Origin: Desulfomonile tiedjei DSM 6799
GTDB taxonomy: Bacteria; Desulfobacterota; Desulfomonilia; Desulfomonilales; Desulfomonilaceae
Reading direction: 5' to 3'
Assembly: GCF_000266945.1 (NCBI RefSeq)
Contig: NC_018025.1
Coordinates: forward strand, 62,001-126,000
Length of the DNA stretch: 64,000 bases
Positions within the stretch are counted from its first letter, which is position 1, and each line of letters begins with the position of its first letter. Position numbers and translations under genes: made by a program. Of this stretch, positions 1 through 64,000 are shown one piece after another. The notes under the pieces are model-generated. The model was given only the letters and a program-made list of their open reading frames with translations, was not told the origin of the DNA and did no database searches.

Positions 1-362
1 ACAATATCGGCTTCCTGAAACGCGTCATTACCGATAAGGGGAGTGGGAACCTGTCCGGTAAAAACGATAACCGGAATGGAGTCCATGCACGCGGTTGCAA
101 GTCCCGTCACAGTGTTAGTGCCCCCGGGTCCCGATGTGACGATACATATACCGGGTTTTCCCGTTGCCCTGGCATAGCCGTCGGCAGCGTGAACCGCAGC
201 CTGTTCGTGACGAGTGAGTATGAATTTGAAATCCTCGGAGAATTCTCGGGCCATCGCATCGAAGATGTCGATAACGGCTCCTCCGGGATATCCGAAGATA
301 GTGTCGACTCCTTCCTCTACCAACGAGCGAAGGAGAATCTGTGCGCCATTTAATTCGGACAT
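1..362 (-). CDS. ilvB: acetolactate synthase large subunit, N-terminal part (runs off the left edge)
   Basis: Only the first 120 codons are in the window. The enzyme is a ThDP-dependent carboligase that condenses pyruvate with pyruvate or 2-oxobutyrate, the first common step of branched-chain amino acid synthesis. The visible part is the PYR domain: the family motif [13 protein letters not shown] at residues 24-36, the conserved ThDP-activating glutamate (E52 in [12 protein letters not shown]), and the TSGPGATN segment near residue 89. The start is the ATG at 360-362, preceded by no competing in-frame start. Catabolic relatives share the fold, but these motifs are those of AHAS. The regulatory subunit ilvN would be expected further left and is not visible. 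Confidence 0.93.
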
Positions 363-478
363 AAGTTCACTTACCAAGGCCGGACGAATTACTGGGGGAC
401 TGTGACCAAAAAGTGTTTTGAGGGCCGGATGAGGCAGTCACAGTTACCTGACAATACTGTCGTCGTGTTCCGGTTTCC

Positions 479-703
479 TTACTGTTGTCTGATCCTGCTC
501 AGAATCCGTTCGATTTCGTCTCTGCCTTTGAGCTTCTTCTTCTGCAAGGTCTTCCGTTCCAATTCCTCACCGGCCGTGAGATAAACCCTTTTGTTGAACG
601 CTTCCAGTTGTTCCTCGAATTCGAGATGCTCCTGCCACAACTTCTTCAATTCGGGATCTCTTTCCTTCCACTCCTGAATCAGTTCAAGGTCTCTTTTTTC
701 CAT
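479..703 (-). CDS. YdcH/DUF465-like small coiled-coil protein
   Basis: A 74-residue, highly charged, helical protein (repeated E/K/L/R, e.g. LIQEWKERDPELKKLW and LKGRDEIERILSRIRQ). This matches the short YdcH (DUF465) family, whose function is unknown. I prefer the start at 703 because AAAGGG lies six bases upstream. An in-frame ATG nine codons earlier (730) has no ribosome binding site. It lies 116 bases upstream of ilvB on the same strand, so the two may be co-transcribed. Family assignment rests on length and the heptad-like charged pattern. Confidence 0.7.
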   Translation of the reverse strand: MEKRDLELIQEWKERDPELKKLWQEHLEFEEQLEAFNKRVYLTAGEELERKTLQKKKLKGRDEIERILSRIRQQ

Positions 704-836
704 AGGAAGCCCTTTTTGTTTTGCTTGCATATTTACAACTTGTTTTTAGCGGTCCGGAAACAATTTGTCAACTGACTGAAACACCTTAATAACACCAGCC
801 TTTGCCGTGTAATTGCCTTTATCTGAGGGGTCTGCT

Positions 837-1088
837 ATGACCGGTAATATTGATGAAGTGCGGAGTTCAAATGTGAATGAGGCAAGGGTCAGATTTTTGG
901 GAGAGAATGGAACGAGTCTCGAATGCGTCTTCGGACCGGCATCGAAGAACGATGCACTGACACTCGCAGTATTAGCAAGGGATTACAACCCTGTGGTTCT
1001 GATGCCGGATGTAGCGTTTGCTAAAAGCCATGTTGGGACGTATCTTCATCCTCTTTGGGTGTCAGGCCTGGTCGAACGAGGAAACTGA
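837..1088 (+). CDS. hypothetical small protein (uncertain)
   Basis: An 83-codon frame beginning at an ATG with GAGGGG six bases upstream. The product is soluble and unremarkable, with no signal peptide, membrane segment or motif that I recognise. The composition (balanced V/L/A/E/R, few Cys) is compatible with a real protein. An in-frame start eight codons upstream (813) lacks a binding site. It stands alone, divergent from ilvB and the YdcH-like gene. It could be spurious. Confidence 0.4.
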   Translation: MTGNIDEVRSSNVNEARVRFLGENGTSLECVFGPASKNDALTLAVLARDYNPVVLMPDVAFAKSHVGTYLHPLWVSGLVERGN

Positions 1089-1344
1089 TTCCGAAGGGCG
1101 CAATTGTTGAGCTGACACTCAACTATTATCAACGATACGTCGGGAGCAAACCTTACGCCTCAAGGCACAGGCAACACAAAACGGTACTCTGGTAACAATT
1201 GCTATCTTCAATTGCCACGGGGGAAAAATCGCTGAAGCGCAGGCAAAATGCACAGGATTCGACAACCTTTCAGTAATGAGCGGGCACGTCCTGGAAGAGG
1301 CAGCCCGATAGTAGCTACGGGTATCAAGCTGTGGACAACGGCGA

Positions 1345-1653
1345 ATCGTCAAAATTAATGTCCGATTGAGGATTAAGAATATTGGTGGGTGCCGGCCTCC
1401 GTGCCGGCATATGTTCAAAATGCTACATGATATCAATAGAATGGACCGGCAGAGACGCCGGTCCCACTAATACCGATTCGCTTTTCTTCTCATAATATGG
1501 GAGGCTGGAGGTATCCCTCGCTCCGGACGACGCCGAGCCGTCTAATCACTCCGCTCAGGACACCCCAGCCTTCGCTATCTTATGTGCACAACTGCGAAAT
1601 GGTACAATATCTTTATATTCGAGCGCGAGATAAACGTCAGAATTTTGAGCAAT
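1345..1653 (+). mobile_element. family A palindromic element, interrupted by a family B element
   Basis: The left part (1345-1469) carries the A signature TGTCCGATTGA, the hairpin core GTGCCGGCCTCCGTGCCGGC and the arm GGACCGGCAGAGACGCCGGT. The right part resumes after position 1605 with ATATCTTTATATT and GATAAACGTCAGAATTTT, which match the right end of the copies at 53.6 and 55.6 kb. The interruption is exactly one family B element. No coding capacity is seen, and outer ends are approximate. Confidence 0.75.
1470..1605 (+). mobile_element. family B MITE-like element, full length
   Basis: 136 bp, beginning ATACCGATTCGC and ending GCGAAATGGTA, which are imperfect terminal inverted repeats. Inside is a second inverted pair (GGCTGG to CCAGCC) around a conserved stretch containing CGTCTAATCACTCCG. 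Other copies lie at about 6141, 7697, 9799-10305, 15419 and 46063. No transposase is encoded, so any mobility must come in trans. The copy is inserted in the right arm of a family A element. Confidence 0.8.
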
Positions 1654-1727
1654 TATGGGTGCAGGATTCTGAAGAAATTCCATGGAAAGACAAATGAAAA
1701 CACCATCTCCCTGCGCTTGATACAGGG

Positions 1728-1763
1728 ACGGCCCCAATGTTTCACGTGGAACATTGGGGCCGT
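1728..1763. repeat. 36-bp near-perfect palindrome downstream of secG
   Basis: Ten-base arms ACGGCCCCAA and TTGGGGCCGT flank a 16-base centre. It follows the secG stop by about 30 bases on the minus strand and could serve as an RNA hairpin. There is no U-run on either side, so a classical intrinsic terminator is not evident. Its centre is the parS-like sequence annotated separately. Confidence 0.8.
1738..1753 (-). promoter_or_regulatory. parS-like ParB/Spo0J binding site
   Basis: The minus strand reads TGTTCCACGTGAAACA. This is identical to the published Bacillus subtilis Spo0J parS sequence and fits the broad bacterial consensus TGTTNCACGTGAAACA. parS is bound by ParB and is normally found near the replication origin. 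The match is exact over 16 bases, but the site lies inside a longer palindrome, which raises the chance that hairpin constraint contributed. No parA, parB or dnaA gene is in the window. Confidence 0.6.
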
Positions 1764-1790
1764 ATCTTCTCGTAATAAAAGAGAAAACAT

Positions 1791-2240
1791 CTATTTTGCA
1801 GGTGGCGTTTCGCCGGACGGCTGAGGTGATGCAGGTGCAGGAGAGCCTCCGGAAGGAGCTTGCGGCATGGCAGGAGGTGCCGACTGCGGTGCTTCCGATT
1901 GTGTCGGGGGGGCTCCACTGCCAGGAGTCTCAGGAGTGCCCGTAGGCGGTACGGCAGAAGGTGCACCGGATTCTTCGCTAACAATCGATCGTTCCTGGAT
2001 CAAGGTAGCTTTACCGGAAAAATAGGTGAGGAAAATCGATGTCACCATAAACACAACTGCTGCACCGATAGTAATTTTGCTCAGAAACGTCCCTGCGCCG
2101 GAGCTGCCGAAAACCGTCTGACTCGAACCGCCGCCGAATGTAGCTCCGATATCTGCACCCTTACCCGATTGCAGAAGTATGATCATGATGAGCGCTATGC
2201 ACACAACCACGTGCACGATGAGAATGAACATAGTCAACAT
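1791..2240 (-). CDS. secG: SecG preprotein translocase subunit
   Basis: 149 residues. SecG is the small, non-essential membrane component of SecYEG and assists SecA-driven export across the inner membrane. Two membrane helices are visible (about 3-25 and 53-75), separated by the family segment LLQSGKGADIGATFGGGSSQTVFGSSG. After them comes a low-complexity Pro/Ala/Ser/Glu tail (about 85-149), usual for deltaproteobacterial SecG. An alternative ATG is three codons in. It is the last gene of the gap-pgk-tpiA-secG cluster, starting 21 bases after the tpiA stop. A parS-containing palindrome follows it. Confidence 0.92.
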   Translation of the reverse strand: MLTMFILIVHVVVCIALIMIILLQSGKGADIGATFGGGSSQTVFGSSGAGTFLSKITIGAAVVFMVTSIFLTYFSGKATLIQERSIVSEESGAPSAVPPTGTPETPGSGAPPTQSEAPQSAPPAMPQAPSGGSPAPASPQPSGETPPAK

Positions 2241-2261
2241 TACGCATGTACCTTTCCGGAT

Positions 2262-3026
2262 CTAAATTGCTTCCTTGATAATACCCAAAAAATCCTGAAC
2301 TGTCAGGGATGCTCCACCCACCAGCCCGCCGTCTATGTCTGGCTGGTTCAGGAGACTACGGGTATTATCAGGTTTTACGCTGCCACCATACAGAATCCTG
2401 GTCCGATCGCTGAAATCCTGTCCCAATATCTTGGCCGATTCAGTCCTGAGAAACTCATGGACCTCTTGCGCCTGCTGGGGAGTCGCGGTCTTTCCGGTAC
2501 CGATGGCCCAAACGGGTTCATATGCTATCACAAAACGGTCGGGATCTGGGGATTCTATTTTTCCGATTCCTTCAATAAGTTGGCGTTTTACTACGTCAAA
2601 GGTTTTTCCAGCCTCCCTTTCCTCGAGGGTTTCTCCCAGACAAAAAATGGGAACGAGACCGCTACGCATTGCAGCCTGTATCTTTCGATTCACGGACTCG
2701 TCCGTTTCTCCGAAGTACTGACGACGCTCGGAATGCCCGATTATAACATGAGAACAACCGATCTCCTTCACCATCGGTCCGCTGACTTCACCGGTAAATG
2801 CACCTCTATCTTCCCAGTGAAGATTCTGCGCAGCTACCCGGATGCGCGTTCCATCTGTTTCCGCTACTGCAGTTGCAATCGAGGTGAATGGAGGGGCGAC
2901 TACGATCTCACAATTCGGTTCAAAATCTGCGATAGCTGATTTCAATGCCTCAAGGAAGCTGCGAGTTTCGGAAGAAGTCTTATGCATCTTCCAATTTCCC
3001 GCAATAATCGATGTGCGATTGGCCAT
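2262..3026 (-). CDS. tpiA: triosephosphate isomerase
   Basis: Interconverts dihydroxyacetone phosphate and glyceraldehyde 3-phosphate in glycolysis and gluconeogenesis. With the ATG at 3026 the protein has 254 residues, the normal family size. Catalytic Lys is in NWKMHK (residues 11-16), catalytic His in IIGHSERR (near 96-103), and catalytic Glu in the motif AYEPVWAIGTG. The C-terminal phosphate-binding LYGGSVKPDN and GGLVGGASL are present. GAAGGA lies nine bases upstream of this start. An in-frame ATG nine codons upstream (3053) is possible but would give an atypical N-terminus. It follows pgk by about 80 bases. Confidence 0.96.
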   Translation of the reverse strand: MANRTSIIAGNWKMHKTSSETRSFLEALKSAIADFEPNCEIVVAPPFTSIATAVAETDGTRIRVAAQNLHWEDRGAFTGEVSGPMVKEIGCSHVIIGHSERRQYFGETDESVNRKIQAAMRSGLVPIFCLGETLEEREAGKTFDVVKRQLIEGIGKIESPDPDRFVIAYEPVWAIGTGKTATPQQAQEVHEFLRTESAKILGQDFSDRTRILYGGSVKPDNTRSLLNQPDIDGGLVGGASLTVQDFLGIIKEAI

Positions 3027-3108
3027 GTCAGAATATCCTTCCTCGTCCGCCATTTCTCATTATAAGAACGCTCCCGGGCTCCATCGAGAGCAGCGGGACA
3101 AAACTTTT

Positions 3109-4281
3109 TCACTGCTCCAGAGCAGCCACTCCAGGCAAGATCTTGCCCTCCATGAATTCCATGAATGCACCGCCGCCCGTAGAGATATACGAGATTTTAT
3201 CGGCCACTCCCGCCTGTTGAATGGCCCGAATGGTATCACCACCACCTATTAGAGAAAACGCCGAGGCAGATGCAACTGCTTCTGCGATCTTCATGGTGCC
3301 GTTCTTGAACGCGTCTATCTCGAACACCCCCATGGGCCCGTTCCACACGATGGTTCCTGCGCGGCTGATTTCATCACTGAAGTCCTGAACGGTTTTGGGT
3401 CCTATATCGAGCGCCATCTGACCGGAAGGGATGAAATCCGATGTCACGGTCCTGGTGCTTGCTCCATCTTCCATTCGGTCCGCAACAACCACATCCACCG
3501 GCAGCAGAATCGTACATTTCTTATCCCGGAGAATCTCCGCGGCAGTATTCACCATCTCCTCTTCCGTTTTTGACGCGCCCACATCCGAGCCCTGCGCCTT
3601 CAGAAAAGTGTTCGCCATCCCACCGCCAATCAAAATAGTATCCATACGGTTTACAAGATTTTTCAACAGCTCTGTCTTGTCGGAGACCTTTGCGCCGCCG
3701 AATAACGCCACCACCGGCTTTTGAGGATTCTTCAGCGCTTTTTCGAGATTTTCCAATTCCTCTTTCATGAGGAATCCGGCAGCCTTTTCTTTGAGCAGAT
3801 CCGGCACACCTACCGTGGAAGCATGGGCCCTGTGAGCGGTCCCGAAGGCATCGTTCACGTACACGTCCGCGAGGGACGCCAACTGTGAAGCAAAATCCGG
3901 GTCATTCTTTGTCTCACCGGGATGGAAACGCAGGTTTTCCAGGAGAACCGCATCGCCGTCCTTAAGGTTAGCCACGGCTGTCTCTGCCTGAGCACCGATG
4001 CAATCATCAGCAAAGCCGACGGCAGTCCCGAGCAATTCTTGGAGCCGGCCGGCAACGGGTGCAAGGCTCATTTCTGCTTTTCTCTCCCCCTTCGGACGGC
4101 CCAGATGAGAAGTGAAAATGCATTTTGCCCCGTGCTCCATGGCGTACTCGATCGTCGGCAGAGCTCTTCGTATCCGCGTATCGTCCTTGATAGCTCCCGA
4201 TTGGTCCAGGGGGACATTAAAGTCGAATCGAAAGAACACTCGCTTCCCTTTTAGATCCAAATCTTTGATACTTTTAATCAC
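3109..4281 (-). CDS. pgk: phosphoglycerate kinase
   Basis: Transfers phosphate from 1,3-bisphosphoglycerate to ADP. 390 residues, a typical bacterial length. The N-terminal substrate domain starts with the classic FFRFDFNVPLD motif (about 16-26), and SHLGRPKG is near residue 59. The nucleotide domain has GGAKVSDK, GGGMANTFL, WNGPMGVFE and the terminal LIGGGDTIRA loop. The start is a GTG (4279-4281) with AGGGGG seven bases upstream. It sits between gap and tpiA, all on the minus strand, as in many bacteria with a glycolytic operon. Confidence 0.97.
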   Translation of the reverse strand: MIKSIKDLDLKGKRVFFRFDFNVPLDQSGAIKDDTRIRRALPTIEYAMEHGAKCIFTSHLGRPKGERKAEMSLAPVAGRLQELLGTAVGFADDCIGAQAETAVANLKDGDAVLLENLRFHPGETKNDPDFASQLASLADVYVNDAFGTAHRAHASTVGVPDLLKEKAAGFLMKEELENLEKALKNPQKPVVALFGGAKVSDKTELLKNLVNRMDTILIGGGMANTFLKAQGSDVGASKTEEEMVNTAAEILRDKKCTILLPVDVVVADRMEDGASTRTVTSDFIPSGQMALDIGPKTVQDFSDEISRAGTIVWNGPMGVFEIDAFKNGTMKIAEAVASASAFSLIGGGDTIRAIQQAGVADKISYISTGGGAFMEFMEGKILPGVAALEQ

Positions 4282-4356
4282 GTTGTACCCCCTATCATCA
4301 GGATATGATTATCCACTTGCTCGCGACATCTCGAGATTACGTTCATTCACAATTTC

Positions 4357-5367
4357 TTAGGACAGCTTTTCGCCCATCAGTACTGCAAGATCCACCATTC
4401 TGGCTGAATAACCGGATTCATTGTCATACCATGAGAGTACTTTCACCATGTTGTCACCAACAACGAAAGTGGAGAGAGAATCGAACATGGACGAATGTGT
4501 ATTGTTGATGAAATCGACACTCACAAGCGGTTTGTCGACATACTCCAGGATGCCTTTCATACGACCTTCAGAAGCACGTTTCATAGCCGCGTTCACTTCA
4601 TCGGGGGTGGTCCCCTTCTTGACCAAGGCAGTAAAATCAACCAAAGACACATTCGGAGTGGTTACGCGGATCGCGAGCCCGTCCAGTTTTCCTGCCAACT
4701 CAGGGATTACCTGTCCTATGGCGGAGGCCGCTCCGGTTGTGGTGGGAATCATGTTGATGGCAGCAGCACGCGCTCTTCGATAATCCTTGTGAACGGTGTC
4801 CAGTAAACTTTGATCCATAGTGTACGAATGGACCGTCGTCATTACACCTTTCTCAATACCGAATTCGTCAAACAGGACTTTCGCAATGGGCGCAAGACAA
4901 TTCGTTGTGCACGATGCATTCGACACCACATGATGTTTTGTCGGATCATATGTCTCTTCGTTCACTCCAATTACGAAAGTTGCATCGACTTTCTTACCGG
5001 GAGCGGAAACGATGACTTTCTTTGCGCCTGCTTCTATATGCTTACCGGCTTTTTCACGGTCCCTGAAAATGCCAGTACATTCCATCACAACATCGACCTT
5101 GAGGTCACGCCAGGGCAAATTCAGCAAATCGTCGGTTATGCGAAGTGCCCGGACTTCTTTTCCGCTCACATTGATCACGTCCGCGGAGGGTGTGACCTCC
5201 CCCGGAAATTGGCCGTGAACCGAATCATATTTCAGCAGGAAAGCCATGAGATCCGGGTCCATTCTGTCATTAACGGCCACGACCTCTATTTCGGGGTGTA
5301 CCAGTGCGCTTCTCATAACAGTTCGCCCGATGCGTCCAAACCCATTGATTGCTATTCTGATTGCCAT
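4357..5367 (-). CDS. gap: glyceraldehyde-3-phosphate dehydrogenase, type I
   Basis: Oxidises and phosphorylates glyceraldehyde 3-phosphate with NAD(P)+. 336 residues, standard length. The Rossmann fingerprint INGFGRIGR is at 7-15. The catalytic cysteine lies in SNASCTTNCLAP (near residue 152), and the catalytic His follows in TVHSYTMDQ. SWYDNESGYS near the C-terminus completes the family signature. ACGGAGAA precedes the ATG. It is the first gene of the four-gene cluster, and a divergent gene starts at 5626, so the 258-base gap holds the promoter for both directions. Confidence 0.97.
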   Translation of the reverse strand: MAIRIAINGFGRIGRTVMRSALVHPEIEVVAVNDRMDPDLMAFLLKYDSVHGQFPGEVTPSADVINVSGKEVRALRITDDLLNLPWRDLKVDVVMECTGIFRDREKAGKHIEAGAKKVIVSAPGKKVDATFVIGVNEETYDPTKHHVVSNASCTTNCLAPIAKVLFDEFGIEKGVMTTVHSYTMDQSLLDTVHKDYRRARAAAINMIPTTTGAASAIGQVIPELAGKLDGLAIRVTTPNVSLVDFTALVKKGTTPDEVNAAMKRASEGRMKGILEYVDKPLVSVDFINNTHSSMFDSLSTFVVGDNMVKVLSWYDNESGYSARMVDLAVLMGEKLS

Positions 5368-5504
5368 ATTGTTTCTCCGTACGTGAAATACTCATCTACT
5401 TTCTTTTTAGTTGATGACCACCACTGCGTCAATCTTGAAATCGAGTAACCATAATACCTTACATAACTTAAATCGTGTTTGAATCCGGCAAGAACATTCT
5501 TTCC

Positions 5505-5533
5505 TTGTGTTCTTTAACAATTTTAGGTATATA
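5505..5533 (+). promoter_or_regulatory. possible sigma-70-type promoter for the secreted protein
   Basis: TTGTGT (5505-5510) and TATATA (5528-5533) are separated by 17 bases. Transcription from about 5540 would produce an 85-base leader containing two hairpins. The -35 hexamer is a partial match, so this is only a suggestion. Confidence 0.4.
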
Positions 5534-5548
5534 GTACGTGTTTTTTGA

Positions 5549-5612
5549 CCGCTTTCGGGCGGCGCGACGATAACCCACCCGAAAGTCGGTTCCAGGCCGG
5601 ATGCAACTCCGG
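5549..5612 (+). other. structured 5' leader with two hairpins
   Basis: CCGCTTTCGGGCGG pairs with CCACCCGAAAGTCGG further on, leaving a loop of about 12 bases, with one bulge and one G-U pair. A second hairpin of CCGG arms closes on ATGCAACT (5597-5612) and abuts the ribosome binding site GGAAGGG of the next gene. The arrangement could control translation. It lacks the conserved core of the c-di-GMP-I (GEMM) riboswitch, and I cannot assign it to a known class. Confidence 0.45.
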
Positions 5613-5625
5613 AAGGGTTTTCATT

Positions 5626-6042
5626 ATGTTACGATCTACATTTCTATTAACTGCCCTCCTTGTTTGCATTGCAATAGTGAATAATCTCTCTCCGTCCGAA
5701 GCCCAAACTACCGGTACAGGGCAATGGAAAATCACGAGCATAAAGGTCTGTCGCAGTGTCGGCGGCACAATCAACCCTACTCTGCAGGTTATGGGACAAT
5801 TCCCGGTCTACACATTTTTCATTCCCCGTCCGGTTTGGACAGTCAACGGTACCGTTGTCGATGCTCAACCCGTATACGAACGGGGCCGTCTGGTTGCATT
5901 CCAACTGTTGGGCAGCGCCTCCAGTCTGAACTCCGGAACGAGGAACAATGTGAAATTCTCCCTCCCGGATCAAAACAACTCCAAAGTTTTCTACTACGAT
6001 CAAAACAAAGTCCCTGTCGGCGACTGCTACGAATTTTTCTAA
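5626..6042 (+). CDS. secreted protein of unknown function
   Basis: 138 residues. An N-terminal signal peptide (LLTALLVCIAIVNNL, likely cleaved after SEA near residue 26) precedes a mature domain of about 110 residues. That domain is rich in beta-type sequence (VYTFFIPRPVWTVNGTVVDA) and has two cysteines (in VCRS and GDCYEFF) that could form one disulphide. I do not recognise the family. GGAAGGG precedes the ATG. A longer in-frame reading from 5545 would run through the leader hairpin and is unlikely. It is monocistronic and divergent from gap. Confidence 0.7.
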   Translation: MLRSTFLLTALLVCIAIVNNLSPSEAQTTGTGQWKITSIKVCRSVGGTINPTLQVMGQFPVYTFFIPRPVWTVNGTVVDAQPVYERGRLVAFQLLGSASSLNSGTRNNVKFSLPDQNNSKVFYYDQNKVPVGDCYEFF

Positions 6043-6140
6043 ACATCAGTTTATTCATTTAAGATGAGACTTGCCACTTATGCAAATGATCCGGAGCATT
6101 CGCTTTCTGATTCCCTCGTTCGATTCTCCTGTCGTTACTA

Positions 6141-6276
6141 ATACCGGTTCGCTTTTCTTTTCATAATCTGGGAGACTGGGGACATCCTTCGATCCGAACG
6201 ACGCAAAGCCGTCTAATCACTCCGATCAGGACACACCAGCTTTGCCTATCTTATGTGTAATGACTGCGAAATGGTA
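6141..6276 (+). mobile_element. family B MITE-like element, full length, diverged
   Basis: Starts ATACCGGTTCGC and ends GCGAAATGGTA. The internal CGTCTAATCACTCCG stretch is conserved. Several substitutions relative to the 1470 copy mark it as an older copy. It fills most of the gap between the secreted-protein gene and the 3' end of the cysteine synthase gene. Confidence 0.8.
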
Positions 6277-6376
6277 AAATTCGACGACAGCCGGAGAAAC
6301 CCTTTTGGCAGGATGTGTTTCGCCGAGCTATTTCAAAGAAATGCTAATTTGACGAGCGTTAGGAGTTTTTTGGATT

Positions 6377-6405
6377 GGAGAACCTTTTTTGCAGAAAGGT
6401 TCCCC
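6377..6405 (-). terminator. hairpin downstream of the cysteine synthase gene
   Basis: GAACCTTT and AAAGGTTC form an inverted repeat 18 bases beyond the cysteine synthase stop on the minus strand. There is no clear U-tract, so intrinsic termination is uncertain. A similar GGGAACCT hairpin occurs at 59593. Confidence 0.4.
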
Positions 6406-6422
6406 AAATTTCATTCTTCGAT

Positions 6423-7331
6423 TTAGGGTGGGCATTTGGCACAGATAGATTTAAACAGAGTGGTGCTCAGGTAACGATCCCCCCGATCCGGAAGCAAGCA
6501 CACCACCGTGCCGCTGGAGTATTCCTTTGAAATTTGCATTGCACCGTAGACGGCAGCACCTGAACTCATTCCCACGAAGATTCCCTGATTCAACGCAAGC
6601 CATCGCGCAGTATCATACGCTTGCTGATCGTTCACACGAAGGATACGGTCCAGTCTCTTGGGATCGTAAATTTTCGGTACGATTGCTTCAGACATGTTCT
6701 TCAAGCCCTGAATCGTATGTCCTTCTTCAGGCTCCACTCCTACAATCTGAATGCGAGGATTGTGCTCTTTCAGCCTTCTCGATATCCCCATGAGCGTGCC
6801 GGTGGTGCCCATACCGGCAACAAAAGCATCCACCTCGCCACCGGTCTGTCGAATGATTTCCAAACCGGTAGTCATATAGTGAGCTTCCGCGTTAAATTCA
6901 TTCTCAAATTGGTTGGGGAAGAAATATTTTTCGGGATCTTCTTCGTAAATCCTATGTGCCCGTCTGATCGCTCCGTCGGTTGCTTCACTGGGAGGCGTAA
7001 TTTCAAGTTCAGCTCCATATGCCCGCAGTGTGTTTCTTCTCTCGAGGCTGACACATTCCGGGAGAGTGAGCAGACAGCGATATCCTTTACACGCTGCTAC
7101 CATGGACAGGCCGATTCCGGTATTTCCGGATGTGGGCTCGAGAATGATTTTGTCCTTGGTTAAAGAGCCGTTTTCCTCGGCCTTCGCGATCATATAATAT
7201 GCGATACGGTCCTTTACGGAACCGCCGGGATTGTTACCTTCAAGTTTTCCGAGAATGCGGACCCCGCCCGAACCATTAGGATTTCCAATCCTAACCAGCG
7301 GCGTGTTTCCAATGAGATCGAGAATTGACAT
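6423..7331 (-). CDS. cysM: cysteine synthase (O-acetylserine sulfhydrylase family, CysM/CysK-like)
   Basis: PLP-dependent beta-replacement enzyme that makes cysteine from an activated serine and sulfide or thiosulfate. 302 residues. The PLP lysine is in NNPGGSVKDR (about 33-42), the substrate loop is PTSGNTGIG (about 66-74), and the phosphate-binding loop is GMGTTGTLMG. The length and the GGSVKDR start resemble CysM. The C-terminus ends in CAKCPP, a pair of cysteines of unknown role seen in some relatives. No serine acetyltransferase is next to it. CysK and CysM cannot be separated reliably by eye. Confidence 0.9.
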   Translation of the reverse strand: MSILDLIGNTPLVRIGNPNGSGGVRILGKLEGNNPGGSVKDRIAYYMIAKAEENGSLTKDKIILEPTSGNTGIGLSMVAACKGYRCLLTLPECVSLERRNTLRAYGAELEITPPSEATDGAIRRAHRIYEEDPEKYFFPNQFENEFNAEAHYMTTGLEIIRQTGGEVDAFVAGMGTTGTLMGISRRLKEHNPRIQIVGVEPEEGHTIQGLKNMSEAIVPKIYDPKRLDRILRVNDQQAYDTARWLALNQGIFVGMSSGAAVYGAMQISKEYSSGTVVCLLPDRGDRYLSTTLFKSICAKCPP

Positions 7332-7696
7332 GTTCGTTTGCCTCTGATCGTTAAAACAATCTTATTTTTTACCATGTTGGTCGAAAAACCACAAGAAGTT
7401 TTCTGCACTGAAGGCCTGTTCGACAAGCCGAGATCGATGTTTCCAGACTCCCATGATCCGACGCAGCCGAATCGACCGATAGGTACTTCCCCTCTTATCT
7501 TATCGAGCTCCTTTTGGTTCATCTCTGTCAAAATCTGCGCTGCAACAGATCCGGGGCGACACACACAGCGAATTTTATCAGAAACTCCGCGATGGAAGAA
7601 TTACGCGGTTATTACTTTCGGCATGATAGAAACTGTTGCCTTAAAAGCAGAATAATTGATTTGGCCCTCGGTTCCAAGAGATCCGATTGAAATCTA

Positions 7697-7810
7697 ATAC
7701 CGATTCGCTTTTCTTTTTATAATTTGGCAGGCTGGAGGTATCCTTCGCTCCGGACGACGCAAAGCCGTCTAATCACTCCGCTCAGGACCCCCCAGCCTTC
7801 GCTATCTTAT
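7697..7810 (+). mobile_element. family B MITE-like element, 3' end missing
   Basis: Begins with the left terminal repeat ATACCGATTCGCTTTTC and follows the family consensus through CTATCTTAT. It then stops before the GCGAAATGGTAT right end. Apart from this element I see nothing in the 7332-8055 gap except the upstream region of the ligase gene. Confidence 0.75.
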
Positions 7811-7975
7811 TCCAAATCTTTCATAGTAAGGAATATTGAGAAACCTGTTATTTGCCGGTCCCGGATTTGCTAGACGTTACTTCTTTGAACGCACATTTGT
7901 ATTATGTGCATAACCGAGAAAAGGTATAACGATCTACTCGGTCCTGAAGAATTGTTCTGTACGTCATGCTCCCCG

Positions 7976-7984
7976 TGCTACAAT
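7976..7984 (+). promoter_or_regulatory. possible extended -10 promoter element
   Basis: TGCTACAAT fits an extended -10 (TGn plus TACAAT) about 72 bases upstream of the ligase ATG. No convincing -35 is present, which extended -10 promoters can tolerate. Confidence 0.35.
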
Positions 7985-8055
7985 CCTCCGATTCGAACCG
8001 CGCGGTACAGCGCACTTGAGCTTAAAAGAATTTTTGTGAGGAAGTTAAAAGTCAT

Positions 8056-9642
8056 ATGTTGATTATGGAAATGCTGGCCCGAAACTCTCGGATGTATGGA
8101 TCGGAAACAGCGCTTATCGAGCGTGAACCAGCCAAGAACAGGCGAACCGAAATCACCTGGACCGATTTCGACGCTCAGGCAAACAGAACCGCACATGTTC
8201 TCTTGAAAAAGGGCATAGAAAAAGGGGACCGAGTAGTCCAACTGATGATGAACTGCATCGATTGGCTGCCTGTGTATTTCGGGATCCTGCGGACCGGTGC
8301 TTGGGCGGTTCCTCTGAATTTCAGGTTCGATCACGCTACGATAAAACGCTGTACACAACTCGCAGAAGCGAAGGTTTTCGTTTTCGGCGAAGAGTTCATC
8401 GATCGCGTCAACGCCATAAAAGATGAACTGAAAACAGTCAAAACCTTTATTTTCGTCGGACCGGAAGAAGTACGGCCACCGTATGCGGAACCCTACTCTT
8501 CCTTGCTGTCGAGCGAAAGTGCCAACGATCCGAATATTCCCATATCGATCTTGGATTGTGCCGCTTTATACTTTACATCAGGAACAACAGGCACTCCAAA
8601 AGCAACACTTCTCACACACAGGAATCTCGAGTCTTCGTGTTATGTCGAGAATTGTCATCATCACCAGATTCATGCAGACAATTTTCTTTGTATCCCTCCT
8701 CTTTATCACACCGGTGCAAAAATGCACTGGTTCGGCAACTTTGTTGTAGGAGCGAAAGCAGTCATTCTCAAGGGCGTTAAGCCTCGATGGATTCTCGAGG
8801 CAATTTCGGAAGAAGACGTGACCATAGTCTGGCTGCTGGTCCCCTGGGCACTGGACATTCTCACAGCCCTGGAAAATGGAGAAATACGTCTTTCAGACTA
8901 CAATTTGGAGCGATGGCGGCTCATGCACATAGGTGCACAGCCCGTGCCTCCAAGTCTCATACGTGACTGGAAACGGGTTTTTCCGCATCACCAGTACGAT
9001 ACCAATTACGGTCTGACCGAATGCACGGGACCGGGATGTGTTCACCTCGGAATGGAAAACCTTCACAAGGTGGGAGCTATTGGCATACCAGGACTGGACT
9101 ACGAGACGCGGATTCTTGACGACCAGCAAAAGCTCGTTGCTCCCGGTCAAATTGGCGAGCTGGCTATCAAAGGACCCGGAGTAATGAAAGAATACTACCG
9201 GAATCCCGAGGCAAGCGAAAGTGTCCTGAAGGATGGCTGGCTCTTGACAGGCGACATGGCAAGGCAAGATGAAGATGGGTTTATTTGGCTCGTTGATCGC
9301 AAGAAAGACATCATCATTACCGGTGGAGAGAACATCTACCCGGTCGAAATAGAAGATTTTCTCCAGGCTCACCCCAAAATCCAGGATGTTGCGGTAATCG
9401 GAATGCCGGATACACGCCTGGGCGAAGTCACAGCAGCGGTGATACAGGTTAAGAGCGGCCACGAACTGACGAAAGAAGAAGTCTTAGCCTATTGCCAGGG
9501 CTTGCCGCGATTCAAGAGACCCAGAGAGATTATCTTTGGGATTATCCCCCGTAATCCTACCGGCAAAATAGAAAAGCCAAGGTTGAGAAAGCAATATTCA
9601 GGCGTTGAATCCAGCTTCAAAGCGGATCCGCTGTCCAAGTAA
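8056..9642 (+). CDS. AMP-binding acyl-CoA synthetase/ligase
   Basis: 528 residues of the ANL superfamily, which activate a carboxylate with ATP to an acyl-adenylate and transfer it to CoA. The phosphate-binding signature YFTSGTTGTPKATLLTH is near residue 175. YGLTECTG (A5) is near 320, TGDMA (A7) near 397, and DRKKDIIITGGENIYPVE (A8) near 413. The acylation lysine is in PTGKIEKPR near residue 510. The chain length suggests a medium/long-chain or aromatic acyl-CoA synthetase, but substrate cannot be deduced. It is monocistronic, preceded by AGGAAG. No beta-oxidation gene is adjacent. Confidence 0.88.
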   Translation: MLIMEMLARNSRMYGSETALIEREPAKNRRTEITWTDFDAQANRTAHVLLKKGIEKGDRVVQLMMNCIDWLPVYFGILRTGAWAVPLNFRFDHATIKRCTQLAEAKVFVFGEEFIDRVNAIKDELKTVKTFIFVGPEEVRPPYAEPYSSLLSSESANDPNIPISILDCAALYFTSGTTGTPKATLLTHRNLESSCYVENCHHHQIHADNFLCIPPLYHTGAKMHWFGNFVVGAKAVILKGVKPRWILEAISEEDVTIVWLLVPWALDILTALENGEIRLSDYNLERWRLMHIGAQPVPPSLIRDWKRVFPHHQYDTNYGLTECTGPGCVHLGMENLHKVGAIGIPGLDYETRILDDQQKLVAPGQIGELAIKGPGVMKEYYRNPEASESVLKDGWLLTGDMARQDEDGFIWLVDRKKDIIITGGENIYPVEIEDFLQAHPKIQDVAVIGMPDTRLGEVTAAVIQVKSGHELTKEEVLAYCQGLPRFKRPREIIFGIIPRNPTGKIEKPRLRKQYSGVESSFKADPLSK

Positions 9643-9826
9643 AAGAGATTTTATCGTTCCCAACTCAGGACTCTCAACCTCAGTACACGGGCTGATTTCC
9701 TGTTCTTCGGGAAGGCCAATCCATTCCGGGCTCGGCGGTCACGCCGGGCCCTCTGCGATTACGCGAGCGTGCCTCGCGTGCCGCCTGTGCACCAACTCAT
9801 ACCATTTCGCAATTATGCATATGTAG

Positions 9827-10190
9827 TCAGTGCCAAAAATTCTGTCGTTTATCCCTCGTTTGAATTACAGGATATTGGTAGGGACCGGCGTCCCTGCCGG
9901 TCCATTCTATCGATATCATTGATCATATTTATACCGATTCTCGAAAGTAATCACGGATTGTGAAGAGCAGTTCCCAGCAATTGGTAGCGCCGGCCTCCGT
10001 GCCGGCGAACAATTCACCAAACAAATCAATAAGTTCTCGCCGGCAGGGACGCCGGCGCTACTGATTCTTCTCATTGCAGGCATTGGATTCCGTCAAGACT
10101 TTCGATAACCGCTATAAGATGTGCCGGCACGGAGGCACGGCACCTACCAATCTTCCTAATCTTCACTCGGTCACTAATTTTGGCAACTGA
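9827..10190 (-). mobile_element. family A element inserted in B and itself carrying an E element
   Basis: Ends TCAGTGCCAAAAATT and AATTTTGGCAACTGA are terminal inverted repeats. The left half has GTTTATCCC, the GGACCGGCGTCCCTGCCGGT hairpin and GATATCATTGATCATATT. The right half has GATGTGCCGGCACGGAGG and CACTCGGTCACTAATTTT. The two halves are separated by a complete E element. Without E the copy is 177 bases. Confidence 0.75.
9930..10116 (+). mobile_element. family E MITE-like element (copy 1)
   Basis: 187 bp. The ends TATACCGATTCTCGAAAGT and the reverse complement TATAGCGGTTATCGAAAGT match at 16 of 19 positions. The interior is an imperfect palindrome around TAGCGCCGGCCTCCGTGCC and its counterpart. 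It is almost identical to the copy at 21368, indicating recent spread. It is non-coding. Confidence 0.8.
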
Positions 10191-10408
10191 TATAAGATGG
10201 CGCAGGCTGAGGTGTTCTGAGCGGAGTGATTAGACGGCCTTGCGTCGCCCGGAGCGAAGGATACCTCCAGCCTGCCAGATTATAAAAAGAAAAGCGAATC
10301 GGTATCAGGGTGGCTGATCATTCCGATTTTAGGCTTGCGAGTCCTCCGTGTGTTTAGTATTAATTAACGGCTAAACCTGTTTTTCACTTGTACTATAAGG
10401 ACACGCCC

Positions 10409-13400
10409 ATGCCAAAACGCAGCGACATCAAGAAAGTTATGATTATAGGCTCAGGGCCGATCGTAATCGGCCAAGCATGCGAGTTCGATTACTCGGGAAC
10501 CCAGGCATGCAAAGCGCTTCGCTCATTGGGATACGAGATAATACTCGTGAATTCGAATCCGGCTACGATTATGACTGATCCGGGAATGGCAGACATTACG
10601 TATATCGAACCGCTAAACCTCCAGACCATGACCAAGATTATCGAACTGGAAAGACCTGACGCGCTGCTTCCCAACTTAGGAGGACAATCGGGCTTGAATC
10701 TCTCTTCGGAATTATATCGCACAGGCGTTTTGGAGAAATACGGAGTAAAGATCATTGGAGTTCAGGCTGATGCCATAGAACGCGGAGAGGACCGAATCGC
10801 TTTCAAAGAGACTATGAATCGCCTCGGAATTGAGATGCCCCGGAGCGACCCGGCATTCAGCGTGGAGGAAGCAGAAAGAATAGCTGATGAGCTGGGTTAC
10901 CCTGTGGTAATCAGGCCGGCATACACCATGGGCGGAACAGGAGGCGGCCTGGTTTACAATGTAGACGAGTTGCGCATTGTGGCGAGCCGCGGCATCGCTG
11001 CCAGCCTCGTTGGGCAAATTTTGGTAGAAGAATCGGTGTTGGGGTGGGAAGAATTGGAGCTGGAAGTCGTCCGTGATGCCAAAAACCAGATGATTACCGT
11101 CTGCTTTATCGAGAATGTGGATGCCATGGGTGTGCACACTGGAGATTCCTTCTGTACCGCTCCCATGCTCACCATCGATTCTAGCTTACAAGAGCGGCTC
11201 CAGAAGCACTCGTACGACATTGTTGAAGCAATCCAGGTAATCGGTGGAACGAATATTCAGTTCGCTCACGATCCCAAAACGGGCCGGGTCGTTGTCATCG
11301 AAATCAACCCACGAACATCGCGTTCTTCCGCACTGGCTTCGAAAGCGACCGGTTTTCCAATAGCTCTGATTTCCGCAATGCTCGCGGGTGGCCTGACCCT
11401 GGATGAAATCCCGTACTGGAGAGACGGCACTTTAGACAAGTACACCCCTTCAGGTGATTATGTCGTGGTGAAGTTCGCACGATGGGCCTTTGAAAAATTC
11501 TCCGGTGCTGTAGACAAGCTGGGAACGCAAATGCGTGCTGTAGGGGAGGTAATGAGCATTGGCAAAACCTACAAAGAAGCTTTCCATAAAGCTATTCGGT
11601 CTCTTGAGACCGGTCGATATGGATTCGGATTTGTCAAAGATTTTCATGAAAAATCGCTTGGTGAGCTTATGGCCCTGTTAAACGAACCTTCGAGTGAACG
11701 ACAGTTCATCATGTACGAAGCTTTGCGAAAAGGAGCGGATGTAGAGATCCTGCACAAGAAAACCCATATCAAGTCCTGGTTCATACAACAAATGAAAGAC
11801 CTGGTGGACCTTGAAGAACAGATTCTTCGGTTCAAAGGAAAGGACATTCCTGATGCACTTCTGGAACGGGCCAAGAAGGACGGCTTCTCCGACCGTTATC
11901 TGGCTAAACTCCTTGAAACCTCGGAAAAAGAGGTGAGGACCAAACGTGAAGCTCTCGGTATCGTAGAAGGATGGGAGCCTGTGCCGGTGAGTGGCGTTGA
12001 AAACGCTGCGTACTACTACTCTACGTACAATGCGCCGGACAGAGTTGAATCGAGTTCAAGACCTAAAATCATGGTTTTGGGAGGAGGTCCCAACCGAATA
12101 GGACAAGGAATAGAATTCGACTATTGTTGTGTTCATGCGGCATTCGCCATCAGGGATGCAGGTTACGAGTCCATTATGGTCAACTGCAATCCCGAGACCG
12201 TGTCCACAGATTACGATACGTCCGATAAGCTCTATTTCGAACCGCTGACTGTGGAAGACGTCCTCAGCATTTACAGAAAAGAAAAACCCGAGGGAGTCAT
12301 TGTGCAATTCGGCGGACAGACTCCCTTGAATATCGCGAGTGAATTGGCTGAAGCCGGAGTCCGAATCATCGGGACATCCCCGGACATCATCGATCTTGCT
12401 GAAGACAGAGACCGTTTTCGAAATATGATGCGGAAACTGAGTATACCGCAGCCGGAATCAGGCATGGCAGGAAGTCTCGATGAAGCTCTGGCAGTAGCAA
12501 AAAGCATTGGCTATCCCTTGATGGTGAGACCGTCGTACGTCCTGGGCGGCCGCGCAATGCAGGTCATTCATGACGAGACAACCCTGACCCGATACATGGA
12601 TGCCGCTGAGGAGGTTTCACGAGAAAGGCCCATTCTCATAGACAAATTCCTCGAAAAAGCTATTGAGGCAGAAGCGGACGCTGTGGCCGACGGAGTAGAC
12701 GCATTCGTCCCGGCAGTAATGGAACACATAGAGCTGGCTGGTATCCATTCGGGTGATTCCGCGTGCGTGATTCCGCCGATCAGTATCCCACCCAAACACC
12801 TTGAGACGATTTACGAGTACACGCGGAAGATTGCAATGGAATTGGGTGTGGTGGGTTTGATGAACATTCAGTACGCGATAGCAAACGATACCGTGTATAT
12901 CCTGGAAGCGAATCCAAGAGCCTCTCGTACTGTGCCGCTCGTTTCTAAAGTGTGCAATATTCCCATGGCACGGATTGCTACACAACTCATGCTTGGCAAG
13001 AAACTCGGGCAATTTTCCACGACTCGCAAGTTGATCAGCCATTACGGTGTGAAAGAAGCCGTTTTTCCGTTCAACATGTTTCCTGAAGTCGACCCGGTGC
13101 TAGGGCCTGAAATGCGATCGACAGGAGAGGTGCTCGGTCTTGCCGATTCCTTCGGACTTGCTTTCTACAAGGCGCAAGAAGCTACCCAAGTTCCCCTTCC
13201 TTCCCGGGGTGTGGTTCTCGTGTCCGTAACGGAGAATGAGCGACCGGCTCTTCTCGAAGTGGTACGACAATTCACGGAATTAGGATTTAAGATTAAGGCT
13301 ACCGCCGGTACTCACCAGTATCTTCAGGAACACGGCGCCCAATCTGAATGCGCCCTCAAGCTGCATGAAGGCCGTCCCCATATCGTAGATCACATTACCA

Positions 13401-13609
13401 ATAAAGAGATTCATCTCGTGATCAACACACCGGACGGTAAAATCAGCAAAGATGACGATTCATATATCCGCAAAGCAGCTATCAGAAACAAGATACCTCA
13501 TATTACGACGATAGCTGCGGCATTCGCGGCTGCTCGAGGAATACGAGCGATAAACCGGACAAAAGCTGACGTAAAATCCATTCAGCGCTATCATGAAGAA
13601 ATCAAATAA
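10409..13609 (+). CDS. carB: carbamoyl-phosphate synthase large subunit
   Basis: 1066 residues, the full family length. It makes carbamoyl phosphate from bicarbonate, glutamine-derived ammonia and two ATP, for pyrimidine and arginine synthesis. The N-terminal half begins KVMIIGSGPIVIGQACEFDYSG and the second half repeats it as KIMVLGGGPNRIGQGIEFDYCC (near residue 550), marking the two ATP-grasp modules. The allosteric MGS-like domain closes the protein (from about 930). The ATG at 10409 has AAGGA nine bases upstream, and an in-frame ATG seven codons earlier overlaps that site. carA is not adjacent. Confidence 0.97.
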   Translation: MPKRSDIKKVMIIGSGPIVIGQACEFDYSGTQACKALRSLGYEIILVNSNPATIMTDPGMADITYIEPLNLQTMTKIIELERPDALLPNLGGQSGLNLSSELYRTGVLEKYGVKIIGVQADAIERGEDRIAFKETMNRLGIEMPRSDPAFSVEEAERIADELGYPVVIRPAYTMGGTGGGLVYNVDELRIVASRGIAASLVGQILVEESVLGWEELELEVVRDAKNQMITVCFIENVDAMGVHTGDSFCTAPMLTIDSSLQERLQKHSYDIVEAIQVIGGTNIQFAHDPKTGRVVVIEINPRTSRSSALASKATGFPIALISAMLAGGLTLDEIPYWRDGTLDKYTPSGDYVVVKFARWAFEKFSGAVDKLGTQMRAVGEVMSIGKTYKEAFHKAIRSLETGRYGFGFVKDFHEKSLGELMALLNEPSSERQFIMYEALRKGADVEILHKKTHIKSWFIQQMKDLVDLEEQILRFKGKDIPDALLERAKKDGFSDRYLAKLLETSEKEVRTKREALGIVEGWEPVPVSGVENAAYYYSTYNAPDRVESSSRPKIMVLGGGPNRIGQGIEFDYCCVHAAFAIRDAGYESIMVNCNPETVSTDYDTSDKLYFEPLTVEDVLSIYRKEKPEGVIVQFGGQTPLNIASELAEAGVRIIGTSPDIIDLAEDRDRFRNMMRKLSIPQPESGMAGSLDEALAVAKSIGYPLMVRPSYVLGGRAMQVIHDETTLTRYMDAAEEVSRERPILIDKFLEKAIEAEADAVADGVDAFVPAVMEHIELAGIHSGDSACVIPPISIPPKHLETIYEYTRKIAMELGVVGLMNIQYAIANDTVYILEANPRASRTVPLVSKVCNIPMARIATQLMLGKKLGQFSTTRKLISHYGVKEAVFPFNMFPEVDPVLGPEMRSTGEVLGLADSFGLAFYKAQEATQVPLPSRGVVLVSVTENERPALLEVVRQFTELGFKIKATAGTHQYLQEHGAQSECALKLHEGRPHIVDHITNKEIHLVINTPDGKISKDDDSYIRKAAIRNKIPHITTIAAAFAAARGIRAINRTKADVKSIQRYHEEIK

Positions 13610-13653
13610 AAATGCCGGTCCCAACGGTTGGAATACGATGATCCAACAATTAT

Positions 13654-13680
13654 GAGGTGCTCTCTCAATGAGAACACCTC
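13654..13680 (+). terminator. hairpin downstream of carB
   Basis: GAGGTGCTCTC pairs with GAGAACACCTC around a TCAAT loop, with one internal mismatch, starting 45 bases after the carB stop. No T-tract follows, so it may be a transcript-end stabiliser rather than an intrinsic terminator. Confidence 0.5.
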
Positions 13681-13797
13681 TATAAGCACACAGTACCATG
13701 CCAATGTAAACTTATGTCACATTCAGATTAAGAGATTATCGGAGAACCTCCGCAAGAAGATCTTCGTCAATTTCCTCGCTTTTATCTGCATGTTGTA

Positions 13798-14241
13798 CTA
13801 TACCAAATTCTTAACAGTTTCCGGATCGGTACAATAAGCGGCATAATCCCCTCGAATGAATTTCAGGGCCGTTCTTTCTTTGTTGATTTCATCTGCGGTC
13901 CTGTATCCAAATCTTCTGATTAGCGGCAGTGGTGGACACCATCCCTGGAGAGCATGCTGGAGGAGAAAGAATCCGATCATTCCCGTGAGAGTCAACCAGT
14001 ACATACTGTGCGACGCAGCCAATATGGTGCTTATCAGAACAATCGTTGAAGCATTTGCCTCGAGGAATCGTTCCGTATCCCATTCGTGATCGAGCTCCTC
14101 GAGTCGAGCATCGATACCTTCCGTGTGAAGCTTGTACTTGTCGATATCCTGGAGTGTCTTCAGTCTGATCTGCTCGTTTACCTCATCATTCGTGTGCAGG
14201 GGAACTCGTTCGTTGGTGGCAGGTATCAATTCTCGCAACAT
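13798..14241 (-). CDS. DUF2892/YgaP-like inner-membrane protein
   Basis: 147 residues. The N-terminal 60 residues are charged and helical (TNERVPLHTNDEVNEQIRLKT). Then come two hydrophobic segments (ASTIVLISTILAASHSMYWL and LTGMIGFFLLQHALQGW) joined by a short turn, and the sequence WCPPLPLIRRFGYRTADEIN. A double helix followed by a W-C-P-P-x-P turn is the pattern of the DUF2892 family; YgaP uses this region as a membrane anchor for rhodanese. No rhodanese domain is present. The start at 14241 has AAAGGAG nine bases upstream; an upstream in-frame reading to 14316 lacks one. Function unknown. Confidence 0.7.
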   Translation of the reverse strand: MLRELIPATNERVPLHTNDEVNEQIRLKTLQDIDKYKLHTEGIDARLEELDHEWDTERFLEANASTIVLISTILAASHSMYWLTLTGMIGFFLLQHALQGWCPPLPLIRRFGYRTADEINKERTALKFIRGDYAAYCTDPETVKNLV

Positions 14242-14389
14242 GAACAATTCTCCTTTCGTCTTTTCAATTGCAGCAATTGGGAAAAATTCTAGGCAATTAT
14301 TATGTATTACAGACAAGCCGCGAGATCGTACTGTTCCAATCCCGAATCAACTCCATCTCAATAGTGGACGTAATAACAGCAGCATGCAT

Positions 14390-15256
14390 CTATAATTCAA
14401 AACCGAACAGTCTCAGAGCGTTTCCCCCAAGTACCGAATCTTGTTCATCTTGCGAGTAGTCTGCTTTCCGCATGAGCCCACCGATTCTTACCCGTTCCGA
14501 AGTAGCATCGAACCAGGGCCAATCCGTTCCGAAGAGCACATGATGGGCTCCGAAAGATCTCAATAATTCGGTGAACTGATCCTCAGTCAATGTATGCGCA
14601 GCATTGGATGTATCGAGAAACAAGTTCGAAGCCGGAGCCAGGTCACGACGCATTCGATCGAAATCATGCATGAGACCGCCCATATGTGCAGCCAAGAAAC
14701 GGAGTCCCGGATGGGACTGTACCAGAATGGACAGCTTTTTCGGTGAAGTAATATGTTCCGGGTCAGCTCCGAAAAATTCGACTCCTTTATCGAACGTGTC
14801 AAACACCAGGACAGGCGACGTTTTGCAGATGTTGCCGATCCGTTCCACTTTTTCCAACAGGAATGCAAATTCCGGAGAACAAATATCGAATTTCTGAGAA
14901 AAACTGGAAAATTTGAAACCGGGTACACCCGAATCCAAAACAAAACGGATCTCCTCCTCAGCGTTCGACATCAGGGGATGCAATGTCGCAAGGGTGCGCA
15001 AACGGGAATACTTTCGAGTGAAACCTATAAATCGTCTGTTTTCCTCTATCACCTTGTCAGACCTGGCAGTGGGGAGTAGCAGGCACAAGTCAATATCATG
15101 CTCTTCTGCATACTCATGAAGAACTCGGGGTTCCAATCTGTCGAACGCCCGATCGACATTCAACTTCAACTCATGGACGAGCTTCGGCCTCATTTTCATA
15201 TCCCGGACAATGCGCTGGGTGAAAATATGGCAATGCGAATCTACATGTATCGGCAT
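14390..15256 (-). CDS. amidohydrolase family 2 metal-dependent hydrolase
   Basis: 288 residues from the ATG at 15256. The metal-binding start IHVDSHCHIF (residues 3-12) is the HxH signature of the amidohydrolase superfamily. KFSSFSQKF follows in place of the strand-4 ligand area, FLAAHMGGLMHDF holds the strand-5/6 His, and HVLFGTDWPWFD provides the catalytic Asp. These are features of Amidohydro_2 (ACMSD/LigW-like) enzymes, which hydrolyse or decarboxylate small ring or carboxylate substrates. The substrate is unknown. The frame is open to a TTG at 15382, but the extra 42 residues look non-native. It is monocistronic. Confidence 0.78.
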   Translation of the reverse strand: MPIHVDSHCHIFTQRIVRDMKMRPKLVHELKLNVDRAFDRLEPRVLHEYAEEHDIDLCLLLPTARSDKVIEENRRFIGFTRKYSRLRTLATLHPLMSNAEEEIRFVLDSGVPGFKFSSFSQKFDICSPEFAFLLEKVERIGNICKTSPVLVFDTFDKGVEFFGADPEHITSPKKLSILVQSHPGLRFLAAHMGGLMHDFDRMRRDLAPASNLFLDTSNAAHTLTEDQFTELLRSFGAHHVLFGTDWPWFDATSERVRIGGLMRKADYSQDEQDSVLGGNALRLFGFEL

Positions 15257-15418
15257 GTCAAACCTGCGTACAATTTTTGAAAAGAATTCGAGTTGTGCAC
15301 AAAGACCCGACGGAAGAAGCATTATAGTCTGCGAACGGAGAATTGTGGATACTCCGCCCATTTTCCTTATCTCCACTTGCAATCAAGAGAAACGAGAATA
15401 AATGTACGAGCAGTTGTC

Positions 15419-15553
15419 TACCATTTCGCAGTTGTGCACATAAGATAGCGAAGGCTGGAGTGTCCCGAGCGGAGTGATTAGACAGCCTTGCGTCGTCCGG
15501 AGCAAAGGATACCTCCAGTCTCCCAGATTATGAAAAGAAAAGCGAATCGGTAT
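15419..15553 (-). mobile_element. family B MITE-like element, full length
   Basis: 135 bp with the ends TACCATTTCGCAG and GCGAATCGGTAT, in opposite orientation to the 1470 copy. It occupies the gap between the amidohydrolase and amphi-Trp genes and ends about 50 bases before the latter's start, so it may carry or displace that gene's upstream signals. Confidence 0.8.
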
Positions 15554-15604
15554 CAGATAATTTGAGTGAACCTGCAGAATTACTGAGCGGAAAAGGAGAT
15601 CTTC

Positions 15605-16006
15605 ATGAAGAACAAAATCGAGGCAAAGGGGACCGTCGAATTCGAGCGTGCTCTCGAGTACTTTGAACGTGCCCTGGAACATTTGAAATCCGGAGATTTG
15701 GTGCTCGCTCAGGGGAGCAAATCGCTTACGTTCCGACCCGAAAAGGTTGTGGAAATAGAAATCGAGCTGGAAGAGGAAAACGGTGAACAGGAGTTTTCCT
15801 TTGAGATGAAATGGAAACCGAATATGAAGACGAAAGAGATGCCCGAGTTCACCTTGTCCTCCTCTTCCAAGCGGACCGAATCCGGGGAACACAGTCGGTA
15901 CCCGGAAGCTGGACACGGTGTCTACGATACCTCAATTGCTAATCTTCACCTATGCCAACGTACCGAAGGGAGCACGGAATCACCGGAACCCTGCTCTGAA
16001 GCATGA
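15605..16006 (+). CDS. amphi-Trp domain-containing protein
   Basis: 133 residues. The first 75 match the small amphi-Trp domain: an amphipathic helix with alternating acidic and hydrophobic residues (FERALEYFERALEHLKSGDL), then a Pro-containing turn (FRPEKVVEIEIELEEE) and the closing FEMKWKP strand with the invariant Trp. The domain is found in archaea and diverse bacteria; function unknown. The last 50 residues are Ser/Thr/Glu-rich, without structure. AAAGGAG sits seven bases before the ATG. The gene is alone. Confidence 0.75.
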   Translation: MKNKIEAKGTVEFERALEYFERALEHLKSGDLVLAQGSKSLTFRPEKVVEIEIELEEENGEQEFSFEMKWKPNMKTKEMPEFTLSSSSKRTESGEHSRYPEAGHGVYDTSIANLHLCQRTEGSTESPEPCSEA

Positions 16007-16030
16007 CGCGAGATTTGGGGGAGAGCCTTA

Positions 16031-16211
16031 GAGACTGTCTCTAAAGTCGAAATTTGTCCCGGATCGTGGCACGAATTTCTCGTCGTCTGCTAGCCTGATT
16101 GTAGGGGCGGGCCTAGTGTCCGCCCAAATAAGGGTAGGCACGAGGTCTACCCCCACAAAGATAGCGAATCGTGGCACGATTTGTAGTTCTGGATAATTTT
16201 GAGACAGTCTC
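16031..16211 (+). mobile_element. family C MITE-like element, perfect ends
   Basis: 181 bp bounded by GAGACTGTCTC and its exact inverse GAGACAGTCTC. Two internal TCGTGGCACGA motifs flank a palindromic middle (GTAGGGGCGGGCC, then GTAGGCACGAGG). No open frame fills it. The flanks TTGGGGGA and TCCCCCAA are themselves inverted, as if C had entered the loop of a pre-existing hairpin. Confidence 0.8.
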
Positions 16212-16317
16212 TGACTTTTCCCCCAAGTGAGCCCTGCATCAACGCTCTTGCTGCGAAGTCTTTCTTGGTTTGTAATGGTATCTTTCAGTTAGTATGAGTA
16301 CTCAAATCTGCCCTTCC

Positions 16318-16346
16318 TTGACAAATTATCACTATCCGTGCTACAT
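16318..16346 (+). promoter_or_regulatory. promoter of the tungstate/molybdate-type module
   Basis: TTGACA (16318-16323), a 17-base spacer and CTACAT (16341-16346), or TACATA with an 18-base spacer. This lies 38 bases upstream of the regulator's ATG. The -35 is perfect and the -10 moderate, compatible with a regulated promoter. Confidence 0.55.
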
Positions 16347-16384
16347 AACAACGCTTCAATAATCAAGACATCTCAGGCATCCAT

Positions 16385-17338
16385 ATGGCTGAAAACCTGC
16401 TTTCCACCAAGGAAGTCGCCAAGCTTCTAAAAATTAACGAAAAAATGGTGTACGCCCTGATCTCCGAAAAGGGGTTACCAGCAACCAAAGTCACGGGCAA
16501 ATGGTTGTTCCCGCAAGACCTTGTAGAGAACTGGATTCACAAGGAGACGGTAAATTTTCCTCATGAACCGGTTCCGCTTCCTGATTATCACGGCTTGCTT
16601 ATTATTGCCGGAAGCAATGACATCCTGTTGGACCGCAGTCTATCTTTGTTCAACAAGAAGTATCCCGAACACGTGGCTATTTTCGGAAATCTCGGCAGCA
16701 TGGGAGGTATTCGAGCACTCAGAAAACGACTGTGCCACGTCGCCACGAGTCATTTATTGGAAGAAGAAGGCCAAGAATACAATTTTGGCGCAGTGAGAGA
16801 AGCGCTGAACGAGATTCCAGCCATCGTGAATTTTTGCCGACGTGAACAAGGTATCCTCGTTGCCAAGGGAAATCCGAAACAGATCGCATCCGTGGCGGAT
16901 TTTGCACGTCCCGATGTTTGTATCGTCAACCGCGCGCCGGGAACGGGAACCAGGCTGCTCGTTAATATGGAGTTGAAGCAGGCCGGCATCGATCCGGAAA
17001 ATGTAAACGGCTATGGCAATGAGGTACATAGGCATCTCGATGTCGGGATCGAGGTTCTCTCGGGGAGAGCCGATGCAGGACCGGCCATTTCAGCCGTCGC
17101 CGGATTGCTCGACCTGGATTTTATACCCATCCGATGGGAACGTTTTGACCTGCTCATATCAAAGGATCGTTTTTTTGATGAAGGCATACAGCTTTTTCTT
17201 TCGCTGCTTCATGAACGCTCCTTTCGAGAGCTCGGAGAAGCATTGAGAGGCTACGAAATGAGTCTCAGTGGAAAAATGGTTTTTGCCCGGGCTGAAAAGG
17301 AACGCCAAGGGCAACTTTCAGAGAGGGAGACAGGATGA
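16385..17338 (+). CDS. HTH regulator fused to a periplasmic-binding-like domain
   Basis: 317 residues. An excisionase/MerR-type helix-turn-helix occupies the N-terminus (LLSTKEVAKLLKINEKMVYAL, residues 5-25; WLFPQDLVENWI is the recognition wing). It is followed by a cytoplasmic binding domain of about 220 residues (from LLIIAGSNDILLDR, near 71). That domain has the RAPGTGTRLLV loop and the RADAGPAISAV strand of PBP-like_2 (PF12727) domains. Such fusions act as oxyanion-sensing regulators of molybdate/tungstate transport. The next gene starts inside its stop codon (ATGA overlap), so regulator and transporter are translated together; autoregulation is likely. Confidence 0.85.
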   Translation: MAENLLSTKEVAKLLKINEKMVYALISEKGLPATKVTGKWLFPQDLVENWIHKETVNFPHEPVPLPDYHGLLIIAGSNDILLDRSLSLFNKKYPEHVAIFGNLGSMGGIRALRKRLCHVATSHLLEEEGQEYNFGAVREALNEIPAIVNFCRREQGILVAKGNPKQIASVADFARPDVCIVNRAPGTGTRLLVNMELKQAGIDPENVNGYGNEVHRHLDVGIEVLSGRADAGPAISAVAGLLDLDFIPIRWERFDLLISKDRFFDEGIQLFLSLLHERSFRELGEALRGYEMSLSGKMVFARAEKERQGQLSERETG

Positions 17339-18189
17339 TCAGACGTGCATGTGCAATAGGTTTTCTCGTGATGGCATTATTCATCGGGACCGTTTGGGCT
17401 GAAGAGAAATGCGACGGTCTCTATGGTGAAGGAGATCACACGTTTTCTTTGGCAACGGGCAGCCCGGGGGAATTAGGCATTCTCAAGGAATTGGCTGAAG
17501 CCTTCTCCAAAGAGACCAAGACAAAGCTGTGCTGGACCAAGGCAGGTTCGGGCCAATCGTTAAAACTGCTCCAGGACAAAAAAGTCGACATGATAATGGT
17601 TCACGCTCCGGCAGCCGAAAAGAAAGCCATTGCCGACGGCTGGGCCGCGAATAGAAAACTCATCGGTTCCAATGAATTCTATATCGTTGGACCCGCGAAC
17701 GATCCTGCAAAGATCGGTGAAGCAAAGACTGCCGCAGACGCATATTCAAAGATCGCAGGAAGCCAGGCCAAATTCTTCTCCCGTGGAGATAGCAGCGGCA
17801 CACACAAGAAAGAAATGGACATATGGAAAAAAGCCGCTATCGATCCTCAAGGCCCTTGGTATGTGGTCACAAAGGACTTCATGACAGCTACTCTCAAGCG
17901 GGCAAATCAGGAAAACGGGTACTTCATGACGGACAGCAGCACGTGGGCTGCGGAAAAACAGAATCTTCCAAACCTGAAGATTCTGTTCAGAGGCGATCCG
18001 TACCTCGTGAACACCTATCACACGCTGTCCCAGCCTGAAGGAGCGACTCCGGGACAAAAATGGGCTGTCCGGTTCATCGAGTTTGTCGCTTCCGATAAGG
18101 GTCAGAAGATTTTAAGCGATTTCGGAAAAGATAAGCACGGCGAAGGCTTGTACAACGATGCGAACTACGCAAAACAATACGACAAGTAA
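17335..18189 (+). CDS. TupA-like ABC substrate-binding protein, variant binding loop
   Basis: 284 residues with a signal peptide (residues 1-22, cleaved near WAEE). It is homologous to the next protein along its length: GSGQSLKLLQDKKVDMIMVH, the YIVGPANDPAKI strand and SRGDSSGTHKKE. The N-terminal oxyanion loop, TTTST in tungstate-binding TupA, reads ATGSPGELG here, so ligand preference may differ. It overlaps the regulator by four bases and precedes the second binding protein by 21 bases. Tungstate, molybdate or another oxyanion are all possible. Confidence 0.82.
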   Translation: MIRRACAIGFLVMALFIGTVWAEEKCDGLYGEGDHTFSLATGSPGELGILKELAEAFSKETKTKLCWTKAGSGQSLKLLQDKKVDMIMVHAPAAEKKAIADGWAANRKLIGSNEFYIVGPANDPAKIGEAKTAADAYSKIAGSQAKFFSRGDSSGTHKKEMDIWKKAAIDPQGPWYVVTKDFMTATLKRANQENGYFMTDSSTWAAEKQNLPNLKILFRGDPYLVNTYHTLSQPEGATPGQKWAVRFIEFVASDKGQKILSDFGKDKHGEGLYNDANYAKQYDK

Positions 18190-18210
18190 ACCACATGTGG
18201 AGGTACTGAG

Positions 18211-19020
18211 ATGAAAAAATGTTTTAGTCTGATCCTTGTGCTTAGTTTGGCGTTGCTTTACTCCGGTGCAGTATCCGCTGAAACCAGGCTTCGGATGAGC
18301 ACAACCACGAGCACGGAAAATTCGGGGTTGCTTAAAGTGTTGCTGCCTCCGTTTGAAAAAGCCAATAACGTGAAAGTAGACGTTATATCAGTGGGCACGG
18401 GAAAGGCACTCAAACTTGGCGAAAACGGTGATGTAGATGTGGTGCTGGTTCATTCTCGACCTGCTGAGGACAAATTTGTTGCGGACGGCTTTGGAGTCGA
18501 TCGCAAAGACGTCATGTACAACGATTATGTGATTGTCGGTCCCAAAGACGACCCGGCAAAGATCAAAGGAACAAAGAGCGCAGCGGATGCTTTCAAGCGT
18601 ATTGCAGAAGCCAAAGCGCCTTTCATATCAAGGGCTGACGATTCGGGAACTGACAAGAAAGAGAAACAGATTTGGAAGCTAGTGGGGATCAAACCTGAAG
18701 GCGCCTGGTATGTAGAAGCGGGCCAGGGGATGGGCGCAGTCCTTCAGATGGCTTTTGACAAGAAAGGCTATACGCTGGCTGACCGTGGAACCTATGTTGC
18801 GTACCAGGGGAAGACAGATCTGGAAATAATGACAGAAGGTGACAAATCTCTGTTCAATCCGTACGGAGTAATCGCAGTAAACCCCAAGAAGCATCCGACC
18901 GTCAACTATGAACTTACAAAAAAGTTCATCGACTTTATGACCGGTCCTGAAGGTCAGAAGATCATCGCGGATTTCAAAGTGAACGATAAACAACTCTTCT
19001 TCCCGAGTGCAGGAAAGTAA
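18211..19020 (+). CDS. tupA: tungstate ABC transporter substrate-binding protein
   Basis: 269 residues with a clear signal peptide (MKKCFSLILVLSLALLYSGAVSA). The mature protein opens with RLRMSTTTSTENSGLL, the TTTS oxyanion loop typical of tungstate-specific TupA. VGTGKALKLGENGDVDVVLV and SRADDSGTDKKE follow. It binds tungstate in the periplasm and delivers it to the permease. GGAGGT lies upstream. A gap of 501 bases containing an element core separates it from the permease, unusual for a transporter operon. Confidence 0.88.
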   Translation: MKKCFSLILVLSLALLYSGAVSAETRLRMSTTTSTENSGLLKVLLPPFEKANNVKVDVISVGTGKALKLGENGDVDVVLVHSRPAEDKFVADGFGVDRKDVMYNDYVIVGPKDDPAKIKGTKSAADAFKRIAEAKAPFISRADDSGTDKKEKQIWKLVGIKPEGAWYVEAGQGMGAVLQMAFDKKGYTLADRGTYVAYQGKTDLEIMTEGDKSLFNPYGVIAVNPKKHPTVNYELTKKFIDFMTGPEGQKIIADFKVNDKQLFFPSAGK

Positions 19021-19285
19021 GAGGAGATAATCTCAAGCAGGGGGAAATATCTTTCGCAATAACCCGCGCGAATCATGCAATAAGAATCTTTGCAAAACTT
19101 CTGGTGTTGGTCGGAATCCGGACTTTTCTGTCGGAAAACCCGAATTTGGACCAATATAAAGAGTTCTTTTGGAGCGTTCGGGAAATCTTATTTTCAAATG
19201 GATTATGTTCTTGGTAGCTGAGAATCAATGAGAAACCACGGTAAGGACTGTTCCTGGGCTGGCGGCTCGGGGCAAATGCAGATCT

Positions 19286-19371
19286 CGTAGGGGCATCCCT
19301 TGTGGGTGCCCGGTAGCGACCGGCCTCCGTGCCGGTCATCCGGGAAGGGCAGGCACGAGACCTGCCCCTAC
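19286..19371 (+). mobile_element. isolated core of a family C element
   Basis: GTAGGGGCATCCCTTGTGGG, then GCGACCGGCCTCCGTGCCGG and CAGGCACGAGACCTGCCCC, match the interior of the long C copies at 53.7 and 55.7 kb in reverse. The GAGACTGTCTC ends are absent. It lies between the binding-protein and permease genes. I see nothing else in 19021-19521. Confidence 0.7.
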
Positions 19372-19521
19372 AGCAATTGAGCCGGCAATGCCAATGCCTT
19401 GTAATTACAGTTGATAAAATCGGTGCTTTCAACTCGGACCTCAGCTAACGGCATAGTCCATTTCCAAAAAGGTTCCCGGAATCCTTGCTGCTTCAAAGCG
19501 CATAGGCATCTCGGTACCAAC

Positions 19522-20214
19522 ATGGAATTTATTCTTGAAGGCTTTCTGAGCGCATTGCGCATGATATTCTCGTTGGATCGCGAGGTCTATTTCGTCGTAT
19601 GGACCTCGCTTCAGGTTTCCATGATTGCGGTTTTTTTCTCAACCCTCGTGGGCGTTCCGCTGGGTTTGATTGCCGCCACCAGAACATTCCCGGGTAAACA
19701 GGCGCTCATACTTGCACTGAACACCAGTATGGCGCTTCCCACCGTTGTGGTGGGACTTCTTCTCTATGCTTTCATAAGTCGAAGAGGACCGCTGGGAGAA
19801 CTGGGGCTTCTTTTTACTCCTGCAGGGGTGAGTCTGGGATTATTTATGCTTTCACTGCCGCTGGTCACGAATTTAACCCTGTCGGGGATACAGAGTTCAG
19901 ACCCTCGTCTCTTCGTCACCTGCAAGCTCCTGGGTGCGACTCCTTTTCAGCAAGGAATTATGATTCTTAAAGAGGCACGCTTTGCAGTCATGGCAGGAAT
20001 AGTCGTAGCCTTCGGTCGAGTCATATCCGAAGTTGGGATTGCCATGATGCTCGGTGGCAATATCAGGGGATATACACGGACCATGACGACTGCGATCGCC
20101 CTGGAAACGAGCAAAGGGGAATTTGAGTTGGGCATGGCTCTGGGAATCTTTCTTCTAGCGGTCGCGTTTCTCATCAACGGGCTGCTATTCATGCTCCAGC
20201 GGAGAAAAGCATGA
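19522..20214 (+). CDS. tupB: tungstate ABC transporter permease
   Basis: 230 residues with about six membrane helices. The cytoplasmic loop AATRTFPGKQALILALNTS starts the transmembrane domain, and ATPFQQGIMILKEARFAVMAG is close to the EAA loop that contacts the ATPase. This is the TupB-type domain of molybdate/tungstate permeases. I place the start at ATG 19522; the frame is open further upstream to 19411, but that stretch (many Arg/His/Cys) looks non-coding. No strong ribosome site is seen, so the exact start is uncertain. The stop overlaps the ATPase start by four bases. Confidence 0.88.
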   Translation: MEFILEGFLSALRMIFSLDREVYFVVWTSLQVSMIAVFFSTLVGVPLGLIAATRTFPGKQALILALNTSMALPTVVVGLLLYAFISRRGPLGELGLLFTPAGVSLGLFMLSLPLVTNLTLSGIQSSDPRLFVTCKLLGATPFQQGIMILKEARFAVMAGIVVAFGRVISEVGIAMMLGGNIRGYTRTMTTAIALETSKGEFELGMALGIFLLAVAFLINGLLFMLQRRKA

Positions 20215-21206
20215 CCCCGGCGTACGAAATAGAAGGGCTCACTTTCACGTACGGGACCGTCCCGGTGATTTCATTGGATCGCCTGGAGATTCCCGCAGGG
20301 GAAATAGTCGGCCTGGTAGGTCCGAACGGATCGGGCAAGACAACTCTGCTGCACATGCTCGCCTTTATCGAGGAACCCGGCCAGGGTGATATTCGGTTCT
20401 TCGGTCAATCGTGCACTGAATCGAATCGCCTTGCATTGAGACGAAAGGTCGGGTTGCTGCTGCAAAACCCCTATCTGTTTCACAGCACGGTTCTGAGCAA
20501 CCTCACCTGGGGACTTAAAATACGCGACGTTCCCCGGCACGTTGCAGCGGAGGCTGCCCTGAAGGCGCTCGCGTTGGTGGGCCTTGGCGGATTCGAGGGC
20601 CGGTATGCCAGGGCACTTTCCGGTGGAGAAACGCAGCGGGTCGCTCTGGCACGGGCATTGGTGCTCGATCCCGAGGTGCTCCTGCTGGATGAACCAGCGA
20701 ACCACATGGATAAGGAAAGCATCGAACGCACAGAGAGTATCGTTTCCACCTTGAACCGGGAACATGGCAAAACCGTGATCCTCACGAGCCACAATGCATC
20801 CACCGTGCAGAATCTTGCACATCGGATCCTCTATGTCGAGCAAGGGAGAGTCGTGCCCGCGTCTCTGGACAATCTTTTTTCGGGCAATCTCGTCCAGGAT
20901 GGGTCGGTTTTCCGGACCGAACGCATATCCGTAGACTTGCCGGATCGCATGAATTCGGGCTCGCGATTGGTGATCGATGCGCAACAGATACGGCTGTTGC
21001 TCGATACTCCCGAACCGGATCTCAAGAATGTGTTTTCTGGCCTACTGAGTGCGATGACTTTGGAGAACGGCAAGATCAAGGTCAAAGTCGATGCCGAAGA
21101 ATCGTTCCAGATTGTTTTGGAGAAGTCCGACCCTCTTGTTTCCAATATCAGATTGGGACAGAGATGCTGGTTCCATCTCACCCCCTCTTCCATAAAGGTT
21201 TTCTAA
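20211..21206 (+). CDS. tupC: ABC transporter ATP-binding protein (tungstate type)
   Basis: 331 residues. Walker A GPNGSGKTT is near residue 38, the signature LSGGETQRVALARAL near 139, Walker B VLLLDEPAN near 160, and the switch His in TSHNAS near 195. The last 90 residues form an accessory domain (ENGKIKVKVDAEESFQIVLE) resembling the TOBE-like regulatory domains of molybdate-type ATPases, which can bind the oxyanion and inhibit transport. It couples to the permease gene by a four-base overlap. It ends the operon. Confidence 0.9.
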   Translation: MTPAYEIEGLTFTYGTVPVISLDRLEIPAGEIVGLVGPNGSGKTTLLHMLAFIEEPGQGDIRFFGQSCTESNRLALRRKVGLLLQNPYLFHSTVLSNLTWGLKIRDVPRHVAAEAALKALALVGLGGFEGRYARALSGGETQRVALARALVLDPEVLLLDEPANHMDKESIERTESIVSTLNREHGKTVILTSHNASTVQNLAHRILYVEQGRVVPASLDNLFSGNLVQDGSVFRTERISVDLPDRMNSGSRLVIDAQQIRLLLDTPEPDLKNVFSGLLSAMTLENGKIKVKVDAEESFQIVLEKSDPLVSNIRLGQRCWFHLTPSSIKVF

Positions 21207-21367
21207 GTTCGGAAAGTATCTGGCAGTCTGCGCAGGATGCCGGTGAGCGAAGCAAACCGCATCAATCGAGTCCTCACGGGATGCGTGAACGTGCGGTTCA
21301 TCTCATCTACCGAACCCTGCGTGCTTGGCCTTTGTTGAATTCAGAAGAGGGCCGTTTTTGCAGCATT

Positions 21368-21554
21368 TATACCGATTCTCGAAAGTAATCACGGATTGTG
21401 AAGAGCAGTTCCCAGCAATTGGTAGCGCCGGCCTCCGTGCCGGCGAACAATTCACCAAACAAAGCAATAAGTTATCGCCGGCAGGGACGCCGGCGCTACT
21501 GATTCTTCCCATTGCAGGCATTGGATTCCGTCAAGACTTTCGATAACAGCTATA
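21368..21554 (+). mobile_element. family E MITE-like element (copy 2)
   Basis: 187 bp, nearly identical to the copy at 9930, with the same 19-bp imperfect terminal inverted repeats. Its right end enters the 3' end of the small membrane-protein gene and supplies that gene's TAG stop. The remainder of the 21207-21549 gap shows nothing else. Confidence 0.8.
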
Positions 21555-21879
21555 ACAGAAGAGCAGCTCCTACAATCAAACTCGCCCATTTTGTCCATCT
21601 TGAAAAATGTGGCAAAGATCCGCCGTAAAGTGCGGAGATGCCAATCCACATTCCCACAATGCCGACCAATGCTTCTCTGGAGATACCAATCCATTTGGGA
21701 GCCATAAGTTCCATGTAATTGGACAAACCAAGCACCACATATGCAGCACCGAACAATAGCCACACAATTATGGTCAGAGTGTTCCTGCGTTCCCATTGAA
21801 ACTGTGCTGCGGCCAAGATGCAGCATACTCCAAAAAGCAAATCGACCAAAACATCTGAATATTTTACCAATTCGTCCAT
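21550..21879 (-). CDS. small membrane protein of unknown function
   Basis: 109 residues with four predicted helices: VLVDLLFGVCCILAAAQF, LTIIVWLLFGAAYVVLGL, ALVGIVGMWIGISALYG and WASLIVGAALLL. TAAGGAGCG lies upstream of the ATG, a good binding site. I do not recognise the family. The reading frame ends at TAG inside the terminal repeat of the E element, immediately after the last hydrophobic residues, so the native C-terminus may have been longer. Convergent with the tungstate operon. Confidence 0.65.
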   Translation of the reverse strand: MDELVKYSDVLVDLLFGVCCILAAAQFQWERRNTLTIIVWLLFGAAYVVLGLSNYMELMAPKWIGISREALVGIVGMWIGISALYGGSLPHFSRWTKWASLIVGAALLL

Positions 21880-21947
21880 TCCGGTCGCTCCTTATAGCCC
21901 GTTCCATAAAACTAATTGAGTGTAGATCGAAAGGCTGCATTAGAGCG

Positions 21948-22118
21948 ATTGCAAAAAAATCTGACGTTTATCCCACGCTCTAATACAAGATATTAGTGGG
22001 GGCCGGCGTCCCTGCCGGTCCATTCTATAGATATCATTGATCATATTGAATATGTGCCGGCACGGAGGCCGACACCCACCAATACTTCTATCCTCAATCG
22101 GGCATTAATTCTTGATGC
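21948..22118 (-). mobile_element. family A element, uninterrupted
   Basis: Contains GTTTATCCCACGCTC, the GGCCGGCGTCCCTGCCGGTC hairpin, GATATCATTGATCATATTG, GTGCCGGCACGGAGGCCGAC and the degenerate right end GGCATTAATTCTTG. At about 171 bases this is the best uninterrupted copy in the window and defines the family's unnested form. It fills the space between two convergent/tandem minus-strand genes. Confidence 0.8.
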
Positions 22119-22153
22119 TATAAATACGATCATTGAGTTTTCGTTCGTCACTG

Positions 22154-22906
22154 TCATCCGTGAATCTTTATATTCTGCAATTGTTTCCATGTGCTTTCCG
22201 AGTACCAGATATCTACCATCTCATCACGGTACAGCTCATCCTTGCGCTTCATCTCTGCTGTGGTATCGGTGCGGAGAAGCTTCTTTATGCTTTCGAAAGC
22301 AGGCCCGTATCGATGAGCATATTCTTTGGCAATTTTGAGTGAGGTTGCCTCGAGTTCTTCCGGTGAGACCACCAAATCCACCAGTCCGAGCCCCTTGCCT
22401 TCTTCCGGGGAGAACATGGCTCCGGTGAATGCTACTGTTTCGGCGTTTCTCTGCCCTGTGCAGTACTTGAGCATTTCAGCGCTTCCTGGAAACAGAGACG
22501 AACCGAAGTTGATTTCGTTCAGGCTGATTTTGCCTTTACCCGAGGCCATAATGCGATAATCGCATGCTGTTGCGAGCATGCATCCACCCGCAACCGTGTG
22601 CCCATTGAGAGAGGCTATTACCGGTTTCGGATAGAGAAACACGTATGTGTACAGGTCCGCAAATTTCGTAACAAATCGAATGAAGTCTTGTCGCGAGTAC
22701 CCGAGGAACTCGGGTATGTCGAGCCCAAAGGAAAAGAAGGAGCCCCTGCCTGTTATAATTACGGCCTTCACCTCAGGATTTGTCGCGAGCTCTTGAAAAC
22801 AGGATTTTAGCTCCTCTGCAAAAGCCTCGTTTATGGGATTGACTTTACCGCGATTAAGGGTGATCGACGCTATGTTGTCCTGAACGGACTGGATGATGAA
22901 TTCCAT
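22154..22906 (-). CDS. enoyl-CoA hydratase/isomerase (crotonase) family protein
   Basis: 250 residues of the crotonase fold, which stabilises acyl-CoA enolates. The first oxyanion-hole segment is in FSFGLDIPEF (near 59), and the second is the conserved NGHTVAGGCMLATACDYRIM (near 103). The usual Glu appears in SLNEINFGSSLFPGS (near 133). Whether it hydrates, isomerises or does something else cannot be told. AGAGGAG precedes the ATG. It is followed, reading its own direction, by a family A element, and precedes no obvious beta-oxidation partner. The MBL gene upstream is on the same strand, 64 bases away. Confidence 0.85.
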   Translation of the reverse strand: MEFIIQSVQDNIASITLNRGKVNPINEAFAEELKSCFQELATNPEVKAVIITGRGSFFSFGLDIPEFLGYSRQDFIRFVTKFADLYTYVFLYPKPVIASLNGHTVAGGCMLATACDYRIMASGKGKISLNEINFGSSLFPGSAEMLKYCTGQRNAETVAFTGAMFSPEEGKGLGLVDLVVSPEELEATSLKIAKEYAHRYGPAFESIKKLLRTDTTAEMKRKDELYRDEMVDIWYSESTWKQLQNIKIHG

Positions 22907-22970
22907 ATGGACTCCTCTGATTTCTTATACCGGAATAATACTGATCAATTCTCAATGTGACCCGTGTAGG

Positions 22971-23744
22971 TCACCATTCAATGGTCGGCCCGACCTCGTT
23001 CTGGGTAGCGCAACATAAGGTGCCTCTATTTCGGAGAAAAGCCTTCAAAGAAGATGACGCACATTCCAGGGCCAGCTCCGGAGTATTGTTCGTTTCAGAC
23101 ATGTGCGCCAACACAACGGCTTGCAGCTCGTCAGACACGATACGCTGCAGCACTTTGGAGCTCTCGGTATTGGAAAGATGTCCCAATCTGCCCCGGACCC
23201 GTTGCTTGAGCTCCCAGGGATACGGGCCGTCTCTCAACATGTCCGGATCGTGATTACTCTCCAGAACGATTACGTGGAGATCTGTCATGAGATTCAGGAC
23301 GAGTCCCGTGGTGGTACCCAGGTCAGTTGCGATACCCATGCGGGCCGATCCACATGAAATCCTGAATCCCACAGGGTCTACGCAGTCGTGGGGAACGGAA
23401 AACGGATGGATCCGGAAACACTGGTATTCGAATACCTTCCCGGTCTCAAAAAGCTGCACATCATGCACTTTGCCAAGAACCTGGTGAATCGCCTGCCATG
23501 TCCGGCGATTAGCCAGGACAGGAATGTGATACTTGCGAGAGAGCACCCCCGCGCCTTTCACATGATCCGAGTGGCCGTGTGAAATGAGTATGCCTTTGAG
23601 CGATCCGGGATCGACACCTGCACTGGCTAAGCGGGCCGTCAATTGTTTGGCGGATAACCCGGCGTCCACCAAAATGGCCGAACCGTTTCCTTCAACAAGA
23701 AATGAATTTCCGGAACTGCCGCTGGCCAGTGGGGTTAATCTCAT
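22971..23744 (-). CDS. MBL-fold metallohydrolase (YycJ/WalJ-like)
   Basis: 257 residues. The binuclear metal motif SHGHSDHVKG (near residue 54) is followed by DCVDPVGF, the ATDLGTTT strand (Asp ligand) and LESNHDPDML with His. The opening LTPLASGSSGNSFLVEG, with the SGSSGNS signature, is typical of the YycJ/WalJ group, proposed to be 5'-3' exonucleases or hydrolases linked to DNA repair and cell-wall signalling. Substrate unknown. The binding site before the ATG is weak. Likely co-transcribed with the crotonase gene. Confidence 0.85.
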   Translation of the reverse strand: MRLTPLASGSSGNSFLVEGNGSAILVDAGLSAKQLTARLASAGVDPGSLKGILISHGHSDHVKGAGVLSRKYHIPVLANRRTWQAIHQVLGKVHDVQLFETGKVFEYQCFRIHPFSVPHDCVDPVGFRISCGSARMGIATDLGTTTGLVLNLMTDLHVIVLESNHDPDMLRDGPYPWELKQRVRGRLGHLSNTESSKVLQRIVSDELQAVVLAHMSETNNTPELALECASSSLKAFLRNRGTLCCATQNEVGPTIEW

Positions 23745-23919
23745 TCGTACGACCTGCAGAGGATATGCTCTTATCGGGCCGGAAAATTATCTTTCTGTCA
23801 GCTAAGTGTCAAGCGTTTTCGCCGGTATGTCTCAATATGAATGCGCCTTCGCAGCAGTAAGACTGCGGAAGTTCTTGGAAAGGGTTTCTCCGGTCTTATT
23901 GCTCCGATCGGGTATCTGT

Positions 23920-24435
23920 TCAAGAACCGTATCCCGCGAGTCTACCTGCGAGAACTCCCGCAAGCACAACGCAGACAATCCAGGCCTGGACTACCGGCCC
24001 AAGTTTGGAAGGCGTCTGTTCAAGAATTTCTTTCGCCCCTCCGGAAACAATAGTCCCCGGCACATGTCTGAGGATTGCATCGGCAAGTTCTCTGAAACCA
24101 TAAATGGTGTTAGTAATGATGATCGGACGGCTGGAAGATGTGGCGAGAATGAGGAACAGCTTATTCCCGGATCTGATCGCATCCAAAGATTCTATATGGA
24201 GCCATTCAACGCGTACGGTCCGCAAAAACTTCCGTATCGTCAAGCCCTCAGGGCCGACAGTAATATGTCTTGATAAGATTTCAGCTCCAAGATAGAAGAA
24301 AGGGATGAGAATTATGATGAGCAGGAAACCTCTTTGGGTCGGTCCTTCGAAAATTAACAGAGAAAAACCCGAAATCATCGCAAGTACAACAGGTGGTATC
24401 ATCCTTGAATCCACTCGATAGTCCCTGTTTTCCAT
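23920..24435 (-). CDS. PH-like domain membrane protein of unknown function
   Basis: 171 residues. Two membrane helices at the N-terminus (PPVVLAMISGFSLLIF and GFLLIIILIPFFYLGAEIL) lead into a domain of about 80 residues whose strands (HITVGPEGLTIRKF, VEWLHIESLDAIRSG, RPIIITNTIYGF) look like a bacterial PH-like (DUF304/YdbT-type) fold. A final helix (AWIVCVVLAGVLAGRL) ends the chain. GAAGGATC lies upstream of the ATG. Same strand as the MBL gene, 175 bases away. The fold call is from pattern only. Confidence 0.6.
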   Translation of the reverse strand: MENRDYRVDSRMIPPVVLAMISGFSLLIFEGPTQRGFLLIIILIPFFYLGAEILSRHITVGPEGLTIRKFLRTVRVEWLHIESLDAIRSGNKLFLILATSSSRPIIITNTIYGFRELADAILRHVPGTIVSGGAKEILEQTPSKLGPVVQAWIVCVVLAGVLAGRLAGYGS

Positions 24436-24560
24436 TTTTTTTTAGATCCTTCCTACAGGCTTCTTCACTTGTTACGTCTGACAGGCTATGATAACATGCA
24501 AAACTTACCGCATGGAGCTTTTTTGAAAAACTCAGCGAGACCCCTCAGGAGAAATCTCCC

Positions 24561-25868
24561 ATGAAGATTACCACATCTTTCCGATCCGCCGTTTTGATAC
24601 TCGTGACAGTCAGCTTTTTCGTGCTGCCTGTCCACGCGTTTAGCGCGGATGAGTCACCGGATTATAAAGAATTACGTCTTTTTCGTATGGTTATGCAGTT
24701 GGTTCAGAAGAATTATGTGAAGGATGTATCTGATAAGGATCTGATTCAGGGCGCTATTACGGGTATGCTTCAGTCGCTGGATCCCCATTCATCGTACATG
24801 ACCGAAGAAATGTTCAAAGAGCTTCAGGTCGAGACCAAAGGCGAATTTGAAGGACTCGGAATAGAAATTACGCTGGAAAATGGCGTGCTTACGATTATCT
24901 CGCCTATCGAAGACACACCTGCATTCAAAGCAGGGCTGAAACCCGGTGACAAGATTATCAAAATAGACGGCGAGCCCACGAAGAATATCACGCTTGTCAA
25001 AGCAGTAAAGAAAATGCGCGGCCCGAAAGATAGCAAGGTAACTCTCACCATCATGCGCGAAGGTTTCAAGAAATTCAAAGATTTTGAGATCTCCCGAGCC
25101 AAAATTCATGTAAAGTCCGTCAAAAAGGAACTCATCGAACCGGGTTACCCGTATGTGCGGATTGCGAATTTCCAGGAGACTACAGAGACGGATCTCGCGG
25201 ATGCAATCAAAGACTACGGTGAGGATGACAAGATCAAGGGTTTGGTTCTGGACCTCCGAAACAATCCGGGAGGATTGCTGGATCAGGCTTGGAAAGTCTC
25301 AAACCTCTTTGTGGATCGCAATGCTCTCATAGTATATACCGATGGTAGAGCCAAAGATCAGCGGATGGATTTTCGTGCAACCAAATCCGGGAAACATTAC
25401 AAGTTCAAGATTGCGGTTCTTATTAACAAAGGAAGCGCAAGTGCTTCGGAAATTGTGGCCGGAGCACTCCAGGATTACGATCGTGCAGTCGTTTTCGGAA
25501 CCAAGTCTTTCGGAAAAGCATCAGTGCAGACGATTATTCCTTTGGGGAACGGGTCAGGTTTGAGATTGACCACGGCATATTATTACACGCCAAAGGGACG
25601 TCACATCCAGAAAACCGGTATTCACCCGGATGTAGATCTCGAGCAGGAAGTGACGAAGCAAGAGGAAGCAGATCTGGAAGAAGAATCGAAACCTATCGAT
25701 CAGAAGAAGAGAAAAGATCGTTACCTCAGAAGCAAGGCCGATCCCGAGCATGATCCGGTTTTGAAGAAGGCTCTGGAATGGCTCAAGTCGGATATTGCGG
25801 TAAAGCAGTATAAGCTGGACAACCAGAAACCGCCTATTCCCGAAACTGCAGCATTAAACGAAAAATAG
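24561..25868 (+). CDS. ctpA: S41 C-terminal processing peptidase
   Basis: 435 residues. A signal peptide (residues 1-28, ending VHAFSA) directs it to the periplasm. A PDZ domain (about 85-170: GEFEGLGIEITLENGVLTI to AGLKPGDKIIKIDG) precedes the S41 protease domain. The catalytic Ser lies in KGSASASEIVAG (near 291-300) and the Lys in GTKSFGKASVQT (K319). The RNNPGGLLDQA strand is also present. The C-terminus is a Lys/Glu-rich tail. These enzymes trim or degrade periplasmic and membrane proteins from their C-terminal ends. Monocistronic, followed by a terminator hairpin. Confidence 0.93.
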   Translation: MKITTSFRSAVLILVTVSFFVLPVHAFSADESPDYKELRLFRMVMQLVQKNYVKDVSDKDLIQGAITGMLQSLDPHSSYMTEEMFKELQVETKGEFEGLGIEITLENGVLTIISPIEDTPAFKAGLKPGDKIIKIDGEPTKNITLVKAVKKMRGPKDSKVTLTIMREGFKKFKDFEISRAKIHVKSVKKELIEPGYPYVRIANFQETTETDLADAIKDYGEDDKIKGLVLDLRNNPGGLLDQAWKVSNLFVDRNALIVYTDGRAKDQRMDFRATKSGKHYKFKIAVLINKGSASASEIVAGALQDYDRAVVFGTKSFGKASVQTIIPLGNGSGLRLTTAYYYTPKGRHIQKTGIHPDVDLEQEVTKQEEADLEEESKPIDQKKRKDRYLRSKADPEHDPVLKKALEWLKSDIAVKQYKLDNQKPPIPETAALNEK

Positions 25869-25879
25869 TCTGTTCCCGG

Positions 25880-25904
25880 GAGGCGTCTTCTTCGAGGACG
25901 CCTC
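25880..25904 (+). terminator. terminator hairpin of the ctpA gene
   Basis: GAGGCGTC and GACGCCTC pair around a nine-base loop 11 bases after the stop. The sequence after it is T-rich (TCTTCGTTCT), which fits Rho-independent termination. Confidence 0.65.
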
Positions 25905-25939
25905 TCTTCGTTCTGACTTGCCTGTACAGTCCTTCGATA

Positions 25940-26130
25940 ATATAGCAGATGACATAATTCCCGACCTTTTGAACACATTGTGCTTCAAAGGAACGGTAGA
26001 GGCCGGCGTCGCTGCCGGCCTGAACGGTTGATTTGTATTTGAAAAATGTGCCGGCACGGAGGCACGGCACCTACCAATTGCCGAGAAGTGCTTTTCGCAA
26101 TTGGACACTGTTTTATACACTTACTATAGA
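25940..26130. repeat. diverged palindromic element related to family E
   Basis: The centre at 25992-26077 has GGTAGAGGCCGGCGTCGCTG and GTGCCGGCACGGAGGCACGG as hairpin arms. Its reverse strand reads CGGCAATTGGTAGGTGCCG, close to the CAGCAATTGGTAGCGCCGG of the E copies. The ends do not match E. Non-coding; it fills most of 25905-26244. Confidence 0.6.
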
Positions 26131-26244
26131 ATCATAGCTGCCAAAAAGATTTGCGGTAACCGATAGAAGATGCAACATTGGTGAGAAGCTCCCAAGTGCA
26201 TTCCTTATTTGGGAATGAAGGGTCGCCCCATATTTTCGCGCGTC

Positions 26245-27408
26245 CTAGACAAATCTTCGCTTCACCGCCTCCATGTATTCGGGAATCCCCCCGGGTACTT
26301 CTCTTTCGATTTGTTTTCTTGCCTCTATCAAACTGCTCATGACCTCACGGTCTGCAAAATCGTCCAGACTCCGCAATGCCCCACCGCGTCGACCCAACTG
26401 GAATAACAGCCGGTCTTCGTCAGACATGCTCAAGTATCTGTCTATCGTGGCCAGCATACGGGGTTTGTCCTGGGGGAGAGTACCTTCTATCTCCTCGAGC
26501 AGGTTCAATATGTGATCGCTCACTATGGTCGTAGTAACCCCATCGAGAAGCTCGATGATAGTCCGAATTTCTCGGACCATCACATCTTCGGAAGGAGGAA
26601 CGAATTGACCCTTCTGCACCATTTCAGCCAGAGCCGTACCCCGTCTGACATAAAGAGTTCTGAATCTCATGTGAGCGGGATTGATTGCGTTCACGACACG
26701 CGCTGTCTCCACAACGTGTTCGTGGGACAGGTCAACTCCCCCAATTCCGGGAATGACGTAGAGACACAGGGAAATACCTGCAGCAACGACTCGTCTTCCG
26801 CCTTCTATGAGATGCTCCGATCGAACGCCCTTTTGGATGAATTCAAGCACCTTATCCGAGCCTGATTCCATACCCACATGCAGACGCGTCAAACCTGCCT
26901 CTTTGAGACGGATGAGTTCGTCAACCGATTTGCCCTTCAGCGTGAGGCCCCTCGCGTACGAAGTGATCCTCTCCACTTGAGGGAATCGTTGTCTTACATA
27001 ATGGAGAATCTCTGACAACATGTCGGTGGAAAGCATCAGCGAATTGGCGTCCTGAAGAAAAACCGTACGGCCGCCGGAAGCCATCCAGTACGCAACAGAT
27101 CGAAAGGAATCGGGAAGTGAGGGATCGCGTAATATTTCCGATAACACTTGCCGCGTCAGTGCGCCCCCGCTGCCGGATGCGCGCGACATTTCAATGATGG
27201 AATCCCATACGTTTCGAGCTGCATCGACATCGCTCTTGATTTCCTCAAGACTTCTTCTGGAAAATTTTCTTCCACGATATGTGGAACAAAAGGCACATCT
27301 GTTCCACGGACAGTTTCTCGTGACGCGCAAGAGAAGGCTTCCAGCCTCACTTGGGGGCCGGATGGGCCCTTGCTCGAAATCCAACGATAAGTCCATAGTT
27401 TCTCCCAT
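26245..27408 (-). CDS. radical SAM protein (Elp3/HemN-like core, unknown target)
   Basis: 387 residues. The iron-sulfur motif is NCPWNRCAFC (residues near 33-42), a C-x4-C-x2-C spacing seen in a subset of radical SAM enzymes. GMESGSDKVLEFIQKG and LYVIPGIGGVDLSHEHV follow the usual TIM-barrel order. There is no extra SPASM cysteine cluster. The target is unknown. An ATG four codons in (27396) has a better binding site (GGGAGAA) and may be the true start. It is divergent from the TPR-pseudokinase gene. Confidence 0.85.
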   Translation of the reverse strand: MGETMDLSLDFEQGPIRPPSEAGSLLLRVTRNCPWNRCAFCSTYRGRKFSRRSLEEIKSDVDAARNVWDSIIEMSRASGSGGALTRQVLSEILRDPSLPDSFRSVAYWMASGGRTVFLQDANSLMLSTDMLSEILHYVRQRFPQVERITSYARGLTLKGKSVDELIRLKEAGLTRLHVGMESGSDKVLEFIQKGVRSEHLIEGGRRVVAAGISLCLYVIPGIGGVDLSHEHVVETARVVNAINPAHMRFRTLYVRRGTALAEMVQKGQFVPPSEDVMVREIRTIIELLDGVTTTIVSDHILNLLEEIEGTLPQDKPRMLATIDRYLSMSDEDRLLFQLGRRGGALRSLDDFADREVMSSLIEARKQIEREVPGGIPEYMEAVKRRFV

Positions 27409-27520
27409 TAATTTCCGACAGCGATAGCGCTTTCGCTTTGCTGAATGACACTATTCGTGATAAGCTGAGTCAAGTTTCCGGTCAATAGTATAAACACTTC
27501 CGAATTATGAGGGAATCTCC

Positions 27521-30500
27521 TTGAAACTCGCATGCGCCAGAGGAACTCTCGTACAAGCGGCTGTTTGCCTCACATTGGTATTCCTTACCGTACAATTCGC
27601 CAGCGCAAAAGAAAACCTTCCTGAAGCGGTGCAGATTTCCGCGCCGGACGGACTGTCTACGAACATTTACAGCCACCCTGAGAAAAAATCCGATCTCCTC
27701 GGGATCGCACTTCAGGGAGACATTCTCGAGGTCCGCGGAGTTCAAGGCGAGTTTTACGAAATCCGACTGTCCGTGGACAAGAAGGTATCCGGTTTTGTGC
27801 TTCGCGATCACACAAGCCCCTATGAGGACACTGATAAGAAATCCGTTCTGACTCCCACTGTTATAGCTATAGGTGCCGTGATTGCCTTGATAGCCTTGGC
27901 AGCAGGATTTCTGGTGTTCAGAGCTCGAAAGACCCATGAAACCGCTCAGCAAGTAGCGTCAATCCCCGCTTCCATAAAAAGAGGCGAAGAGTTGTTCAGA
28001 GCCGGAGAATACGGCGAAGCTATCCGCGAATTCAGGAGCTATATTTCCCTTCAGGGTGGTGAGGTCCGGAATCCCGACGTGTACAGGCGCTTGACGGTAT
28101 GCTATCAGAATACGAATGAAATCCGGGAGGCCGCTCTTGCATGGGAGAAAATGAGAAGTCTGGGAGGGCTGAAGAACCTGGACGACTACAGCCTTGGCGT
28201 GGAACTCATGAGCGCCCTGGGTCGCGAGGCTGAGGCAGCGAATATTTACGAGCAATTGCTACAGCACGAAAATGATGAAGACAAACGTTGTGAAATCCAT
28301 AAGAAGCTTCTCGATATCTATCGACGCTTAAAAGACGGAAAAAAAGTCGTACAGCATGCAATGAAGCTGAGAACACTGGGGACCACGGATCCCAATATAC
28401 TCCCGGATACAATCCATTATCTGATTGCTGAAGGTCAAACGGATGTTGCCATCGAGAGCAACAGTCGCGAGCTTGTTGTAGAGATTTGCACGGAATTCCT
28501 GGAGGATAAGGCCCAAACGCCCGAAGCCGGAAGGATATACCTTAAAGCTCTCGAATACGACAGGACGGATCAGCGCCTCCACCGCATGCTCGCCAACATA
28601 TACAACGAGAGCGGTGATGTGAAAAGGGCCGTGAGTGAATTGACCATTCTGCATCAACTGGATAAGGATCAATCGGAGGTATACCTCGAAGAGGCTGCCA
28701 GAATTTATCTGGAGAAGAATAGAATCTCCACAGCCATTGCAGAAGGTAATCCCCTCATCATAAAGAAAATTGCTCAGCTCTATCTCGCTCGATCGGAAGT
28801 GAATCCCGAAGCCGTTGCAATTTACGAAAAAGTGCTGGAATTTCAGCCCAAGGCTGTAGGCATTAACAGAATGCTTAGTACTGTTTACCTCACCCGGGGA
28901 GAACTCGACAAATACATGAGCAAGCTACGGTTGCTGTATGAAATCGATGGTTCCAACCATGATTACCTGAGCGATCTGGCAAAATGCATTATCGATAACG
29001 ATATGATTGACGAAACCCTGAAAGAAGGGAATCGCGATCTCAATGCCAAGATAGTCAAGCAATTGATTAAACAGGGCAAGGCGACAGATACGGCGGTGAG
29101 TCTTCTTGAGAAATTGATAAGAGTCGAACCTGACAACGTTACTGTTCGGGCGGCCTTAGCAAAAGCATACGAACGAAGATCGGAAAAGGAAAAGTGCTTC
29201 GATCATGTGCTTCACATACTTCGAATTCGACCCGATGATGAAGAATTTTCCGGAATGGCCGCTTCATTGGCCGCGGAGCTGAATCGATTGCACGATTTGC
29301 CGAAAAAAGGACACCCACGAGTTCTGGTTTCTGCAGCAGAAGAGATTATCACAAGAAATATGACCGATTCTTTTGCTCGGCAAATCCTGGAACTCGCATG
29401 CGAGCATGATCCCTCCGAATTTCGTTTCTCCAGCTATCTTGGAAATCTGAAATCCGCAACCGCTGTTCCTCTCCCTCAACTGGAAGCAGCCTCCGAACCA
29501 AAGAACGAAGACAAACCGGAAATCAGACCCGAAGTCAAGCCGGCAATCAAACCGGAACCAAGGAAAAAAGCCAGTCCGGAAATTTCATCCAAGAAGGTCG
29601 CTGACCGGAAAATCGAGCCTACTCCTCCGCCAAGACCGCCTGCAGCACGGCCGAAGCCCAAGCAGCCCCCTCAGAAGGTGAAATCTCCACAAAAAACTGA
29701 AGAAATCAGGATCGAGAAGATTCACGATGCAAAGGATGTCACTGCAAAGGTCAGGTCTGCAAAAACACCGGATAGGAAAGAACAGATCGGCCCTCCTGAT
29801 GAAAAGCCTGTAATAAGAACAGAAACGCCTCGGAGCGCCCCCACAGTCGTCCCTGACCCATTGCAGAAGAAAGAAGAGAAACCTGCAGGACCTCCGCAAC
29901 AGGCGATCCGCTTTACGGATGAAGTCCTGACGGAAGAGCGCGCTGTTACCACCTTTGTTTCAGGTCATGCCAGCGGGCGAACCGGAAATGAATTCGCGAG
30001 AGAGGAGCTGCTTCTTCCCACAGCCGGAGGGTTGGCGTACAAGGAGATGGAGGCGCTAGTACAGGACGGGTGGGGCAGCATTCATGTGGGTATGGAGGTG
30101 AATACCGGCCGTCCGGTGCTCATCCGTTTATTTCGGAAAGGTATCATGGAACCTCTCGCTATGAAGGAGTTCGTGGCACAGGTTTCCGAAACGTCCTACA
30201 ATGCAGTGCATGACAACATCCTTCCCCTGGAGGAAGTCGTTCGTGGTCTCGGAGGGGCCCATGCCCTCGTGCACCCATTCTTCTCCCGCACCCTTGAGGG
30301 AGTGATGCGGGATAAGCGGCGTCCTGATCTCCCTATCAGGTTGGATATGATCCAAAAGGTGTTGAATGCGCTGGTATTCGCGCACAACTACACTGGTATG
30401 GACGGAACACCTAGAAAAACATATCACCTGCAACTCCAATCCAATCTCGTATTTGTCAGCAATGACTACAAGAGGCTGCAAATAGCAGGTTTTGGGCATT

Positions 30501-30877
30501 CCCAGATTTACAGGAATATTTTACGGCCAAAGCAACCCAGATGGCAGGATCCTGGAATGAATCCCCAGTTTATGCCGCCTGAGTTTTTCAGGTCAAAGGC
30601 GAACATCAAAGAAAAAGCAGCTGATATTTATTCATTAGGCATTCTAATCTACTACATGGCAACCGGTGAATATCCATTCGAAGGACCCGCATTCGATGAT
30701 TACAAATTTCAACATATACGAATTTTCGCGGCTCCGCCGAGACTTATAGATCCCACCATCCCCGACTGGCTGGAACCGATTATCCTGGGCTGTCTCGAAA
30801 AAGATGCTGACAAACGTTGGGACAGCGTCAAGGAAATCGCAAATGCATTCGCCAAAGGATTGAGTCATCAAACCTAA
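27521..30877 (+). CDS. SH3b-TM-TPR-pseudokinase protein
   Basis: 1118 residues from a TTG with GAGGG upstream. Order: signal-like segment (1-28); bacterial SH3-like fold (about 33-96); membrane helix (about 112-134, TVIAIGAVIALIALAAGFLV); a long helical TPR-type array (about 145-625); a Lys/Pro/Glu-rich linker (650-800); and a C-terminal protein-kinase-like domain (830-1115). Within the last, GWGSIHVG mimics the glycine loop, PPEFF is the APE motif, and DIYSLGILIYYMATGEYPF is the alpha-F region. Catalytic residues are missing: the VAIK Lys is R869, the HRD Asp is Q971, and the DFG Asp is G990. It should be a scaffold or sensor with the TPR and pseudokinase in the cytoplasm. I know no named family with this order. 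Confidence 0.85.
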   Translation: MKLACARGTLVQAAVCLTLVFLTVQFASAKENLPEAVQISAPDGLSTNIYSHPEKKSDLLGIALQGDILEVRGVQGEFYEIRLSVDKKVSGFVLRDHTSPYEDTDKKSVLTPTVIAIGAVIALIALAAGFLVFRARKTHETAQQVASIPASIKRGEELFRAGEYGEAIREFRSYISLQGGEVRNPDVYRRLTVCYQNTNEIREAALAWEKMRSLGGLKNLDDYSLGVELMSALGREAEAANIYEQLLQHENDEDKRCEIHKKLLDIYRRLKDGKKVVQHAMKLRTLGTTDPNILPDTIHYLIAEGQTDVAIESNSRELVVEICTEFLEDKAQTPEAGRIYLKALEYDRTDQRLHRMLANIYNESGDVKRAVSELTILHQLDKDQSEVYLEEAARIYLEKNRISTAIAEGNPLIIKKIAQLYLARSEVNPEAVAIYEKVLEFQPKAVGINRMLSTVYLTRGELDKYMSKLRLLYEIDGSNHDYLSDLAKCIIDNDMIDETLKEGNRDLNAKIVKQLIKQGKATDTAVSLLEKLIRVEPDNVTVRAALAKAYERRSEKEKCFDHVLHILRIRPDDEEFSGMAASLAAELNRLHDLPKKGHPRVLVSAAEEIITRNMTDSFARQILELACEHDPSEFRFSSYLGNLKSATAVPLPQLEAASEPKNEDKPEIRPEVKPAIKPEPRKKASPEISSKKVADRKIEPTPPPRPPAARPKPKQPPQKVKSPQKTEEIRIEKIHDAKDVTAKVRSAKTPDRKEQIGPPDEKPVIRTETPRSAPTVVPDPLQKKEEKPAGPPQQAIRFTDEVLTEERAVTTFVSGHASGRTGNEFAREELLLPTAGGLAYKEMEALVQDGWGSIHVGMEVNTGRPVLIRLFRKGIMEPLAMKEFVAQVSETSYNAVHDNILPLEEVVRGLGGAHALVHPFFSRTLEGVMRDKRRPDLPIRLDMIQKVLNALVFAHNYTGMDGTPRKTYHLQLQSNLVFVSNDYKRLQIAGFGHSQIYRNILRPKQPRWQDPGMNPQFMPPEFFRSKANIKEKAADIYSLGILIYYMATGEYPFEGPAFDDYKFQHIRIFAAPPRLIDPTIPDWLEPIILGCLEKDADKRWDSVKEIANAFAKGLSHQT

Positions 30878-30924
30878 TCCAGGGCGATTCCAGCCTGTCG
30901 TCACCTGACCCCAGGGCAATGCTC

Positions 30925-31209
30925 TCAGACTGCCCACACCTCATACGTGTTTTCGTTCGTATTGTTGGTGTAATGATTCTCTTGTTCGTGTAACATAGTA
31001 ATGTAGTTGGTAAGGATTTTACAACGTTCACATGGATTATAAGCGGATTCGTGCCGAGTGACTTTTCCCTTGGAGCGGGAGGACATTTGAATTTTCAAGT
31101 CCTTAATGTCGTTATACATACGCAAACAATGCCGGATGCTCCATTTCCCCTTAAAAACTCTGCACGTAACTGCATACTCCTTAAGCCAACTTTTTTCGTC
31201 GGTCTTCAT
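30925..31209 (-). CDS. small hypothetical protein, Cys-containing
   Basis: 94 residues, basic, with CERC and two further cysteines (VTCRV, RHCLR). AGAGGA lies seven bases upstream of the ATG. No signal peptide or membrane helix. The sequence is protein-like (few low-complexity runs), and the frame ends 47 bases after the convergent pseudokinase stop. I cannot name a family. Confidence 0.5.
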   Translation of the reverse strand: MKTDEKSWLKEYAVTCRVFKGKWSIRHCLRMYNDIKDLKIQMSSRSKGKVTRHESAYNPCERCKILTNYITMLHEQENHYTNNTNENTYEVWAV

Positions 31210-31432
31210 CAGGAAGTTCCTCTCTATCGGGCGGACGACTGCTCCCGAAGCTGTGCTGCTTGATGAATGTCCGATTCACCCTTAACCCATGGGATGCTGT
31301 ACCCGACACCGCGTTTGGAGAAATGTTCCTCATCAAAAAGACAAGTTCTGAAACATTTTTCTTTTCACTTGTACATGAGCCGAAATTTCGTTGACTTAGT
31401 GCCCTAGTACTGTTAGATTTTTGGCGGAGAGT

Positions 31433-32857
31433 ATGGAACAAAGGGCTGTGAGAAGGCATCTTTATCATATTGTCGACGTAAAGCGGGAATTCCGCTTTGA
31501 AAATCGGAAACGCGGTCTCTCGGGAAGAGTGGGCGCAACCCTCGTGGTGATTTTGCTAACCTGCTCCGCTATCTGCCTCTTCTATCTCCCTGGTAATTCA
31601 AACCATTTTCCATCTTCCTGTAGTCTTCCCGCTGCTACGATGAACAAATTCGAGGAGAGCGCGTGCAAGGAATTGACGGATGCCGCAGCCGATTCTGAGA
31701 AGCCGTACTGCGAAGACCTTCAGGAAATTACCGAAGTCACCGGACAGGGAGAAACACTGCTTTCTCTCATGGGAGACAATATTCCGGATGAAGCCTCGGC
31801 CCAACGCGTCGCGACCATAATCGCCAATGAAATTCAGAGACACTCCGACCCCAAGCTGAACGCTCGAACCGCCCTCAAGCCAGGAACTCGATACACCATC
31901 AGTCTCAATAAAGATGACCAGTTTCTCAAAGCAACTATCGAGCTGGACCCGTCAAATGTCTACCATATAGTCTCTGAACCTACAGGACTGCGAACATGGA
32001 AAGAAGAAGTAGTCCTGGATTTCAAGACTGAGGTGCTTTGTTTTAAAATGCGCGGATCTCTCGCTGAATCGGTCTTGAGTGCTGGAGAAGGCGCAAAACT
32101 GGCATCGGAATTGGCAGCGGTATTCCGCTATGACATAGATTTTCAGTCTGAATCGATGAGGGGCGACACCTGTCGGGTCCTTTTCGAGAGAAGATACGCT
32201 GACGATAAGCCTTCAGGATACGGCCAGGTTTTGGCAGCCGTTTATGAGGGCAAGAAAACCGGTATCAAAACAGCCGTCTGGTTTAAGGATCAGTATTATG
32301 ATGAAAAAGGAGTGGAACTCAAAAAGAGTTTTCTCCGATCGCCGCTGAGCGTCATTCGAATTACTTCACATTACGGAAACCGATTTCACCCTATCCTGAG
32401 AGTTTGGCGAAAACACAATGGTGTGGACTACGGAGCTGCTGCGGGAACTCCGGTAAAGAGCATTGCCAATGGCGTTGTCACTTTCGCAGGATGGCAGAAC
32501 GGCTACGGAAAATACGTGATTATCCGGCATAACAATGGCTATGAGAGCCGGTACGGGCATCTTCAAAAATACTTCGTCCAAGCGGGTCAATCTATAAGAC
32601 AAGGCGACAGGATAGGTTTGGTAGGCATGACCGGTCTCGCTACCGGACCGCACCTGGATTTTCAACTGCTCTCTCATAACAGGCACGTGAATCCTCTTAG
32701 CGTCATAAGAATAGAGACCCCCAAGACAGTTGTCGCTCCACTGAAACCTCGATTCCTTTTCGTGAAACAGGAATGCCTGGAACCCTTGCTGAATGCAAAT
32801 CGTCAGGCTTTCACGAAAACGGACACCGGCAATCGGTTGGCGTTGAATAATCGCTGA
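31433..32857 (+). CDS. M23-family membrane-anchored peptidase (NlpD/OapA-like)
   Basis: 474 residues from the ATG at 31433. The ribosome site GGAGAG is very close to it; a TTG four codons upstream (31421) lacks one. A membrane anchor is near residues 35-52 (TLVVILLTCSAICLFYL). A helical/OapA-like middle is followed by the LytM-type domain (about 300-430): SHYGNRFHPILRVWRKHNGVDYG, RYGHLQKYF and GPHLDFQ. Zinc motif HxxxD is present (HNGVD), but the last motif reads H-x-D rather than H-x-H. It should cut or only bind peptidoglycan cross-bridges in the periplasm. Confidence 0.85.
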   Translation: MEQRAVRRHLYHIVDVKREFRFENRKRGLSGRVGATLVVILLTCSAICLFYLPGNSNHFPSSCSLPAATMNKFEESACKELTDAAADSEKPYCEDLQEITEVTGQGETLLSLMGDNIPDEASAQRVATIIANEIQRHSDPKLNARTALKPGTRYTISLNKDDQFLKATIELDPSNVYHIVSEPTGLRTWKEEVVLDFKTEVLCFKMRGSLAESVLSAGEGAKLASELAAVFRYDIDFQSESMRGDTCRVLFERRYADDKPSGYGQVLAAVYEGKKTGIKTAVWFKDQYYDEKGVELKKSFLRSPLSVIRITSHYGNRFHPILRVWRKHNGVDYGAAAGTPVKSIANGVVTFAGWQNGYGKYVIIRHNNGYESRYGHLQKYFVQAGQSIRQGDRIGLVGMTGLATGPHLDFQLLSHNRHVNPLSVIRIETPKTVVAPLKPRFLFVKQECLEPLLNANRQAFTKTDTGNRLALNNR

Positions 32858-32905
32858 ATCGCTTCATCTGACTCAAATCCCAAAAAGAACTTACAATTTA
32901 ATTTA

Positions 32906-32935
32906 TTGACTGGTAATGATAGAAGCGTTATCATT
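32906..32935 (+). promoter_or_regulatory. promoter with overlapping operator-like inverted repeat
   Basis: TTGACT (32906-32911), 17 bases, and TATCAT (32929-32934). AATGATA (32915-32921) and TATCATT (32929-32935) form a perfect 7-bp inverted repeat across the spacer and the -10. A dimeric repressor bound there would block RNA polymerase. It is AT-rich and faintly like iron-regulator boxes but is not a Fur consensus. Confidence 0.6.
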
Positions 32936-32979
32936 GTTGCGACTAATCTGTTCAAATTATATCGAGGAAAGGCTATCTT

Positions 32980-33459
32980 ATGAAAAAATTGACATATCTT
33001 GGGATTCTTGTGTGCTGCATGATGGCGGTGACTCCGGCGCACGCTTTTCTCGATTATTTTTTCTCAGGATCTGCCAGCAGGGACGCAATCGATAATTCGG
33101 CCGTCGGGGATCTAAGGGCATGGTGGACCGGTAATCCGGCGTACCAGTTCAATCCCTACTATTCGGGTAATGCGAACCCTCAGCAACAACAACAGCAGCA
33201 ACAGCAACAAGTACCTCAATATCCTCAGCCTTCAATGCAGTTCTATCCGCCTCAGCAGGCTCCTCAGGCCGCAGGATATCCACAGCAGTTCCAGAATCCT
33301 CAGGGTGTTCCGCCGCAATACGTGCAGCAGCAGATGCCTCAGCAGCAGTATATGCCCCAGCCGCAGGGATACGGTCAGCAAATGTATCCTCCCCAGGGAT
33401 ATCAGCAGGTACCGCAACAATATCAGCAAATGGCGCCCCAAGGATATCAGGGGCAGTAG
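32980..33459 (+). CDS. secreted Gln/Pro/Tyr-rich low-complexity protein
   Basis: 159 residues. The signal peptide (1-22, cleaved after AHA) precedes 45 ordinary residues (DYFFSGSASRDAIDN, GDLRAWWTGNPAY). From residue 68 on, the chain is almost entirely Q, P, Y, G and M, beginning with a run of ten glutamines and continuing as imperfect PQGYQQ/PQQYQQ units. Such a composition is prion-like and probably disordered or adhesive outside the cytoplasm. AGGAAAGG precedes the ATG. Its TAG stop coincides with the edge of a family A element, so the original C-terminus may be lost. No relative is recognised. Confidence 0.75.
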   Translation: MKKLTYLGILVCCMMAVTPAHAFLDYFFSGSASRDAIDNSAVGDLRAWWTGNPAYQFNPYYSGNANPQQQQQQQQQQVPQYPQPSMQFYPPQQAPQAAGYPQQFQNPQGVPPQYVQQQMPQQQYMPQPQGYGQQMYPPQGYQQVPQQYQQMAPQGYQGQ

Positions 33460-33789
33460 TGGGGACCGGAGTCCCGAGACTGTCTCTCTCACAAGTCGGA
33501 TATGTGAAAAAGTCGTGGCACGAATTCCTCGTCATTTTCCCGGCGGCGTGATTGTAGGAGCGGGCCTTGTGTCCGCCCAAATAAGGGTAGGCACTAGGCC
33601 TACCCCTACGAAGATGCCGAATAGTGGCACGATTTACATGCATTCGAGAATTTTGAGACAGCTTCTTCCTGCTCCCTGCCGGTCCATTCTATCGATATCA
33701 TCGATCATATTGAAGATGTGCCGGCACGGAGGCACGGCACCCACCAATATTCCTAAATCTTCAACTGGACACCAATTTTGGCAATTGCA
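33457..33789 (-). mobile_element. family A element interrupted by a family C element
   Basis: The left piece TAGTGGGGACCGGAGTCCC starts exactly at the stop of the Q-rich gene. After the C insert the A sequence resumes with CCCTGCCGGTCCATTCTATC, GATATCATCGATCATATTG, GTGCCGGCACGGAGGCACGG, and ends AATTTTGGCAATTGC near 33787. The insertion point in A is the same as in the 53.6 and 55.6 kb copies. Confidence 0.75.
33476..33665 (+). mobile_element. family C MITE-like element nested in A
   Basis: 190 bp, ends GAGACTGTCTC and GAGACAGCTTC, with TCGTGGCACGA-like internal motifs (GTCGTGGCACGAATT and AGTGGCACGATTT). It is the short form, like the copy at 16031. Confidence 0.75.
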
Positions 33790-33803
33790 TAGACAGGGGA
33801 AGA

Positions 33804-34739
33804 CTATTCGTCCTTCGGGAGCTGTTTTAGTCTGGTTCCGGCGAGGCGGCCTTGTGCCGTGTGGGGGTTGTCTGTAGTGAGCTGTTTGTAAATTACCCGT
33901 GCCGAACGAGGATCGCCCAGTTTCTCGAAAGCTTCTCCCTGCTTGAGAAGTGCATCAAGCTCCTTCAGAGATCCGGGATACTCCTTGACTACTCGATGGA
34001 AATTGAGCACTGCCTCGTCATAACGTCCCATTTTGAACTTGGCCTCTCCAATCGAGTAGACCGCGTCCGCGGCAAACTGACTCTTGGGATTTCTTTTCAC
34101 GAGTTCTTCAAATTGCATCACGGCCTGATCGTAGTTTCCAGATCGCAAGAGCTGAAAAGCGTCTCTATAAGCCTTCTCGTCCGGCGCTATTGGCGTATTC
34201 CGGATGTCTACTTGAGGCTGCTGCACTTCAGGGTTTGTAGAGGTCTGCGGTCGAGTAAGCTGCACTCCCGGACCAGTCCCCGGCTGTTGCTGCGGGGCTC
34301 GAGAAGTTGGCGGTGCCTCCGGTCTCATCTGTTGAGGAGCCTGACGAGGTTCAGGATATGTCGGCTGAGAGGGGGATGCGGCTGGTGCACTTGCCTCACG
34401 GGGAGCTTCAAGCCCGAGATGCTTTTCAATAGAAGCAACTCGATCCTGCAATGTTTTCACCAATCGATCGTTTCCACCGGCCTGAGCACGTTCTATCATG
34501 TCCCTCAGGCGCCGTATCTCGTTCTCCATTTCTTCTACCCGGGCAGCGAGATGCACAGTCCCTGGATCGGTATGAGGCACTGATTGGGCCGGCTTCACAT
34601 AGGGAAGCGTGGGGCCTGAGGTCCTGGTGAGGCACCCGGACAATGCGAGCGTCACCAGGATCAGTACCCATGACAGCCGGAAAACCGGCAGTCGGCCTTC
34701 TCGTTTCAGGACTGATGTTCCGTTGCCCGAGGTGTTCAT
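33804..34739 (-). CDS. ybgF: Tol-Pal accessory lipoprotein YbgF/CpoB
   Basis: 311 residues. A hydrophobic start (LSWVLILVTLALSGC) with a lipobox-like LSGC suggests a lipoprotein. A coiled-coil segment (ARVEEMENEIRRLRDMIERAQ), a Pro/Gln/Thr-rich spacer, and C-terminal TPRs (KAYRDAFQLLRSGNYDQAVMQFEEL to the end) are the CpoB architecture. This coordinates outer-membrane constriction with peptidoglycan synthesis at division. The ATG overlaps the pal stop by four bases. Last gene of the tol-pal operon. Confidence 0.9.
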   Translation of the reverse strand: MNTSGNGTSVLKREGRLPVFRLSWVLILVTLALSGCLTRTSGPTLPYVKPAQSVPHTDPGTVHLAARVEEMENEIRRLRDMIERAQAGGNDRLVKTLQDRVASIEKHLGLEAPREASAPAASPSQPTYPEPRQAPQQMRPEAPPTSRAPQQQPGTGPGVQLTRPQTSTNPEVQQPQVDIRNTPIAPDEKAYRDAFQLLRSGNYDQAVMQFEELVKRNPKSQFAADAVYSIGEAKFKMGRYDEAVLNFHRVVKEYPGSLKELDALLKQGEAFEKLGDPRSARVIYKQLTTDNPHTAQGRLAGTRLKQLPKDE

Positions 34740-35233
34740 CGAGACACTCGCAGGTAGACTCTTCGATTTTTGGACCAGGCCTCTTCATTGTGCGCTGTAT
34801 CAACCGGTAATTCGGAACCGTACGAAACGGTGGAGAACTTGTTCGGTGGAATCCCCAGAGTTACCATGTACTCCACAACAGCTCTGGCACGTCGATCCCC
34901 GAGCGCCAAATTGTACTCGGCAGTACCACGTTCGTCACAATGACCTTCTGACACTGTTCCGAATTGCGGAGCGCGTTTCAGGATTTCCGCATTATACTGA
35001 GCCGCGGATTGGGCTTCGGGCGACAAGGTGAAGCTATCGTAGGCAAAGTATATCGGCTTCAAAGTAGTCTGAACTACTTGAAGATCTTGCTCAACGGGAC
35101 CGCCTACCGTGGGAGCTCCCGGACCGCCGGGAATTGGACCGGGCTGTCTCACAATGGGCCTGGAACAACCAGACGCGAGAAAGAGGACAGCAAGCAGCAA
35201 AAATATTCCACGCTTCACATGACGAGAGGGCAT
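34736..35233 (-). CDS. pal: peptidoglycan-associated lipoprotein Pal
   Basis: 165 residues from the ATG at 35233 (three codons inside the longest frame). A lipoprotein signal (LLAVLFLASGC, cysteine near residue 23) precedes the OmpA-like domain: IYFAYDSFTLSPEAQ, SEGHCDERGTAEYNLALGDRRA and the terminal SKNRRVYLRV. It anchors the outer membrane to peptidoglycan and binds TolB. Follows tolB by 38 bases and overlaps ybgF. Confidence 0.94.
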   Translation of the reverse strand: MPSRHVKRGIFLLLAVLFLASGCSRPIVRQPGPIPGGPGAPTVGGPVEQDLQVVQTTLKPIYFAYDSFTLSPEAQSAAQYNAEILKRAPQFGTVSEGHCDERGTAEYNLALGDRRARAVVEYMVTLGIPPNKFSTVSYGSELPVDTAHNEEAWSKNRRVYLRVSR

Positions 35234-35270
35234 GGATCTCAACTCCTTTCACCCCCAGGACCCTTGCTTG

Positions 35271-36554
35271 TCACCACGAATTCCTCGACCATGCCGGCGA
35301 TTTTCCCGTTATTGGAGAAACGGGCGCCTGAATCCGGCCTCGGGAATCCATTATGTAGATAAGCCTCCGCCCATCCCGGTTCGATACAAATGCTATGAAT
35401 CTGCCATCCGGCGACCATGCGGGATCCTGATTCGAACCTGCGCTCGTCAGTACTCGCAAATCGGTTCCATCCGGTTTCATAGTGCATATCTGAAATCGTC
35501 CCTCGACCCTGGCCGTGAAGGCAATCAGATCTCCTCGGGGGGACCAATCAGGATCGGTATTGTAATTGCTGTTAAAAGTTAGACGTTTCGGCTGGCCACC
35601 CTGGGAAGACATGACGTAAATCTGAGGAGTTCCCGCTTGATCTGACACATACGCCATGGCAGCGCCGTCCGGGGACCATGCGGGAGAGATATCATTTCCT
35701 CTGCCGTTCGTCAACACTTTTAGCATGTTTCCTTGCGCATTTATCACAATAATCTTAGGCAAGTTATTAACGTTTGCCGATAGCGCTACGTAATTACCAT
35801 CAGGAGAATGTCGCGGCGATGCGTTCAGGCCCGGACGCGACGACAACGGCCGAAGCCCGAGCCCTGGAAAATCTACAGCCCACACGTCCGGGTTTCCCCT
35901 TATGTATGACGTAAAAATGATGCTTCTGCCGTCCGGAGACCAATCGGGAGACAGATTGATGCTATTCGTGCGAGTGAGAGGAGTGAGATTATGGCCGTCG
36001 AAGTCCATGACAAACAGTTCGCGTGACTGTGAGTCCCCCACGAATGCAATTTTGGTGGAAAAGCAGCCGGGCACGCCCGTGAGCTTCTCCATGACTCTGT
36101 CTGCGAACCGATGCATGATTCGTCGATAGTCTTTTATGTTCCCTGTGTATCGTTTGCCGACTTCCAACTTTTTGAGTGCGATGTTATAGAGCCGGACTTC
36201 TACGGTGAGTTCTTCACCTTTTGTGCTGAAATTCCCCAGAATAAGCGCTCCGACACGTGCCTCCATCCATTTCTCGAAATCAGGCTCTCCTGAGGCTGTA
36301 GGGGGTATGTTGAGCGTTACGTCGGGTGTTTTAAATAGTCCGGTGAAATACAAATCATCTTTGATTACATCTGCGAGTGCTTTTCCGCCGATGGGGGAGG
36401 GTTCGGCAGACACGAGGTCCGGAACCGCTACGAGGGTCAAGGTTGGATCGACATCAATAATCAGGGGCTCACTGTATCCCGGCACGCAGTACATAAGCGT
36501 CAAGAGCGCCATTACCACTGTAAAGAAGAAATGCTTCTTGAGCTGAAGAAACAT
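35271..36554 (-). CDS. tolB: TolB periplasmic translocation protein
   Basis: 427 residues. The signal peptide ends near CVPGYS (residue 28). A small N-terminal domain (ALADVIKDDLYFTGLFK) precedes a six-bladed beta-propeller made of SPDWSPDGRSIIFTS, ASPRHSPDGNYVALS, ISPAWSPDGAAMAYVS, TDPDWSPRGDLIAFTA and DPAWSPDGRFIAFVS repeats. It bridges Pal and TolA in the periplasm. Starts six bases after the tolA stop. Confidence 0.95.
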   Translation of the reverse strand: MFLQLKKHFFFTVVMALLTLMYCVPGYSEPLIIDVDPTLTLVAVPDLVSAEPSPIGGKALADVIKDDLYFTGLFKTPDVTLNIPPTASGEPDFEKWMEARVGALILGNFSTKGEELTVEVRLYNIALKKLEVGKRYTGNIKDYRRIMHRFADRVMEKLTGVPGCFSTKIAFVGDSQSRELFVMDFDGHNLTPLTRTNSINLSPDWSPDGRSIIFTSYIRGNPDVWAVDFPGLGLRPLSSRPGLNASPRHSPDGNYVALSANVNNLPKIIVINAQGNMLKVLTNGRGNDISPAWSPDGAAMAYVSDQAGTPQIYVMSSQGGQPKRLTFNSNYNTDPDWSPRGDLIAFTARVEGRFQICTMKPDGTDLRVLTSAGSNQDPAWSPDGRFIAFVSNRDGRRLIYIMDSRGRIQAPVSPITGKSPAWSRNSW

Positions 36555-36560
36555 GGGTGC

Positions 36561-37415
36561 CTACTGAATCCCTCTGGATGTAAACCTGAGCGCAAGCCCG
36601 CCGGCCTGCTTTATTCTCTCTTTGACTTCAGGCGAGGGGGGAGGATAGGGGGAGGCCTGTCGAACTGCCTGCATGGCCGATTGATCGAATTGCCGGTCTC
36701 CCGAGCTTGTGTGAATGGAAGCGTCTATGAGTGCTCCAGAATCGGAAATTTTGATTCCAATGACTGTCACTTGATTGAGATCGGGACGTTCTCCGATCAC
36801 GGAAAAATAAGCCTGCGAGCGTTGTTTCACCAGAGCCAGCCAGCGGCTCAATTCCTCTTCACCGCGGCCTGCCTCAGCACTGTTCCCTTGATTTCCGGAA
36901 GCTTGTCGACTGCCCTGAGTGCCAAGATCGTTCTTTCTCTTTTCTACTTCTTTGCGGAGAGCAGCCATTCGTTTTTCCAGAAAAGCGGCCGGGTCCTCTT
37001 CTTTTTTCTTTGCTTCCGCTTTAGGAGGTTCCTTTGGCGGCTCTACTTTCAAAGGTTGCTTTTTTCTCTTCGCAAGAGTAATCGCCTCTTTTGGTGCTTT
37101 TCTGACTTCCGTATGGTCGATGGTCTCCCTCACCGATTCTATGGCCTTGAATCCGCTTTCCGGTTCAAGACTGTGTTCCAGAGGAGGAGGCTCGTCCAGT
37201 GCTTCAGGAGCGGAGCCGATTTTTTCTGTATCAGGCAGACCCGGCTCCTGGACAATTCGAACGGGCATGGATATTTCAACAGGTTTGTCAGGGGGAGCAA
37301 ACGTCCGGTAAGACACCACGACAGCGAGGCTGATGAACAGCGCATGGAGCAGAAGCGATGCCGCTATCGTCCAGAATGATGCGGCATCCCTGGATGAGTC
37401 ACGCAATGGCGTCAT
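36561..37415 (-). CDS. tolA: TolA/TonB-type energy-transducing protein
   Basis: 284 residues. One membrane helix near the N-terminus (TIAASLLLHALFISLAVVVS), a long charged linker rich in Lys/Glu/Pro/Ala (TLAKRKKQPLKVEPPKEPPK, EKRMAALRKEVEKRKNDLG) that spans the periplasm, and a C-terminal TonB-like domain (VTVIGIKISDSGALIDASIH, FDQSAMQAVRQASPYPPP). By position between tolR and tolB it is TolA. Its start overlaps the tolR stop by four bases. Confidence 0.9.
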   Translation of the reverse strand: MTPLRDSSRDAASFWTIAASLLLHALFISLAVVVSYRTFAPPDKPVEISMPVRIVQEPGLPDTEKIGSAPEALDEPPPLEHSLEPESGFKAIESVRETIDHTEVRKAPKEAITLAKRKKQPLKVEPPKEPPKAEAKKKEEDPAAFLEKRMAALRKEVEKRKNDLGTQGSRQASGNQGNSAEAGRGEEELSRWLALVKQRSQAYFSVIGERPDLNQVTVIGIKISDSGALIDASIHTSSGDRQFDQSAMQAVRQASPYPPPSPEVKERIKQAGGLALRFTSRGIQ

Positions 37416-37846
37416 TTGCCCGAAGAGGACTCCTCTTGAGGTGTTGTGATAATGCCGAGATTGGACACGCCCGCTGATTTGAGCGCCCCCATGATCCGAA
37501 CGAAGAATCCGTACGAGACACTTTTGTCAGCGCGAAGGTAAACGTCGCGACCCGCTTGATTCTTGGTTATTTCGAGAATGTACTCGGCAAGTTTGTCCTC
37601 ACCGACAGCTTTTCCGTTCACTTCGATGCTTTCGGGTCCTTTGACCGAAATAACAACATCTTCAGCTTTTTGATCTTTTGTAATGGGCTCCCCCTTGGCC
37701 TGAGGGAGATCGAGCGATACTCCTTCTTGCATCATAGGGGCAGTTACCATGAATATGATGAGCAAAACCAACATCACGTCCACGAGTGGGGTGACGTTGA
37801 TTTCCGACATAGCAGCCCTGCCTCGGGAACCGTTACTGAATGCCAT
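37412..37846 (-). CDS. tolR: TolR/ExbD biopolymer transport protein
   Basis: 144 residues. Membrane anchor near 19-40 with the conserved Asp in INVTPLVDVMLVLLIIFMV (D24 region, the proton-path residue). The periplasmic part follows (DLPQAKGEP, ADKSVSYGFFVRIMGALKSAG). Works with TolQ as a motor. Coupled to tolA by a four-base overlap and 19 bases from tolQ. Confidence 0.93.
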   Translation of the reverse strand: MAFSNGSRGRAAMSEINVTPLVDVMLVLLIIFMVTAPMMQEGVSLDLPQAKGEPITKDQKAEDVVISVKGPESIEVNGKAVGEDKLAEYILEITKNQAGRDVYLRADKSVSYGFFVRIMGALKSAGVSNLGIITTPQEESSSGK

Positions 37847-37865
37847 GGTCTTCTCCTTCCCGAAG

Positions 37866-38609
37866 CTACTTTCGTTTCCAGTAGATCCGCTCGATAATAT
37901 TGACTAATTCTGAAGAAAAATTGTCCATTTCATTTGAAATGACATTTATCCTGCTCAAGAAATAGTTGTAGAAGATAACTGCCGGGATTGCTGCAGCCAA
38001 ACCGGCAGCGGTAGCAATAAGCGCTTCCGCAATACCTGGAGCGACAACAGCGAGGGAGGCGCTTTTCATCACGCCGATTCGCCGGAACGATTCCATAATT
38101 CCCCAGACAGTGCCGAAAAGTCCTATGAATGGAGCAGCAGACCCTGTGGTGGCAAGAAAATTTACTCCTCGTTCCAAACGGGTCCTCTCGGCGGTAACCG
38201 CTTGCTGAAGAGATCGTATGACGTTTTCCATTCCTGTCCGCTCGTACTCAGGTTCCTGTGCTGCTTCGGTAGAGGTCTGGTTTGCTTGCTGAATTCTGGA
38301 AATTCGATTCAATTCCGCGTATCCCGCTTTAAATACATGGGCCAGAGGACTATGAGTAAATTGTTTTGCCTCCGCGTAGAGCAAAGAAAATTTTCGGGAT
38401 TCTCTAAAAGCGTCGAAAAAGAGTTGTGTGTGCTTTCTCGCACGTGAAAGCATAATGCTCTTGGTCAGAATAATGCCCCAACAAATAACCGAAAACAGGA
38501 GAAGGGTCAGCATGACAGACTTTACGACCCACCCGGCTCCCATGATGATGATCCAAAGGCTCTGATCGTGAACGTTTCCTTGTAATGCCGAGGCGACAGC
38601 TTCGGGCAT
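37866..38609 (-). CDS. tolQ: TolQ/ExbB proton-channel subunit
   Basis: 247 residues with three membrane helices (VKSVMLTLLLFSVICWGIIL, and a pair around FIGLFGTVWGIMESF and IAEALIATAAGLAAAIPAVIFYN). The conserved TAAGLAAAIPAV region lines the channel. First gene of the tol-pal operon; AAAGGAG precedes the ATG and a promoter candidate lies 35-60 bases upstream. Confidence 0.93.
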   Translation of the reverse strand: MPEAVASALQGNVHDQSLWIIIMGAGWVVKSVMLTLLLFSVICWGIILTKSIMLSRARKHTQLFFDAFRESRKFSLLYAEAKQFTHSPLAHVFKAGYAELNRISRIQQANQTSTEAAQEPEYERTGMENVIRSLQQAVTAERTRLERGVNFLATTGSAAPFIGLFGTVWGIMESFRRIGVMKSASLAVVAPGIAEALIATAAGLAAAIPAVIFYNYFLSRINVISNEMDNFSSELVNIIERIYWKRK

Positions 38610-38642
38610 GGATGGATTCTCCTTTCTTCAGATCGGGTTGTA

Positions 38643-38671
38643 TCCTTAGTCCAATATCGGGACAAAGTCAA
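38643..38671 (-). promoter_or_regulatory. possible promoter of the tol-pal operon
   Basis: On the minus strand TTGACT and TAAGGA are 17 bases apart. The -35 is good and the -10 weak. The rest of the 38610-39012 gap contains only this and the promoter of the next gene. Confidence 0.4.
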
Positions 38672-38957
38672 GTTTTAAGCTAGTTACAGAGACTTATCTA
38701 CTTATCCTAAAGTGCTCCGCTTTTCAAGTCAAGGGACTGAGGGGACCTAAATGACCGGATTATCGAGACATGCTATGGTGGGCAATGGCAATTCCGGTAA
38801 ATGCCGGTTGAAGTCTCGTACTGAAATAGGATATAATATATATACAGATTTTCGTTCTGTCTGGAAAGTAAGCTGACATTAAAGACATTTTTTTAGAGAT
38901 ATAGTTCCTCACTTGAATTCTCGGTGTTAAAAGTCTGCTGCGCAGGCTTGAAAATAG

Positions 38958-38985
38958 TTGACATTTGCGTTGATTTTGTTGTATT
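38958..38985 (+). promoter_or_regulatory. promoter of the repeat-protein gene
   Basis: TTGACA (38958-38963) and TGTATT (38980-38985), 16 bases apart, in an AT-rich stretch ending 28 bases before the ATG. The consensus -35 makes it one of the clearer promoters in the window. Confidence 0.5.
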
Positions 38986-39012
38986 TTTTACCAAAAAATT
39001 TGCGAGGTCTCC

Positions 39013-42000
39013 ATGCCTTATCGGATCGTCGTTGCCGACCAAGATCCTCGAAGCCTTGAGGCGGTAACTCGCTTTCTTGAGCAAGACAATGAATTCGTGA
39101 GTGTTTCCAGTTCCTCCGAACTCAAGCGAGCCATAAAGGAAGAAAAGCCTCATCTTATCATACTTTCTACAGTCCTCTCAGACTCACCCAATTGGAGCGC
39201 GGTCCAACGTGTTGTAAAGGGTATCAAGTCGTCCCGGGACTATTCGGATGTTCCTGTGATCTTGATGAGCGGCAGCGTCGGTGCTCCATCTCAGGATGAG
39301 GTCCAGGGATCGGGCGCAGACGGTTATCTGACGAAACCGATCGACAGAAACGTGTTGCGACAAACCGTCGAATCCCTACTGGGGATGGACGCGGGAAGCG
39401 GCAGCGAAGAAATCATGATTGATTTCGCTGACGACGATTCCGGAGACATGACGGAAGAATTGCTTGCAATGTCCAATATAGCAATGGACATGGACGAACC
39501 GTCGAGCGACGTTGGCGATACCGTCGAGATCGATACCGGTACGCTGGTTGCAGAACTCGATCATTCGGGTGAGATGGGTGGCGAGGACGCATACGAGGAT
39601 ACTGTTCGCCTCAATCTTGAAGATATGGGCCTCGAAGACGATTTAGAAGATGGTACTGCATTCGAGCCGACTATAGAATTGGTCTCTGATGTGCCGGGAG
39701 ATTTCGGAGAACCGGAATCCACGGATGTGGAGAGTATAGACCTGGAAATGGGCGGCGGCGAGGCAATACCGGATTTTTCTTCCCTGTCCAAAGAGATGAA
39801 AGCTTCTGAGCCCCAGGGACGAGACTCCATCACCGTCGAAATGGATGTCGATGATATGGGCCTGGATCTCGAGGTGGACGACGACGGGACGGACGAGTTC
39901 AGCACATCCAAGGTGGAGGGAATAGACCTCGACGATACTGAAATCGGGGAAATCCTCGATGTTCAAGAACCCTCGAAAGTGCTGACTTCCGACGATCTGC
40001 TTATTGATGACGATTCCTTGATCAGGGAGGCCTCCCAGGACGTCGATATTATAGATCTCGAAGAAGACACTGAAATAAGGGATATAGATGAGGAAGAATT
40101 GGAGGCAGTTCAGGTCACGTCTGCCGAGTCTATCGGTCTGGATCTCGACGAAACAGTCCCTATAGAAAGTCTTGATTTCGTCGATCACAGTATGCCGGAA
40201 GATGCCGGGGAGATCGATCTCGACTCGGAAGAACCTATTGTCGGTGCGGAACTCGAACTGGAATCACCCCTTGAAGTGGCGGGGGAATTTGATTCTGACG
40301 AACTGACCCTCGAAGAAATGAGCGAAGAGGAGATTTCGACTCAGGAGTTTTTCGGAGAGGAACTCCCGACCGAAGAGTTTCCGACGGAAAAGTATCCGGA
40401 AGACAGGACCAGCGATCAAGCCGGTGAAATTACTCTTGATGAGTTCGGTATCGAGACTGCTGTAGTCGATCAGCCTTCGTCGGCGGAAGAGATTTCCCTG
40501 GAAGACGTGAGCATTGAAACCGCTCTGGGTGACGATATGGTATTCGAGCCGGCGCTTGAAGAAGAGCCCATGCTCGAAGTCACAGAAGATATTTCTTTTG
40601 ACGAAATCACCTTGGAGGAGGAACCGGGTCTTCCTTTCGAGGAAGCTCCCGCAGGTGGAGAAATTCCTGCTCTCGAGACAGCAGCGGTATTGGCGGCTGG
40701 AGCAGTTGTAGGGGCTGCTGCTGCAAGTGCTGCCAAATCGTTTACTTCTCCGCCTGCGATGGTGCAGTCGGAGACCTCACCTCCCGTAGCCGATGTTGTT
40801 CCTCCGCAACCCGCTCCTGCAAAGCCGGAACCAGCCGTTCCGACTCCAGCTCCAGTTGCGGCTCAGACTCCGGCGTCTCCTCCTGTTGCTGCGCCTCCTT
40901 CTGACAGTCAGGTTCTTCAACAGCTAGATGCGGATGATATCAAGAAAATGTTCTCGGCATTTCTTGACGACAGGGTGCCGCTGAAATCGGATGTAGCCGC
41001 TTCCATGGATTCTGCGGTCAAAGGCGCGCTGCCTGCAAGCAGTGAGTTTGTAACGGTCTTCCGGGAAGCTATGCAGTCAATTCTGCCTACCAAGGATGAA
41101 GTGCTGCAGGGGCTCATTCAAAACCTTTCTGCCTCATTGCCGACTCGCGAAGAAATCAACACCCGTGTTGATGAGTTGATCGCTCAATCGTTGCCGACCA
41201 AAGAAGTGTTAACCTTGAAGGTCGAAGAATCACTTCAGAGTGTGTTGCCTGCTTCGGAAGCGATCACAGAGCGAGTGGACAGTGCATTCAAGTCCATTCC
41301 TGCTCCTGAAGAAATTACGAAACGGCTGGACGAACTCTTCGAGAAGCTTCCCGACTTCAGCGCATTTAGCGGGAAGTTTGAAGAGGCGCTCAAGGCCATT
41401 CCGTCTGAAGAGGATATTTCCAAACGATTGGACGAGAAGCTGCAAGGAATTCCTTCGCCGGAATCCATAGACGCTCGGATCGAAGCAGCATTCAAAGGAA
41501 TTCCGTCCGGAGAAGAGATTCTGGAGAGAGTCGATGGAAAACTGAGCGCTCTCCCGTCGGACAAGGAAGTGTTCGAGCGTATTGATTCAGTGTTTGCCTG
41601 GCTTTCAAGAGAAGAGCTGGAAAAACGCATCAATGAGAAGCTTGCAATCATTCCTGAGCCGGAAATGATTCTGCGGCGCATTGATGATGCGCTTACGGTG
41701 CTTCCATCGCAGGAGGAAGTGCTGACACGTATAGACAATGCTCTTGGGGCCATTCCCACACGGGAACACATTGAACAGCGCATCGATAATGCGCTCCTGT
41801 CCATTCCTCCTCAAGAACAAATTATGGATCGAATCGATAGAGCGCTCTCGGCCATTCCCCCTCAAGAGCAGATACTTGGTCGAATTGACGAAGCCCTTCT
41901 TTCGATTCCTCCTCAAGAGAAGATTCTTGGTCGGATCGACAATGCCCTTTCGGCCATTCCTCCACAGGAGCAGATCATCGGTCGACTTGATGAGGCTCTA

Positions 42001-43020
42001 TCGTCTATTCCTCCACAGGAAGAGATTATCGGCCGAATCGACGAGGCACTCTCTTCTATTCCTGCCAGAGCGCAGATCCTGGAAAAGATCGATGACGCAC
42101 TTCGCGCCATTCCTTCAAATAACGAGATAACGACGAAATTCGATCAGGCTTTGACTGCTCTTCCTTCTCCGGAACATATAAATTCCATACTGAATTCGGT
42201 GTTGGAAGCCGTTCCCTCCAGAAACTTTGTAAAAGAGCAGATTGACACGCTTCTGTCCAGAGCCATTTCTCCGGAATTAGTTGCCGAACGGCTGGATCAA
42301 GCCCTCCGAGGTATGCCTTCGCAAGAATATATTCGGATACGACTTGATAATGCGTTCGCCGCTCTACCTTCCGCGGATATAGTACATGAGAGAATCAACA
42401 ATTCCCTCCGTGTGATTCCCACGAAAGAAGCCATGGAAGCGAAACTCGATCAGGCACTATCCGGTATGCCGACTCCCGATATGGTAATGGGCCGCATCGA
42501 TGCTGCCATGAGTGTGATTCCCAGCCAGGAAATACTTATGAGCAGACTGGAAGAAGCTCTCCAGCAATTGCCGACCACCGAAGCCGTTATGCAACAGGTA
42601 GCACAGAAGATCGATTCGTTGCTCCCTGCTCGGTACGAAGCAACCACATCGTTCCAGAACATTTTGAAAGACAGAATCAGCACCGTATTGCCTGAACCTG
42701 AAATAAAGAAGGCGTTTTCTCAACTCCTCCCCACTACCGATCAAATGCTGAAATCCGTAGTCACTGCTCTTCCGCAGAAGGAACGCCTCCAGGAGACCCT
42801 GACGCTCGGCATCACGGAAGCAATCCACAATGCTCTGCCGGAACGTATCTGGTTAGAGAGTGTGTCAAGAGGGCTGTTTGACGAGCATGCCAAAGGCCTG
42901 CTGCCCAAACGTGATGAAGTGGTTTCGATTATCCGTGAGGAAATACGGTCCAAACTGCTCACCATAGTGGAAAGAGTGATTCAAGAGCAGATTATGAAGA
43001 TAACTTCAGAACTCTCCTGA
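39013..43020 (+). CDS. degenerate receiver domain fused to acidic linker and 17-residue repeat array
   Basis: 1335 residues, GAGG before the ATG. Residues 1-123 are receiver-like (MPYRIVVADQDP, VPVILMSGS, GADGYLTKPID), but the phospho-acceptor Asp is Ser52 (LIILSTVL) and one acidic-pocket position is Gln10. Residues 125-550 are extremely acidic. AAVLAAGAVVGAAAASAA (about 557-575) could be a membrane or amphipathic helix. A Pro/Ala linker follows (576-632). From about 656 to the end come roughly 35-40 degenerate units of about 17 residues with the pattern IPPQEQILGRIDEALSS; eight are perfectly phased. I know no named family with this order. A scaffold or filament-type role is only a guess. Confidence 0.85.
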   Translation: MPYRIVVADQDPRSLEAVTRFLEQDNEFVSVSSSSELKRAIKEEKPHLIILSTVLSDSPNWSAVQRVVKGIKSSRDYSDVPVILMSGSVGAPSQDEVQGSGADGYLTKPIDRNVLRQTVESLLGMDAGSGSEEIMIDFADDDSGDMTEELLAMSNIAMDMDEPSSDVGDTVEIDTGTLVAELDHSGEMGGEDAYEDTVRLNLEDMGLEDDLEDGTAFEPTIELVSDVPGDFGEPESTDVESIDLEMGGGEAIPDFSSLSKEMKASEPQGRDSITVEMDVDDMGLDLEVDDDGTDEFSTSKVEGIDLDDTEIGEILDVQEPSKVLTSDDLLIDDDSLIREASQDVDIIDLEEDTEIRDIDEEELEAVQVTSAESIGLDLDETVPIESLDFVDHSMPEDAGEIDLDSEEPIVGAELELESPLEVAGEFDSDELTLEEMSEEEISTQEFFGEELPTEEFPTEKYPEDRTSDQAGEITLDEFGIETAVVDQPSSAEEISLEDVSIETALGDDMVFEPALEEEPMLEVTEDISFDEITLEEEPGLPFEEAPAGGEIPALETAAVLAAGAVVGAAAASAAKSFTSPPAMVQSETSPPVADVVPPQPAPAKPEPAVPTPAPVAAQTPASPPVAAPPSDSQVLQQLDADDIKKMFSAFLDDRVPLKSDVAASMDSAVKGALPASSEFVTVFREAMQSILPTKDEVLQGLIQNLSASLPTREEINTRVDELIAQSLPTKEVLTLKVEESLQSVLPASEAITERVDSAFKSIPAPEEITKRLDELFEKLPDFSAFSGKFEEALKAIPSEEDISKRLDEKLQGIPSPESIDARIEAAFKGIPSGEEILERVDGKLSALPSDKEVFERIDSVFAWLSREELEKRINEKLAIIPEPEMILRRIDDALTVLPSQEEVLTRIDNALGAIPTREHIEQRIDNALLSIPPQEQIMDRIDRALSAIPPQEQILGRIDEALLSIPPQEKILGRIDNALSAIPPQEQIIGRLDEALSSIPPQEEIIGRIDEALSSIPARAQILEKIDDALRAIPSNNEITTKFDQALTALPSPEHINSILNSVLEAVPSRNFVKEQIDTLLSRAISPELVAERLDQALRGMPSQEYIRIRLDNAFAALPSADIVHERINNSLRVIPTKEAMEAKLDQALSGMPTPDMVMGRIDAAMSVIPSQEILMSRLEEALQQLPTTEAVMQQVAQKIDSLLPARYEATTSFQNILKDRISTVLPEPEIKKAFSQLLPTTDQMLKSVVTALPQKERLQETLTLGITEAIHNALPERIWLESVSRGLFDEHAKGLLPKRDEVVSIIREEIRSKLLTIVERVIQEQIMKITSELS
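41752..42159 (+). repeat. eight in-phase 51-bp coding repeats
   Basis: Codons for the I-P start of each unit recur at 41752, 41803, 41854, 41905, 41956, 42007, 42058 and 42109, exactly 51 bases apart. The middle units are also similar at DNA level (CCTCAAGAGCAGAT and CGAATCGA recur), implying recent expansion by duplication. Units further out are diverged and sometimes 16 or 18 codons. Confidence 0.9.
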
Positions 43021-43206
43021 TAAGAGCGAATCCTCCGAACTTGCAGGGAAGGATTTTACAGAAAGTCCTCCCTGCTACCTCCCAAAAAGACTCTCCCAAG
43101 TGATAGCGTGATTCTCGAAAGTGACAGTGGTGGCATCCAGGCCTGCCTCTTAGGCCCGTTTCGTAAAGAGGGCTGGGGGTATTTGAATCAGACAAGACTT
43201 TTGGCA

Positions 43207-43338
43207 AGGATTATGGTAGGGGCCGGCGTCCCTGCCGGTCCATTCTATCGATATCATTGATCATATTGATGATGTGCCGGCACGGAAGCCGGCACCCACC
43301 AATAATCTTATCCTCAATCCGTCACTAATTATGAGAGT
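43207..43338 (-). mobile_element. family A element, left end degraded
   Basis: GGTAGGGGCCGGCGTCCCTG, CCATTCTATCGATATCATTG, GATGTGCCGGCACGGAAGCC and CAATCCGTCACTAATT follow the family order; the GTTTATCCC end is missing. I see nothing else in 43021-43463. Confidence 0.75.
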
Positions 43339-43463
43339 TGCTGTAGATGAACCCATCTATTGTGCCCGACAGCCACGCCGGGCAATACCAACAGTCTCTT
43401 TACAGGCATCGAATTACTTCAGAGCTTTTTGAGAAACACCATACAATTGCAGAAAAGACCCGG

Positions 43464-45554
43464 TCAGACGAGAGGAGCTCTCATCAGGGAACTCAAAGCC
43501 TTTGCTGCCGTCGCAGCCAATTTCGGCTCCTCTTTCTCCAGAGACAGGAGTTGTCTGAGATGGTCCGCGGTCCTCAAAATGAGCATTGCCAGATCGCCTT
43601 CATCTGCATCCACGTTTTCGATCAACTCGCCCCATTCTACTTCCTCCGCCCACAGGAACACTGCTGCAGCGGGCCAGAACATGATATTGGGCACATCGAA
43701 TCCACGGTTTATCAATAACTCGGCGAGTGGTTTGAGCTTCTGAAGCATGCTGCGGAAACGTTTCCACAGGGGGTTCGTTCGTTGCCAAAGTTCCCGGCTG
43801 ATAACGATTTCCTTATCTTTATCCATAACAAACGGCGCCATCAGTGCCGCTAACTGCTTGGAATTAAGGTCGCTGAATTCTCGTTCCCGAATCAACTGCG
43901 CGATCAAAAGGGGATGATCGAGCCTGAGTCTTGCAGCCCATCGACCGTCATGTGTGGGGACACCTTTTTCATCTATATAATTGAGCTCTTGTAGCAAGCT
44001 TAAGTGTTTCCTGAAATTCGTCTGAAGGAATCGTTTCACCTTTTCAGCTCTTTTGGGATTAACGTGAAAAGCGGAAAATGAGTATCCCAATAATTCCTGC
44101 ACCCCGGCCGGATCATGAGAAAGCAACAGATTTAAAACCATAGAAAAGTTAACGCCGATTCTCGATTGCAGCGGCTCGGGTTCTGAAAGCAACAATTCTC
44201 TGACCAACGGGAGATCCATGTACCTACCGGGAATAATGAGTGTAAACCCGGCATTGTCCATGCCCCTTCGTCCCGCTCGGCCGGTCATCTGGTGAAGATC
44301 CGTTGAGGTCATGTCCACAAAAGTTCTGCCATTGAACCGATCGCTCTGCAACAGGACGACCGTTCGAGCCGGAAAATTCACTCCTGCGGCAACAGTGGAT
44401 GTAGAAAATATGACTTCCAGGTGCCCCGCCACCATCATACGCTCGATGAGTAATCGCCAACCCGGCAGTTGGCCTGCGTGGTGGGACCCCGCTCTTCGTG
44501 TCAGGAGTTGGTCGAATTGTCTTTGAGCACTCAATTCAGGAAAATTCTTGGATTCGGACATTACTGCTTCACTGAATCCTCCTTCTTCCGGATCCAGAGG
44601 AGAAGGATTGAGCGATTCCAATGCCTTGTCACAATCGGCCCTTGATTTGAGAAAGATAATCGCGGGCAGCAGTTGAAATTCCCGTAAAACCGACATGATA
44701 CGATTCATATCCGGAAATGGGCTTGCCCCGAAACGCCTGTGCCCCTTTTCGGTCTTAAGATAGCTCTGAACCTTTGGAAAAAGTCTGCTGCCCCTGAAAA
44801 AAGGCGTGAGAAGATTCTGCGGAGTCAAAAACATGACATGCAAGGGAACAGGTCTTTCGGTAGCTTGCACCACGGAACACGTGGTTTTGCGCACGTGCAT
44901 GAGCCATCGGGACACATCTTCGGCGTTGGAGATGGTCGCCGAAAGGAGTAGTACGCGTACGCGCTCCGGCAGGTAAATCAGGACTTCTTCCCAGACAACA
45001 CCTCGATCGATGTCGCCGAGATAATGCGCTTCATCAAGGATCACAATGTCTACAGCAAGGTCGCGGCCTGACTCCATTGCATCGTAGAGCTGGTTTCTCA
45101 GGATTTCCGTTGTACCCACTATAATGGGCGCATCAGGATTTTCCTTGCGGTCACCCGTGAGAATGCCTATTCGTTCTCTTCCGAATATTTCGCCGAATTC
45201 TTCATACTTCGCATTGGATAAGGCTTTGAGTGGAGTGGCGTACCAGATGCCGCAACCCCGTACAAGGTATTCTTTTGCAGCTTGAACTGCAATCCATGTC
45301 TTGCCGGATCCGGTCGGAGCACTGACAACCACGTCTTCCCTGAGAATTCTCTCCAGAGCTTCTATTTGAAAAGGATCGGGCACGAAGGGTGTCGGTTCGG
45401 GTTTTCCGATATGGGCCAGGAGCGGTAACACCGCATTATGAGCTCTTGGAATTGACTCTTCCTGAACAACAGGCTTCCATTTCTTTCGTTGATGCCATGT
45501 TTGTTTTTTCCGCTTCTCTGCGGAATCTATTATCTTTTTTCTCAATGCTTTCAT
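43464..45554 (-). CDS. Ski2-like DEAH-box helicase
   Basis: 696 residues. Walker A SAPTGSGKTW (near 78), then TPLKALSN (Ia), VGTTEILRNQL (Ib), DEAH (II, near 175), LLLSATISN (III), and in the second RecA domain FSTSTVAAGVNFPARTV and QMTGRAGRRGMDN (VI). This follows the Ski2/Mtr4 subgroup of superfamily 2; the C-terminal 200 residues form a helical extension. Bacterial members are poorly characterised. RNA processing is likely by analogy. Monocistronic, with a weak ribosome site. Confidence 0.88.
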   Translation of the reverse strand: MKALRKKIIDSAEKRKKQTWHQRKKWKPVVQEESIPRAHNAVLPLLAHIGKPEPTPFVPDPFQIEALERILREDVVVSAPTGSGKTWIAVQAAKEYLVRGCGIWYATPLKALSNAKYEEFGEIFGRERIGILTGDRKENPDAPIIVGTTEILRNQLYDAMESGRDLAVDIVILDEAHYLGDIDRGVVWEEVLIYLPERVRVLLLSATISNAEDVSRWLMHVRKTTCSVVQATERPVPLHVMFLTPQNLLTPFFRGSRLFPKVQSYLKTEKGHRRFGASPFPDMNRIMSVLREFQLLPAIIFLKSRADCDKALESLNPSPLDPEEGGFSEAVMSESKNFPELSAQRQFDQLLTRRAGSHHAGQLPGWRLLIERMMVAGHLEVIFSTSTVAAGVNFPARTVVLLQSDRFNGRTFVDMTSTDLHQMTGRAGRRGMDNAGFTLIIPGRYMDLPLVRELLLSEPEPLQSRIGVNFSMVLNLLLSHDPAGVQELLGYSFSAFHVNPKRAEKVKRFLQTNFRKHLSLLQELNYIDEKGVPTHDGRWAARLRLDHPLLIAQLIREREFSDLNSKQLAALMAPFVMDKDKEIVISRELWQRTNPLWKRFRSMLQKLKPLAELLINRGFDVPNIMFWPAAAVFLWAEEVEWGELIENVDADEGDLAMLILRTADHLRQLLSLEKEEPKLAATAAKALSSLMRAPLV

Positions 45555-46000
45555 TTCTTTACGCTATTCAGATCTCGACTCAAGATGAGCGAGAGACAGT
45601 GGCTGCATAAGGGTTGATAACCAGGCAATCGATCATGTCGACTGCCGGGCTGGATGGGTCTTGTTCAGCGGTAGCGATTACCTGGGCATGAGAATAATAC
45701 TCGTGTTCAGCCGTATTTTCCACCATAGACAAGCGGACGTCAGGAGATTAAGATTTCATCGAAAGGCCTTACTTTCGTTCGAAATCAGCTATTTTTCTGA
45801 AAAAACAATCACTTATAAGACAATCACATTCGCTAATGGTTCCAGGTGCCGGATCGTTAAATCGAGTTTCATTTCAACCAAGTAAGAATTATGCAAAAAA
45901 AACCTGGAAAGACAAGAATTTCTCTTGCCGGTCGGCACGTCTCAGCCATATTAGCGCTCATAGCTGAGTTATAGTGTTGCCGAAAGTTTTGTCCGATTCA

Positions 46001-46041
46001 AATCCTCCCAGCCCCTTTTATAAAGGGGGGAGGGGGGATTT
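46001..46041. repeat. family D G/C-run palindrome
   Basis: AATCCTCCCAGCCCCTTTTA is followed by its imperfect inverse TAAAGGGGGGAGGGGGGATT. A similar sequence is at 47950. It is a short interspersed palindrome of the type seen in many bacterial genomes. Upstream, 45555-46000 shows no gene or signal I can support. Confidence 0.7.
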
Positions 46042-46062
46042 TCCCCACGTATAACTGAATGG

Positions 46063-46171
46063 ATACCAGGCTGGAGGTATCCTTCGCTCCGGACGACGCA
46101 AAGCCGTCTAATCACTCCGCTCAGAACACCTCAGCCTGCGCTATCTTATATGCATAATTGCGAAATGGTAT
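46063..46171 (+). mobile_element. family B element with internal deletion
   Basis: ATACC is followed directly by AGGCTGGAGGTATCC, so about 27 bases after the left end are missing. The remainder, through GCGAAATGGTAT, is intact. It lies about 150 bases upstream of the twin-CX3C gene. Confidence 0.75.
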
Positions 46172-46316
46172 AACATCTGCACTTAGTCTCCGGTCATCTA
46201 TTTTGGCAAAGACTATAAAGGCACAATCCAACTCCTTGAGTTCTACCACACTTCTCCAATTCCATGGCGACTCACCTCCTTCCACTGCTATAATGGGTAC
46301 AAAAGGAGGCACTGAC

Positions 46317-46586
46317 ATGAACAAGAAGATTCTCTATGGAGTTGCCGCAGTAGTACTTTTGCTTGCTCAGACCTTTGTCATGACCGCATATGGCGAATCG
46401 GACAGCCCAGCATCCGAACGTGAACTGTGTTTACAGAATTGCCGTCAGTGGATCGGAGAAGATCGAAGCGGCGGAGGGCGCGGCCGAGGAATCTATGATT
46501 CTCAAATGAGATTGTATGCCCGGTGTGTTGAACGGTGCGAGCGGAAGTTCTGGAAAGAATTTGATAAACAGATTGAATCCGACTGA
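46317..46586 (+). CDS. small secreted twin-CX3C protein
   Basis: 89 residues. Signal peptide 1-26 (LLLAQTFVMTAYG). The mature part has exactly four cysteines arranged as C38-x3-C42 and C70-x3-C74, separated by a Gly/Arg-rich loop (GEDRSGGGRGRG), with helical, charged flanks (RLYARCVERCERKFWKEF). Twin CX3C spacing is the disulphide-locked helical hairpin pattern of mitochondrial Tim/CHCH proteins; here similarity is only of spacing. AAAGGAGG lies seven bases before the ATG, so the longer frame from 46158 is rejected. Function unknown. Confidence 0.7.
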   Translation: MNKKILYGVAAVVLLLAQTFVMTAYGESDSPASERELCLQNCRQWIGEDRSGGGRGRGIYDSQMRLYARCVERCERKFWKEFDKQIESD

Positions 46587-46619
46587 GAAAATGTTTCTTT
46601 CAACGAGCAGCGAAGATGC

Positions 46620-47003
46620 TCATACTGTCTCTACAACCACGAAAGCGGCTGCAGTTTCCTGTGTATGCGATAAAGAGACGTGAATCGACCTGATCTGCAT
46701 GTCCTTTGCCAGCTCGCTTACACGGCCTGTAAGAATGATCTCAGGACGGGATGCCTCACTTCCCGCGACAAGAATATTCCCCGGACCTACTCCTCGGGTG
46801 AAGCCCGTTCCGAGCGCTTTTGCCATTGCCTCTTTGGCCGCGAATCGTGCTGCATAACTCTGAGCCGGATCAGGGGCACTCTTACAATGAACTATTTCTT
46901 CCGGCAGGAACACTCGTGATACAAATCGGTCGGCCCACCTGCTCCTGAGTACACGTTTCATACGTGCCACAGGAACCAGGTCGACACCGATGCCGAGAAT
47001 CAT
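46620..47003 (-). CDS. acpS: holo-[acyl-carrier-protein] synthase
   Basis: 127 residues from the ATG at 47003. It transfers 4'-phosphopantetheine from CoA to acyl carrier protein. ILGIGVDLVPVARM at the start supplies the catalytic Asp, and RFAAKEAMAKALG the Mg-binding Glu; HVSLSHTQETAAAFVV closes the fold. Its start overlaps the folP stop in TCAT (TGA/ATG), so the two are translationally coupled. An upstream ATG (47045) lies inside folP. Confidence 0.93.
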   Translation of the reverse strand: MILGIGVDLVPVARMKRVLRSRWADRFVSRVFLPEEIVHCKSAPDPAQSYAARFAAKEAMAKALGTGFTRGVGPGNILVAGSEASRPEIILTGRVSELAKDMQIRSIHVSLSHTQETAAAFVVVETV

Positions 47004-47875
47004 GCGCTTATCCGTTCCCTTTTCACTGCATCGGCTACCTTGCACGCCTGAACTGCAGGCTTTACATCGTGAACCCGTACTATCGCCGCTCCCCTGAGTA
47101 TGGCTGCGACAATTGCAGCGAGTGTTCCGGTATCGCGATTTCCGGGAACAGGCTCGTCAAGAATTTTCCCAAGGAACGCCTTTCTCGAGGGCCCCATAAG
47201 AATCGCTTTGCCCAGGGGCATGAAATAATCCACTCGGTTCAGCAGTAAAAGATTTTGATCGAAGGTTTTGCCGAACCCGACTCCAGGGTCCAGGATAATT
47301 TTCTCAGGAGATATTCCTGCTCCCTCGAGCACAGCAATGCGTTCCTCGAAAAACCCGTAAAGATCTCCAGGAAACGATTCATAGCGGATTTCCTGCTGCA
47401 TGGTCTTGGGAGTACCCAGCATGTGCATGACAATGAGAGCTGCACCACTGTCTCGAGCAAATGGCACGAGATCGGGGTCATCTCTGAAGCCCGTAATATC
47501 GTTGATTATCTGTGCCCCGGCATTAAAGGCAGTCTCAGCTACGTTTTTTCGACGAGTATCGATCGAGATCACTGCATCGGGTCGTGAGCGGATGATTTCC
47601 TCGATCACCGGTATAGTTCTTCGCAGTTCTTCGGTCTCATCGACGTACGAAGATCCCGGCCGGGTACTTTCACCACCTATGTCCAGGATGTCTGCTCCGT
47701 CGTCGAGCATCTTGAGAGCGGATGCAACAGCGTCGCGCCTTTCATAGTGGACTCCGCCATCAGAGAAGGAATCCGGGGTGGTGTTGATCACACCCATAAC
47801 GAGGGTACGATTTCGTGCATCAAGAATGGTTCGCGGCAAAGGAATGAAGAGAGGATCCATACGTCCACCCGGCAT
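47000..47875 (-). CDS. folP: dihydropteroate synthase
   Basis: 291 residues. Condenses p-aminobenzoate with the pterin pyrophosphate in folate synthesis. VMGVINTTPDSFSDGG is the first substrate loop (near 27-42), DIGGESTRPGSSYV the second, and SIDTRRKNVAETAF the central one; ILDPGVGFGKTFDQN and GPSRKAFLGKIL complete the set. An ATG five codons in (47860) is preceded by GGGTGG and could be the start. Downstream of ftsH on the same strand, as in many bacteria. Confidence 0.95.
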   Translation of the reverse strand: MPGGRMDPLFIPLPRTILDARNRTLVMGVINTTPDSFSDGGVHYERRDAVASALKMLDDGADILDIGGESTRPGSSYVDETEELRRTIPVIEEIIRSRPDAVISIDTRRKNVAETAFNAGAQIINDITGFRDDPDLVPFARDSGAALIVMHMLGTPKTMQQEIRYESFPGDLYGFFEERIAVLEGAGISPEKIILDPGVGFGKTFDQNLLLLNRVDYFMPLGKAILMGPSRKAFLGKILDEPVPGNRDTGTLAAIVAAILRGAAIVRVHDVKPAVQACKVADAVKRERISA

Positions 47876-47949
47876 ATTGGATATGAAAATCCCCGATGCG
47901 CCTGCATCGAGGATCTATTTTCGTGCCAATTTGCTTTCAAAGTCAGACG

Positions 47950-47997
47950 AAAATCCCCTCTAACCTCCCTTCATTAAAGGTGGAATGGGGGGATTTT
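47950..47997. repeat. family D G/C-run palindrome
   Basis: AAAATCCCCTC and GGGGGATTTT are the arms, with CCTCCCTT and AAAGGTGG between. It lies between ftsH and folP and might lower read-through or stabilise the transcript. Confidence 0.65.
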
Positions 47998-48048
47998 GAA
48001 CGCCAATTGGCATCAATCATCAGATCGTTTCAAAAGAAAGAAGCCGAT

Positions 48049-49968
48049 CTATGCTTTTTCCGGCCCAGCGGCAGGGGTACCGCTGACTATGACTTTTCCG
48101 TCATCGAGAGATACCTGGACACGGCCCCTTTCCTCATCTTGCTTGGTTTCTTGAAGAGGCGGGGTCACATCGGGCAATTTCTTGCCTTGAATAAGGCTCT
48201 CGATCTCATTGGCATCGAGGGTCTCGCGTTCGAGCAGTGCCTCTGCTATTCGCTCCAGCACCTCTTTGTTCTCTTCAAGGATTTTTCGAGCAATTTTGTA
48301 ATTTTCAGTGACGATGCGTCTAACTTCATCATCCACCTGAACAGCAGTATGCTCGGAATAGTCTCTGTGCCGGGCAAATTCTTTGCCGAGAAAGATCTGT
48401 TCTTCCTTTTGACCGAAGGTGAGGGGCCCCAATGCGTCGCTCATGCCCCATTCGCAGACCATTTTTCGTGCCAACTCCGTTGCACGTTGAATATCGTTTC
48501 CCGCGCCCGTGGTCATGTGTTCCAGGAAGATCTCCTCTGCAGCCCTACCCCCCATGAGAACCGCTATCTGGCTCAGGAGATAGTCTCTGTCATAGGTGTG
48601 CCGGTCATCCAACGGCAACTGCTGGGTAACGCCCAGTGCTCGGCCTCGAGGAATAATGGTTACCTTGTGAATCGGGTCGGTCCCCGGCATCATACGAGCC
48701 ACATAGGCGTGACCCGCTTCATGGAATGCCGTATTCCGTCGCTCTTCCAGGCTTATCACGAGGCTCCTGCGTTCGCCGCCCATGAGCACTTTATCTTTTG
48801 CGAATTCAAAATCCGCCATTTCAATCTGGTTCTTGTTTCTGCGAGCAGCATTCAGAGCAGCCTCATTGACCAGATTGGCAAGATCTGCACCGGAAAATCC
48901 CGGAGTGCCTCTGCTGATGGTCTCCAATTCTACATCCGTTGCTATCGGAGTCTTTTTCGTATGCACTTTCAGGATAGCAGTGCGCCCACGCACGTCGGGC
49001 GGAGGAACCACAACCTGTCGGTCGAATCGTCCCGGTCTGAGCAGTGCCGGGTCCAGTACGTCGGGCCGGTTGGTCGCGCTGATTAGGATTACCCCTTCAT
49101 TGGTTTCAAATCCGTCCATTTCCACCAGGAGCTGGTTGAGGGTTTGCTCACGTTCGTCGTGGCCGCCTCCGAGTCCTGCTCCACGATGACGTCCCACAGC
49201 GTCGATTTCATCTACGAAAATAATGCAGGGCGCGTGCTTCTTACCTTGTATGAAAAGGTCTCGCACCCGGGATGCACCCACACCGACAAACATTTCCACG
49301 AAATCCGATCCTGAAATGGAGAAAAACGGCACACTCGCCTCGCCGGCAACAGCTTTAGCCAGCAAGGTCTTTCCGGTGCCCGGTCCTCCCATGAGCAGCA
49401 CGCCCTTGGGAATTTTTCCACCCAGTCTCGTGAACTTCTTGGGATCTCTCAGAAAATCGATAATTTCTTTGAGTTCCTCTTTTGCCTCTTCCACACCGGC
49501 TACATCCTGAAACGTTATCTTGTTTTGTGACTCCGAAATCAGGCGGGCTCTGCTTTTGCCGAAACTCATGGCTTTTCCGCCACCCGCTTGCATCTGGCGC
49601 ATGAAGAAGACAAAAATCGCTATGAGAAATATCATAGGCAGCCATGAAATTATGGCTGTCAAATACCAGGGATTGTCATCCTCGGGCATAACCTGAACGT
49701 CAACCTTATGCTTCATCAAAGTAGGGATCAGATCGGGATCCGAAGGAGCAAGTGTTTTGAAATTGCCGCTCCCGTCAACATACATCCCTTTTATCCGGTT
49801 CCCCTGAAGAGTCACCGATTTGATAGCACCCTGATCGACATCCTGTCGAAACTGGCTGTACGTTATATCTTTGTGAGTAGACTTGGTCTGGTTAAACAGA
49901 TGGAACAAAAAGATCATTACCAAAAATATAACCAGCCATAGGCCCAAGTTCTTGTATATGCCGTTCAA
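48049..49968 (-). CDS. ftsH: ATP-dependent zinc metalloprotease FtsH
   Basis: 639 residues. Two membrane helices (about 7-27 and 104-124) bracket a periplasmic domain. Walker A GGPGTGKT (near 198), Walker [12 protein letters not shown], and the second region of homology [11 protein letters not shown] mark the AAA+ module. HEAGH (near 416-420) is the zinc site. It degrades membrane and regulatory proteins. The C-terminal 40 residues are Pro/Glu-rich. It precedes folP by 173 bases with a D palindrome in between. Confidence 0.96.
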
Positions 49969-50190
49969 GAATATGCTCCGTTCACTTGTCTGAGATTACT
50001 AACCCAATATAACACGAAAATTTAGGTCGGGCAATCTGCCGGCCTCATTAATTAAGAATGTGCGAGGACACTTGTATTGTCAAGTTTCGCCGCCGCTTTA
50101 AAGCTCTATTTTCCCATTGCTCGTTCTTGACAAAACCTTCCCGGCACATTATCAACCAGAGCGGTTGGAATCATGGGGAGAGAGGCTATC

Positions 50191-51411
50191 ATGAAAGCAC
50201 TGGTCGCCAACGTAGGGGTCAAGAATGAAGCATGGTACAGAGTTAAGACCAAATTCTTGCGCAATATCGAGTCCCCCGCCGCAATTAGCCTTGAGTTGAT
50301 TCAAACCGCCGAACCTGCCAATCCTGCGCCCCACTGGATCAAAATAAGATCCATTTATTCCGCTATATCGGATTTCGATGAAGCGCTTTTTATCCGCAAT
50401 GACTGGCTGGCTCTGTCCGGTTTTCTCTCGTTTCCCTTTGTACCCGGGTGCGAGAATATAGGAATTATAACGGAAATCGGCCAACAGGTCCAGGGAGTCG
50501 AGTTGGGCGAACGGGTTGTGGTGAATCCGGTTATCGCATGCCAGGCACGAGGAATTACCCCACTGTGCGATCCGTGCAGCTCAGGCAACTATTCCATGTG
50601 CCGCAATTTCTGGGGTCCGTTTCCAGGACCGGGGATGATGATTGGAGCCTGCAAGAACACTTCCGGTGGATGGGCAGATTCATTCCTCGCACACGAATCT
50701 CAGGTCCGGACAATTTCTCGATCTGTGGAAACCGACCAAATGATCATGGTTCCGGAGTTTGCCCGTGCTCTGAGAGCGGTTTTGCAGCACCCACCTGCTC
50801 CGAATGATACAATTATCATGATAGGAGCCGGTTCTCTTGGACTTCTGACACTGATGGCTCTGAATGTGTTAGGATATCATAATCGTATTCTCGTCTTAGC
50901 CGAGCATTCTTTTGAAGAAGATCGCGCTCGAACAGCGCATCCGAATGTGCAGGTCGGTTTTACCCATGGGCGCGGCACTGCCTTCGAGTTTGCCGGTGAC
51001 TTTCTGAAGAAGAAAGTTCATTATGTCAGCCCTCATCGTCCGACGATTGCAGGCGGCGCGGATCTGGTGTACGAAACCACGGGAATCAGGGATAATGTGG
51101 AAGACGCGCTGTATCTTGCCGGAGAAGAGAAGAAAGTTGTTGTCATGGGGATGAAAGGTTTTTCGAATATCAACATGACTGCAATTATGTTGAGAGGAAT
51201 TCGCGTTTTCGGACCCTCTTTTTCCGGAACCGAGTCTCAGGGCAAAGAGACCTTTGATATTGCATTGGAAATGGCGTTGGGAAAAAGTCTTCCCATTACG
51301 GAACTTGTCACTCACCGTTTCATGATCGATCAGTACAGAGAGGCACTCACTGCATTGGAAAATCGGGCGGCGTCGAAGGCGATAAAGGCCGTTTTTCAGC
51401 ATATTGTATGA
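50191..51411 (+). CDS. medium-chain (MDR) Zn-type alcohol dehydrogenase family protein
   Basis: 406 residues from the ATG at 50191 (GGGAGAGAGG upstream). The GroES-like part contains FPFVPGCENIGIITEIGQQV and the cysteine cluster CDPCSSGNYSMC, resembling the structural zinc loop. The Rossmann fold reads IIMIGAGSLGLLTLMALNVLG. The catalytic zinc His/Cys pair is not obvious where expected (SAISDFDEAL replaces C-x-TD), so activity is uncertain. No pathway partner is adjacent. Confidence 0.82.
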   Translation: MKALVANVGVKNEAWYRVKTKFLRNIESPAAISLELIQTAEPANPAPHWIKIRSIYSAISDFDEALFIRNDWLALSGFLSFPFVPGCENIGIITEIGQQVQGVELGERVVVNPVIACQARGITPLCDPCSSGNYSMCRNFWGPFPGPGMMIGACKNTSGGWADSFLAHESQVRTISRSVETDQMIMVPEFARALRAVLQHPPAPNDTIIMIGAGSLGLLTLMALNVLGYHNRILVLAEHSFEEDRARTAHPNVQVGFTHGRGTAFEFAGDFLKKKVHYVSPHRPTIAGGADLVYETTGIRDNVEDALYLAGEEKKVVVMGMKGFSNINMTAIMLRGIRVFGPSFSGTESQGKETFDIALEMALGKSLPITELVTHRFMIDQYREALTALENRAASKAIKAVFQHIV

Positions 51412-51471
51412 AAGTCTCTTTTTTCACGAACGACATCGGATCGTAAACTTATATCTCGGAATTGTGTCCCC

Positions 51472-52272
51472 ATGGCTGAGAAAAAAATACAGATGATTAT
51501 TCGGGATTCGGGATTGGCATCTCGCAGGGGCGCAGAAGAGATGATCCTGGAAGGTCGAGTCACGCTCAACGGTCAGGTGATTGTGGATCCGACGGTAAAA
51601 GCGGACCCGGAAAAAGACCACATTAAGATTGATGGAAAGCTTCTCCAGCCCCCGGAGAAAGTGGAGTCCTACTATCTGTTCAATAAGCCCAGGCATGTGG
51701 TTTCCACCATGGACGACCCTGAGGGACGCCCATGTGTCGGTGACTTCGTGAAGAAGATGAAAAAACATCTTTTTCCGGTCGGGCGATTGGACTTCGATGC
51801 AGAAGGCCTCATGGTTTTGACCAATGACGGTCAACTGGCACAGAAACTGAGCCATCCCCGGAACAAGATTCCACGGACCTACCTTGTGAAGGTACGGGGA
51901 AATCCCGACGACCGCGCCCTGAGCGCAATAAAAAAAGGAATGAGCATTGGTGAAGGGGACCGCGTGGGAGTAGTCGATTACAGTGTAATTAAACGGCAAA
52001 AGACTACTACCTGGATCAGAATGACTCTCCATGAGGGAAAGAAAAACGAAATTAAACGTATTTTCTTTATAATCCGTTATCCGGTGAGAAAACTCAGACG
52101 CATAGCATTCGGCCCCTTCAAACTGGGCGATCTCGCCACCGGAGCAATGCGGCCCTTGAGTGAATCGGAAATTATGAAGCTGAAATCGCTTATGCAGGAG
52201 GAACTCGGGCCGGAAAAGAAGAGCTCGAGAACCAGAACAAAAAATAAAGCGGACAAAACCGAGAAAAGTTGA
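51472..52272 (+). CDS. rluB: pseudouridine synthase, RluB/RsuA family
   Basis: 266 residues. An S4 RNA-binding domain (ISDSG-type start, LASRRGAEEMILEGRVTLNG, residues 14-33) precedes the catalytic domain with GRLDFDAEGL; D107 is the catalytic aspartate. It isomerises uridine in 23S or 16S rRNA. The C-terminal tail is Lys/Arg-rich. Starts 61 bases after the MDR gene stop. Confidence 0.9.
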   Translation: MAEKKIQMIIRDSGLASRRGAEEMILEGRVTLNGQVIVDPTVKADPEKDHIKIDGKLLQPPEKVESYYLFNKPRHVVSTMDDPEGRPCVGDFVKKMKKHLFPVGRLDFDAEGLMVLTNDGQLAQKLSHPRNKIPRTYLVKVRGNPDDRALSAIKKGMSIGEGDRVGVVDYSVIKRQKTTTWIRMTLHEGKKNEIKRIFFIIRYPVRKLRRIAFGPFKLGDLATGAMRPLSESEIMKLKSLMQEELGPEKKSSRTRTKNKADKTEKS

Positions 52273-52297
52273 CAACGGATGCGTGTTTTATCTACTC
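52269..52297 (+). promoter_or_regulatory. possible dodecin promoter overlapping the rluB stop
   Basis: TTGACA (52269-52274), a 17-base spacer and CTACTC. The -35 shares its first bases with the rluB stop codon. The leader would be about 30 bases. The -10 is poor. Confidence 0.35.
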
Positions 52298-52334
52298 TGA
52301 ACCTGTGAGGCAGCCGGGCAAGGGAGGGAAGACA

Positions 52335-52544
52335 ATGGCAGAAGGAAGAGTAGCCCGAATTACCCAGGTTGTAGCCGGATCCCCCAATAGCTTCGATGAT
52401 GCTGTTATGCTTGCATTCGAGCGAGCGAACAAGACACTTCGTAACATTACCGGCATGAAAATCACGGAATTCAGAGTAATGTGCGAAGGTGGTTCCATCC
52501 AAGAGTATCGTGTAACCGCGGAAGTAATTTTTGTTTTAGAGTAG
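52335..52544 (+). CDS. dodecin family flavin-binding protein
   Basis: 69 residues, the exact dodecin size. KITQVVAGSP-type start (RITQVVAGSPNSFDDAV), the aromatic/Thr-rich MLAFERANKTLRNITGMK helix and the final VTAEVIFVLE strand are characteristic. The conserved Trp that stacks on flavin is not evident, so ligand binding may differ. Dodecamers store or buffer riboflavin or FMN. GGGAGGGA precedes the ATG. Confidence 0.85.
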   Translation: MAEGRVARITQVVAGSPNSFDDAVMLAFERANKTLRNITGMKITEFRVMCEGGSIQEYRVTAEVIFVLE

Positions 52545-52598
52545 TTGTTATCCTTTGATGTGATTCAATTCGAATCCGCGTTGCCTCACTTCTACACA

Positions 52599-53585
52599 CT
52601 ACCATTTGCGACTTTGATCGGCGGCATCGATAGTATGCAGTTGAAGCGGTGCAGTTTGTTCTTCGTCAACTAATGAAGCCCGCCCCCATGTTGTTCCCTG
52701 CCGAATATCCCGGGAACGCAGTGCCTGTTCCAATCTGGATCTCACACCCCGTTTGTCGAGCATCCACAGCGGAGCGACGAGCTCATCCCGATGCGGGTCC
52801 GAAGTCAGTCTATGCACCACAATTTCAGGAGACAGTGCCTGAATGACTGACAATGTCATATCTATGGCGTCCTCTTCAGTTAGAGGAGCATAGGTACCCT
52901 TTTGCAGCATGTTTTCCAGTTCCGTTCCCTTGATTATGTAGAGTGGATGCAATTTTACGCCATTTACTCCGGCAGCGGAAACCGCCCGTGCGGTGGTCAC
53001 CATATCCTGAACGGATTCGCCCGGTAATCCGAGAATCAGGTGCGCGACTACCGGAATGTCCCGGCTGCGTGTCCGACGCACGGCATCGAAGAATGCTTCA
53101 GGATCGTGCCCGCGATTGATACGTGCAAGAGTCCATGCATGTGCAGATTGAAGGCCGTATTCTATCCAGACGAGTTTCTCTTTCCGAATCTCGACTATCA
53201 TGTCCAGAACCGCATCGGGTACGCAATCCGGCCGAGTTCCTATGGAGAGTCCCACTATTCGCTGGTCGGCCAAAGCCTCCCTGTACAAGGACTCCAGCAG
53301 TTCCGGAGGGCCATAGGTATTCGTATATGATTGAAAGTACGCTATAAACTTCTGACATCCGTAGCGATGAGAAAGAAACTCTATTCCCCGGGCAACCTGT
53401 TCGGATACTGTCAACCCGTTCGCATGGGCACCAGTTCCGGACCCGCGAGGGTTGCAGTAGATGCAGCCAGGGGACGAAACACGGTTGGGACATCCTAATC
53501 CAACATCGATGCTGATTTTTCGGACCGGCTCTCCGAAGATTTGCTTTAGCCAGGAAGAAAGAGTGCGGTAATGCGCTTGAGTCAT
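52599..53585 (-). CDS. radical SAM protein, YhcC/TIGR01212 family
   Basis: 328 residues. The opening ISIDVGLGCPNR ... GCIYCNPRG gives three cysteines in the C-P-N-R ... C-x2-C pattern of this family. KFIAYFQSYTNTYGP and HLILGLPGES, then VKLHPLYIIKGT, follow the known order. Members are iron-sulfur enzymes of undefined substrate, often near DNA-repair or tRNA genes. Convergent with nothing and separated from radA by a repeat composite. Confidence 0.88.
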   Translation of the reverse strand: MTQAHYRTLSSWLKQIFGEPVRKISIDVGLGCPNRVSSPGCIYCNPRGSGTGAHANGLTVSEQVARGIEFLSHRYGCQKFIAYFQSYTNTYGPPELLESLYREALADQRIVGLSIGTRPDCVPDAVLDMIVEIRKEKLVWIEYGLQSAHAWTLARINRGHDPEAFFDAVRRTRSRDIPVVAHLILGLPGESVQDMVTTARAVSAAGVNGVKLHPLYIIKGTELENMLQKGTYAPLTEEDAIDMTLSVIQALSPEIVVHRLTSDPHRDELVAPLWMLDKRGVRSRLEQALRSRDIRQGTTWGRASLVDEEQTAPLQLHTIDAADQSRKW

Positions 53586-53639
53586 GGAAGAATTCTACCA
53601 CGATTCGCTTTTACGCGCACACCCGTGTTCGAGGAATCC

Positions 53640-54040
53640 GGCAATTACCCAAATTAGTGTCTGATTGAAGATAGGATATTGGTGGGTGCCGTGCCTCCGT
53701 GCCGGCATATATCAATATGATCGATGATATCGCTAGAATGGACCGGCAGGGAGAGGGTGTCTCGAAATTCTCGAATACACAAAAATCGTGCCACGATTCA
53801 TCATCTTTGTAAGGGCAGGTCTCGTGCCTGCCCTCCTGCAATGACCGGCACGGAGGCCGGTCACTACCGGGCACCCACGAGAGGCGCCCCTACAATCAGG
53901 CCGTGAAGACCATGAGAACTTCGTGCCACGATCTGGAACAAATTTTGATTTTTGAGACAGTTTCGGGACGCCGGGACGCCTGTCCCGACTAGTATCTTGT
54001 ATTGGAGCATGGGATAAACGTCAGAGTTTTTGGCAATCAC
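53640..54040 (+). mobile_element. family A+C composite, left of radA
   Basis: Left A arm from GGCAATTACCC, through GTCTGATTGAAG and CCTCCGTGCCGGCATATAT, to CCGGCAGGGA; C insert; right A arm GACGCCTGTCCC, ATCTTGTATTGGAGCATGGG and AGTTTTTGGCAATC. About 401 bases, in the same orientation and with the same insertion point as the composite at 55566. It covers most of the 53586-54126 gap. Confidence 0.8.
53753..53964 (-). mobile_element. family C element (long form) nested in A
   Basis: 212 bp. Ends GAGGGTGTCTC and GAGACAGTTTC are diverged from the perfect inverse. An internal extra hairpin (GACCGGCACGGAGGCCGGTC) distinguishes the long form from the copies at 16031 and 33476. GGGA occurs on both sides of the insert. 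Confidence 0.75.
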
Positions 54041-54126
54041 TATTAAAAGTCTGGTCAGGCATCTTGGTAGGGCACACCTGCGTGTGTGTCATTGACGGCT
54101 CAGACTTGAACCAACACAGGAGCAAC

Positions 54127-55494
54127 GTGAAGAACGAAACTGTTTTCATATGTGCAGAGTGCGGCAAGCAACTCCTGAAATGGATGGGAAGATGCCCCGG
54201 ATGCGGACAATGGAATACCATCGGGGAAAAGCAGGTCTCCGTCTCAAAGGGAGGTGGACCTGCTCGCGTGGTCTCCCCGGACGAACAGAACGATCTGATG
54301 TGCCTTTCAGAGGTCCAAAGCCTTCATGAACCCCGCCTAAACACAGGGATTCATGAGCTGGACAGAGTCCTCGGCGGTGGAGTGGTCCGGCGAAGCGTCA
54401 TACTGGTGGGTGGCGATCCGGGTATCGGGAAGACAACGTTGCTCATGCAGGCGCTCGGGCTTTTGTCACGAAAAGGCGAAAAGGTTCTCTATGTTTCCGG
54501 AGAAGAATCCTTCGAACAGCTCAAATTGAGGGCCGACAGGTTGGGACTTGCCGGAAACGGTTTCCTGGTGCTGGTTGAAAACGAGCTGGAGACGATTCTG
54601 GATAAAGTGAGCCAGGCAGCTCCGTCAGTGATGGTTTTGGATTCCGTGCAATCCGTCTTTTCGAGAGCTTCCGATTCCCACCCGGGCAGTCCGATGCAGA
54701 TTCGCGAGGTGGCAGGTCGATTGCTCCAGACGACAAAGCGCGGGTCAGCAGGGTGTTTCATCGTGGGCCACGTGACCAAAGACGGGGATCTTGCAGGTCC
54801 CAAACTGCTGGAACACATGGTTGATGCAGTGCTCTATTTCGAGGGAGAGAGAGGCCACCCCTATCGGATTCTTCGTGCTGTCAAGAATCGTTTCGGATCG
54901 GTAAGTGAAATCGGTGTATTCGAAATGACGGATGCAGGTCTGTCTGAAGTTGCCAATCCGTCAGAATTGTTTTTGTCGGAAAGACCGCGTGATGCATCCG
55001 GATCGGCTGTAACGGCTCTCGTGGAGGGAACCCGTCCTATTCTTGCCGAAGTGCAGGCGCTTGTCACCGGACCCGTACCGGGCCAGGGACGCCGCACATG
55101 CATTGGTATCGATGCTCAACGACTCGCACTCATTATTGCGGTGATGGAGAAAAAACTCGGGCTTGTTCTTGGAGATCAGAACATCTTTCTCAATGCGGTG
55201 GGTGGCATTCGAGCCATCGAACCGGCCACGGATCTTGCAATCGCAGCGGCAATGCTCTCATCGTTCCTCGACAAGAGCATACCTTCCGGAACTCTGGTGT
55301 TTGGAGAGATAGGTCTCGCCGGAGAGATTCGCAGTGTTTCCAGGGCATCAGCTCGGTTACACGAAGCCAGTCGACTTGGATACACTCGCATTGTGGGGCC
55401 TGTGTCTAATCTGGATCAATTCCCCAAAAGCAGAGAAGTAGTTGGAATTGGAATATCCCGGATCCGTGAACTGGGCGCGGCTCTTTTCGAGTAA
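54127..55494 (+). CDS. radA: DNA repair protein RadA
   Basis: 455 residues from the GTG at 54127, with AGGAG four bases upstream; the frame is open to a TTG 21 codons earlier. The zinc finger CAECGKQLLKWMGRCPGCG starts at residue 9. The RecA-like ATPase has GDPGIGKTT, the RadA-specific KNRFGS motif and a C-terminal Lon-like domain (AGEIRSVSRASARLHEASRL). It processes recombination intermediates by branch migration. Monocistronic, flanked on each side by about 400-base direct-repeat composites. Confidence 0.95.
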   Translation: MKNETVFICAECGKQLLKWMGRCPGCGQWNTIGEKQVSVSKGGGPARVVSPDEQNDLMCLSEVQSLHEPRLNTGIHELDRVLGGGVVRRSVILVGGDPGIGKTTLLMQALGLLSRKGEKVLYVSGEESFEQLKLRADRLGLAGNGFLVLVENELETILDKVSQAAPSVMVLDSVQSVFSRASDSHPGSPMQIREVAGRLLQTTKRGSAGCFIVGHVTKDGDLAGPKLLEHMVDAVLYFEGERGHPYRILRAVKNRFGSVSEIGVFEMTDAGLSEVANPSELFLSERPRDASGSAVTALVEGTRPILAEVQALVTGPVPGQGRRTCIGIDAQRLALIIAVMEKKLGLVLGDQNIFLNAVGGIRAIEPATDLAIAAAMLSSFLDKSIPSGTLVFGEIGLAGEIRSVSRASARLHEASRLGYTRIVGPVSNLDQFPKSREVVGIGISRIRELGAALFE

Positions 55495-55565
55495 TGGATT
55501 ATGCCCTTAGCGCGGCTCATTTCCTAGCTTTGCGTTCGGCCGAGCCACTGGGCTCAGCGCTCTCT

Positions 55566-55970
55566 GACAATTGCCAAAATGAATGTCCGATTGAAGAATA
55601 GAAATACTGGTGGGTGCCGTGCCTCCGTGCCGGCACATCTTCAATATGATCAATGATATCAGTAGAATGTGCTGCCAGGGAGAAACTGTCTCAAAATTTT
55701 CGAATGCGCAAAGATCGTGCCACGATTCATCATCCTCGTAGGGGCAGGTCTCGTGCCTGCCCTTCCCGGAATGACCGGCACTGAGGCCGGTCACTACCGG
55801 GCACCCACGAGGGGCGCCCCTACAATCAGGCCGTGAGGATGATGAGAACTTCGTGCCACGGTCTGGGATAAATTTCGATTTTTGAGACAGTCTCGGGACG
55901 CTGGGACGCCGGTCCCCCAATAGGATCTTGTATTGGAGCATGGGATAAACGTTAGAATTTTTGGCATTCG
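55566..55970 (+). mobile_element. family A+C composite, right of radA
   Basis: Same order and orientation as the composite at 53640: TTGCCAAAATGAATGTCCG, the CCTCCGTGCCGGCACATC hairpin, C insert, GACGCCGGTCCC, ATCTTGTATTGGAGCATGGG and ATTTTTGGCATT. About 405 bases. It fills most of the 55495-56043 gap. Confidence 0.8.
55682..55894 (-). mobile_element. family C element (long form) nested in A
   Basis: 213 bp, ends GAAACTGTCTC and GAGACAGTCTC, one mismatch between inverse ends. It shares the extra internal hairpin with the 53753 copy, and again GGGA stands on both sides. Confidence 0.75.
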
Positions 55971-56043
55971 CCATAAAATCTCGAAGCACCTCTGCCCCAA
56001 TGTGTCCTCCTTTTGACTGCGAACTCGTAGAAACCGAGATTCG

Positions 56044-57147
56044 CTACATTGCGACTGCAGTCTGTTCCTCCTGTTTTCCCAACACGTAATCCAGAGCGTG
56101 GGTCCAATAATTCTCCAGAGCGTCTTTTTTCATGAAAAGACCGATATGTCCGCATTTGCGAATCATAATCTTCCACACCGAACCTGAAACATGCTTTTCC
56201 ATGTTGAACAGTTGTGGTTCGAGAGTAATGTCATCGTTCTCTCCTGCAATGAGGACCACTGGACAGGTAATTTCCTCAAGGCGAACATGTCTTCCCATGA
56301 CCTTGAGTTTGCCTCTCACCAATCTGTTTCTTTTGAACAGTTCATACACTGCTTGCAGGTACCATGCTCCCGCCAGGTCCTGGGTGTACTCATACCAGGT
56401 TCGGAATTTTCGTGAGCGCTGAACTGCGACAGGATTATCGAGATTCGAGTAGAGTCTCACATAATCCCCGATATACCGATCATACGCGTTCATATTCTTG
56501 AACCCGTCCACGATGAACCTGCCCTTCATGACGCCGTTTCCCATTTGAACGAGCGAAGCATAAAAGGCAAGGGGAAGACTCTGGACCATTTCCTGGATTT
56601 TTCCTCCGCCCGCGGTGAAATCGATGGGAGCGCCCCCAAGTATGAGGGACAAAATGTCATCCGGGAAGAGAGCGGCGTAGATGCTCGCAAGCCATCCTGC
56701 TTGGCACAAGCCGATAACGTGAACATTGCATCCGATGAAACGGATGCAATGGCGGACCTGGTTCACCAGATCGTCTATGGTTTCGTGGCATCGGGAAATA
56801 TCGGCACTCTTCCATTCAACAGCGTATATCGTGCTATCCGTGTGCCTCCCGCATAACGCGACCAGCGACTGGTCCGGCAAAGCATAATCCGCTATGCAGG
56901 AATGGTGACCTGCTTGTGGTGGCAGAATCAGCAAAGGAGGACCGGACCTCAGAGGCGTGAATTGTCTCAATTTGAAGGCATTCGTTTCGTACACAACGAC
57001 ATTCTCGGATTGCCATTCGGGCTTATCCGATAAAAGCAGCTCCCTGGTGAATCTGCAAAACCTCTCGGCGAAAAGATAATTCAAGTTCAATTTCCGGAAA
57101 TCCATTTCGGAAACCGAATGCATGTAATGGTCAAAGCTTATTGTCAT
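56044..57147 (-). CDS. PhaC-like alpha/beta hydrolase (polyhydroxyalkanoate synthase family)
   Basis: 367 residues, near the size of class III PhaC. The lipase-like box reads VIGLCQAGW (nucleophilic Cys near residue 170), the G-x-C-x-G form of PHA synthases rather than G-x-S-x-G of lipases. The Asp is in AGENDDITLEPQ and the His in KCGHIGLF. The PhaE partner of class III enzymes, granule proteins and PHA-precursor genes are not seen, so it could be a depolymerase-like or accessory hydrolase. It is upstream of nothing on its strand. Confidence 0.75.
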   Translation of the reverse strand: MTISFDHYMHSVSEMDFRKLNLNYLFAERFCRFTRELLLSDKPEWQSENVVVYETNAFKLRQFTPLRSGPPLLILPPQAGHHSCIADYALPDQSLVALCGRHTDSTIYAVEWKSADISRCHETIDDLVNQVRHCIRFIGCNVHVIGLCQAGWLASIYAALFPDDILSLILGGAPIDFTAGGGKIQEMVQSLPLAFYASLVQMGNGVMKGRFIVDGFKNMNAYDRYIGDYVRLYSNLDNPVAVQRSRKFRTWYEYTQDLAGAWYLQAVYELFKRNRLVRGKLKVMGRHVRLEEITCPVVLIAGENDDITLEPQLFNMEKHVSGSVWKIMIRKCGHIGLFMKKDALENYWTHALDYVLGKQEEQTAVAM

Positions 57148-57767
57148 GATTCCCTTCCATTCAAAAACTTCTCCCTTTTACCGGAGTTAGTTCACCGCTT
57201 CTCCAAGACAAACTTCGAGACTGGTCGCAACTCACGGAGCAACGGGCAAAGCTGTAGCCATCAGCTTTGATATTCGATTGTGATCTTCAGTTTGCGGCGG
57301 GAGGTTTCAGAAGGCAGACGGGAGGAGAAACGGAAATCCGTCACGCCATGCAAAATCATGGTCGAGGCTTATCACGACAGCCCGCCCCAGAATAATTCAA
57401 ATGCCTCGAAAAGAAGCTCATTTGAACTAAGAGTTCTGAGTGGTCGAACTTATAAGAGATTGTCCGGAATTCGTCAACCATTAATTGCAGAAGAACGGGT
57501 TTTTTTTCGCAATATCATCTACTAACCTCTCATGGGAAAAACCCCGGGTAAATGCCAGCCTCATACGCGCGAGCGTCAAGTTCTCTGAAAACAACCGTAT
57601 CCAGGTAGCCTATTTTCCAGGAATTCACCACTGATATGATGTCGAATCGTCAAATCCTGCGCAAACCTGCCAACCAGATCGTTTAAATTGTAGTTTACAG
57701 ATTCCTGCCATAAGCGTATTTTTGAGACTTCTTTTGGTTTGTCGAATGTTTTGCGGAGGGTAGATGG
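57148..57767. other. gene-free stretch
   Basis: I find no convincing reading frame, RNA gene or repeat element here. The only local features are the divergent upstream regions of the PhaC-like gene and rnhB. Confidence 0.5.
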
Positions 57768-58433
57768 TTGCCTGGAGTCAAACTTACCGGGGAGTTTGTC
57801 GTGTCGTTCCGTTTCGAGGAAGAAGCGCTCTCACATGGAGCCCGCAGAATAGCCGGTGTCGACGAAGCCGGCAGAGGTCCGCTGGCCGGACCTGTGGTTG
57901 CCGCAGCAGTAATCATGCATGCGTCGGCTCCTATAACGGAAGTCAATGATTCCAAACTGCTGACTGCGCCCGTTCGGGAAGCTCTTTACACGCAAATCAT
58001 GGAACGAGCCGCATCTGTCGGTATCGGCATCGTATCGTCCCGAATTATTGATGAAATCAACATTTATCAGGCGACGAAGCTCGCTATGAAACAGGCGATC
58101 GATGCAATCGAGCCGCCGCCGGACTATCTCCTCATAGACGGTAATATGAAATTGCCGGTCGAATTACCCCAAATGACCATCGTGAAGGGTGACAGGCTTT
58201 CATTCTCGGTTGCTGCTGCGGGAATCGTCGCAAAGGTCACAAGAGATCGGCTTATGATGCAATTTCACGACGAGTACCCCCAGTACGGTTTCGACAAGCA
58301 CAAGGGATATGCTACCAAATCTCACCGGGAAGCCATTCTCCGGCATGGACCTTGCCCCATCCACAGGGCAGGATTCAAGGGAGTGAAACAACCTGAACTT
58401 CCTCTCTTTTCGTCATGTGATGAGGAAGAATAG
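57768..58433 (+). CDS. rnhB: ribonuclease HII
   Basis: 221 residues. Cleaves RNA in RNA-DNA hybrids and removes misincorporated ribonucleotides. RIAGVDEAGRGPLAGPVVAA gives the catalytic D-E pair (near 30-33), and DYLLIDGNMKLP the next Asp; GFDKHKGYATKSH is the C-terminal motif. The longest frame starts with a TTG preceded by GGAGGG; a GTG eleven codons in (57801) is an alternative. The ATG at 57764 is in another frame. A minus-strand gene ends shortly after it. Confidence 0.93.
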   Translation: MPGVKLTGEFVVSFRFEEEALSHGARRIAGVDEAGRGPLAGPVVAAAVIMHASAPITEVNDSKLLTAPVREALYTQIMERAASVGIGIVSSRIIDEINIYQATKLAMKQAIDAIEPPPDYLLIDGNMKLPVELPQMTIVKGDRLSFSVAAAGIVAKVTRDRLMMQFHDEYPQYGFDKHKGYATKSHREAILRHGPCPIHRAGFKGVKQPELPLFSSCDEEE

Positions 58434-58501
58434 CAATTACTGCCTGCCATGGCGTCGCAACAATTCACATTGGCATTCCTGCGACGGAAGCACAATTCCA
58501 T

Positions 58502-59326
58502 TTACTGTCTGCTCTCTTCCGGAGGACAGTCATAATACGTGTGTACGCCGACCTGTAATTTGCCGAAAAGATTGCCTTCCTGTGCAAGCGACGACAGGTA
58601 CAACGTGTACACTCCCGCGGATCTTCCCGGACAGGGCCACCACATAAAAAGATCCAATTTATCGTCCGAATCGATGTCTCCTGCCCAAAGCAGTGTCGGA
58701 AGTTCCATGTGTTTCGTTAAATCGTACTTAATGCCATGCTCCGTCAGATCAAGCACCGCTCTGGGAGCAGGATCCTGGATATCCGGTCGATTCCGGGTTT
58801 TGTAGTAGTCCAATACTTGAGTTTTCTCACCGTCAGTGAACTCTGCCTTATAGTTGCATACAAATGTTTTTGGGCCGGCCTTGATGACATTGCCAAAAAC
58901 CCGAACGAATGGATGTGATTCCCGAGCATTGTCCGTGGATTCCCACGGGGTCATGAACAGAACGGATTCGCCGGGATAGATGAACCTGTCACCGAGAAAT
59001 GCTGTCCTCACAGGGCCGGTTTTCAAATCCGGCAATCCTTTGATCAGGAAGAGCGGCTGTTCGGGAAAGCCAACCTCGGCACGTACGATCTTGTTGCGCT
59101 GATGATCGATGCCATAGGTTACGGTAATCTTCGCGGGTAAAATCAGAGGGCCGACGTTTGACGGAAAAAGGCCGAGCAGGATTTCATCGGATTTGATCTC
59201 TGAATTAGGAAACATGTTGATTTGTGGCACTATCAAGATTGGCTTGTCACGGGGGGTGTCTTGTGCTCCGGATACAGATGCACACAACAGGATGATTGCC
59301 GTGATTAAGAAGATCAATTGTCTCAT
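58502..59326 (-). CDS. secreted protein of unknown function
   Basis: 274 residues from the ATG at 59326 (GAGGGG upstream; a start six codons earlier is weaker). Signal peptide (LIFLITAIILLCASVSG, about residues 4-21). The mature part has beta-rich stretches (ILIVPQINMFPNSEI, KTFVCNYKAEFTDGEK) and a GDIDSDDKLDLFMWW segment that looks like a single FG-GAP/EF-type calcium loop. Two cysteines near the end. I know no family. It converges with rnhB. Confidence 0.7.
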   Translation of the reverse strand: MRQLIFLITAIILLCASVSGAQDTPRDKPILIVPQINMFPNSEIKSDEILLGLFPSNVGPLILPAKITVTYGIDHQRNKIVRAEVGFPEQPLFLIKGLPDLKTGPVRTAFLGDRFIYPGESVLFMTPWESTDNARESHPFVRVFGNVIKAGPKTFVCNYKAEFTDGEKTQVLDYYKTRNRPDIQDPAPRAVLDLTEHGIKYDLTKHMELPTLLWAGDIDSDDKLDLFMWWPCPGRSAGVYTLYLSSLAQEGNLFGKLQVGVHTYYDCPPEESRQ

Positions 59327-59592
59327 TTTAAGCCCCCTCAGCAATTTTTACTCATGGAACGATAATAATGTTCCTTAAGCGATCGGCAATTGGCTAACTA
59401 ACATACTTTAGCATACAATAAGGAACCTCTCAAGAACTTCAGATGAATCGCAGGCTTATGCGAGTGGCCGCTGACGCAAACGAAAGAATTGCCACGTAAT
59501 TTCGGCTGAAGAAAAGGCTGTTATTGACAGGAAAATAGTGAACGATCCGGCTAAGGACTGATATGGAAAGTGATAGATTTTTTAGTGGGCCC

Positions 59593-59620
59593 GGGAACCT
59601 ATCTTACAAGACAGGTTCCC
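59593..59620 (-). terminator. hairpin downstream of the Pro-rich secreted protein gene
   Basis: GGGAACCT and AGGTTCCC, extended by TCTT/AAGA, form a strong stem. It lies about 35 bases beyond the stop of the gene at 59657 on the minus strand. No U-tract is visible. Nothing else is seen in 59327-59656. Confidence 0.45.
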
Positions 59621-59656
59621 TGTATTACTGCTTTGAAAACATATTGGTCTTAATAA

Positions 59657-60265
59657 TTATTGACGACCCCACTGAAATTTCGATTTTTGATCGGATTGCT
59701 GCTCGGGAGCGGGCTGATCGGCTTTCTTCTGTGTGTCCACCTGGCCCCATCTCATCTTCTTACCTGACGGTTTATCGGCTTCTCCACCTGTGGCTTGAAC
59801 AGGAGTGCCTCTCTTCTTTTCATCCTGGATCTGAGTCTTCGACTCTGCACTCGGTAGCAACGACTCGACTCCCGGGCTGGTTTCTGCCGGTTTCGGAGCA
59901 GTCCGGGCGGCCGGAGGTTGTGCCGGAGCAGCCGGACGTCGATCTGCCGGACGCTGTATAGTCAATGACCGCGGAGTTGTTTCCTGGCGAACTGCGGGAC
60001 GGGGGGCAGGCTGAATCGGAGCTGCAGCCTGGGGTACATTTCCCTCTTCCGGCGAAGCCTCTATCTCCGGCGGGATGAAACTGTCGTAAATCTCTTGCTC
60101 TCCAAAAGATTTAGTTGAAGGAACCCGAAAATCCAGACTGTAATCATCTTCGGTGATCACCGGGTCTGCGGGAGGAAATCGGTCCCAGTAGATTTCTTCT
60201 TCCTCTGCATAAGCAGCGCTGCACGCGCATAAAAGAATAAGGCCGAGGCATAGGATCTTTCTCAT
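59657..60265 (-). CDS. secreted Pro/Ala/Gln-rich protein of unknown function
   Basis: 202 residues from the ATG at 60265 (AAGGAG upstream). Signal peptide 1-20 (ILCLGLILLCACSAAYA). The acidic start (EEEEIYWDRFPPADP) is followed by a long disordered stretch of P, A, R, E and Q, ending with two Trp-Gly motifs (MRWGQVD and FQWGRQ). No recognisable domain. Upstream in its direction lies an A-element fragment, then the RND pump. Confidence 0.65.
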   Translation of the reverse strand: MRKILCLGLILLCACSAAYAEEEEIYWDRFPPADPVITEDDYSLDFRVPSTKSFGEQEIYDSFIPPEIEASPEEGNVPQAAAPIQPAPRPAVRQETTPRSLTIQRPADRRPAAPAQPPAARTAPKPAETSPGVESLLPSAESKTQIQDEKKRGTPVQATGGEADKPSGKKMRWGQVDTQKKADQPAPEQQSDQKSKFQWGRQ

Positions 60266-60404
60266 TTCACACTCCTTGACTAATAATCCAGTCAATCCTC
60301 CCCAAAAAATTCAAAAACTTATGACCTAAATTTAGCATAAAGGATGATAATTAGTCAATAATTTAATCGAGCCGAAGGAACATTCGGTCATGCACAACTA
60401 TATA

Positions 60405-60470
60405 TTGGTGGGTGCCGTGCCTCCGTGCCGGCACATCTTTAAGATGATCTATATTAACGGATAGAATTGT
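60405..60470 (+). mobile_element. family A element fragment
   Basis: GGTGGGTGCCGTGCCTCCGTG and the partner CACATCTTTAAGATGATC are left of a full A element; the right arm is missing. It lies immediately downstream of the RND gene stop. Confidence 0.6.
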
Positions 60471-60497
60471 GAACTCTCAATCCAGTACAGACAATTA

Positions 60498-63400
60498 TCA
60501 AATTCGCGTGCTTCCGGGACCATCCGAAAGTGCGCTGTCGAAATCTATCGGTTTAACCCTCCAAATACGATTCTTGAGATCGTCCAAAACCGTATACACG
60601 ATGGGTATAAAGATCAAAGTGAAGAGGGTCGCGACGGAGAGTCCCCCCACAACCGCCATAGCCAAACCGTTGTAGATTTCCGCTCCCGCACCGTGTTTCA
60701 ATGCAAGCGGAAGCATTCCGAGCACCATGGAAATGGCTGTCATGAAGATAGGTCGCATTCTTCTCTGACTGGCTAGAATCAGGGCTTCATCACGTGCTAT
60801 CCCGTGTTCTTCGATGAGTTGCACAGCATACGTGATGAGGAGAATCGCGTTTTTCACGACGAGTCCCACCATCATGATGTAACCCAGAATAGTAAACGAG
60901 TCGAAGGGAATATTCGTAGCTTTTACCAGCGCATTTGCGCCTATTATGGAAAGTGGAACGCTCAGGAGAATCGATAACGGCCGCACAAACGATTGGAACT
61001 GCATGACGAGCAAGAGATACACTACCACCACTGAAAGCGGAAATACAAACTTGACTGCGTCCGTAAGCTTCTTCAGTTCATTGACTGCACCAAAAGGAAT
61101 GATCGAATAGCCAACCGGAAAAGCCACGGTGGAGTAAATTTTTGAGACGACTTCATTGAAGACGTCGCCGAGAGGACGATCTTGAATAGTAAATTGAACT
61201 CGCGCATTTCGCTTGGAGTTATAATGAGTTATCTGGAGTGGACCGAACGTGGTTTCCACGGAGGCTACACTGGTGAGCGGAATCTGCACTCCGGGTTTCT
61301 GAGGTGACGTAAGAATTATCCTCCCTACGTCGGAAACAGTTGAAAAATCTTCTTCCTGACCCTTGACCCGGATATAAAAATAACGTCCGTCAACATCGTA
61401 CTGAGACGTTGCTTTTTGTCCACCCACCGCAGCTTCCACCGCATCGGCGACATCCCGTACTTCGAGCCCGAAATGAGCGGCACGCTGATGATCCACTCTG
61501 ATTTCGATCTGGGGCTTTTTGAGTGCCAAATCCGTGTATCGGAAAATAATCCCTTTCGTGGTGTTGCCGATTTCCATGATCTGCTGCACGAGTTGTTCGA
61601 TAACGAGATAGCTTTTGCCCATGATCCGTACGTCAACCACATTGGAGCGTGAATAGATGTTACCGAATAAGGGAAACTGAATCGGATTGATGTCTTTGAC
61701 CGGAAGGTCTTTTGCCGCTCTTACCGCATCCTGTGCCACCTGAGTAATTGGTACGCCACTTTCTTCTTCGCGATCGCACACGAGATACACCATGTTCCGA
61801 AAGGAATTCCTATTGGGAATAGCGACAATATGCCGAACGCCCTTAATATTTTTCCACCGGTCTTCCATTATGGACATGACGCGGCTGTTTTCTTCCAGAC
61901 TGGTGCCTTCATACGAGTCAACTTTCATCCGGACCAGATTTGTTCCCCCCGTGGGCAGATATCCCATACCAGGAAGAAGCCAATGGGAGATTCCGAACAG
62001 AATGATTATCCCCAGTATTAATGCCGTTTTTCGACCATAGCCATGCATGAAGAATTTCAACGACCACATGAAACCGTTTGCCACGAGGGTTCCCACGCGA
62101 TCCAGATAGTTGAGAGGCATCAGAATTATCTTGAGCGCTCCCCTCGGCTCTTCTTCATTGCGCATCCAGCGGGAAGCGAGCATCGGCACAACGGTAAATG
62201 CATCGAACAGGGACATGAACACAGCGCAGGAGATAATAAATGCGACTGGAGCAAAAAGTGTCCCAACCTCGCCCTTGAGGAGGAGAATCGGCATAAACAC
62301 CGCTGCTGTCGTAAGTGTAGCCATGAAAGCAGCCATGCCCACTTCTCTCGTACCATCCACGCACGCTCGGATGATGTTCTTCCCTTCCTCATAACGATGA
62401 CGGTGAATATTTTCCAGCACCACAATGGCATCGTCCACCACGAGTCCGATGGACAAGGCAAGTCCCGCTAGAGACAGTACGTTGATCGAGTACCCGAATG
62501 CATACATCCCGATGAACGTTCCGATAATGGAAACAGGTATGGACGTTGCCACTATGAAGATGCTTCTCCATTTCTTGAGGAACAGGAAAAGCACCAATAA
62601 AACAAGAATGACAGCTTCAATGAGGCTATATGTGACTATTCGGACCGCGTCTCGAATATAGGTGCTCTGATCGTACAATTTTTCGAATTTGACTCCGAGA
62701 GGCCCATATTCCTTGTTCATCAGGGCTATTTCACGATTAACCAGATCGATGGTATTGACGATATTTGCGCCCACTTGATTAAAAACGCTGAAGCTGATTC
62801 CGGTTACTCCATTGATGCGGCAATAGGAATCCGGCCGCTCATAGAGATCTTCGATGATCGCAACATCCTGGAGATGAATGATAGGCTCGCCCGGTTTTGA
62901 AATGATGACTTTACGGAATTGCTCTGCCGTAAGCAGTTCGCCGACGGTACGAACCGTCCATTCACGTGTTCCTTCAATGAAGTAGCCGCCGCTCCTGTTC
63001 AGGTTGGTGCGATCGATAAAGTTCTTTATGTCCGATACAGTGAGTTGTCGGGCTTTCAACCGTTCGGCATCAAACGTGATGCGCATTTCGCGATTGCGGT
63101 TTCCGTCGAACTGACAGTCCCCTACGCCTTCAATTCGCTTGATACGCGGGGCAATCTCGCGGTCAGCCCACGTAGACATGGTTACGATGTCTACGTTCCC
63201 GGTGAGCGAAAACTGATAGACCGGCAGACTCACGCGTTCGGAAGCTTTGAAAATCTGAGGCTTCTGAACAGCAGACGGAAGGTCGGTTACCCGATCGAGA
63301 TTCCGTTGCAACTCTGCTGCTGCAAGATCCAGATTTGTTCCCGGCTTGAAATTGAGAATAATGAATGATTGACCGTACGGAGAAAAGCTATGTGAATAAA

Positions 63401-63632
63401 GCAGATTGGAGACGCCACTTAGATTGTCCTCGAAACGAGTCGTTATTTCGCCTTCGATTTCTTCGGGAGCCGCTCCCGGGAATTTGGTCGCAACCACCAG
63501 AACCGGCTGTTCGGTATCGGGTTTTAGCTCGACAACCAAGAAGGTCAAGCATACGTACCCGAAAACCAAAACGAGCAGCACTCGAACGATAACGGTTATG
63601 GGAAACCTTACGGACGCTTCGGCAATATTCAT
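60498..63632 (-). CDS. RND-family inner-membrane efflux transporter (AcrB/MexB-like)
   Basis: 1044 residues from the ATG at 63632 (GAGAGG upstream; a longer frame starts at 63680). Twelve helices with the usual large loops. The proton-relay acids are in GLVVDDAIVVLEN (TM4, near residue 405) and the partner Lys in MVGLVVKNAILLITYA (TM10). It exports substrates from the periplasm by proton antiport. No membrane-fusion protein or outer-membrane factor gene is adjacent, so partners must be elsewhere. Confidence 0.92.
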   Translation of the reverse strand: MNIAEASVRFPITVIVRVLLVLVFGYVCLTFLVVELKPDTEQPVLVVATKFPGAAPEEIEGEITTRFEDNLSGVSNLLYSHSFSPYGQSFIILNFKPGTNLDLAAAELQRNLDRVTDLPSAVQKPQIFKASERVSLPVYQFSLTGNVDIVTMSTWADREIAPRIKRIEGVGDCQFDGNRNREMRITFDAERLKARQLTVSDIKNFIDRTNLNRSGGYFIEGTREWTVRTVGELLTAEQFRKVIISKPGEPIIHLQDVAIIEDLYERPDSYCRINGVTGISFSVFNQVGANIVNTIDLVNREIALMNKEYGPLGVKFEKLYDQSTYIRDAVRIVTYSLIEAVILVLLVLFLFLKKWRSIFIVATSIPVSIIGTFIGMYAFGYSINVLSLAGLALSIGLVVDDAIVVLENIHRHRYEEGKNIIRACVDGTREVGMAAFMATLTTAAVFMPILLLKGEVGTLFAPVAFIISCAVFMSLFDAFTVVPMLASRWMRNEEEPRGALKIILMPLNYLDRVGTLVANGFMWSLKFFMHGYGRKTALILGIIILFGISHWLLPGMGYLPTGGTNLVRMKVDSYEGTSLEENSRVMSIMEDRWKNIKGVRHIVAIPNRNSFRNMVYLVCDREEESGVPITQVAQDAVRAAKDLPVKDINPIQFPLFGNIYSRSNVVDVRIMGKSYLVIEQLVQQIMEIGNTTKGIIFRYTDLALKKPQIEIRVDHQRAAHFGLEVRDVADAVEAAVGGQKATSQYDVDGRYFYIRVKGQEEDFSTVSDVGRIILTSPQKPGVQIPLTSVASVETTFGPLQITHYNSKRNARVQFTIQDRPLGDVFNEVVSKIYSTVAFPVGYSIIPFGAVNELKKLTDAVKFVFPLSVVVVYLLLVMQFQSFVRPLSILLSVPLSIIGANALVKATNIPFDSFTILGYIMMVGLVVKNAILLITYAVQLIEEHGIARDEALILASQRRMRPIFMTAISMVLGMLPLALKHGAGAEIYNGLAMAVVGGLSVATLFTLIFIPIVYTVLDDLKNRIWRVKPIDFDSALSDGPGSTRI

Positions 63633-63866
63633 GGGGAACCTCTCACGGGAACAATGATACCGCATTGACAGCTCTTGCAAAAGAGATTCAGCGGCTTGCC
63701 CGTTCGTGCTTTTGGCTGCTTTCCTGATGCTGAGTATTCATGATTTCTCGAATGCTTCTTGCCAGACCGGGAGCAAGATGATAATGAACCTTGAAACAGC
63801 AAGAACATGAGGGATTCCGGGCCACACATTGTGTAGTGCCCTATCGTGAAGAAGTGTAGGCAGATA

Positions 63867-64000
63867 ATGGAAAAGAGTGTGTGTAAATCGAAAGAATGGG
63901 CCGCTCATGTACAAGCAGGTTCGGACCATGCCGAAAGATACATTGACCGGCTGATTTCGGTCTTGCAGAGCATCGACCGGGAAGCAATCGGACGCATCAT
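63867..64000 (+). CDS. start of a probable SIS-domain/GmhA-like protein (runs off the right edge)
   Basis: 44 codons are visible (SDHAERYIDRLISVLQSIDREA). The opening helix with an I-x-x-L-I-x-x-L-Q pattern and D-x-E-A-I-G-R resembles the N-terminal helix of sedoheptulose-7-phosphate isomerases and other SIS proteins. The GTAGG site is seven bases before the ATG. The active site lies beyond the window, so this is tentative. Confidence 0.4.
   Translation, partial: MEKSVCKSKEWAAHVQAGSDHAERYIDRLISVLQSIDREAIGRI

Follow-up and report, generated by a model that had tools for sequence, protein, structure and literature searches.

Gene locus and domain architecture

The window analysed here (64,000 nucleotides; C1:62001-126000 of the two-contig, 6.53-Mb Desulfomonile tiedjei DSM 6799 genome, G000) carries at 27521-30877 of its plus strand a pseudokinase gene whose reading frame stays open through 1118 codons plus stop; its features are collected in Table 1. 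In the orthologue alignment, GAGGGA stands at about constant spacing ahead of the start and the pattern TGAGGGAATxxCC-TTG is kept in most orthologues, and this conserved combination of GAGGGA, spacer and TTG therefore indicates that the annotated TTG start is right. Its neighbours are a divergent radical SAM gene on one side and a gene for a ShyA/MepM-type M23 endopeptidase on the other, with an S41 CtpA-like protease farther upstream and the Tol-Pal genes farther downstream, a location that is shared in the orthologous loci as far as the contigs reach. Two small reading frames lie nearby. A 94-aa ORF with a CxxC pair (30925-31209, minus strand) gave no Pfam or NCBIfam match and is 44-71% identical in related loci, including those without the pseudokinase, and a probably secreted 159-aa protein (32980-33459, plus strand) is retained downstream of the M23 gene, its conserved N-terminal half being followed by a Gln/Pro-rich low-complexity tail with a run of about 10 Gln.

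Table 1. Features of the pseudokinase gene (positions in the window)
Feature	Position	Strand	Basis
Shine-Dalgarno-like GAGGGA, upstream of TTG	27509..27514	+	Orthologue conservation
Whole gene, SH3b-TM-TPR-pseudokinase, 1118 aa	27521..30877	+	ORF; orthologues in seven other genomes
Signal peptide, residues 1-32	27521..27616	+	Hydrophobic segment in orthologues; model helix 3-21; end ASA, ARA or alike
SH3b-like domain, residues 35-100, predicted extracytoplasmic	27623..27820	+	SH3_3 E 5e-4; seven model strands
Membrane helix, residues 112-136, then RARK	27854..27928	+	Kyte-Doolittle peak 2.88
TPR solenoid, residues 145-642	27953..29446	+	Pfam; AF2 model; alignment
Disordered Pro/Lys-rich linker, residues 645-809	29453..29947	+	pLDDT <50; 21% identity
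TTFVS motif, residues 810-814	29948..29962	+	Conserved; strand 810-814 predicted
Pseudokinase domain, residues 836-1116	30026..30868	+	AF2; Foldseek; profile against PDB
R869, VAIK lysine position	30125..30127	+	R in 8/8 members
Q971, catalytic-loop aspartate position	30431..30433	+	Q, H or N across members
G990, DFG aspartate position	30488..30490	+	G in members, N in one

The full-length AF2 model begins with a signal helix at residues 3-21 and an SH3b-like barrel at 36-100; a further helix starts at residue 112 and passes through the membrane, the TPR solenoid extends to residue 642, and disorder up to about residue 830 precedes the kinase fold. At a pTM of 0.38, the relative placement of these domains is unreliable. 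Two hydrophobic segments, an N-terminal one with an AxA-like end and the helix at 112-136, recur in 6/7 and 7/7 of the members with a complete N-terminus, respectively. The initial annotation had derived the topology from one membrane helix; that helix was recovered, but the N-terminal hydrophobic segment is now used as well. By Pfam, TPRs and Pkinase scored above the gathering threshold in the window protein and were found in all eight members scanned, whereas SH3_3 was weak (E 5e-4, 20.6 bits against a cut-off of 27) and reached E<=0.01 in three of the eight. An outer SH3b-like domain, with a mean pairwise identity of 44% among members, is supported, its modelled fold being plausible, but its profile match is weak and below the cut-off; the receptor role initially suggested for the protein is only conjectural, the SH3b being a weak match. 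The proposed TPR arm and a scaffold-type role were supported, and the TPR core at 318-520 is the best conserved segment of the protein (66% identity). A weak match to TPR_BSK1_C was also seen. Inside the otherwise unconserved linker the TTFVS motif is conserved (orthologue loci L045-L051); it is duplicated in G002 and triplicated in G011.

Whole-genome searches found the gene in eight genomes of the taxonomic family (G000, G001, G002, G004, G006, G008, G009 and G011) and found no member in G003, G005, G007 and G010. A relative from a MAG labelled Desulfomonile tiedjei, of the same genus as the window genome, is 64-66% identical. In G005, G007 and G010 the site is empty, the radical SAM gene, small ORF and M23 gene adjoining each other with no pseudokinase remnant. 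On an rpoB tree the carriers cluster with a support of 0.64 and the non-carriers fall outside, so that a gain in the ancestor of the carriers would be the simplest reading.

A conserved kinase fold with lost catalytic residues

Structure prediction of the C-terminal domain from 15 related sequences gave a kinase fold with high confidence (AF2; pLDDT 91.2, pTM 0.89). Foldseek placed PknB (E 3.5e-18) and PknA as the best PDB neighbours of the model, and a profile of the domain against the PDB likewise retrieved PknB (E 3e-32). The domain has the Hanks-type bilobal fold and matches the Pkinase profile, but the beta3 Lys, HRD Asp and DFG Asp of active Ser/Thr kinases are replaced by R869, Q971 and G990. 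Alignment with kinases and family members located these three substitutions, already named in the initial annotation, exactly at the VAIK, HRD and DFG positions. Across the eight members including the window protein, the beta3 Lys column reads RRRRRRRR, the catalytic Asp column QQHHNHHH and the DFG Asp column GGGGGNGG (G in seven, N in one); the triad is lost in 8/8, the alignment contained no intact triad at shifted positions, and a search among the members yielded no orthologue that keeps it. Such a loss exceeds what chance would give: Lys, Asp and Asp are intact in 54 of 55 aligned kinase rows outside the pseudokinase clade described below. A single kinase outside that clade (L089, G197), with HRH/NFG for HRD/DFG, is another likely pseudokinase.

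The remaining kinase motifs are also degraded. Of the glycine loop (V847-x-D849-G850-W851-G852) only the final G-x-G is left, and the APE site reported earlier is present but reads PPE in the window protein. The metal-binding catalytic-loop Asn is L976 and the alpha-C Glu is Q887, both positions being lost or unconserved across the eight members. Conversely, H969, G992, P1020, E1021 and R1099, which stabilise the fold in kinases, show no variation among the members, and neither do D849, W851, G852 and R869. Between the two closest orthologues, dN was 0.17 for the pseudokinase, 0.19 for the TPRs and 0.62 for the linker; since dS was saturated, the dN/dS ratio was dropped and dN alone was compared. 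Judged by these alignments, the pseudokinase domain is under purifying selection, the invariant fold residues together with the low dN arguing for a conserved dead domain rather than decay. We therefore call it a pseudokinase in the evolutionary sense, the fold having been kept and the catalytic motifs lost, and catalytic inactivity would be expected from these losses. An 8-residue insertion before the catalytic loop was considered as a pseudokinase-only mark and rejected, since it also occurs in active kinases that form a group of their own.

Related pseudokinases and a proposed MglA/Roadblock link

In the kinase tree, one side of a branch with an SH-aLRT of 99 holds 23 pseudokinase sequences, comprising the SH3b-TM-TPR-pseudokinase family of the window gene (family 1), a family of zinc-ribbon pseudokinases (family 2) and eight outside TPR-pseudokinases (L070-L076, L078), which belong to further families of the phylum. 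Family 2 is the paralogous sister of family 1, and its proteins combine a pseudokinase with a zinc ribbon that was recognised by eye; its copy in the window genome encodes 471 aa (G000:C1:2879809-2881221, minus strand; L032, L174) and forms a two-gene unit with a following second zinc-ribbon gene that has a membrane helix. Its distribution equals that of family 1 except for G011, a genome that is 83% complete. Family 2 is less degraded, its catalytic residues showing graded decay across genomes, and the G002 member keeps Lys, Asp and Asp but no longer has the glycine loop or the catalytic-loop Asn. Among the outside sequences, L070 keeps Lys and DFG with HLA in the catalytic loop, and L071-L076 and L078 keep HLD, their DFG Asp being replaced by N, Y or L. 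The outside operon pseudokinases are without a membrane helix, and no SH3 match was found in the two that were scanned. Beyond the kinase domain, their TPRs are not clearly homologous to those of the window family.

The gene order Roadblock (MglB-like)-MglA-partner-pseudokinase was found in all five loci that were long enough (L139, L140, L141, L142 and L143), which come from five genomes of three families and carry TPR-pseudokinases outside the window family; in L073 and L075 the partner gene also directly precedes the pseudokinase. For L141, Pfam confirmed the Roadblock/LC7 protein and the Ras/Arf-type (MglA-type) GTPase. The window genome has a Roadblock-MglA-partner trio near C1:1646845-1649276 (MglA at C1:1648230-1648859, partner at C1:1646845-1648257) with no pseudokinase beside it, the pseudokinase gene lying about 1.55 Mb away from the MglA-partner pair. 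An MglA orthologue (84-96% identical to that of the window genome) and a partner orthologue occur in all eight pseudokinase carriers and are missing from G003, G005, G007 and G010. In genomes of the neighbouring family (f2), where this kind of pseudokinase is absent, the MglA is more distant (48-51%). Given that the carriers are possibly one clade, as the rpoB tree suggests, this co-occurrence may count as a single event. The operon order in relatives and the shared gene content are nevertheless the best available functional clue, and this genomic evidence suggests a link to the GTPase. A text search of the literature found no paper that names an MglA-pseudokinase link; in Myxococcus, the TPR protein SgmX acts together with MglA (PMC7519303).

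Two further observations concern the MglA loci. Several MglA partners (L185:6846-8258, L139:2992-5280 and L140:3672-5789) contain short, partly repeated IDxLFV-type motifs, which somewhat resemble the FVS of the linker TTFVS. The window genome also has a second MglA cluster (L187:4144-9108; G000:C1:364.1-369.1 kb) with a DUF4388-like ORF, Roadblock, MglA, a partner-like protein and a kinase whose triad is intact, with an 8-residue insertion ahead of HQD.

Proposed function, alternatives and known systems

We consider it slightly better than an even chance (about 0.52) that the protein is a catalytically dead, membrane-anchored scaffold, most likely an effector or adaptor of an MglA-type polarity GTPase, its relation to the fourth gene of the Roadblock-MglA-partner-pseudokinase operons making this the likeliest job. 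In such a scaffold, the SH3b-like domain would lie in the periplasm and one helix would cross the inner membrane, while the TPR solenoid and the pseudokinase would be cytoplasmic, and the kinase fold would have been retained as a binding surface after the loss of phosphotransfer. The TPRs, the pseudokinase or both would bind MglA or the partner protein, with the membrane and SH3b part holding the assembly at the envelope, where it might contact the wall and be close to sites of peptidoglycan remodelling. As a site of regulation, the TTFVS motif would be the strongest candidate. More tentatively, TPR-pseudokinases of MglA/Roadblock switches could constitute an undescribed class, of which the Desulfomonile branch entered the membrane, gained an SH3b-like domain and joins the polarity switch to the wall. 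Bacterial pseudokinases are common, but hardly any has been assigned a partner; in this case the gene neighbourhoods give a concrete candidate, and the function is directly testable. If true, the proposal would join a bacterial small GTPase to a pseudokinase scaffold, a pairing otherwise known from eukaryotic signalling.

An MglA-independent scaffold for wall homeostasis, in which SH3b would sense peptidoglycan and the TPR-pseudokinase part, much like the MviN or EssB pseudokinases, would recruit wall enzymes or control them, appears unlikely to us. The flanking CtpA, radical SAM, M23 and Tol-Pal genes, shared by the orthologous loci, would suit it, as would the control of M23 endopeptidases by CtpA with the TPR protein LbcA in Pseudomonas (PMC6050968), but LbcA is an outer-membrane lipoprotein whereas the TPRs here are predicted to be cytoplasmic, and the relatives are located in MglA operons. 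We rejected the M23 adjacency as functional proof: gene order around the site is unchanged in genomes that lack the pseudokinase, so adjacency says little on wall function, and a cell-wall link of the pseudokinase is weak. Growth of Desulfomonile is polar and proceeds from the collar, and a text search of the literature found no text on this growth mode. Cells of the genus have a peculiar cell-wall collar (PMC7773648), and a link of the pseudokinase to the collar or to polar growth is only a lead.

That the domain is a nucleotide-binding switch or an atypical ATP-using enzyme comparable to SelO or SidJ, with R869 taking over the nucleotide contact, is improbable. The invariance of R869, D849, W851 and G852 would agree with it, and the DYD family, with R at the beta3 site, has been modelled with ATP; however, the window family has no acidic residue at DFG, no conserved catalytic-loop Asn and an unconserved alpha-C Glu, and SelO and SidJ retain the beta3 Lys and DFG Asp (PMC12599244). 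A comparably small chance falls to a phospho-reader scaffold, in which an active kinase of the genome would phosphorylate the TTFVS threonines for an FHA protein to read, the pseudokinase gating access. Amid an otherwise unconserved linker the motif is conserved, two orthologues carry it in tandem copies, the window genome encodes active kinases, and after the MglA-partner pair (L185) comes a protein that looks FHA-like by eye, but the predicted strand at TTFVS could be a docking segment. FHA motif spacing has T at 0 and V at +3, and TTFVS would suit such a reader. The notion of a decaying, functionless gene, to which the lost catalytic residues might point, has next to no chance, being refuted by the intact orthologue frames, the low dN at saturated dS and the conserved start signal.

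Compared with known systems, the effector or adaptor proposed here has several partial counterparts. A survey of bacterial pseudokinases describes the families ActPs1-3, GLW, CP1, DYD and DLHK (O'Boyle et al. 2025, PMC12599244) and mentions TPR or SH3 domains for none of these seven. Like the window protein, they combine a Hanks-type fold with lost catalytic motifs, but their taxa differ, and motif, membrane position and partner domains misfit, so that we rejected membership in them; the survey totals 42 families, and the window family may be included there. DYD shares the beta3 Lys-to-Arg exchange with R869 but has DYD for DFG and occurs in actinobacteria and firmicutes, whereas the window family, from another phylum, has GFG, GLG or NLG. 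Examples of DLHK and CP1 have G or W at the DFG Asp, comparable to G990; yet DLHK keeps the HRD Asp, lacks a membrane region and carries helicase/nuclease domains, and CP1 is linked to a COG3899 ATPase and also lacks a membrane region, whereas the window protein has Q971, a membrane helix and neither a helicase nor an ATPase match. GLW has GLW at HRD and a membrane region after the kinase domain, as opposed to HLQ and a helix before the domain, and ActPs3/MviN has a MurJ flippase part and the motifs VALT and Lsidhpsr, as opposed to VLIR and a single membrane helix that follows the signal peptide (PMC12599244). EssB/YukC of type VII secretion is, as here, a membrane-anchored scaffold pseudokinase with all motifs degraded, but its pseudokinase (residues 9-211) precedes the membrane helix, it has no TPR, and it belongs to a Firmicutes secretion apparatus. 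MviN/MurJ likewise places a dead kinase domain on a cell-envelope membrane protein, in its case a multi-pass flippase. SgmX of Myxococcus xanthus is a long TPR protein working with MglA; it shares only generic TPR similarity with the window protein and is not known to have a kinase domain. The plant brassinosteroid signalling kinases (BSK), several of which are pseudokinases, also combine a kinase-like domain with TPRs, but they are eukaryotic, carry a lipid anchor and have the order kinase-TPR.
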